From: Clostridiales bacterium
Lineage (GTDB): Bacteria > Bacillota > Clostridia > Christensenellales > UBA1750
Direction: 5' to 3'
DNA length: 35,976 nucleotides
NCBI GenBank assembly: GCA_015056005.1
Contig: SVHB01000023.1
Location: forward strand, 1 to 35,976
The stretch's first letter is position 1; each line of letters opens with the position of its first letter. Below, one piece after another: positions 1 through 35,976 of the stretch. Below the pieces are notes generated by a model. The model did no database searches. It had not been told where the DNA came from and worked only from the letters and a program-made list of their open reading frames with translations. The translations under genes were made by a program, and so were the position numbers.

Positions 1-1603
1 CGGGGGTGTTGAGCGGGGCCTGTATGATGACCGCGACCGCCTGTATCAATGCGGCGATCCATCCGCCCATGCTTCTGAGCTGAGGAAGGTCATCGGGCTG
101 AGTCAGTATGAACTTGATCCAGACCTGCATTGCAAGGAATGCTGCTTCTTCGCCGAAGCGCTCTGCGATATCCTGCGATGCGGTCTTTAACACTTCCTCG
201 TAGGACGGAGGGATGTTCTTGTTGGAAAGCGGAGTTTCCTTTACGTTGATCTCTGCAAGGCTGTCGCCGATGATGGCGGTGTAGGGGGGCTGAGCGCCGC
301 TGCGGGAGAGCAGCATGACCAGCTCTTTTTTGAGCTCGTCGCTCTGATCAAGGCTTAAAAGCTGCGTGCGCAAAAAAAGCTCCGATTCGGGGATGGAAAG
401 CTTTGCAATGAACGAGAGCAATTCGTGCTTTAAGTTATTGTCGTCCATATGCAGGCACCAATTCATTGAAAGCTTAAGATCGTTATCGCTTAAAAAAGCT
501 ATGGCTGCTTCTTCCTTTGAAAGCGCCATAAACGTATGGAGCTCGTTTATCCTGTCGATTATATAGGGCATGGGCAGCGCGGATGTGTAGGAAAGAACTC
601 CGTATGTCTTGTTCCCGTTCATGCCGCGCAGCGATTCGGCTTCAAGGAAGGAATAAAGCGGGCTTTCGGGCGCGATTGAGCGCAGCTTCTGGACGGTTTT
701 GTATGCGCCCGCATACTCACAGATATTGAACTGAGAAAGGGTATAAAGGTAGAGCACTCTTTCGTCATAGGGCGAATAGGAGAGCATCTCCTTTGCAAGC
801 TGCGATACTGCTTCATGCATGCCCATTTCGGCCATGGTAAGGCAGACCTTATACTGGTCGCCTGTCTCGTCTTCGCCTGCGGGGGCGCTCCTCGCTTTTT
901 GGATATAGTTCATAGCGCCGCTCTCATCGCCGGTCGCGTGGAGGAAAAGCGCCATGTTTGCAAGGGCATGAACATCGTCGGGCTTTATCTCAAGCGCCCT
1001 TTTGCCCTCAAGTACCGCGCGCTCGTTTTCGTGCATGCAGTAATAGGAAAGGGCGAGGTTGTTCTGAGCATAGACCATATCGCTTTTTCCCGAAAGGGCA
1101 TCGGTAAGCTTTTCTATCGCTGCGGGGAAATCGCCTTCGTCGAGCAGCCTTTTGCCCTCGTCGGCTCCCATTTCCGGGGCTTCGAGTATTTCGGGGTGAT
1201 CAAGCTCGTCTCTGATCACGTGGAGCATATCGCGAAGATCAAGCGCCATATCTCCCTTTGCGCCAAGGTGCAGGCTCATCATGGCGAGATCATGCGCCAG
1301 ATTGAACCAGCCAAGCGCATAGGCGTTGGACGCGCAGGAAAAATAGCATTCGATGATGTTGTCGTCCTTTTGAGCGATAAGGGAAAGAAGGATCTCGCTT
1401 GAGCGCTCATAAAGCCCCATCTGAGCCAGTATTTCCGCTATATCGAGCAGCTGCACCGGGTCGGAGGACTTTTCTTCAGCTGTTCTCAGGCAAGACAAAG
1501 CGCCCCATAAATCACGTTTGTCCATGAGGCGCTGTGCACGTTTTCTGTAAAATTCGCCCGGCTGATCGAAGGATATAATGTTGTTGTCGGGTCGTTTTGT
1601 CAT
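1..1603 (-). CDS. TPR-repeat-like protein, partial (runs off the left edge)
   Basis: Open reverse frame from ATG at 1603 (MTKRPDNNIISFDQPGEFYRKRAQRLMDKRDLWGALSCLRTAEEKSSDPVQLLDIAEILAQMGLYERSSEI...), preceded by a GGAG RBS. Helical-repeat character; absent from the ORF track because no stop lies inside the window. Confidence 0.7.
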   Translation of the reverse strand, partial: MTKRPDNNIISFDQPGEFYRKRAQRLMDKRDLWGALSCLRTAEEKSSDPVQLLDIAEILAQMGLYERSSEILLSLIAQKDDNIIECYFSCASNAYALGWFNLAHDLAMMSLHLGAKGDMALDLRDMLHVIRDELDHPEILEAPEMGADEGKRLLDEGDFPAAIEKLTDALSGKSDMVYAQNNLALSYYCMHENERAVLEGKRALEIKPDDVHALANMALFLHATGDESGAMNYIQKARSAPAGEDETGDQYKVCLTMAEMGMHEAVSQLAKEMLSYSPYDERVLYLYTLSQFNICEYAGAYKTVQKLRSIAPESPLYSFLEAESLRGMNGNKTYGVLSYTSALPMPYIIDRINELHTFMALSKEEAAIAFLSDNDLKLSMNWCLHMDDNNLKHELLSFIAKLSIPESELFLRTQLLSLDQSDELKKELVMLLSRSGAQPPYTAIIGDSLAEINVKETPLSNKNIPPSYEEVLKTASQDIAERFGEEAAFLAMQVWIKFILTQPDDLPQLRSMGGWIAALIQAVAVIIQAPLNTP

Positions 1604-1611
1604 CGTTTCTC

Positions 1612-3060
1612 CTATAACTGAGCTAATGCGGCCTTGAGCCTTCTGACGGTCTCATCCTTGCCCAGAAGCGCTGCGATCTCGGTCGCGCCGCCGGGGGTGG
1701 AGGCCATGCCGGTGATAGCGATCCTGACCGGCCACATGACCTGACCGTTCTTGCAGCCAAGGGTCTCTACGGTTTTGAGCATTGCTGCATGGATATTATC
1801 CATGGTCCAGTCATCGATCTGCTCAAAGGCGGGGATGGAAGATTCAAGCGCGGTCTTTGCGACCTCGGGGTTGGTCTTCATCTTCTTGTGGGTATAAAGC
1901 TCTACATCGACTTCAGGCATATCATCAAGGAAGGTGAAGAGGCTTGCCATGGAGTCAAGGCGCTCGGTCCTGGGCTGGAGAAGGTCGATGATGATGTCCA
2001 TATCGTACTTCTCGGTATCAAAGCCCTGCTTTTTGAGCCAGGGGGTTGCAACTTCCTTGAACTGATCATGGCTCATACGTCTAATATATTCGCCGTTCAT
2101 CCAGGTAAGCTTCTTGATATCGAAAACAGCGGGAGATTTGGACAGACCGTCGGAGCCGAAGACCTCAACGAGCTCGTCAAGGGTGAAGAACTCTCTGTCG
2201 TTGCCGGGATTCCAGCCAACGAGAACGACGTAGTTCAAAATAGCCTCTCTGAGATAACCCATATCGAGCAGATCCTCGAAGGTGGGGTCGCCGTTGCGCT
2301 TGGAAAGCTTGTGGGTCGCATCCCTCATAACGGGGGTGAGGTGCATATAAATGGGCTTCTCCCAGCCGAATGCCTCGTAAAGGAGGTTATATTTGGGGGT
2401 GGAAGAAAGGTACTCATTGCCCCTGAGGACGTGAGTGATGCCCATGGTGTGGTCGTCGATAACGTTTGCGAAGTTGTAGGTGGGCAGACCGTCAGCCTTG
2501 ATCAAAACGGTATCATCAAGCTCTGAGCAGTCTACGGAAATATGACCGTAAAGAGCATCGTCAAAGCTTGCCTCGCCGCTTTGGGGGATGTTCTGGCGGA
2601 TTACATAGGGCTCGCCCGCATCTAACCTGCGCTGGATCTCTTCCTTGGACATATGCATGCAGTGCTTGTCGTATTTCCAGGTGCCGCCGTCCTTTTCAAC
2701 GGCTGCTCTGCGCTCGTCAAGCTCTTCCTTGGTGCAGAAGCAGTAATATGCAGCGCCCTTTTCGACCAGCTCTTTGGCGTAGGGCAGGTACATGTCCTTG
2801 CGCTGGCTCTGGATGTATGGACCGTAGCCGCCGTCCTTATCGGGACCCTCGTCCCAATCCATGCCGCAGGATTTTAAGGTCTTGTAAATGACCTCGGTAG
2901 CGCCCTCAACAAAGCGCTCCTGATCGGTATCTTCGATCCTCAGGATAAACTTGCCGCCGTTTGCCTTGGCGTAAAGATAGGTATAAAGCGCGGTGCGCAG
3001 ATTTCCGATGTGCATAAAGCCGGTGGGGCTGGGCGCAAAACGCGTTCTTACGGTAGTCAT
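1612..3060 (-). CDS. gltX: Glutamyl-tRNA synthetase
   Basis: 482 aa; class I aaRS signatures RFAPSPTGFMHIGNLRTALY and KLSKRNGD; full-length GluRS. Confidence 0.96.
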   Translation of the reverse strand: MTTVRTRFAPSPTGFMHIGNLRTALYTYLYAKANGGKFILRIEDTDQERFVEGATEVIYKTLKSCGMDWDEGPDKDGGYGPYIQSQRKDMYLPYAKELVEKGAAYYCFCTKEELDERRAAVEKDGGTWKYDKHCMHMSKEEIQRRLDAGEPYVIRQNIPQSGEASFDDALYGHISVDCSELDDTVLIKADGLPTYNFANVIDDHTMGITHVLRGNEYLSSTPKYNLLYEAFGWEKPIYMHLTPVMRDATHKLSKRNGDPTFEDLLDMGYLREAILNYVVLVGWNPGNDREFFTLDELVEVFGSDGLSKSPAVFDIKKLTWMNGEYIRRMSHDQFKEVATPWLKKQGFDTEKYDMDIIIDLLQPRTERLDSMASLFTFLDDMPEVDVELYTHKKMKTNPEVAKTALESSIPAFEQIDDWTMDNIHAAMLKTVETLGCKNGQVMWPVRIAITGMASTPGGATEIAALLGKDETVRRLKAALAQL

Positions 3061-3079
3061 TTTTATTTCTCCCTTTTAA

Positions 3080-3592
3080 TTAGTAGGTGATGAGGGCGTC
3101 TACGTTATAGCCTTTCAGGGTCTCACGGCCATCAAGGTCTGAAAGCTCGATAAGGAACCTGAGCGCTACGACTTCGCCGCCGAGCTTTTCGATAAGCTCG
3201 CATACCGCCTTTGCGGTGCCGCCGGTTGCCAGAAGATCGTCGACTATGGCGACTTTCTGACCGGGCTTGATGGAATCGACATGCAAAGAAAGACTGTCGG
3301 AACCGTATTCAAGGCCGTAGGAATTGGAAATGGCTTCTGCGGGGAGCTTACCGGGCTTTCTTGCAAGCACCAGACCTGCGTTTATTGCATATGCGACTGC
3401 GGAGCCCATAATAAAGCCTCTGGCTTCGGGGCCTACAATGATATCGACGCCGAGCCCTTCAAGGGATTTTGCCATGCGCTCTACAGCTTCCTTATAGCCG
3501 TCCTTGTCCTTGAGAAGGGTGGTGATATCTCTGAAAAGAATGCCTTCCTTGGGGAAATCGGGGATATCGCGGATAAGTTTTTCAAGCTCCAT
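3080..3592 (-). CDS. apt: Adenine phosphoribosyltransferase
   Basis: 170 aa; IPDFPKEGILFRDITTLL and PRPP-binding VAIVDDLLATGGTA motifs. Confidence 0.96.
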   Translation of the reverse strand: MELEKLIRDIPDFPKEGILFRDITTLLKDKDGYKEAVERMAKSLEGLGVDIIVGPEARGFIMGSAVAYAINAGLVLARKPGKLPAEAISNSYGLEYGSDSLSLHVDSIKPGQKVAIVDDLLATGGTAKAVCELIEKLGGEVVALRFLIELSDLDGRETLKGYNVDALITY

Positions 3593-3624
3593 ATTCTTTG
3601 CCTCCTGATTTCAGCGGATTTGGT

Positions 3625-5994
3625 TTATATATCGGTATTTTTATTAAGCCAGTTAAAAAGTGTGCTCTGACTCAGATCTCTCTTTGGGGGAGATGCAATG
3701 GTCTTTATGCACCAGGGACGGAAGCTTACCTTGATGAAACCGAGCTCCGAAAAAACGAGCATCGCCAGATATACCTGCGCCCTTGAGAGTTTAAGCTCCT
3801 GCGCGCAGAGCATGCTTGCGCATCGGGGATCGCGCGCCTGAGAAAGCCTTGAAACGTTTTTGAGTATCCAGCAATATACGGTGCGCATTTGAGCTACATC
3901 CATTTTGAGCCCGGAGAGCTTCTCCATGGGAGACGCGGTCACGAAAAATTCCCCTTCGGGGCAGAATTCCTTTATCTGAGCGGCAAGCTCGGGAATAAAT
4001 CCGTCCACAAATATGAATCTGCGGTAATTTGCAAAAGACTGACAGGGTATCGGGCTTGCGGCAACGCAGGTATAGGCGCGCTTGTCATCGCCTATGTGCT
4101 TCACAAATCTTTCAAGCCCGAGCCCGGGGTATAATTCATAAAGCTTTTTTAAGACCAAGGGCGCATTTTTAGCGTTGGAGCAGATGAACATATCGCCCCT
4201 GCCGGGAATGCCGCAATAGACGGAAGGCTCTTCCAAAAACGCTTTGCTCTTTTCATTATACACCAGGTTCGACAAAAAATCACGGCATATCTCATCGTAT
4301 CTGGTTTCTATCATGCCCTCGAAAAGGGATGCGGCAGGCTCTATTCTTCTCAAAAGCGCCTGAACGCTTACCTTATCGTTCCAGTAATTCTTGTTGATGT
4401 TTACCAGCAGGTCACAGAAAATACGAAGAGTATCGGCTTTTTCCGCCATCGAGAAGCCGACGCAGTCCACGTCCTCACCCTTTGAAGAAATCGTGCATTT
4501 CACATGGCGCTGATCCGATCCGATCTTGCGGACATTGTCTGTGCGCACGCTCCTTAGAAGGAAGGTGGGCGTGGGGTTTGCCATTCCGCAGGGGAGCATC
4601 TTTTGGATATCCTCGCAAAGCTCCATTGTGATCTCCTCGGGGGTGATCTCCATATCGTAGATCGCCTTGGGAAGATAGCATTCATCCGCGGTGTTATTGA
4701 GAAGATAGCTGTTAAAATCCTTGCGGAATGCCTCGAAATTTTCGACGGGGAGGGAAAGACCTGCAGCCATTTCGTGACCGCCGAAGCGGGTGAGATGGGA
4801 AGAACAGGCGGAGATTGCCGCAAGAATGTGCACGCCGGGAACGGATCTGCCCGAACCTACGAGCGATTCTCCGTCGCTTGCAAAAAGTATGCAGGGCATA
4901 TTGTATTTTTCCGCCATTCGGGAAGCCACTATACCCACTACGCCCTGATTCCAGCCGTCCTCATAAAGCACGATGGCGCGGTCGTTGATAAAATCTATCT
5001 GCTCGTCTATAAGCTCAAGGCAGCGCGCGGTGATATCGCGTTCAAGCGCCTGCCTTAAGCTGTTGTGCTCTTCAAGCTGCAGTGCTATTTCCGACGCAAA
5101 GGCATGATCGGTGCTCAAAAGCATCTCAACGCTCTTGCTCGATTTGTCGATGCGCCCGCCCGCGTTGATCCTGGGTCCTAACATAAAGCCCACATGGCCG
5201 CTGTCGATAGTTCTGCCCGAAAGCCCGGCAACAGAGCAAAGGGCGCTGACGCCGGGGCGCATGTTTTCGTTCATGCGCTTAAGACCAACTGACACTATTG
5301 CGCGGTTTTCTTCCATAAGGGGCACGATATCGGCAACTGTGCCTATGGCGGCAAGGTCGGAAAAGCTGAGCGCAGCTTCAAGCCCTCCAAGCGCGTGCAC
5401 GAGCTTAAAAGCAACGCCTGCGCCGCAGAGGGATCTGCAGGGATAGCTGCCTATGAGCGGATCGATGACAGCAAGCGCGTTGGGAAGCTTTTCCTTGAGC
5501 TGGTGATGGTCGGTCACTATCACGTCGAGCCCGAGCTCATTTGCAAGGTCGACCTCTTCAAGCGAAGCAATTCCGCAGTCGACGGTTATCATGAGAGAAT
5601 GTTCCTTGGCAAGAGCGCGCACTGCGTGGTCGTTGAGCCCGTAGCCTTCGTCGTGACGGCCGGGGATATAATAGTCCACGTTATGCCCGATACTGTCAAA
5701 GAAACCCTTGAGTATGGAAACAGCGGTAACGCCGTCTGCGTCGTAATCGCCGTATATTACTATTTTTTCGTTATCCCTGAGCGCCCTTTTGATCCTTTCC
5801 ACCGCTTTATCCATATCGGTGAGGAGGAAAGGATCGTTGAACATGGTCTCGTTGGGATCAAGGAAGCGCTTTGCCTCCTCTTCGTTTTTTATGCCTCTGA
5901 GGGCGAGCAAATGTGCCAGATGAGAGCTGTAGCCGGCCTGTTCAAGCTTTTGGACGACCGATTCATCGGGAACCGCTCTTTTGGTAAAACGCAT
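3625..5994 (-). CDS. recJ: Single-stranded-DNA-specific exonuclease RecJ
   Basis: DHH phosphoesterase motifs (IYGDYDADGVTAV, VTDHHQ, GFMLGPRINAGGR). Start placed at MRFTKRAVPDESVV after GGGAGGGG instead of the longer ORF start at 6033. Confidence 0.93.
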   Translation of the reverse strand: MRFTKRAVPDESVVQKLEQAGYSSHLAHLLALRGIKNEEEAKRFLDPNETMFNDPFLLTDMDKAVERIKRALRDNEKIVIYGDYDADGVTAVSILKGFFDSIGHNVDYYIPGRHDEGYGLNDHAVRALAKEHSLMITVDCGIASLEEVDLANELGLDVIVTDHHQLKEKLPNALAVIDPLIGSYPCRSLCGAGVAFKLVHALGGLEAALSFSDLAAIGTVADIVPLMEENRAIVSVGLKRMNENMRPGVSALCSVAGLSGRTIDSGHVGFMLGPRINAGGRIDKSSKSVEMLLSTDHAFASEIALQLEEHNSLRQALERDITARCLELIDEQIDFINDRAIVLYEDGWNQGVVGIVASRMAEKYNMPCILFASDGESLVGSGRSVPGVHILAAISACSSHLTRFGGHEMAAGLSLPVENFEAFRKDFNSYLLNNTADECYLPKAIYDMEITPEEITMELCEDIQKMLPCGMANPTPTFLLRSVRTDNVRKIGSDQRHVKCTISSKGEDVDCVGFSMAEKADTLRIFCDLLVNINKNYWNDKVSVQALLRRIEPAASLFEGMIETRYDEICRDFLSNLVYNEKSKAFLEEPSVYCGIPGRGDMFICSNAKNAPLVLKKLYELYPGLGLERFVKHIGDDKRAYTCVAASPIPCQSFANYRRFIFVDGFIPELAAQIKEFCPEGEFFVTASPMEKLSGLKMDVAQMRTVYCWILKNVSRLSQARDPRCASMLCAQELKLSRAQVYLAMLVFSELGFIKVSFRPWCIKTIASPPKRDLSQSTLFNWLNKNTDI

Positions 5995-6036
5995 CGACCA
6001 CACCCCTCCCATAATACTACTTAATAACAACAATTA

Positions 6037-6065
6037 ATTATAATACAAAATAATCGCAAGCACAA
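6037..6065 (-). promoter_or_regulatory. Candidate sigma-A promoter for recJ-apt-gltX
   Basis: Minus strand TTGTGC-17 nt-TATAAT, about 40 nt upstream of the recJ start. Confidence 0.5.
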
Positions 6066-6382
6066 CCCCGCATAGTTCATTCAAAGCGGTAAGATTGCGA
6101 TTATATTGGTAAAATGAAGGAATTTTTGGAGAGGATTGGCTGCATAATGAAGAAATCGCCTTGATTTTGGCGAAATCCCAAGCTCGTGCAGAAAGGATGA
6201 TATATCACTCAAATTGCCGGTAAACCGCATTATTACGGCATTTTTTCATAGCAGCAAAATGCAGGGCAGGGGAGATCTGATCTTCTGCGATATGAGCGAG
6301 AATCATTGATCTGCACAAAAACATTGCAAATGTTGCTGAGTTTTGGTTCGATGAACAAAACTCATTTGCCCGGAAGATGCAA

Positions 6383-6415
6383 AAAGACCGAAGCGAAAAA
6401 TTTGCTTCGGTCTTT
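6383..6415 (-). terminator. Rho-independent terminator after secF
   Basis: AAAGACCGAAGC/GCTTCGGTCTTT 12-bp perfect stem followed on the minus strand by a T tract. Confidence 0.8.
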
Positions 6416-6437
6416 GGTTCTTATGATGCTTGGTTTG

Positions 6438-7367
6438 CTACGCCTTTTTGGGGGAAGGTGCTTTGTCCATCCAGATGCCCCACATTGCGGGAACGATGAA
6501 GATGGAAATGTAGGTGCCCGCTGCGATGCCGATGATCAGGGGCAGAGCAAACTGGCGGATGGAATCAACGCCAAGGATGTAAAGCAAGGTGATGGTGATA
6601 AGGGAGGTAATGGTGGTGTTTATCATTCTGCCCATGCAGGAACGCAGAGCGTGCTCGGCAACTTCTTTTCTTGTGAAGGAGCGTCTGCCAAGCCTGCGGT
6701 TATCCTCTCTGATCCTGTCAAGCACTATGATGGTGTTGTTGATGGAATAGCCCACGATGGTGAGGCATGCGGCGATGAAAGAGGAATTGATCTGCATGAA
6801 GGAGCGGAAGAACACCATGAATGCGCACATAATGAGCACGTTCAGAACGCTGGTGATGACCGCGATAATACCGCTGACCAGCTCAAAGCGGATCCAGATA
6901 TAGATGAGCATAAGAGCGGAAGCAAGGAGCACGGATAAGAACGCATTCTGCACAAGGGTCTTGCCTGCGGTCGCGCCGACTCTGTCGGTGGAAATAGCTT
7001 CCGCAGCGGGGTAGGTTTCCTTTATGCCATCAACCATTGCGGTTATGAAATCGTCTTCTTCTTCAACCGTGGGCATTGACTGGAAGCGGACTGCAGCCTG
7101 AGTTGCGCTGCCGAGCTCACCGGTCTTTGCGATTGTATAGTCAACGGAGATGTTGAGCTTTTCAATAACGGCCTTTACGTCCTTGTCATCAAATTCGCCG
7201 CCCATTTCGATGGAAACTAAGGTACCGCCGGTAAAGTCGATACCGAGATTGAAGCCGCCGACGATAATGCCCATGATGAGCGCGGCTAAAAGAATGACCG
7301 CAAGAACGCCTGCGAAGATCTTGAAATTGGAGACTATATTTCCCTTTTTGATGGTGATCTCACTCAT
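6438..7367 (-). CDS. secF: Protein translocase subunit SecF
   Basis: 309 aa; GIDFTGGTLVSIEM, SINNTIIVLDRIREDNRR; overlaps secD by 4 nt. Confidence 0.95.
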   Translation of the reverse strand: MSEITIKKGNIVSNFKIFAGVLAVILLAALIMGIIVGGFNLGIDFTGGTLVSIEMGGEFDDKDVKAVIEKLNISVDYTIAKTGELGSATQAAVRFQSMPTVEEEDDFITAMVDGIKETYPAAEAISTDRVGATAGKTLVQNAFLSVLLASALMLIYIWIRFELVSGIIAVITSVLNVLIMCAFMVFFRSFMQINSSFIAACLTIVGYSINNTIIVLDRIREDNRRLGRRSFTRKEVAEHALRSCMGRMINTTITSLITITLLYILGVDSIRQFALPLIIGIAAGTYISIFIVPAMWGIWMDKAPSPKKA

Positions 7368-8623
7368 TTTGCCTCAACCTCCTTCTTGTTTACTCCGTAA
7401 AGGGCTTTGTTGGTGATGCCGAAACCGAGCATGGTATTGAGCAGCCAGCGGGTGACCACGATTGCGGTGAACATACTGGTCACAACGCCGATGCCCAGGG
7501 TCATAGCAAAGCTCTTTATGGTGCCGGTGCCGAAGATGCCCAGCACGACTGCTGCGATGATGGTGGTGATATTGCTGTCAAGGATCGCGGAGAATGCTCT
7601 CTGATAACCGGAATTGATGGCGGGACGGGTCATCTTGCCGGATCTTAATTCTTCCTTGATGCGCTCGAAGATAACGACGTTTGCATCGACTGCCATACCG
7701 ATGGAAAGTATGATACCGGCGATACCGGGGAGCGTGAGCTGAACGCCGGGAACATGCGCCAGAAGGAAAAGGTCGATTATGATATAGATCATAAGTGCGA
7801 GCGTTGCAACAACGCCGGGGAGCCTGTACATTATGATCATGAAGAGCATTACAAGCAAAACGCCGATGACGCCTGCGGTGATGGCGTTGTCAAGCGCATT
7901 TACGCCAAGGGTCGCGGAAACGGTCCTGAGCTCTATCTGCTCGATATCAAGGGGCAGAGCGCCGGACTGGATAAGGATGGCAAGCTGGCGGGCGCTGTCA
8001 TAGGTGTAATCGCCGGTGAGAGAACCCTCGCCGCCGGTTATAGCTTCCTGAACGACTGCGCTCATCTGCAGATTATCGTCAAGATAAATGCTGATCTCTT
8101 TGCCGATAAGATTATAAGTAGCGTCGGCAAATTTCTTGGTGCCCTCGGAGTCGAGCTTGAAGGAAACGAGGTATTCGCCGGTCTGAGTGTTCATCATGGG
8201 CTCTGCGGATACTATGGTATCGCCTTCCATGATAACATTGTTATCGGGGTCGCGGAAAGTCAGATGCGCGGGGGTACCGATAATGTTCAGGATCTGCTCT
8301 GGATCGTCAACATCGGGGATCTCAACGCGGATGCGGTTGGTGCCCTGCCTGACTACGGTCGCCTCAGTATAGCCCTGAGCGGTAAGACGGGTGGTGAGAA
8401 TGCCGATGGTGGTTTCAAAATTCTTGGCAAAGTCACCCTCGCCGTTGTCCTGAGCTTCATACACGGCATAAACGCCGCCGCGCAGGTCAAGACCCTGGGA
8501 AATGGCTTTGACAGAAGGAATGGTTCTGTAACCGCCAAAGCTCACAGAATCGACGGTAAAAAACGCGCCGACAGCTATGAGCACGATCACCGCGATCAAT
8601 GAGATCGTACTTTTGAGTTTCAT
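7364..8623 (-). CDS. secD: Protein translocase subunit SecD
   Basis: 419 aa; GLDLRGGVYAVYEA, GMAVDANVVIFERIKEELR. Confidence 0.95.
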   Translation of the reverse strand: MKLKSTISLIAVIVLIAVGAFFTVDSVSFGGYRTIPSVKAISQGLDLRGGVYAVYEAQDNGEGDFAKNFETTIGILTTRLTAQGYTEATVVRQGTNRIRVEIPDVDDPEQILNIIGTPAHLTFRDPDNNVIMEGDTIVSAEPMMNTQTGEYLVSFKLDSEGTKKFADATYNLIGKEISIYLDDNLQMSAVVQEAITGGEGSLTGDYTYDSARQLAILIQSGALPLDIEQIELRTVSATLGVNALDNAITAGVIGVLLVMLFMIIMYRLPGVVATLALMIYIIIDLFLLAHVPGVQLTLPGIAGIILSIGMAVDANVVIFERIKEELRSGKMTRPAINSGYQRAFSAILDSNITTIIAAVVLGIFGTGTIKSFAMTLGIGVVTSMFTAIVVTRWLLNTMLGFGITNKALYGVNKKEVEAK

Positions 8624-8672
8624 AGGAAAATATAGACCTCCTCATATAGTAAAAACATGGTCATACGCCTAA

Positions 8673-8701
8673 GTTTAATACAAAACGTAAGACCATGTCA
8701 A
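8673..8701 (-). promoter_or_regulatory. Candidate promoter for secDF
   Basis: Minus strand TTGACA-17 nt-TTAAAC upstream of secD. Confidence 0.4.
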
Positions 8702-8746
8702 TTCAATTTGCATACTAAATATGATTTTTTGAAAAATACTGCAGAT

Positions 8747-9634
8747 TCAGCTTTCCTTTGGCTCGGAAATTTTCGGTTTTGCGGGAAGAGTTCCCGTAAA
8801 GCAGGTGCGTTTTTCATCGGAATGAATGGATATTTTGCCGCCTGCGGTTTCCATTATCCTCTTTACGATATTGAGCCCAAGCCCCTGACCTGTCGATTTG
8901 GTAGTAAAACCGAGATTGAAAATATGATCGATATTCGCTTTGTCTATCATGGGACCGTTGTTGGATATGGAAAAACCCAGAGAATTGATGTCCTCAAAAA
9001 GCTCGATATCGATCTTTGCATCGCTTTTACCCTCGAGCGCGTCCATTGCGTTGTCGATTATATTTCCAAGGACCCTGCACATCTCCCATTCTTCAACGGG
9101 AAGGGCGCTCCAGAGCGCGTTCACCTTCAGATCGACCTTTATGTTCCTGTTGATGCAGTCGGAGAGCTTTGCCTGCAAAAGCGCGTTTACGGCGGTGAGC
9201 GATGTACGGGTGGTGAGCGAACGCGAGCGCATGTTGCCGTGCAGCTTTTCGATGTACTTTATAGCCGAGTCGCTCTCTTCCATTTCAACAAGGCTGTAGA
9301 TTACCTGAAGATGGTTCATGAAATCGTGCCTTTGTGTGCGCAGACGGTCGTTGAGCGTTTCTACCTGCGAAATGCTGTCTTTGAGCATGGAGTTCTGGGA
9401 ATTGACCCAGCTCCATTGGCGCAGATTGCGTATTGCAATGATGTTGTTTATCATAAGCAGCGCGCTGCCCGCTATCAGCGCTGCCTTAACATATGGTGCT
9501 GAGCCGTCAAAGACATCAAAAAGGACGAGGAGCATCAGCGCAAACAGCACAAAGATCTCAAGAGCGTTGAGTATGGAAGCGGTAAACACGGCCTTTGCAA
9601 CATTGACCGCACCGAATTTTCTTTTGTGACCCAT
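8747..9634 (-). CDS. GHKL sensor histidine kinase with Spo0B/DcuS-type dimerisation region
   Basis: RHDFMNHLQVIYSLVEM H-box, NIIDNAMDALEG N-box, GQGLGLNIVKRIMETAGG G-box; two N-terminal TM helices. Start at MGHKRKFG after GGAGGAGGG. Confidence 0.85.
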   Translation of the reverse strand: MGHKRKFGAVNVAKAVFTASILNALEIFVLFALMLLVLFDVFDGSAPYVKAALIAGSALLMINNIIAIRNLRQWSWVNSQNSMLKDSISQVETLNDRLRTQRHDFMNHLQVIYSLVEMEESDSAIKYIEKLHGNMRSRSLTTRTSLTAVNALLQAKLSDCINRNIKVDLKVNALWSALPVEEWEMCRVLGNIIDNAMDALEGKSDAKIDIELFEDINSLGFSISNNGPMIDKANIDHIFNLGFTTKSTGQGLGLNIVKRIMETAGGKISIHSDEKRTCFTGTLPAKPKISEPKES

Positions 9635-9730
9635 GTGATCCCTCCTCCTTTTTTCGTACACAAATATTTTACAATATACGAAGCCTAAATGCAATTAAAG
9701 AGTGGTTAAAATCGTTTATTAAAAAAACAT

Positions 9731-9758
9731 TTGTTACATGTGATTTATGTGATATAAT
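9731..9758 (+). promoter_or_regulatory. Candidate sigma-A promoter for the lipoprotein gene
   Basis: TTGTTA-16 nt-TATAAT about 40 nt upstream of the ATG at 9801. Confidence 0.5.
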
Positions 9759-9800
9759 GTACATAACGGTGGGCTTTATGCCCTGAAGGATGTGTTGTAA

Positions 9801-11132
9801 ATGTTTGGTGCAGCAAAAAAGTTTACTGCTGTTATAATAAGTCTTTGCATGCTCGCGGCCTGTTCCGCTCAGGCTCCCTCGATCGGCGAAAATGCGGCTC
9901 AGGAGATCATAACCGCGATCATTCCCGAGACGACCCCCGCGCCTTCGTCCTTGCCGGATGAATTAAAGGGCGATGCTGCAGGACAGGAGGTTTTGTCTTC
10001 TGCGCTCGATCTTGCCTCTGCAAGGCCTATGCTCAATGCTCTGGCTCAGGCGGTGATAAGGGCAGGGGAGGGCTTTGAAGAACAATGCTCCCAAGGACTT
10101 TTTACCAATTATATATATACACTGCTCAGGAGCGGCTGCATAGATGAAAACAACTCTCTGGCATCGGTCGACGAAAGCGGCCTTGTATATACCTTTGACG
10201 AGCAGGGTCTCATGCAGATATATGCAAAAATGATAAACACAGGCACCTATCCCGGCGTATGCGAAGGCATTGACGGAGTCAGGAAAGACGGTTCGGGAGC
10301 GGTTTTCACCCTTGCTCCCGGGGAAGCAGGGCAGTCCATGCTGATAAACGGCGTGACCGATCTTGGCGAGGGCAGATATTCGCTTTTCGTGACTCTCTGG
10401 GACGATGACGCGCAGGAAGGGGAAAGCAGCGACAAGGGCGATTACAGGGTGGAACTCAAAGCGCAGAGCGACGCGATATTCGGCTATGCCGTAAATGCGA
10501 TTGTAAGCTCCGAGCCAACGGTTGCAGCGACCTCGTCTCCCTCGGTCGTCAGCACCGCAAGGGCAAGGCTCGATGTTTTCTTCGGCTACGATTCGGTTGA
10601 AATGCTCGATGAGCTTTCTCCCATAATGGCTGCCGTCGTATCGGCTGTGGATGAAAACGAAGGCGTGTTCACAGTTTCTCCTTCGTCCCCGGTTGTATGG
10701 CGCGCGATGCAGCTCATGGTCAATACTTTGGGCTCAAGGCTTCCCGGCGTCAGTGTAAAGGACGGAAAAGCTTCCATATTATATGACGATATGCTGCTGA
10801 TGTATATGGACGTCTTCTATAATCCGGGGCTGGGCGTGCCCGATATTCCGGAGGAAATGGAAGACGATATCTCATACAGTGACGGGTTGTATACTTTTGT
10901 TATCGATTACAATGATACAGTAAAAACTCAGCTGGTTTCATACGAGGTATCTCAGGGCGTATCGTATTTTACAATGAACGACGATGGCGGGTTTGATCTG
11001 ACTAGCTTCAATGCCGACGCTCCCAGCGCCCTTTTCAAATACAAAACATCAGAGGGAACGGAGTATGTCGTAAGCCTCTGCCAGAGCGCAAGCTCCAATT
11101 ACGGCATCGGGATATTCGATGTGAAACAGTAA
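9801..11132 (+). CDS. Hypothetical lipoprotein
   Basis: 443 aa; signal peptide with lipobox LAAC followed by a Pro/Thr/Ser-rich linker; no family recognised. Confidence 0.75.
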   Translation: MFGAAKKFTAVIISLCMLAACSAQAPSIGENAAQEIITAIIPETTPAPSSLPDELKGDAAGQEVLSSALDLASARPMLNALAQAVIRAGEGFEEQCSQGLFTNYIYTLLRSGCIDENNSLASVDESGLVYTFDEQGLMQIYAKMINTGTYPGVCEGIDGVRKDGSGAVFTLAPGEAGQSMLINGVTDLGEGRYSLFVTLWDDDAQEGESSDKGDYRVELKAQSDAIFGYAVNAIVSSEPTVAATSSPSVVSTARARLDVFFGYDSVEMLDELSPIMAAVVSAVDENEGVFTVSPSSPVVWRAMQLMVNTLGSRLPGVSVKDGKASILYDDMLLMYMDVFYNPGLGVPDIPEEMEDDISYSDGLYTFVIDYNDTVKTQLVSYEVSQGVSYFTMNDDGGFDLTSFNADAPSALFKYKTSEGTEYVVSLCQSASSNYGIGIFDVKQ

Positions 11133-11139
11133 AATCTTT

Positions 11140-11173
11140 AAGCAGACCGCAATATGGTCTGCTTTCTTTTTTT
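11140..11173 (+). terminator. Rho-independent terminator
   Basis: AAGCAGACC/GGTCTGCTT stem followed by TTCTTTTTTT. Confidence 0.85.
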
Positions 11174-11364
11174 GCGAAAAACGAAATTTGACGGATTGAA
11201 ACTTGCAAAAATTCATTTTTAAGTTTTTGGCATTTTTGAAACGATAGTGTTACAGAAATGTGAAGTACGAAAAAGTTTGTGATTTTCTTGTCTATTTTTT
11301 TTAGATTTTGGAAAAAAAGCCAATAAATAAGCGATAATAAATACCCAAACCTGCCAAAAATGAA

Positions 11365-11393
11365 TTGACAAAAAGCCTTGTGTATTTTATAAT
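11365..11393 (+). promoter_or_regulatory. Consensus sigma-A promoter of the opp operon
   Basis: TTGACA-17 nt-TATAAT, a perfect consensus, about 60 nt upstream of the oppA-like ATG. Confidence 0.8.
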
Positions 11394-11455
11394 AAATCAA
11401 GTCGGCATATCTGGCTTATGCTGTATGCTGAAATTATTTTAGGAGGAGCTTTCAC

Positions 11456-13741
11456 ATGAAGAAGATTCTTGCTATGCTTCTTGTTGCCACCATGATCTTT
11501 GCTATGGTCGGCTGCAGCAGCAATGAGCAGACTACTTCCGGTTCCACCGATACCACCGCTCAGGCAACTCCCGCTCCCGTGGAGTCCACCGAGCCCGAAG
11601 TATCCGAAGAGCCCGAAGAAACTGAAGAGACTGAAGAACCCGAAGAAGAAGTCTTCCAGACCCTGGCCGGTTTTGAATACGGCGTTGATTACATTTCCCT
11701 GTACGAGCAGTTCGGCAAGGAAGTAACCATCGATATGGTCGTTGAAGACATGACCACCGGTCTTGCATACGTTGAGATCGACGGCGAAGAGTATGAACTT
11801 GGTCTGGACTTCCTGACCATGGCTATGGTTTACAACACCGAGCCCGCCGGCGACTATGCTACCGCTGATGATGTCTACGCTGCATGGTGGAGACTTTACA
11901 TCCAGCGTTGGAACTATCTGCTTCCCGAAGTACCCCTGTACTCCAACGAGTACTATGATCTGTACAACTCTCAGATCAAGGGCGTTCAGGAATTCCCCAC
12001 CAACCCCTTCTGGTCTCCCTCCAGCGCTCTGATCGATTGGACCTCCGAGAAGGAAGACAATTCCATCATTATCGGTAACACCACCGACCTGTCCGGTAAG
12101 TTCCGTTACTCCAACTTTGGTGCTTCCAGCGCAAACGCTGCTGATGCTGATGTCTCTACTCTGACCACCGGCCTGCAGACTGTTGTCAACACCAAGGAAG
12201 GCGGCTACGTATGGAATGACACCGTTGTTAAGGAGCACAGCGAAACCGTAAATGAAGATGGTTCCAAGACCTTCACCATCACCATTTATGATGACCTGCT
12301 CTTCTCCGACGGTTCTCCCGTTCTGGCCAAGCACTATGTTGCTCGTCCCATCGTTTTCTCCACTCCCGTAGCTACCGAAGCAGCTGCAAGAGACCACAAG
12401 GGCACCATGAACTTTGTTGGTTACGAAGCATTTGCTAAGTACGACGGCACTGAGGCTTCCCTCGCTGACGGCGCTACCAAGGAAATCTCCGGCGTACGTC
12501 TCATCGACGATTACACCTTCTCCCTGACCGTTGATGCTCAGTATCTCCCCTACTTCTACGATATCACTTACGCTTCCCTCTCTCCCCAGTGGATCCCCAT
12601 GTGGATGGGCGAGTGCGACGTTGCTGACGATGGCAACGGTGTTTATATCACCGGTGACTTCTATGCTAAGGAAGGCGACAGCTACACTCTGGCTGCTCAT
12701 ATCGCAGAATCCGCACGCAACACTGATACCACCTATCCCTACAGCGGCCCCTACATGGTAGTTTCTTACGATCCTGCCGACAAGTCTGCTGTTATGGAAG
12801 CTAACCCCAACTTCAAGGGCAACTACGAAGGCGTTAAGCCCGCCATCGCTAAGGTTGTTTATAAGAAGATCGTTTCCAAGACTCAGCTCGAAGACCTCAA
12901 GGCAGGCGGCCTTGACGTTATCGCTGGTATCACCGGCGGCGACGAGACCAACGAAGCTCTGGCTCTGGCCGATTCTTCCGACGGCAAGTTCGTATATTCT
13001 CACTACAGCCGCGCTGGCTATGGTAAGCTCGGTTTCCGTGCTGACTATGGTCCCGTCCAGTTCACCGAAGTACGTCAGGCTATCGCATACTGCATGGACC
13101 GCGCTAAGTTCGCTAAGGACTTCACCGGCGGTTACGGCGGCGTTGTTGACGGCCCCTACTACACCGGCGCTTGGATGTACAAGGCAGCTGTTGAGCAGGG
13201 CATGCTCCTGAACGCTTATGCAACTTCTGTTGACTCCGCTATCGCTACCCTCGAAGAGGGCGGCTGGATCTACGACAAGGACGGCAACGAGTACGTTGAA
13301 GGCGTCCGTTATAAGAAGATCCCCGGCGAGTACGCTTCTGAGAACGACATCAACTACAAGTCCAAGGACGGCGCATACGTAACCACTAAGGTCGGCGACG
13401 ATTATTACATGCCTCTGGCTCTTAACTGGTACGGCACCACCGACAACCCCTTCACTGATCAGCTGCTCACCGGCTTCATGACCAATGACAACATGATCAA
13501 TGCTGGTTTCGTCGTACAGAACACCATCGGTGAGTTCAACCCCATGCTGGACGAACTGTATCAGGATACCGTTTACGGTTACTATTCCGGTTCTCCCATG
13601 TACAGCGTATTCAACTTTGCAACTTCCTTCGGAACTGCAGTTTATGACTACTCTTACAACATGACCATCGATCCTTCCATGTACGAGAACTACTCTTCTT
13701 ACTACATCAAGGACTTTGCTGACGCTTACTGGCTCAAGTAA
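11456..13741 (+). CDS. oppA: Peptide/oligopeptide ABC transporter substrate-binding lipoprotein (SBP_bac_5, OppA-like)
   Basis: 761 aa; lipobox MVGC; acidic Glu/Pro linker; SBP family 5 features (FTITIYDDLLFSDGSPVLAKHYV, PYSGPYMVVSYDPADKSAVMEANPNFKG); first gene of an ABC operon. Confidence 0.88.
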   Translation: MKKILAMLLVATMIFAMVGCSSNEQTTSGSTDTTAQATPAPVESTEPEVSEEPEETEETEEPEEEVFQTLAGFEYGVDYISLYEQFGKEVTIDMVVEDMTTGLAYVEIDGEEYELGLDFLTMAMVYNTEPAGDYATADDVYAAWWRLYIQRWNYLLPEVPLYSNEYYDLYNSQIKGVQEFPTNPFWSPSSALIDWTSEKEDNSIIIGNTTDLSGKFRYSNFGASSANAADADVSTLTTGLQTVVNTKEGGYVWNDTVVKEHSETVNEDGSKTFTITIYDDLLFSDGSPVLAKHYVARPIVFSTPVATEAAARDHKGTMNFVGYEAFAKYDGTEASLADGATKEISGVRLIDDYTFSLTVDAQYLPYFYDITYASLSPQWIPMWMGECDVADDGNGVYITGDFYAKEGDSYTLAAHIAESARNTDTTYPYSGPYMVVSYDPADKSAVMEANPNFKGNYEGVKPAIAKVVYKKIVSKTQLEDLKAGGLDVIAGITGGDETNEALALADSSDGKFVYSHYSRAGYGKLGFRADYGPVQFTEVRQAIAYCMDRAKFAKDFTGGYGGVVDGPYYTGAWMYKAAVEQGMLLNAYATSVDSAIATLEEGGWIYDKDGNEYVEGVRYKKIPGEYASENDINYKSKDGAYVTTKVGDDYYMPLALNWYGTTDNPFTDQLLTGFMTNDNMINAGFVVQNTIGEFNPMLDELYQDTVYGYYSGSPMYSVFNFATSFGTAVYDYSYNMTIDPSMYENYSSYYIKDFADAYWLK

Positions 13742-13776
13742 TCCTAAAAGTAAGACTTGAAAAAGTAAACTTTCGG

Positions 13777-13801
13777 AACGGGGCTATTTTATAGCCCCGT
13801 T
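13777..13801 (+). other. Intercistronic hairpin between oppA and oppB
   Basis: AACGGGGCTAT-TTT-ATAGCCCCGTT, 11-bp perfect stem without a following U tract. Confidence 0.7.
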
Positions 13802-13950
13802 CTGTACAAATGTTGCATTACGCAATATCGTATCATATCCGCAATTTCATTTCTTTTTTCAGACACAGACTTTGACTGTCAGACAGAATTTTTTTCTGCC
13901 ATAATATATATACTAAGCCGTCGTTTCGGCGATGAAACGAGGAATCTTTA

Positions 13951-14994
13951 ATGGGAAAATATGTACTTAAGAGAATTGGATACATGGTTGTAGTTCTGCT
14001 CATCCTGTCCTTTCTCATGTTCCTGATATATAACCTGGTTCCCGCAAACCGTGCATACACCGATGCAAGGGCTGAGGTTAACGCCCTTAAGAACAGTATC
14101 CCTGCAGATCAGCTGGATGCTCGTTTTGATGAACTTTATCTTGAATATCAGCGCCGCTATGGTACGGATACCGATAATAAGGTCATTCGTTATCTCAGGT
14201 GGGTAGGTGTATATCCTCTTTATGACGGCACCTATAACGGTCTGCTGCAGGGCAACTTCGGTTATTCCTATCAGTGGCGTGACGACGTTGTCAATATCGT
14301 TGGCGCACCGCTCAAAAACACCATCAAGATAAATATCTTTGCGACTATACTGGCACTGGGCATAACTATACCTCTTGGTATTACCTGCGCAGTTAAGAAG
14401 GGCAGCAAGGGCGACCAGATCATGCAGGTCGTAACCCTTATCGGTTATTCTTTGCCCACCTTCATTATTGCCATTATGTTTATATGGTTCTTCTGTTCTA
14501 CTCTCAACTGGCTGCCGCCTTCCGGCATGAAGACCCCGGGCAGCAACTTTGTAGGCTGGGAAAAATTCCTTGATGAAGCACATTATATGATCCTTCCTTT
14601 GATCACCATGACCTTCTGCTCTCTGGGTGGTATGACCAGATACGTCCGTGCTTCCATGATCGAAGCTATGTCTCTGGACTGCATCAAGACCGCAAGGGCA
14701 AAGGGTCTTCGTGAAAAGGTCGTTATCTATTCCCACGCATGGCGCAACGCTCTGATCCCGATCGTAACCTTGGTCGTCGGTTGGTTCCTGGGCATCTTCT
14801 CCGGTTCTTTGGTCATCGAGCAGATGTTCGCGCTCAACGGCATGGGCAACCTTATGATAACCTCTCTGCAGACTCAGGACTTTGACGTAATCATCCTCCT
14901 GCAGATGTTCTACGTTATCATTTCTCTCTTGGGCAACCTGATCATTGACCTTGTCTATGGTCTTGTCGATCCCAGAGTCAGAGTCAATAAGTAA
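13951..14994 (+). CDS. oppB: Oligopeptide ABC transporter permease (OppB/DppB-like)
   Basis: 347 aa; GNFGYSYQWRDDV, EAMSLDCIKTARAKGLREKVV EAA-loop, VIEQMFALNGMGNL, DLVYGLVDPRVRV. Confidence 0.92.
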   Translation: MGKYVLKRIGYMVVVLLILSFLMFLIYNLVPANRAYTDARAEVNALKNSIPADQLDARFDELYLEYQRRYGTDTDNKVIRYLRWVGVYPLYDGTYNGLLQGNFGYSYQWRDDVVNIVGAPLKNTIKINIFATILALGITIPLGITCAVKKGSKGDQIMQVVTLIGYSLPTFIIAIMFIWFFCSTLNWLPPSGMKTPGSNFVGWEKFLDEAHYMILPLITMTFCSLGGMTRYVRASMIEAMSLDCIKTARAKGLREKVVIYSHAWRNALIPIVTLVVGWFLGIFSGSLVIEQMFALNGMGNLMITSLQTQDFDVIILLQMFYVIISLLGNLIIDLVYGLVDPRVRVNK

Positions 14995-15009
14995 GAAGGA
15001 GGAACTACC

Positions 15010-16983
15010 ATGAGTAAAAAAGATAACAAAAAGAACGGTTTCCTCCGCACCGGCAACTGGCTGACCCGTATGTTTATGGGTGCAGATAAGCAGTATACCG
15101 ATGAAAAGCTCAAGGAAATGGAAGAAGCCAAGAACGCCGCTCAGGTAAGCGACGTTGAGGAGATCGTATCTCCCACCAGGCAGATCATCAACAATTTCTT
15201 CTCCAAGAAGCTTGCCGTTGGTGCTCTCATATTCCTCATTTCCATGTTCCTCTTTGTTCTCATCGGTCCCAAATTCATGCCTACCTATACCGATTCTTAT
15301 ACTGAGGTCACTCAGAAGAGCGTCGAACCCGGTCTGGACATGATGAGCGTTCCGAAGGAACTTGAAGGCGACATCAAGGACATCGACAGCTGGGGCTCTT
15401 TCTCCGTTGGTCTGTCCAACTCCGGTAAGGTCTATGTCTGGGGCGCTACCAAGCTCGGCACCACCAAGATCGACATAGCTGATATCCCCGAGGACGTGCA
15501 GAACGCCAAGATCGAAATGATCGCAGCAGGTATTGACCATATCATCGCTATCGATGAAAACGGCAAGATCCACGGCTGGGGCTATAACCGTTTCGGTCAG
15601 TACAGCGTAGATCAGGAAATACTTGACAACCCCAACATCGCTGCAATGCCTGAAGAGATCAGGGACGGCATTGATGTTTCCAAGATCAAGAAGCTCACTG
15701 CAGGCTATCAGTGCACCGCTATCCTTATGGAAGACGGTACCCTGTATGTCTGGGGCAACAAGCTTGCATATGCCAATATCGATAAGTTCCTTGTAGATAC
15801 CAAGTTTAAGGACATCGATTTCACTCTTAACTATGTTGTAGGTATTCCCGAGCGTGCAAACGGTGTTTATACCGGTCAGCGCGGTCTGTATGATCAGGTT
15901 AAGAAAAACGTTACCGGCGAAACCAAGGATATCGGTAAGTTCCTTGGCAAGCGCAAGATTGAAGAGATCGAAACCACCAACTCCAACATTTGCCTGAGAC
16001 TCGATGACAACTCAATTTGCTTCATCGGTGACTTCTCTCAGAACGATAAGCCCGCTCCTACCCTTCCCGAAGGCGAGTACTTCGTTGATATCGGTTCCGG
16101 TACTTACCATTATGCCGGTATTACCAACAAGGGCAATGTATATTCCTGGGGCGGCAATACCTTTGGTCAGTCTAACGAGCCCAAGGATGCCTCCGGTGCC
16201 TCCAAGCTGTTCGTCGGCGCTTTCCAGAACTATACTGTAGATGCCAACAATAAGCTCGTCTCCAGATGGGGCCTCAAGGGCTACCTCTTTGGAACCGATA
16301 CCTACGGCGCTGACGTATTCAAGCGTATCGTAAACGGCGGTAAGATGACCATGACCATCGGTGCTGTTGCGGTTATCATCTCCTCCATTATCGGTATTAT
16401 GGTCGGCTGTATCGCAGGTTACTTCGGCGGCAAGGTCGATATCCTGCTCATGCGTATAACCGAAATCGTTTCCGCTATCCCGTTCATCCCCTTCGCAATG
16501 ATACTTTCCGCTATCATGGCGCAGATGACGCTGAGCGAAAACATGAGAATATTCATAATAATGTGCATACTTGGTGTTCTTTCCTGGACCGGTATCGCTC
16601 GTCTTGTCCGTGGTCAGGTTCTTGTTGCCCGTGAAAACGAGTACGTTCTGGCTGCACAGGCAATGGGCGTTAAGGAATCCAAGATCGCATTCAAGCACAT
16701 TCTGCCCAACATTATCTCCGTTATCATGGTCAACCTGACCCTTAACTTCGCCAGCTGCATGCTGACCGAATCCTCTCTGTCCTACCTCGGATTCGGTGTT
16801 GCATATCCCAAGCCCACTTGGGGCAACATGCTCAACGGTGCAAACAACGCTACCGTTATCGGCAACTACTGGTGGCAGTGGGTGTTCACCGCTCTGTTCC
16901 TTGCTCTGACCACCATCTGCATCAACATCCTTGGCGATGCGCTGCGCGACGTTATGGATCCGAAGTCCAATATTGAAAAGTAA
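15010..16983 (+). CDS. oppC: Oligopeptide ABC transporter permease (OppC-like) with an embedded RCC1-like beta-propeller domain
   Basis: 657 aa. N-terminal TM1 (KLAVGALIFLISMFLFVLIGPKF), then RCC1-like repeats at about residues 118-424 (GKVYVWGA, GKIHGWGYNRFGQ, GTLYVWGN, GNVYSWGGNTFGQ), then the normal OppC core (YLFGTDTYGADVFKRIVNGG, VLAAQAMGVKESKIAFKHILPN, ESSLSYLGFGVAYPKPTWGNML). Confidence 0.92.
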   Translation: MSKKDNKKNGFLRTGNWLTRMFMGADKQYTDEKLKEMEEAKNAAQVSDVEEIVSPTRQIINNFFSKKLAVGALIFLISMFLFVLIGPKFMPTYTDSYTEVTQKSVEPGLDMMSVPKELEGDIKDIDSWGSFSVGLSNSGKVYVWGATKLGTTKIDIADIPEDVQNAKIEMIAAGIDHIIAIDENGKIHGWGYNRFGQYSVDQEILDNPNIAAMPEEIRDGIDVSKIKKLTAGYQCTAILMEDGTLYVWGNKLAYANIDKFLVDTKFKDIDFTLNYVVGIPERANGVYTGQRGLYDQVKKNVTGETKDIGKFLGKRKIEEIETTNSNICLRLDDNSICFIGDFSQNDKPAPTLPEGEYFVDIGSGTYHYAGITNKGNVYSWGGNTFGQSNEPKDASGASKLFVGAFQNYTVDANNKLVSRWGLKGYLFGTDTYGADVFKRIVNGGKMTMTIGAVAVIISSIIGIMVGCIAGYFGGKVDILLMRITEIVSAIPFIPFAMILSAIMAQMTLSENMRIFIIMCILGVLSWTGIARLVRGQVLVARENEYVLAAQAMGVKESKIAFKHILPNIISVIMVNLTLNFASCMLTESSLSYLGFGVAYPKPTWGNMLNGANNATVIGNYWWQWVFTALFLALTTICINILGDALRDVMDPKSNIEK

Positions 16984-16995
16984 GGGGGGACCACT

Positions 16996-18009
16996 ATGGC
17001 ATTGCTTGAAGTTAAAAACCTGCGTACATTCTTTAAGACCAAGAAGGGTATAGTCAAGGCTGTCAACGACGTGTCCTATTCCCTCGAGAGCGGCCGTACG
17101 ATCGGTATAGTCGGTGAATCCGGCTCCGGTAAGTCCGTCTCCGCCATGAGTATCCTGCGCCTGCTCGACGCTAACGGTTATATCGAAAGCGGCGAAGTCC
17201 TCTTTGAAGGCAAGGAGCTCACCAAGCTCTCCACCGATGAGATGTATCACATCCGCGGTAACTCCATCTCAGTTATTTTCCAGGAGCCCATGACCTCCCT
17301 GAACCCTGTTTTCACCGTTGAAGAGCAGCTCTCCGAGCCCTTCATCATCCATCAGGGTATGAATAAAAAGAAGGCAAGGCAGGAAGCTCTGAAGATGCTT
17401 TATGACGTTCAGATCCCTAACCCTGAAGCCGTTATCAAGCAGTATCCCCATCAGCTCTCCGGCGGTATGCGTCAGCGCGTTATGATCGCTATGGCACTTG
17501 CCTGCAAGCCTAAGATCCTGATCGCCGACGAGCCCACCACTGCGCTTGACGTTACCATTCAGGCACAGATCCTGCACCTCATGAACGAGCTGCAGAAGGA
17601 AAACGGCACTGCGATTATCTTCATCACCCATGACCTTGGTGTTATCAACGAAATGGCTGATGATGTTGCCGTTATGTACTGCGGTCAGGTCGTCGAAAAG
17701 GCAACCGCCCGCACCATTTTCAGCGACTGCGAGATGAGCCATCCTTATACCGAAGGTTTGATGTTCTCCATTCCCCGCCTTGGCAAGGAAACTGAGAAGA
17801 TCGAGCCCATTCCCGGCGTTGTTCCCCATCCTCTGGCGCTGCCCAAGGGCTGCAAATTTGCGCCCCGCTGCAAGTATGCCACCAAGAAGTGCATGGAAGA
17901 GGAACCCGAGCTCAAGGATATCGGCAATGGCCAGCTCATCAGATGTTTTTATCCGGAAAAGGAGGTAAGGAACAGTGCAGAACACAAAAAAAATACTGTC
18001 AATAACTAA
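16996..18009 (+). CDS. oppD: Oligopeptide ABC transporter ATP-binding protein (OppD-like)
   Basis: 337 aa; Walker [24 protein letters not shown], Walker [16 protein letters not shown]-terminal oligo_HPY Cys motif region. Confidence 0.94.
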
Positions 18010-19579
18010 CCTTAAAAAGTATTTTCCTGTTGCTAAGTCCTCCATCTTCCAGAAGCAGCAGCTTTATGTCCGCGCTAACGAAGATATCACCCTAGACATT
18101 TTTGAGGGCGAGACCCTTGGTATAGTCGGTGAGTCCGGCTGCGGCAAATCTACTCTTGGTCGTGTTCTCCTCCAGCTCTATCCTCAGACCGCGGGCAATA
18201 CCATGTACTACGGCAAGACTCTGGATGAGATGACTCCCAAGTATGTGGAAGATACCATCAAGCGTTATGACAGATATCTTGCCAAGTTCAACAAGGCAAG
18301 CGCAAGAGCCAACGAGCTTTCCAAGAAGGTCGAAGAGATCGGTGAAGACAAAGCTGATTTCTATCTGATCCAGGATCGCAACCTTGCAAAGTGCGAGGAA
18401 CAGACCTGCCTTAACAACATGGTCACCATCCTCGGCGGTTTCTTCGTTAAGAAGGATCAGCAGGCTCTTGATCTTATGCTCAAGATCTACGGCGAAAACC
18501 AGAAGCGTAATGCAGTAAATGAAAAGTACGCTGATGCCAAGGTCGAGTATGATCATCTGGAGCATGAAGATGCACAGAAGAATGCTTCCAAGATCGATGC
18601 TCTCAAGACTCAGCTTGACCAGCTCCAGGGCGAGATCGACAAGATCAGCGCCGTCATCGATGAGCTCAACAAGCAGCTTGACGGTATTCGCGAAAAGTAT
18701 GCCGGCGACGAAGAGTTCAGCAAGTATGAGGCAATGCGCGACTACGGTATCGACCTTGCAAGGCTTAAGTATACCGAAATGCGCTTCCTGAGAAAGGATC
18801 TGCAGATCATCTTCCAGGATCCCTATTCCAGCCTTAACCCCAGACTGACCGTTGGTCAGATCATCGAGGAAGGTCTTGTAACCCATAAGTTCTTCAAGCA
18901 CGGCTCTCAGAAGATGCGCGACTACATCGTAGAGACTATGGAAAAATGCGGTCTGCAGGAATACATGCTCCACCGTTACCCCCATCAGTTCTCCGGCGGT
19001 CAGAGACAGCGTATCGCTATCGCCCGTGCGCTGGCTGTTAAGCCCAAGTTCGTTGTCTGCGATGAATGCGTTTCCGCTCTGGACGTTTCCATTCAGTCTC
19101 AGATTATCAACCTGCTGCAGGAACTCAAGGAGAAGGAACATCTGACCTATATGTTCATCTCTCATGACCTTTCCGTTGTCAGATATATCTCCGATCGTAT
19201 CTGCGTTATGTACCTTGGTAATGTTGTTGAGCTGGCAGACGCTGCTACCGTTTTTGATGACCCCCGTCATCCTTATACCGTGGCACTGCTGTCCTCCATC
19301 CCCACCACCGATATAGACAGCCTCTCCAAGGAGCGCATCATTCTCGAAGGCAACATTCCCAGCCCCATCAAGCCTCCGTCCGGCTGCAAGTTCCGTACCC
19401 GTTGCTACATGGCATGCGAGAAGTGTGAACGTGTTCCCCCGGAACTGCGCGAGATCGAGCCCGGTCATTTTGTTGCCTGCCACTTCCCCGAAAAGAAGAT
19501 GGATGCGGACGGCAATTACCTGTTCGAGCTGCCCAAGATGGAGCGCAAGAGCATGCGTAAAGAGGAAAGCGAGAACTAA
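17975..19579 (+). CDS. oppF: Oligopeptide ABC transporter ATP-binding protein (OppF-like) with a ~190-aa coiled-coil-like insertion
   Basis: 534 aa, GTG start after AAGGAGG, overlaps oppD by 35 nt. Walker [11 protein letters not shown]-loop [30 protein letters not shown], Walker [21 protein letters not shown]; a long charged helical segment separates Walker A from the Q-loop. Confidence 0.92.
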
Positions 19580-19779
19580 TGGCTATCTGGAAGCGCCTGA
19601 AGAAGTCAACTCCTGAACAGGAAGAGGAATTCAGCGAGATCATGACCGAAGAAAAAGTCGGTTTCAAGGATAAAATGGCTATGATCGTAAGCGCATTCTT
19701 TGTGCTCGTAGTGCCAAGCGCGCTGGTTCTGATAATCTTAAGCGTTATTGTACTCGCTTTGTTCGGTCAACTTTGGTAA
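19579..19779 (+). CDS. Small single-pass membrane protein of the opp operon
   Basis: 66 aa; overlaps the oppF stop (TAATG); charged N-terminus (KKSTPEQEEEFSEIMTEEK) and a C-terminal hydrophobic segment. Confidence 0.75.
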   Translation: MAIWKRLKKSTPEQEEEFSEIMTEEKVGFKDKMAMIVSAFFVLVVPSALVLIILSVIVLALFGQLW

Positions 19780-19784
19780 AAAAT

Positions 19785-19815
19785 TCCCCGATCATTTTGG
19801 TCGGGGATATTTTTA
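19785..19815 (+). terminator. Rho-independent terminator of the opp operon
   Basis: TCCCCGA...TCGGGGA stem followed by TATTTTTAT, directly after the 66-aa ORF. Confidence 0.75.
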
Positions 19816-19825
19816 TATAAAAAAA

Positions 19826-19853
19826 CACTCGAGAAACGAAATGTTCTCGAGTG
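19826..19853 (-). terminator. Rho-independent terminator of the phosphohexomutase gene
   Basis: CACTCGAGAA/TTCTCGAGTG stem, followed on the minus strand by a run of T. Confidence 0.8.
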
Positions 19854-19866
19854 CTTTTTGTTTAAC

Positions 19867-21567
19867 TTAGCTTTCGATAGCCGCGTTCATCATCGCATCG
19901 GCGCTTGCCATGATAGCAGGCAATGCGTTTTCAGCAGATTCACGTGTCTTTTCGATGACATTGATGTAGAGCTTGATCTTGGGCTCGGTGCCGGAAGGAC
20001 GAACGCATACCCAGCTGCCGCCTAAGAGCTCGTAATAGAGCACATCGCTCTTGGGCAGACCATCGATGCCTTCAAGATAATCCTTTACATTGAGTACCCT
20101 CACACCGGCAAATTCAGCAGCGGGCTTTTCGCGCAGATATTTCATGACCTTCTTCATGGTAGCAGCGCCGTCAACGCCTGCAAGAGCGTAGGATTTAACG
20201 CTTTCAAGACCCCAACCATATTTGTCGTAAATGGCGCAAAGACCTTCGTAGAGAGTGCGGCCCTTGGTCTTATGCCAAAGTGCGCATTCAGCAAGCAGCA
20301 GGGAAGCATTTACGCCGTCCTTGTCGCGAACCTCAACGCCGGAGAGATAGCCGTAGCTTTCTTCAAAGCCGAGCAGATAGGAATGAGAACCGGAAGTGAG
20401 GAACTGCTCGATCTTTTCGCCGATAAACTTAAAGCCGGTGAGCACATTGAAGGTGGTCACATTAAAGTCATCGGCAATGATGCGGGCAAGCTCGGTGGAG
20501 ACGATGGACTTTACGATAGCGCCGTTTTCGGGCAGCCTGCCGAGTTCCTTAAGGCCCTCAAAGATGTACTGTGCAAGCAGGCAGCCGATCTGGTTGCCGG
20601 AGAGCAGCACGTAATCGCCCTGTGCGTTCTTTGCTGCAACGCCCACACGGTCGCAGTCAGGGTCGGTTGCAAAGACAAGATCAGCCTGCTTGCTTTCTGC
20701 AAGCTCAAGAGCCAGCTTGAATGCATCCCTGTTTTCGGGGTTGGGAACGCCGACGGTGGTGAATTCCGGATCGGGTTTTTCCTGCTGAGCAACTACGGAA
20801 ACATTGGTGAAACCTGCTCTTTTCAGAACTTCGCGTACCGGTACATTGCCGCTGCCGTTCAAAGGAGTATAAACAATGCTGATCTCGCTGCCGCGTTCTT
20901 TGCAAAGCTCGCTCTGGATGCCAAGACCCAGAACCATCTTGTAATATTCCTCATCGATATCGCTGCCGATGGATACGAGCAGACCCTTTTCAACTGCTTC
21001 CTTCTCGTCCATGAGCTCAAGACCTTCATAGGAAACATCTCTGATGCAGGCAAGGACTTCGTCTGCTCTTTCGGGCGGCAGCTGACCGCCGTCGCGCCAG
21101 TAAACTTTATAGCCGTTGTACTGCTTGGGGTTGTGGGAAGCGGTGATAACAACGCCGGCTATGCACTTGAGGTGCCTTACCGCAAAGCTCAAAAGCGCTA
21201 CAGGACGCAGAGCGTCGTAAAGATATGCCTTGATGCCGTTCTTTGCAAGGGTAAGGGCAGTCTCAAGGGCAAATTCGGTGCTCATGCGGCGGGAATCGTA
21301 GCCGATGGCAACGCCGTCGTTTTGGTAACCGCCCTTGATGATGAAGTTTGCCAGACCCTGAGTGGCGCGGCGGATGTTGTATTTGTTCATCCTGTTGGTG
21401 CCGGCGCCGAGCACACCGCGCATACCGGCGGTGCCGAAGGAAAGGTCGGTATAAAAGCGATCCTCTATCTCCTTTTCGTCGCCTGCGATAGCTTTGAGCT
21501 CAGCCACGGTTTCCTGATCGTTTTCAAATATCTTAAGCCAGCTTTCGTAATTGGACATGTAACCCAT
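19867..21567 (-). CDS. Phospho-sugar mutase (phosphoglucomutase/phosphomannomutase)
   Basis: Active-site GVVITASHNPKQYNGYKVY, metal site FATDPDCDRVG, FEESYGYLSG, PSGTEPKIKLYI. Start placed at MGYMSNYESW after GGAGGAAG. Confidence 0.93.
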   Translation of the reverse strand: MGYMSNYESWLKIFENDQETVAELKAIAGDEKEIEDRFYTDLSFGTAGMRGVLGAGTNRMNKYNIRRATQGLANFIIKGGYQNDGVAIGYDSRRMSTEFALETALTLAKNGIKAYLYDALRPVALLSFAVRHLKCIAGVVITASHNPKQYNGYKVYWRDGGQLPPERADEVLACIRDVSYEGLELMDEKEAVEKGLLVSIGSDIDEEYYKMVLGLGIQSELCKERGSEISIVYTPLNGSGNVPVREVLKRAGFTNVSVVAQQEKPDPEFTTVGVPNPENRDAFKLALELAESKQADLVFATDPDCDRVGVAAKNAQGDYVLLSGNQIGCLLAQYIFEGLKELGRLPENGAIVKSIVSTELARIIADDFNVTTFNVLTGFKFIGEKIEQFLTSGSHSYLLGFEESYGYLSGVEVRDKDGVNASLLLAECALWHKTKGRTLYEGLCAIYDKYGWGLESVKSYALAGVDGAATMKKVMKYLREKPAAEFAGVRVLNVKDYLEGIDGLPKSDVLYYELLGGSWVCVRPSGTEPKIKLYINVIEKTRESAENALPAIMASADAMMNAAIES

Positions 21568-21594
21568 AATTCTTCCTCCGTATCTGAAACAGAA

Positions 21595-21622
21595 AAAAGC
21601 GGCCATATTTTCAGCCGCTTTT
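21595..21622 (-). terminator. Rho-independent terminator after the DUF1858 gene
   Basis: AAAAGCGGC/GCCGCTTTT stem with a T tract on the minus strand. Confidence 0.7.
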
Positions 21623-21627
21623 CGTGA

Positions 21628-21828
21628 TTATTCGCCGAAATGCTTGTTCAGTGCTTCGATCAGAGCGTCAACGTCAACGCCGTGCACAGCGCCGGCCTGT
21701 GCGATGCTCTCAGCGGTAGCGTGGGGGCAGCCGAGGCAGGTCATGCCGTACTCGAGGAAAACGCGGGCGCTGCTCCTGTCAAGAGCGAGAACCTGACCGA
21801 CGGTCATTTCTTTGCTGATTTTTGCCAT
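21628..21828 (-). CDS. DUF1858 domain-containing small protein
   Basis: MAKISKEMTVGQVLALDRSSARVFLEYGMTCLGCPHATAESIAQA; CxxC in the typical DUF1858 context; GGAGG RBS. Confidence 0.85.
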   Translation of the reverse strand: MAKISKEMTVGQVLALDRSSARVFLEYGMTCLGCPHATAESIAQAGAVHGVDVDALIEALNKHFGE

Positions 21829-21913
21829 ATCTATGGACCTCCAAAAGGTTATTATCAATATTCTTATTATATCACTGTCCGATGTATTTTTCAACAGCGA
21901 TAATTGCCATTAT

Positions 21914-23449
21914 TTAAGGCAGGACGGGAGCATCGAAGCTCGCAGCAGGCCTCTTCATGGTGCCGACGATTATCTTGGTGGAAATCGCGCGGTAGGTGCT
22001 GTTGAGAAGATGTTTTTCTTCAACAAGATTGCCTTCAGCATCAAAGAACTGGATGTAGGTGGTGTACTTGGCGCCTTTTCTGCCTTCGCGCTGTACGGCG
22101 ACCTCGTCTTCGTACATGGTCTCAACGTAGGTAATGTTATCTTCGGGCTGGGGGATGGTCTCGGTCTTTTCGGATCTGAGATCAACTCTGAGTGCGGGGT
22201 CGTAAATAGGAGTGCCGTAAATGCTTACGGTGAGCACTCGGCTGCCGCCGTTTTCTCTGTCCCAGTCAAAATCGGTGAAGATGTAAGCGTCGCTGTCGGT
22301 GGTGTTCTTGAACTTGAAATCGGAATCGGGCCAGTTGATCATCGCATCCATACCCGCGCCGACATAATCGCTGGGCCAGGAATGGGGAACGCGCTCGACC
22401 AGCTCAAAGCCTGCGCGAACGACCGCGTTGAAAAGGGTGCTGCTGACCTGGCATACGCCGCCGCCAAGACCGACATCGGAAACACCCGCCTGAATAACGC
22501 CGGCTTCCTTATAACCGGCTGCCTTGGTCCTCTCGCCTATGACCTGATTGGTGGAGAAGGTCTCGCCGGGCTTTAAGATATAACCGTCAAAGCTTTCAAG
22601 GGCGAGCTTGATGTTGTGGTTACGGTTATTATCCTTCTTTGCGGTGGTGGAGAACTGACCGATCAGCATGTACTTGCCCGCAAGATCCGCCTGAGTAACG
22701 GCAGCGGGAACTTCCTTTACGGCAAGCGCGATCTGACCCGTGGTGTTGCCGGAGGCGATAGCCTCAGCAAGATCTGCTTTAAGCTGTTCGATATCGGCCA
22801 TGGTTCCGGGAATATCGGGTTCGCTCATAAGAGAACCGGTCTCCTTGTCAAAGCCGGTCATCACAGCGTCCTGAGCGGGGGAGTCGACCTGAGCGGAAAT
22901 ATCGTCAAAGAGCTCCTGTCCGGGAGCGCAGGCGATATCCCAAGTGATCGAAAAATCTCTGGGGTTCGTCCCAAGTGCGGTGACCTCTAAAAAATCGGCT
23001 TCGCGGTCGCCGCTGTGACCGATCTCAAAAGCTTCGACCAGAATATCTTCGATATCGCTGGTGATGGTGAAGCTGGAATTGTCAACGGGCCAGGAAAGGT
23101 CTTCGTAAACGATCTTCATATCGATGGTGCTGCGCATCTTCTCTGAAAGCTCGCTTGTTGCATTTCGGGCCTGATCTACGGTCATGCCGCCGATATCGAT
23201 TCCCTCGATGCTGATACCGTCATAAAAAGTGCTGATGGTAAGCGTTTCATCGATAAGCTGCTGATGCAGCTCTTCCTCGCTGGGCTTAAAGCCGAGCATC
23301 TGACCTAAGGTCATGGAATCCGCATCGGGATTTTTGACATACTGTATTACAAAAAACGCGCCGACAACTATGAGCACCAGAGCGGTTATTAAAAGCGCGG
23401 GAACTACGGGTTTGCGTCCGTTCTTTTTCTTCTTCTTTTTGACTGCCAT
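21914..23449 (-). CDS. VanW family protein with N-terminal TM and peptidoglycan-binding-like repeat region
   Basis: 511 aa; ILKPGETFSTNQVIGERTKAAGYKEAGVIQAGVSDVGLGGGVCQVSSTLFNAVVRAG is a VanW hallmark. Confidence 0.9.
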   Translation of the reverse strand: MAVKKKKKKNGRKPVVPALLITALVLIVVGAFFVIQYVKNPDADSMTLGQMLGFKPSEEELHQQLIDETLTISTFYDGISIEGIDIGGMTVDQARNATSELSEKMRSTIDMKIVYEDLSWPVDNSSFTITSDIEDILVEAFEIGHSGDREADFLEVTALGTNPRDFSITWDIACAPGQELFDDISAQVDSPAQDAVMTGFDKETGSLMSEPDIPGTMADIEQLKADLAEAIASGNTTGQIALAVKEVPAAVTQADLAGKYMLIGQFSTTAKKDNNRNHNIKLALESFDGYILKPGETFSTNQVIGERTKAAGYKEAGVIQAGVSDVGLGGGVCQVSSTLFNAVVRAGFELVERVPHSWPSDYVGAGMDAMINWPDSDFKFKNTTDSDAYIFTDFDWDRENGGSRVLTVSIYGTPIYDPALRVDLRSEKTETIPQPEDNITYVETMYEDEVAVQREGRKGAKYTTYIQFFDAEGNLVEEKHLLNSTYRAISTKIIVGTMKRPAASFDAPVLP

Positions 23450-23490
23450 ATGTTATACTCTCCGTGAATAAAATGCTTTTATTTACGTCT

Positions 23491-23519
23491 ATAATATAAA
23501 CGCAACAAAGGTACACCAA
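23491..23519 (-). promoter_or_regulatory. Candidate promoter for the vanW-family gene
   Basis: Minus strand TTGGTG-17 nt-TATTAT. Confidence 0.4.
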
Positions 23520-23585
23520 GTTGCGCGTAAAAGATGAAAAATGCGCTCTTTTGTGTACCTTTATTATATCAATTTTCGCACTTCT

Positions 23586-24152
23586 TTACAAGCCGTATTT
23601 TTGCGTAACCTTCTTTATCTGAGGAGAAATGAGCCTGTAAATTATGGCAGAAAACACCGAGTTTATGCCCGCTTTCAAAAGGTTGAAGGGGAGTATTGCG
23701 GGAACGAGCATTTTGAGCACGACATCCCTTGTGGTGCCCATGAAATGCGGGGTGATGAGCACATTTGCAACGCCCATTACAGCGACCATGGCTATGGTAC
23801 CGGCAATCAGCGCGATTATTACGCGGACATAGTTTTCTCTGTTTTTATGGGCGATAAGACCGCATACAATAACATATGTTCCCGTTGCGATAATATGCAT
23901 GAGAATGCCGTATATGCCGCTTTGCGCGCTGACGGTCATGCCCTGTACAAGCGACACGATAACGGTCATCCCAAGCCCCCACCAGGGGCCGAAGAGCAGG
24001 GTGCAGATGAGGATCGGAATATCTGCCGGATCGTATTCCAGAAACGCCGCAGCGGGGAAGAGCGGGAAGTGGATAAAAGCTACAAGGACTATCGATATCG
24101 CGGCAAAAATGCCCATTGAGGTCAAGGTGAATGCTGTTGAGCGTCTGTTCAT
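23586..24152 (-). CDS. ribU: ECF transporter S component, probable riboflavin transporter RibU
   Basis: Multi-TM ECF S-component sequence (ADIPILICTLLFGPWWGLGMTVIVSLVQGM); lies directly downstream of an FMN riboswitch. Start at MNRRSTAFTL after GGGAGGAA. Confidence 0.85.
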   Translation of the reverse strand: MNRRSTAFTLTSMGIFAAISIVLVAFIHFPLFPAAAFLEYDPADIPILICTLLFGPWWGLGMTVIVSLVQGMTVSAQSGIYGILMHIIATGTYVIVCGLIAHKNRENYVRVIIALIAGTIAMVAVMGVANVLITPHFMGTTRDVVLKMLVPAILPFNLLKAGINSVFSAIIYRLISPQIKKVTQKYGL

Positions 24153-24184
24153 GTGGTTCCTCCCGTAAAAAAATATGAGTTCAA

Positions 24185-24214
24185 TAAAAAACGCCCGCAA
24201 AATGAGCGGGCGGG
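24185..24214 (-). terminator. Riboswitch expression-platform terminator
   Basis: CGCCCGC/GCGGGCG stem followed on the minus strand by TTTTTT, between the riboswitch and the ribU start. Confidence 0.8.
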
Positions 24215-24239
24215 ATAAACGGTATGACCGTAAGCTTTT

Positions 24240-24360
24240 GTTTCTTCCATCCGGACTGTACCGTCGGTTCGGGGATCACACCCGATCGTGCTGAACGCTT
24301 GCGGACTTGTAGGCACTCGCCTCATCACCGCCGGTGGGGAATTTCGCCCCGCCCTGAAAC
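24240..24360 (-). ncRNA. FMN riboswitch (RFN element)
   Basis: Minus strand GGGGCGAAATTCCCCACCGGCGGT...AAGTCCGC...GGGTGTGATCCCCGAACCGACGGTACAGTCCGGATGGAAGAAA matches the conserved RFN core. Confidence 0.96.
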
Positions 24361-24418
24361 AATATTTATATTTTTATTTTTCTGTATATCTATATACTTT
24401 GTGCCTTGGCACATGTTC

Positions 24419-24447
24419 ATTATATATTGATGTTTGATATATGTCAA
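24419..24447 (-). promoter_or_regulatory. Consensus sigma-A promoter for the riboswitch-ribU transcript
   Basis: Minus strand TTGACA-17 nt-TATAAT. Confidence 0.8.
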
Positions 24448-24452
24448 TCGGG

Positions 24453-24480
24453 TTGAAAAAATTATCATTTATGATAAAAT
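24453..24480 (+). promoter_or_regulatory. Candidate promoter for dnaX
   Basis: TTGAAA-16 nt-TAAAAT about 50 nt upstream of the dnaX ATG. Confidence 0.5.
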
Positions 24481-24527
24481 TATATAAGCGATAAATGTCG
24501 GTATCAGGCATTGTTTATGGAGGCACG

Positions 24528-26105
24528 ATGTTTCAGGCAATCTACAGGCGCATGCGTCCCACAAGGTTTCACGAGATCGTGGGACAGGACGCAATAACCG
24601 TCACCATCAAAAATCAGATCATTTCGGGCAGGACGAGCCACGCATATCTTTTCTGCGGCACAAGGGGCACCGGCAAGACTTCAACAGCCAAGGTGCTTTC
24701 CAATGCGCTTTGCTGCCATGAGCCTGTAGACGGCGAGCCCTGCGGGGTCTGCAGTGCGTGCGTCGCCTGCGCAAATGAATCGAATATAGATATCATGGAA
24801 TTTGACGCAGCCTCCAACAGCCGCGTTGACGATATCCGCTCAATACTTGAGACCGTGCCCTATCCTCCTCAGATGAGCAGGCGCAAGGTCTATATCCTGG
24901 ACGAGGTCCACAACATAAGCAACGAGGCGTTTAATGCGCTTTTAAAGACGCTTGAAGAGCCCCCGGAGCACGTTGTCTTTATACTTGCAACGACCGAGCC
25001 CAACAAGCTTCTGCCCACCATCCTTTCAAGGTGCCAGCGCTTCGATTTCAGGCGCATCCCCACGGGCGTGATTGCAGATCAGCTCAAAAAGAGCTGCGAC
25101 ACCATCGGCGCATCTTATGAAACTCAAGCGATATGGGAAGTCGCAAGGGCGGGCGAGGGCAGTATGCGCGATGCCCAGAGCATACTTGACCTCTGCGTTG
25201 CAACGGGCGGCGGTCATGTGAGTGGGGAGGCGGTCAGGCAGGCGCTGGGTTCTTCCGGCAGGGAGTTTTTGTTCAGGTTTGCCGATGCCTGCGCAGACGG
25301 CGATATGCAAAGGTGCTATGGCCTCATAGACGAGCTTATGATGAGCGGCAGAGAGCTTGCCGTGTTCATGAGAGAGCTGTGCGAGCATATGAGGATGCTG
25401 CTTGTGGCCGATGCCTGCGGGCAAAGCTGTGCAAAGCTTTTGGATATATCCGATGAGGATGCAAAGATACTCCTTGAGCAATCTAAGAAAATGGGCTCAG
25501 CAAGGGCGCTGCGCGCGATGGAGCTTCTCTCGCAGGCTGAATCGCAGATGGGACTTGCCTCTCAGCCAAGGGTATTGCTCGAGCTTGCCGTGATAAAAAT
25601 CTGCAATCCTGAGACTCAGGCTTCGATCGAAGCGCTTTTGGATCAGGTGAAAACTCTGGAAAAGAAGCTGGCATCCGGTCAGTTTGCTGTAAGCGCTCCT
25701 CAGAGTATAGTGCCCGAAGGTCAAAGGGAGCGCAGGCCTTCAGCGCCGCAGGTCAAAAAGATCACTGCGGGCGATCCCAATGTAGCAAAGGCTATACTTT
25801 CCGCGCTCAGAAAAAAGAACCAGATGACCCTGTTTTCCACCCTCAGGATGGGCGGCACCTTTATCGGCGTCAAGGACGGCGTTGCAAGGTATGTTTTCCC
25901 GCACGACAAAGCCCCTAACCGCGATGTCTGCATGAGGGAGAACAACAGAAAGGTCATGCTTGAGATCGTAAGCGAGATCGTTGAAGGCGTAACGGATATC
26001 TCGTTTGAAGTGGAAGAACAGCCAATAGAGATCGTCGAGCCCACGGGCGATATCGAAAAAGAAGCAAAGGAGGTCTTCGGCGACAAGGTCGAGGTCGTCG
26101 GATAA
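24528..26105 (+). CDS. dnaX: DNA polymerase III subunit gamma/tau
   Basis: YRRMRPTRFHEIVGQDAI, GTRGTGKTSTAK, Cys cluster CCHEPVDGEPCGVCSAC, YILDEVHNIS, LEEPPEHVVFILATTEPNKLLPTILSRCQRFDF. Start at 24528 after GGAGG. Confidence 0.95.
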   Translation: MFQAIYRRMRPTRFHEIVGQDAITVTIKNQIISGRTSHAYLFCGTRGTGKTSTAKVLSNALCCHEPVDGEPCGVCSACVACANESNIDIMEFDAASNSRVDDIRSILETVPYPPQMSRRKVYILDEVHNISNEAFNALLKTLEEPPEHVVFILATTEPNKLLPTILSRCQRFDFRRIPTGVIADQLKKSCDTIGASYETQAIWEVARAGEGSMRDAQSILDLCVATGGGHVSGEAVRQALGSSGREFLFRFADACADGDMQRCYGLIDELMMSGRELAVFMRELCEHMRMLLVADACGQSCAKLLDISDEDAKILLEQSKKMGSARALRAMELLSQAESQMGLASQPRVLLELAVIKICNPETQASIEALLDQVKTLEKKLASGQFAVSAPQSIVPEGQRERRPSAPQVKKITAGDPNVAKAILSALRKKNQMTLFSTLRMGGTFIGVKDGVARYVFPHDKAPNRDVCMRENNRKVMLEIVSEIVEGVTDISFEVEEQPIEIVEPTGDIEKEAKEVFGDKVEVVG

Positions 26106-26109
26106 ACAG

Positions 26110-26538
26110 ATGAGCCAGAAGCTTACCGAACAGGAAAAGAAACAGATAAAAAAGGACAGGATATTTCTCTACGGCGGCATTATCGGCACGATGCTGGTCA
26201 TGGCGATATTCATAAGGGTATACAACCATAATTATGTTGAAAAAAACGGCATGATGCTGACCAACGATAAGGCGATAGAAGCCGTGCTTGATCCCCAATG
26301 CGAATACGACCTTGAAGGTATGATAAAAACGATGCGCGCAAAGACTGTTTTTGACAGCCAGACCGTGCGCAGTCAGCTGCTTTTGGGCAGAAACATTATC
26401 GTAAACGCTGCAAAATCCGACGAGGAGCCAAAGCTCGTGCTCATATATGCGGCAACCGATGAAGGTTTCCTCGGCTGCGACGGCGAGGGAAATTCATTTG
26501 AAGTCGAAGGTCTTTTTTACAGAGCGTATCTTGAATAA
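26110..26538 (+). CDS. Hypothetical single-pass membrane protein
   Basis: 142 aa; charged N-terminus plus one TM (FLYGGIIGTMLVMAIFI); starts 4 nt after the dnaX stop. Confidence 0.7.
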   Translation: MSQKLTEQEKKQIKKDRIFLYGGIIGTMLVMAIFIRVYNHNYVEKNGMMLTNDKAIEAVLDPQCEYDLEGMIKTMRAKTVFDSQTVRSQLLLGRNIIVNAAKSDEEPKLVLIYAATDEGFLGCDGEGNSFEVEGLFYRAYLE

Positions 26539-26543
26539 AAAAC

Positions 26544-26564
26544 AGCCTGCCTAAAGGGCAGGCT
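26544..26564 (-). terminator. Rho-independent terminator of the small multidrug-export gene
   Basis: AGCCTGCC/GGCAGGCT stem followed on the minus strand by a T run. Confidence 0.75.
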
Positions 26565-26582
26565 GAAACAATATTAACAGCA

Positions 26583-27044
26583 TCAGAAAACAAAAACTCC
26601 CGTTATCATGAGTATGCAAAGCGAGCAGACTATGTTCCCCAAAAGTATTACGGGAACGGCGTGCTTGAGCCTTAGATCGAGCAGCGCGGCAACAAGGCTG
26701 CCGGTCCACACTCCCGTGCCGGGAAGAGGAGCTGCGACCAGAATAAAAAGCCCGAGCAGTGAATATTTGCGCACTTTATCTGCTTTTTGATCCACATGGC
26801 GTTCCATGAACCTTCCGAACCAGCCGAGTATTGCCGTGGTTTTGAGCCAGCTAATCATCTTCCTTGAAAAAAGGATGATGAACGGGCAGGGAACAAGCCC
26901 GCCCAGCACTGCGAAAATAAAGCTTTCCCAAAGCGGAAGCCCCATTGCGGTGCCGATCGGGATCGCCGCTTTTACTTCAAGTATCGGCACCATTGCTGTG
27001 CCTGCTGTCATTATAACGGCTTTAAGCCAAGATATAAATTCCAT
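26583..27044 (-). CDS. Small multidrug export family membrane protein (COG2426-like)
   Basis: 153 aa, 4 TM; PILEVKAAIPIGTAMGLPLWESFIFAVLGGLVPCPFIILFSRK and APLPGTGVWTGSLVAALL. Confidence 0.8.
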   Translation of the reverse strand: MEFISWLKAVIMTAGTAMVPILEVKAAIPIGTAMGLPLWESFIFAVLGGLVPCPFIILFSRKMISWLKTTAILGWFGRFMERHVDQKADKVRKYSLLGLFILVAAPLPGTGVWTGSLVAALLDLRLKHAVPVILLGNIVCSLCILMITGVFVF

Positions 27045-27106
27045 TCAGGGAATTGACCTTTCTAAAGTTTTGCGGTGCAATAAAAATGCCGCGAGGGGAT
27101 GATCAC

Positions 27107-27808
27107 ATGAAAAAAGTTTTAGGCTGCATCAGAAGAGCGGACAGCGATTTTAACCTCATAAACGAAGGCGATCACGTTCTTGTGGGCGTATCGGGCGGCA
27201 AGGACAGCATGCTGCTGCTTAAAGCCATGCGCCTTTATCAGTATTTTTCCAAGAATAAATTCACTCTCACCGCTGCGACTCTGTCCCTGGGACTTACTCC
27301 CACAGATTATTCGCCCATTAAGAATCTATGCGATGAGATGGGGATAAATTATATTCTTCAGGAAACGCAGATAGGCCAGATAGTTTTTGAGGAACGCAAA
27401 GAAAAGAACCCCTGCGCCCTTTGCGCGAACATGAGGCGCGGCGCGCTCAACAGCCTTGCAAACGAAATAGGCGCAAACAAGGTCGCCCTTGGGCACCACA
27501 GGGAGGACGTTATCGAAACCTTCTTAATGTCAATGCTCTTTGAAGGCAGGCTGCACACCTTTTCAAGCAAGACCTTCCTTGACCGGAGCGGGATAACCGT
27601 TATCCGCCCAATGGTATATGTGCCCGAAGCGCATGTTATCCATGTGGTCAAAGAACAGGAGCTGCCTATTGTCAAAAGCCCTTGCCCCGCCAACCATCTG
27701 ACCACGAGGGAAGACATGAAGGAGCTTTTGAAGCATCTTTGCAGGATCAAGCCCGACGCAAGGGAAATGCTCTTAAACGCCATACAGCGCGGCGGGCTGA
27801 TGGAATAA
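27107..27808 (+). CDS. TtcA-like tRNA thiolation PP-loop ATPase
   Basis: PP-loop VGVSGGKDSMLLL, CALCANMRRG CxxC, GHHREDVIETFLMSMLFEGRL, CPANHLTTRE. Confidence 0.85.
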   Translation: MKKVLGCIRRADSDFNLINEGDHVLVGVSGGKDSMLLLKAMRLYQYFSKNKFTLTAATLSLGLTPTDYSPIKNLCDEMGINYILQETQIGQIVFEERKEKNPCALCANMRRGALNSLANEIGANKVALGHHREDVIETFLMSMLFEGRLHTFSSKTFLDRSGITVIRPMVYVPEAHVIHVVKEQELPIVKSPCPANHLTTREDMKELLKHLCRIKPDAREMLLNAIQRGGLME

Positions 27809-27814
27809 TGCCGT

Positions 27815-28792
27815 TTAATTATCCTTTACAAGATAAATGTTTTTCATTACCCAATCCGTAAGAGCGGTGGTGTCGGGAATGAAATAGCTTCCGTCATTGT
27901 TTTGGCGGGTGCGCCCGCTTATAACAAAAGCGTTTTGGGAGATAAAGTGAGCGTCGGTGGTTTTTATATCGTCAAAAAGAGACGCATTTTTGGACCTGAA
28001 TACAAAATCCAGCTCGCTTTCGGGTATGGTCGGCTCTCCGCTTCTGTGGGCGAGTATTCCAGATATCAGAGTGGAAGCAAGGCCGGCGTCATTGCCGATG
28101 CTTTCCATGGCTTTGGCAGCGTTTTCACCCGAAAGAATGATGTTTTCACTCACCATAGATCCAACGCTTCTGGGACCTAAGTCGTTCAGGCTTTTCCAGA
28201 CCGAAAGCGATGAGGGGCTTGCGCCCTTTATCATCTGATCCCTTTTGAGCCAGAGGGCATGGGGCGAGGTATCGCTGCCCGCGATCTTGCTGTAACCGCC
28301 GTAGGAAAAATCAAGTCCTCCTGGAATAGCTGATACATCGCAGCCGATGCCGTCACATTTTTCAACGGTTTTGGAGAAAGTATCGCTGTCAAAAACATAT
28401 ACCTCGTCTATGTCTATGCCGCCCGCGATCCTTGAAAGGGATGCTGTGACGTTTTCGATCTTTTCGTTTTGATCGCTTCCGCCGTAAAGATAGGCGTTAT
28501 AAAGCGTGGAATAAACCGCATCGGTTTTATCTGCGCCTTTTTTTATGTTCACTATGCCCCTTGTGTTCACGGGCAGGGAGAGCAGGGAAAAGCCGCCCTC
28601 GTCGTCCCTTGCGGCGATCAGCGCAGCAGACAGCGAGTCTTCATTGCCGATATAAAGTATAGCGCTCACAGTTGCGGTATCCTGAGCGTAAGCTGCGGGA
28701 GCAAAAACGCAGGTCAAAAGCAAAACGAGGGCAAGGATCGCCCAAGCGGTCCTGCCCTTTATAATTTTTGAGGAAGAATAGAAGTTTTTCAT
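27815..28792 (-). CDS. Secreted/membrane-anchored degenerate LCP (LytR-CpsA-Psr)-like protein
   Basis: 325 aa; signal/TM segment; LCP-like order of elements (AARDDEGGFSLLSLPVNTRG, LYNAYLYGGSDQNEKIENVTASLSRIAGGIDIDEVYVFDSDTFSKTVEKCDGIGCDVSAIP). Confidence 0.55.
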   Translation of the reverse strand: MKNFYSSSKIIKGRTAWAILALVLLLTCVFAPAAYAQDTATVSAILYIGNEDSLSAALIAARDDEGGFSLLSLPVNTRGIVNIKKGADKTDAVYSTLYNAYLYGGSDQNEKIENVTASLSRIAGGIDIDEVYVFDSDTFSKTVEKCDGIGCDVSAIPGGLDFSYGGYSKIAGSDTSPHALWLKRDQMIKGASPSSLSVWKSLNDLGPRSVGSMVSENIILSGENAAKAMESIGNDAGLASTLISGILAHRSGEPTIPESELDFVFRSKNASLFDDIKTTDAHFISQNAFVISGRTRQNNDGSYFIPDTTALTDWVMKNIYLVKDN

Positions 28793-28797
28793 ATCTT

Positions 28798-29832
28798 TTA
28801 TACGTTCATGTAGTTGCCGCTGCGCTTGTAGTCGAAAATGACGTCGCCGTAGCGGTCCATGTTTTCAAGCACGATACCGGTGCCCCTTGCAACGCAGGTG
28901 ATCGGCTCTTTTGCGACCTTGCAGGGGATCTTGATCTGATAGGATGCAAATGCGTCCAGATTGTAAAGCAGCGCGCCGCCGCCGGTGAGCACGATGCCGT
29001 TTTCAAAAATGTCCGCCGCAAGCTCCGGAGGAGTGCGCTCAAGCACATCATGTATCTGGGTCATTATCTCGTTTACCGGCTCTTCGAGCGCTTCCGCAAC
29101 TTCGTCTGAAGAAACGTTCACTGTCTTTGGCATGCCGGAAATGACGTTCCTGCCCGAGACCTCCATAAAGAGCTCTTCCGGGCGCTGGGTCGCGCCGCCA
29201 AGGTGTATCTTCAGCGCTTCTGCGGTACGCTCGCCGATCAGCAGATTATGACGCTTTTTCATGTACTTGATTATATAGTCGTCAAAAGCATCGCCCGCGA
29301 TGACCGAGGATGACGAAAGCACGGCCTTGCCCATGGAGATCACGGCTATGTCGGTAGTTCCGCCGCCGATATCGACTACCATGGAACCGTAGGGCTTTAA
29401 GATATCGATGCCCGCGCCCACGGCTGCGGCGATGGGCTCCTCGATGAGCCTTGTGGACTGTGCGCCGGCGTCCAAGGTTGCCTCAACTACGCTCCTTCTT
29501 TCAAGCTCGGTCACGCCGCTTGGCACGCAGACGACGACTCGGGGCTTAAAGAAGAACCTTCTGCCGGCAATTTTTTTGAGGAAAAAGCGCAGCATCTTTT
29601 CGGTGATATCGTAGTCGTTTATGACTCCGTCGCGAAGGGGTCGGACGGCAACGATGTTCCCGGGGGTGCGCCCAAGCATCTTCCTTGCTTCCTCACCGAC
29701 CTCCAGTATACGCCCGCTGACCCTGTCAAGCGCAACAACAGAGGGTTCGTTCAAAACTACGCCCTTGCCTTTTACGTATATGATTACCGATGATGTACCG
29801 AGGTCTATGCCAACGGCGTTGCTTGGGAACAA
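28798..29832 (-). CDS. mreB: Rod shape-determining protein MreB/Mbl family
   Basis: 344 aa; VGIDLGTSSVIIYVKGKGVVLNEPSVVALD, VDIGGGTTDIAVISMG, ILTGGGALLYNLD. Start appears to be TTG after AAGGAAG. Confidence 0.94.
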   Translation of the reverse strand: MFPSNAVGIDLGTSSVIIYVKGKGVVLNEPSVVALDRVSGRILEVGEEARKMLGRTPGNIVAVRPLRDGVINDYDITEKMLRFFLKKIAGRRFFFKPRVVVCVPSGVTELERRSVVEATLDAGAQSTRLIEEPIAAAVGAGIDILKPYGSMVVDIGGGTTDIAVISMGKAVLSSSSVIAGDAFDDYIIKYMKKRHNLLIGERTAEALKIHLGGATQRPEELFMEVSGRNVISGMPKTVNVSSDEVAEALEEPVNEIMTQIHDVLERTPPELAADIFENGIVLTGGGALLYNLDAFASYQIKIPCKVAKEPITCVARGTGIVLENMDRYGDVIFDYKRSGNYMNV

Positions 29833-30077
29833 GTAGACTGCACTTCCTTTTATTTATACATTAGGGCAACACATTATGACCCAAATTATGTTATTCTTCA
29901 TATGAGCTCCAATTCCTGCTTTTCCAAATAAAATTTTGGGATTATGACAAATTTTAATGCCTTTTTTCGTTAAATTTTTGGGATAAAGGCATAATGGAAA
30001 CGGAAAACGGCGCTATATAATTATTAACGAGATGAAAGCCGAGATTGTTCATATGCATGTGTTTATTTAAGATAAAT

Positions 30078-30106
30078 AAAAAACGCGGAAGGTTTTCCGC
30101 GTTTTT
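30078..30106 (-). terminator. Rho-independent terminator of the Ldh2-family gene
   Basis: AAAACGCGGAA/TTCCGCGTTTT hairpin with T tracts on both strands. Confidence 0.8.
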
Positions 30107-30109
30107 GTA

Positions 30110-31210
30110 TCAGCCTATAAACTTTTCGCCGATGAGGGGGATGGGATCGATGCCAAGCTCTTTGGCTATATCGCTGAGCTCCCGGAAGGTCTTTTCGTTG
30201 ACCGGGATGCCCTCGACCTTTTTCCTTGCTGTGGATTCGATCTCTTTTTCGCCGTGGATATAGATGCGGGATTGACCTTCTGCTTTGGGAAGGGCTCTGA
30301 GTTCATCGAGCATCTGAGAGAAATTGGCTTTAATTTCTTCCTTGTTTCCAAAAACGCCGTAGTCCATTGCCCAGAAGCACTGGCTGGTCTCGGCCTTATG
30401 CGGCTTTTTGTAGGATAAGTGGGAGGGAGGTCCGCCCGCCATCATGGAGGTGAACAGCTCGCAGACCATACCGAAGCCGTAGCCTTTATAGCCTGATGTT
30501 TCCTCGGTCGAGCCGCCCAGGGGCACTATGCCGCCGCCGACCTTATTGGTGATGTTGGAAACTATTCTGCCCGCGTCGGTGCAGGGCTGACCGAATTCGT
30601 CCAGCGTCCAGTTTTCGGGGATGGGCTCGCCGTTTTTGGTGTATACCTCAAGCTTTCCTCTGGTAACAACGGTGGTCGCCGCGTCAAAGAGGAAGGGCTC
30701 GGGGTCTGCGGGCATAGCAACGGCTATGGGGTTGGTGCCAAGGAAGGGTTTTGAAGCAAAGGTGGGGACCATTATCGCCTCGGAATTGGTCATGCAAAAG
30801 CCGATAAGATCGTTTTCGGCTGCCATTTTTGCGTACCAGCCCGCCATGCCGTAATGGTTGGAATTCCTGACCGCGACCATGCCCATTCCGCTCTTTTTCG
30901 CTTTTTCGATGGCAAGCTGCATAGCGGAGAAGCCGACGACCTGACCCATTGCGTCCTTTGCGTCTATTACCGCGGAAATGGGGGTCTCATGAACTATTTC
31001 GGGCTGCGCATTTATGTCGACCATGCCTTCGCCTATTGCCAGATGATATCTTATCATCCTCTGCACACCGTGGCTTTCGACCGCGCAAAGGTCAGCGTTC
31101 AAAAGGCTGTCGGTGATGGTATCGCTGTCTTTTTGTGTAAAACCGTATGCGCAGAAAATTTTATGGATAAGCTCCCTGAGCTTTGGGTAATCAAGGTTCA
31201 TGTATGCCAA
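30110..31210 (-). CDS. Ldh2 family oxidoreductase (malate/L-lactate dehydrogenase family)
   Basis: 366 aa; DLCAVESHGVQRMIRY, RNSNHYGMAGWYAKMAAENDLIGFCMTNS, GTNPIAVAMPA. Confidence 0.92.
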   Translation of the reverse strand: MAYMNLDYPKLRELIHKIFCAYGFTQKDSDTITDSLLNADLCAVESHGVQRMIRYHLAIGEGMVDINAQPEIVHETPISAVIDAKDAMGQVVGFSAMQLAIEKAKKSGMGMVAVRNSNHYGMAGWYAKMAAENDLIGFCMTNSEAIMVPTFASKPFLGTNPIAVAMPADPEPFLFDAATTVVTRGKLEVYTKNGEPIPENWTLDEFGQPCTDAGRIVSNITNKVGGGIVPLGGSTEETSGYKGYGFGMVCELFTSMMAGGPPSHLSYKKPHKAETSQCFWAMDYGVFGNKEEIKANFSQMLDELRALPKAEGQSRIYIHGEKEIESTARKKVEGIPVNEKTFRELSDIAKELGIDPIPLIGEKFIG

Positions 31211-31271
31211 GGCAAACGCCTCCTTTTTTGTATACAGGGCGCACGTTATCTATCGTGCGCCCCGAATAGTT

Positions 31272-32354
31272 TTATTTGTCAAGAGTGAGCCTTACGGCGG
31301 CATCCTGGCACTTGCAGCAAAGCTCAACTGCCTTGAATGCATGCTCCTGAGTCATTGCGTTCTCGGTGCGGTTGAGGCAGTCCAGGATCAGCTGACCGAA
31401 ATAGGGGAAACCGACGGTGTTGTTGCAGTCGATATACCTCTCCCTGCCGTGGTCGACAACGAAAAGGTTGTTGCCCCTGGGATCTTCGGCAACGTTGATG
31501 TATTTGCGCTGCTCAATATATCCGTCGGTGCCCAGGATGAACAGGCGGCCGTCACCCCATGTGCCAAGACCGTCGGGAGTGAACCAGTCGACCCTGAAAT
31601 AGTTGGAGGTTCCGTTGTTGCCCTTAAGGGAAGCATCGCCGAAATCCTCGAACTCGGGATATTCGGGATGGTTATAGTTTGCGATATGAGCGCTTTCAAC
31701 GGTAGCATCGGTGGCGCCGGTATAGAACAGGAACTGCTCGATCTGATGGCTGCCGATATCGTTTAAGATGCCGCCGTAAAGGTCTTTTTTCCAGATCCAG
31801 TCGGGACGGGTGGGGGGATTGAGCCTGTGCGGGCCCATGCCGATGACCTGCAGAACCTTGCCGATAGCGCCGTCGGCGATGAGGTTGCCTGCGTATACAG
31901 CGGATTCTACATGCAGACGCTCGCTGTAATATACTGCGTATTTTTTGCCGGTCTCCTTGACCTTTGCCTTAGCCCTTTCGAGCTGTTCAAGGGTGGTCAG
32001 GGGAGATTTGTCGGTGAAATAATCCTTGCCTGCGTCCATTACCCTAAGACCCAGATCGCATCTGAGAGCGGGAATGGCTGCGGAAGCTACCAGCTGCACT
32101 TCCTTATCCTGAAGGATCTCGTCTTCGCTTCTGGCTGCGATCGCTCCGGGGAAGCGCTTGAGCATAGCTTCTACCTTCTTGGGATCGGGATCATATACAT
32201 ACTTCAAGGTCGCGCCGGCTTCGGTCAGACCGTTCACCATGCCGTTGATGTGACCGTGATCCATAGCGCATGCGGCAAACACGAATTCGCCGGGCTTGAC
32301 AACGGGCTTTGCGTTGCCCTTGGGCGCATAATTGAGGCCGTCTCTTTTATCCAT
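31272..32354 (-). CDS. Gfo/Idh/MocA family oxidoreductase
   Basis: 360 aa; Rossmann-like N-terminus, KDYFTDKSPLTTLEQLERAKAKVKETGKKYAVYYSERLHVES, GGILNDIGSHQIEQFLFYTG. Confidence 0.9.
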   Translation of the reverse strand: MDKRDGLNYAPKGNAKPVVKPGEFVFAACAMDHGHINGMVNGLTEAGATLKYVYDPDPKKVEAMLKRFPGAIAARSEDEILQDKEVQLVASAAIPALRCDLGLRVMDAGKDYFTDKSPLTTLEQLERAKAKVKETGKKYAVYYSERLHVESAVYAGNLIADGAIGKVLQVIGMGPHRLNPPTRPDWIWKKDLYGGILNDIGSHQIEQFLFYTGATDATVESAHIANYNHPEYPEFEDFGDASLKGNNGTSNYFRVDWFTPDGLGTWGDGRLFILGTDGYIEQRKYINVAEDPRGNNLFVVDHGRERYIDCNNTVGFPYFGQLILDCLNRTENAMTQEHAFKAVELCCKCQDAAVRLTLDK

Positions 32355-32409
32355 TTAACATACCTCCATAAAGATATTAAATCAGATCAAGTTTTGTTTT
32401 GCCAAGAAA

Positions 32410-32438
32410 ATTATATCATAACGGCTTATTATAAGCAA
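32410..32438 (-). promoter_or_regulatory. Candidate sigma-A promoter for the Gfo/Idh/MocA-Ldh2 operon
   Basis: Minus strand TTGCTT-17 nt-TATAAT. Confidence 0.6.
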
Positions 32439-32501
32439 TATTGAACAGTTGCCCCATATTGCTTGTTTTGGTATAATAAATATATAATTGCTTAGGGAGA
32501 A

Positions 32502-33026
32502 ATGAATATGAACGATGCATTAAAGGCGATCTTTGAAAGAAGCAGCATCAGGCAGTACAGAAGCGAGCAGATAAAGGATGAGGAGCTGGATATTCTTGTA
32601 AAGGCGGCGCTTTCTTCTCCGAGCACAAGGAATTCGCAGCCATGGCACATAACTGTCGTGCAAAAAAGAGAAGTGCAAAACAGAATCAACGAGATAATAA
32701 ACCCTCAGCGCGATCTTTTTTACGGTGCGCCCACGGCAATCATAATCAGCTATACGACCGATACTGCCGAAAACGGGTATTTTGCAAGGATAGACTGCGG
32801 TATATTGATCGAAAATATCGCGATAGCAGCAAAGTCCATGGGTCTTGGCAGCGTTATACTTGGCATGTCGCATCAAGCGCTTGATGATATTAAGCGCAGG
32901 CAGATCGAAGAACTTCTGTGCTTTGAGGAAGGATATCATTTCGCAATAGCCATTGCGGTAGGTTATCCAGAGACCCAGAATCAGCCTCATACCGTCGATG
33001 AAAATAAAGTAACCTATATAAGATGA
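32502..33026 (+). CDS. Nitroreductase family protein (copy 1)
   Basis: ERSSIRQYRSEQIKDEELDILVKAALSSPSTRNSQPWH, DCGILIENIAIAAKSMGLGSVILGM. Start could be 32502 or 32508. Confidence 0.92.
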   Translation: MNMNDALKAIFERSSIRQYRSEQIKDEELDILVKAALSSPSTRNSQPWHITVVQKREVQNRINEIINPQRDLFYGAPTAIIISYTTDTAENGYFARIDCGILIENIAIAAKSMGLGSVILGMSHQALDDIKRRQIEELLCFEEGYHFAIAIAVGYPETQNQPHTVDENKVTYIR

Positions 33027-33044
33027 TTTTAAGGAGGAAAAATC

Positions 33045-33557
33045 ATGAACGAAGTATTGAAAGCCATTTCCGATCGCAGAAGTATCAGAGGCTATAAGGA
33101 TGAACCCCTTAAAAAGGAACAGGTCGATGCGCTTGTAAAGGCAGCCCTCGAATCTCCCAGCGCAAGGAACCTTCAGCCCTGGCATTTCTCTTTCCTTCAG
33201 GGCAGGAGAGACATACTTGATATGATAAACGAAGCCGCAGGCGTAAAGACCGATATTTTCTACGGCGCACCCCTGGTAGTGTTTATCAGCGCGGCAAAGG
33301 GCGCATATTTCTTCACACCCATCGACTGCGGCATCGCGGTGGAAAACCTCGCTCTTGCAGCTCATTCCATGGGCCTTGGCAGCGTTATTTTAGGCATGCC
33401 CAGAGCCGCTTTTGAAACCGATAAGGGCGAAGAGATCTGCAAGCTGCTGAAATTCCCCGAAGATCACGAGTTCAAGATCGCCATCGCCATCGGTATCCCC
33501 ACCACCACCAAGGAAGCTCATCCCATAGGCGAGGGCAAGGTTGATTTTGTTGATTAA
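33045..33557 (+). CDS. Nitroreductase family protein (copy 2)
   Basis: DRRSIRGYKDEPLKKEQVDALVKAALESPSARNLQPWHFSF, DCGIAVENLALAAHSMGLGSVILGM; paralogous to copy 1; AGGAGG RBS. Confidence 0.93.
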   Translation: MNEVLKAISDRRSIRGYKDEPLKKEQVDALVKAALESPSARNLQPWHFSFLQGRRDILDMINEAAGVKTDIFYGAPLVVFISAAKGAYFFTPIDCGIAVENLALAAHSMGLGSVILGMPRAAFETDKGEEICKLLKFPEDHEFKIAIAIGIPTTTKEAHPIGEGKVDFVD

Positions 33558-33568
33558 GTAAATTTATA

Positions 33569-33595
33569 GGGGCGGGCCTAAAGTTAGTCCGCCCC
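33569..33595 (+). other. Intercistronic hairpin between the nitroreductase and glycoside hydrolase genes
   Basis: GGGGCGG...CCGCCCC stem, no strong U tract. Confidence 0.6.
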
Positions 33596-33615
33596 CGTTA
33601 TTTTGGAGGGACGCC

Positions 33616-35976
33616 ATGAATATGTACGGCGAGCAGCCGTTCTGGTTCTGGAACGGAAATATAAATAAAGATGAGGTAAGACGCCAGATCAAATCGATGC
33701 ATGACGGAGGCGCAAAGGGCTTCTTTCTGCACCCAAGGCAGGGCATGACCATTCCGTATATGTCAAAAACCTTCCTTGATACGGTGAAGGAAGCGGTATA
33801 TGCCGCAAAAGAGCTGAACATGGAAATGTGGCTCTATGACGAATACCCTTACCCAAGCGGCGTTGCCGGCGGCGAGGTATTGGAAAACGGCAGCTATCGC
33901 GCAAGACTTTTGACCCCATACAGGTTTGAGGGCACAGGTCATATCGAATATGATCTGCGCTGGGGCAAGGTACTCTATGCAAAGGCGTTCCCTGTCGTGG
34001 ACGGAAGTATCAGATGGCAGGATGAATACGATATTTCCGAATATATCGGCATTATCTACGATCGCGAGATATATCAGGGAGGCTCGGGACTGAGCGCATA
34101 CAACAAAAAGCGCTTCTTTACAGGCGGGCATCTCAAAAGGCTTATCTGGGACGCTCCAAAGGCTATAGAGAAATGGGAGATATTCGTTTTTATCGAGCAT
34201 GAGATAGACGATTTCAAGTATTTCGGAAGCTTTGTCGATCCCCTCAACAAGGAAGCGATAAAGGAGTATATAAGCTTTACCCACGAAAGGTATAAGAAGG
34301 CCTTCGGTGAAGAGTTCGGAAAGACCGTAAAGGGTATTTTTACCGACGAAACCGCGCCCAACAGCGAGCAAGGCATATACTGGTCGGCGCTTTTGCCCAA
34401 GTTGTTTGAGGAAAGAAACGGCTACAGCCTCATCGACCGCCTGCCCGCACTCGTCTGTGACACGGACGGAGACGATCAGAAATTCCTCTATGATTTCAAT
34501 TCCACCGTGTACGAAGCTTTTGTCGACAGCTATGACAAGCCGATCAAGCAGTGGTGCGAAAAAAACGGTCTTCTCTATACCGGCGAGAAGCCGCACCTTC
34601 GCGGTGAGCAGATAAGCTTTATGCATATCGCAGGCCTTGACAACGGCCATCAGAAGGTTGGAGCAGAGCCGGCTCTTTACCCCTCTCATTACAGAGCATC
34701 TGCAAAGGTGGTCGCTTCCGGAAATCATTTTGCGGGGCATAACATAACCCTTTGCGAGGCGTATCATTCCGTCGGCTGGGATATGACCCTTCGCGATATG
34801 CGCTGGATGGCAGATTGGATGGGCATCGACGGCGTAAATCTTTTCGTTCCCCATGCCTTCTATTACAGCGAGGATTCGCTCAGAAAGCACGATGCGCCCC
34901 CTTCCGCTTTTGAAAACATGCCTTGGTGGCAGCATAACAGTCTGTACTCGACCCATCTTGAGACCTTGGGTGAGATCACAATGGAGGGTAAAAGGCAGGC
35001 AAAGGTGCTTGTCATTGACCCGATGTTTGTGAAATGGACAAAGCGCGGCGGCGAGGTAAGGGGAGCAACAACTCCGCTTACAAGGCTGATGAAGGCGCTT
35101 TCATTAAGGCATATCGATTATTATGTTGTCGACAGGGACGTGCTTAAAAAAGCTTCGTTTGCAGAGGGCAGGGTGATCATCGGAAACGAAGAGTTCACGA
35201 CCGTACTTCTTCCGGGAATGGATTGCCTTGAAAACGAGAGCGAAAAGTTCGTATACGAAGCGGCAGATAATTCGGTTCGTATATTTGCGCTGGACAGCCT
35301 CCCCATCAGGAATATATCAAACGGAAAGCCGCTTGATATCGTGCCTTTGCTTTCCGGCATAGAGATATTCAAGAGCGAAAACGAGCTGGCGGCTCAGCTT
35401 TGCGCTAAGGAAGAACAGCTCATATCCATAAAGAGTGAGGGCAGGGAATGTGAAAATATTCAGTCCGCGGCCTTTGAGCTTGACGGTCATCTGTATCTTT
35501 ATACCCTCAATAAGTATAAGGAGCCGGTAAAGGCGGTTCTGGATGCCGCATCAACCGATGCGCCCGTGGCTCTTATCAATACGGTAACGGGCAAAAAGAC
35601 CGCGATCCCCGCTTCAGTTTTCGGCGGACATATTTTGTTTGAATACGAATACGCTCCCTTTGAGTGCGCCCTCTTTGCGCTGGGATGCGTGGGCGAAAAG
35701 GAAGAGGAGCTCCCCGCTTGCTATATACCGATTGACCGCGAGCTGCCCATGCGCCTTGCTGAGAGAAACCTTTTGAGGATGGGCAAATGGCAGGCGAATC
35801 TCGGAGGAAGCAAAGCCGTGGTCGAGCCCATGCCGGTCATAGACCAGCTGATAAAGGCGGGCGGCAGCATAGAAGCTGAGGAAAAATCCGATTTCGGCTG
35901 CGTCAAAAAACTTGTATTTCCTAAAACCAAGCTCGAATACAGCTATAAATTCATCATGAACGCGGATTGTCCCCTG
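33616..35976 (+). CDS. Glycoside hydrolase, GH106-like (alpha-L-rhamnosidase-type), partial (runs off the right edge)
   Basis: Open from ATG 33616 after GGAGGG. MNMYGEQPFWFWNGNINKDEVRRQIKSMHDGGAKGFFLHPRQG...LWLYDEYPYPSGVAGG...GIFTDETAPN...GWDMTLRDMRWMADWMGIDGVNLFVPHAFYYS. Family call is from memory of such sequences. Confidence 0.7.
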   Translation, partial: MNMYGEQPFWFWNGNINKDEVRRQIKSMHDGGAKGFFLHPRQGMTIPYMSKTFLDTVKEAVYAAKELNMEMWLYDEYPYPSGVAGGEVLENGSYRARLLTPYRFEGTGHIEYDLRWGKVLYAKAFPVVDGSIRWQDEYDISEYIGIIYDREIYQGGSGLSAYNKKRFFTGGHLKRLIWDAPKAIEKWEIFVFIEHEIDDFKYFGSFVDPLNKEAIKEYISFTHERYKKAFGEEFGKTVKGIFTDETAPNSEQGIYWSALLPKLFEERNGYSLIDRLPALVCDTDGDDQKFLYDFNSTVYEAFVDSYDKPIKQWCEKNGLLYTGEKPHLRGEQISFMHIAGLDNGHQKVGAEPALYPSHYRASAKVVASGNHFAGHNITLCEAYHSVGWDMTLRDMRWMADWMGIDGVNLFVPHAFYYSEDSLRKHDAPPSAFENMPWWQHNSLYSTHLETLGEITMEGKRQAKVLVIDPMFVKWTKRGGEVRGATTPLTRLMKALSLRHIDYYVVDRDVLKKASFAEGRVIIGNEEFTTVLLPGMDCLENESEKFVYEAADNSVRIFALDSLPIRNISNGKPLDIVPLLSGIEIFKSENELAAQLCAKEEQLISIKSEGRECENIQSAAFELDGHLYLYTLNKYKEPVKAVLDAASTDAPVALINTVTGKKTAIPASVFGGHILFEYEYAPFECALFALGCVGEKEEELPACYIPIDRELPMRLAERNLLRMGKWQANLGGSKAVVEPMPVIDQLIKAGGSIEAEEKSDFGCVKKLVFPKTKLEYSYKFIMNADCPL

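Follow-up and report, generated by a model that had tools for sequence, protein, structure and literature searches.

A seven-bladed RCC1-like propeller embedded in the OppC permease of a predicted Opp/Dpp-type importer

The OppC permease encoded by a Clostridiales bacterium contains an embedded seven-bladed RCC1-like propeller, recognizable from predicted strand groups and fold matches as well as from sequence matches. At roughly even odds (a probability near 0.5), this propeller is an extracellular platform for docking and clamping the lipid-anchored binding protein OppA. The gene lies in a five-gene operon, oppA-oppB-oppC-oppD-oppF, with every gene on the + strand of contig SVHB01000023.1 (assembly GCA_015056005.1). 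All coordinates refer to the window, the whole stretch of this contig under analysis (35,976 nt, forward strand). An upstream 443-aa open reading frame (9801-11132) is not a member of the conserved operon. The genes and their elements are as follows.

11456..13741, + strand: oppA, family-5 solute-binding lipoprotein, 761 aa, circularly permuted (PF00496, E 2.7e-30)
11666..11830, + strand: element X, OppA residues 71-125, between the lipoprotein linker and the moved segment (phmmer)
11810..12052, + strand: OppA residues 119-199, homologous to the C-terminal segment (PLYSN) of an ordinary OppA but relocated N-terminally (matches to the OppA of locus L035 and to 9p48_A)
12053..13669, + strand: OppA residues 200-738, homologous to the N-terminal through middle region of an ordinary OppA (matches to L035 OppA, 39%, and to 9p48_A)
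13951..14994, + strand: oppB, permease of ordinary length, 347 aa (PF00528, E 6e-39)
15010..16983, + strand: oppC, propeller-bearing permease, 657 aa, ATG start, single uninterrupted frame
15208..15276, + strand: OppC TM1 (residues 67-89), a helix in the model (OppC_N, 54-94)
15370..16281, + strand: seven-bladed RCC1-like propeller, OppC residues 121-424 (Pfam, phmmer against PDB sequences, profile self-comparison, AlphaFold2, Foldseek)
16282..16980, + strand: OppC permease core from YLFGTD (residue 425), with the coupling-helix region EYVLAAQAMGVKESKIAFKHILPN (BPD_transp_1, Foldseek)
16996..18009, + strand: oppD, ATPase of ordinary length, 337 aa, with the oligo_HPY Cys region
17975..19579, + strand: oppF, enlarged ATPase, 534 aa
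18230..18739, + strand: coiled-coil-like OppF insert, residues 86-255, between Walker A and Q-loop (locus comparison, periodicity)

The gene content is that of an Opp/Dpp-type importer, with a family-5 binding protein, a second permease and two oligo_HPY ATPases beside OppC. OppA matches PF00496 with 106.2 bits (cut-off 32.4), and each of the two ATPases matches both PF00005 and PF08352 in Pfam. Using hmmscan, OppC matches OppC_N at residues 54-94 (E 2.5e-7, 30.9 bits, cut-off 23.9) and BPD_transp_1 at residues 462-652 (E 1.4e-31, 110.1 bits, cut-off 26.4). The coupling-helix motif EAA---G---------I-LP is present as EYVLAAQAMGVKESKIAFKHILPN and is conserved across the OppC alignment (A1). Against the NCBIfam families, OppB scores 226.7 bits with Opp4B, under the cut-off of 450, and OppC falls below the equivalog cut-offs of Opp4C, Opp3C and OppC, its best score being 296.3 bits with Opp4C (curated cut-off 350); OppC is therefore a relative rather than an equivalog. 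Collectively the family matches point to an Opp/Dpp-type (type I) ABC importer, for which the term peptide is assigned by family only. Gene neighbors provide no clue to the substrate, as conservation of genes flanking the operon does not extend past close relatives.

A first-pass annotation of this DNA had read oppC as TM1, an RCC1-like insert and the OppC core in one frame, an arrangement borne out by the open reading frame at 15010-16983 and by hmmscan. Repeats of RCC1_2 and RCC1 span OppC residues ~115-420, both above the Pfam cut-off (RCC1_2 over four stretches, E 2.9e-28, 97.3 bits, cut-off 22; RCC1 at 138-181, E 1.2e-10, 42.2 bits, cut-off 21.7), while the score for the full-length family WD40_RLD (PF25390) is 104.6 bits, below its threshold of 150. 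The insert alone, compared with PDB sequences (phmmer), matches UVR8 (2.5e-26), yeast SRM1/RCC1 (2e-19), HERC2 (2e-14) and BLIP-II (4e-13); chance repeats are ruled out by the Pfam and PDB-sequence E-values. Profile self-comparison identifies in-register units starting at OppC residues 121, 167, 225, 265, 316 and 357, and AlphaFold2 adds a seventh at 399-421. The count of seven given by the first-pass annotation thus holds, as do the units it quoted; of the span it assigned, 15361-16281, the end is correct and the start is off by about three residues, 15370-16281 being the better placement.

Structure prediction of the 657-aa OppC alone (AlphaFold2, built from 38 homologues with no templates) followed by Foldseek yields the propeller fold. 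The 21 modelled strands fall into seven triplets (122-145, 168-191, 226-250, 265-307, 317-340, 358-381, and 399-421), with a pLDDT of about 85-95 over the propeller domain. The fourth unit, degenerate in sequence as originally described, nevertheless forms a blade. Model quality is lower for the permease core (pLDDT 66-81 in most blocks and <50 at 592-616), and details of it therefore carry no weight. Both halves of the whole model find matches in Foldseek, namely E. coli and M. tuberculosis OppC chains (E. coli OppC 8z21_B, E 2.9e-13, 37% identity; 8j5s_C, 5.4e-13) together with UVR8 and BLIP-II. The best sequence and fold matches of the insert, UVR8, RCC1, HERC2 domains and BLIP-II, are likewise RCC1-like seven-bladed propellers, but these are soluble proteins or belong to non-transport proteins, not to a membrane transporter.

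The propeller is inserted between TM1 (67-89) and TM2 (436-472) of the model. The TM1-TM2 loop is periplasmic or extracellular in E. coli DppBC (PMC12136057) and in pneumococcal AmiD (PMC11192437), and because this loop is the insertion point, the OppC propeller should also lie outside the membrane. By this analogy, an outward-facing location, as proposed in the first-pass annotation, is supported. A propeller on the cytoplasmic side was considered and is ruled out, the inserted loop being external in the solved homologues. A charge count around TM1, made for topology, gives 12 K/R and 10 D/E in OppC residues 1-66.

A scan of representative genomes recovered 38 loci with the OppC-propeller fusion, at 43-68% identity and nearly all full length. 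These include the Butyrivibrio isolates AE2015, Su6, AE3009, MC2021, and P18, as well as MAGs labelled Lachnospiraceae, Oscillospiraceae, Clostridia, and, in one case, Erysipelotrichaceae. Mis-assembly is excluded because 38 independent genome records encode the same fusion, and an assembly chimera or frameshift join of oppC is ruled out by the single frame and by the occurrence of the fusion in isolates and MAGs alike. Propeller OppCs are found in 33 of 396 sampled genomes of the contig's order (all fetched and verified), 17 of 388 of its class, and 14 of 398 of its phylum, families outside the class included; a single-genome oddity is ruled out by these samples. Altogether the search for other OppC-RCC1 fusions yields 87 loci from several families, a few of them representing one genome met through two collections. 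Both the OppC-propeller architecture and the operon are conserved, the A-B-C-D-F order being kept in every propeller locus long enough, and the number of blades is constant across the aligned OppC rows. In a quickly searched phylogeny of the permease core, in which some outgroup branches are long, the 87 propeller OppCs form one clade (SH-aLRT 99) with 24 propeller-less OppCs outside. The insert cannot have grouped these rows because the tree was built on the core alone. No propeller-less member was seen within the clade among the 87 loci, and the tree shows a single insertion of the propeller into OppC with no loss seen.

Several variations on this theme were observed. The source genome holds a second operon (C56; L090:1-4035) with a canonical OppA of 615 aa, an OppB, and a divergent propeller OppC cut by the contig end. 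In Butyrivibrio members (L005-L007, L009-L011, L014, and L018), the loop joining blades 2 and 3 contains an inserted acidic stretch, some tens of residues long and rich in Glu/Ala (alignment A1, columns 256-330), and L097 and L099 have long N-terminal OppC extensions (777, 822 aa) before TM1 or the propeller. The genome of L139 encodes a separate 360-aa protein with RCC1-like repeats (L139:2208-3287, - strand), probably cytoplasmic and unrelated to the operon.

Mean pairwise identity is 42% for the propeller vs. 74% for the permease core. Such low conservation counts against the docking of OppA, and a surface domain whose ligands change would be expected to show it too. It would suit a propeller that is a binding domain in its own right, with the substrate, a glycan or the cell wall as its ligand (candidates being peptidoglycan, fibre and host glycan), and that pre-captures cargo or anchors the transporter in the envelope independently of OppA. 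Many owners of the propeller are rumen or gut fermenters, and the Foldseek matches of OppA cover peptide, nickel and oligosaccharide binders (e.g., TM1223), so that the cargo need not be a peptide. However, no glycan-binding domain was matched in the Pfam scan and no conserved neighbors for glycan or wall metabolism were found, and an independent binding role is considered unlikely.

The binding protein has itself been rearranged. The OppA model has the family-5 binding protein fold (pLDDT 83), with Foldseek matches to OppA and NikA structures (best OppA 3fto, 1.9e-15), and the lipobox-type Cys20 is invariant in alignment A3. The segments do not follow the canonical order, the C-terminal segment preceding the N-terminal part. 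OppA residues 203-738 align with residues 68-547 of the canonical L035 OppA (39%), and residues 130-198 align with 572-634 (45%), in swapped order. Similarly, an OppA profile compared with the solved OppA 9p48_A places residues 207-277 on 21-86, 400-553 on 166-310, and 121-179 on the last residues, 502-560. OppA is thus a naturally circularly permuted family-5 binding protein. Element X has a phmmer match in every permuted OppA and in zero canonical OppAs.

Among 77 propeller-locus rows with a scored OppA, 44 are permuted and 33 canonical; the latter count against the docking reading, and because they pair a propeller with an ordinary OppA, permutation is not required for the propeller. Permuted OppAs are confined to one subclade (99) of the propeller clade, and within this subclade a small lineage with canonical OppA (L098, L104) is also found. 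A query spanning the OppA junction gave full-length matches in 13 genomes of the order sample (396), all 13 of which are propeller genomes. The L098 and L104 OppAs have the canonical order within the permuted subclade, yet keep the LGMNYISMAMVYS motif common to permuted forms, and represent either a reversal or a pre-permutation form. A solitary second permuted OppA of 787 aa (L193:3920-6280) has no permease genes within the 12 kb fetched and a full operon elsewhere in the genome; it could serve as an orphan binding protein supplying that operon's transporter.

Neither OppB nor OppD is enlarged. The insert in OppF, of ~170 residues, is rich in charged residues and poor in G/P, has a 3.5-residue hydrophobic periodicity above 95% of shuffles, and finds only weak coiled-coil matches in Pfam. 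An OppF insert of 141-199 aa is present in 80 of the 83 propeller loci having OppF, the exceptions being one propeller subclade (L017, L100, L101) in which it is lost or shortened, and is absent from 11 of 11 sister operons without a propeller. DppC pairs with DppF in the solved E. coli complex (PMC12136057), and because of this pairing the propeller and the OppF insert would, by analogy, be expected on one transporter half, which may also have a cytoplasmic partner or coupling role. Such a half could act as a sensor, with the propeller reading an outside signal or the loading of OppA and relaying it through OppC and the OppF coiled coil to a cytoplasmic partner, combining transporter and receptor in one. 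This would fit the appearance of both extensions in the same clade, with the 11 sister operons devoid of both, and their expected sharing of one half. No signalling gene is conserved beside the operon, however, and the subclade with the OppF insert lost or shortened also argues against a sensor, which seems quite unlikely. It is similarly doubtful that the propeller, the OppF coiled coil and a re-tethered, permuted OppA constitute one mechanism in which the C/F half serves as a transmembrane sensor or regulated gate; if true, this would be a control mode not described for peptide importers.

About ten propeller-less OppCs outside the clade carry different large inserts in the TM1-TM2 loop (relatives with such inserts are L146, L148, L149, L152-L156, L159, L168, and L169). 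One insert type has repeated F.(F/Y).G..Y-like units, and Pfam gave no match in the four alternative inserts scanned. Clostridial relatives (L146, L148, L149, L159, and others) carry a large OppC insert at the equivalent position, but without an RCC1 signature or Pfam match, and their OppF is without the coiled coil. The TM1-TM2 loop of OppC is a recurrent site of domain gain in these bacteria; frequent unrelated inserts are as expected if the site faces the binding protein. Alternatively, the loop may accept any folded insert, and the propeller may merely space the transporter from the wall or shield it from wall, inhibitors or phage. The unrelated inserts in sister OppCs are indeed of similar size, and the closest structures include BLIP-II, a secreted propeller of this fold whose binding target is a protein. 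Nonetheless, the lack of any loss in 87 loci, the fixed blade number and the invariant polar face suggest a specific role, and a purely passive one is very unlikely.

The preferred reading remains the docking of OppA, favored by a propeller recognized from sequence and fold, by 87 loci in a single clade, with gene order kept wherever the locus is long enough, and by the occurrence of permuted OppA solely with the propeller. In models of the pneumococcal Ami system, a clamping of the binding protein is predicted for the AmiC extracellular domains, and the AmiD TM1-TM2 loop touches lobe 2 of that protein (PMC11192437). Cryo-EM of DppABCDF shows the DppB TM1-TM2 scoop inserted into the cleft of DppA, the binding protein (PMC12136057). 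Because these loops contact the binding protein, the OppC propeller should lie beside docked OppA, and by analogy contact between the two is plausible. The propeller would stand beside the channel mouth, where it would dock and clamp OppA, raising its local concentration, and present it in an orientation that lets OppB's own loop pry it apart, with no reliance on free collision. In a subclade, permutation moves the lipid tether of OppA to another point on the protein, perhaps as a later adjustment of its seating against the propeller. The polar propeller residues D176/H177, Q234, H367, Q406, and Y408, invariant among the aligned rows, lie on A-B turns or adjacent strand starts, which suggests that they mark one conserved working face. 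Only Q234, Q406, and Y408 are clearly special among them, because H177/H367 and the WG/GQ positions belong to the RCC1 consensus.

Large extracellular domains on Opp-type permeases are already known, as in AmiC. Pneumococcal AmiC has such a domain (ECD1/ECD2) between TM1 and TM2, proposed to clamp the binding protein, and the OppC propeller occupies the same loop (PMC11192437). AmiC, however, is an OppB-type permease, whereas the propeller is found on OppC with an OppB of ordinary length; no propeller is reported for the AmiC domains (residues 31-278), whose role too rests on AlphaFold models (PMC11192437). E. coli DppABCDF and OppBCDF, and M. tuberculosis OppABCD and DppABCD, have a core fold in common with this OppC (Foldseek), but their DppC/OppC proteins are without a propeller, no coiled coil is reported for DppF/OppF, and their binding proteins are in ordinary order. 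The P2 loop of MalF in the maltose importer is likewise a permease loop with an inserted extracytoplasmic domain that is folded and contacts the binding protein, but differs from the propeller in loop, fold, and importer family. The first-pass annotation, which had noted neither the wider family and second operon nor the permuted OppA and the OppF insert, knew of no characterized peptide importer with this architecture, and a literature search with limited coverage of subscription journals likewise found none. Searches for RCC1 with OppC or permease, for RCC1 with Butyrivibrio, and for permuted oligopeptide-binding proteins (OppA) returned nothing relevant, which at this coverage is no proof of novelty. 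As a combination, the propeller fold, its location in OppC, the insert of OppF and a permuted OppA appear new.

Few nutrient systems of the Firmicutes are commoner than Opp-type importers, and the guidance of the binding protein to the permease is still debated. Here a large, ready-made protein-binding fold was built onto the permease once and retained across several gut and rumen bacterial families, with a coiled coil also inserted in the partner ATPase and OppA seemingly permuted later, and the transporter looks heavily remodelled around the docking of its cargo (binding) protein. Operons with and without each of these changes coexist, even in one genome, and thus provide a natural test of docking models, while a naturally permuted solute-binding protein is relevant to permutation-based biosensor design.
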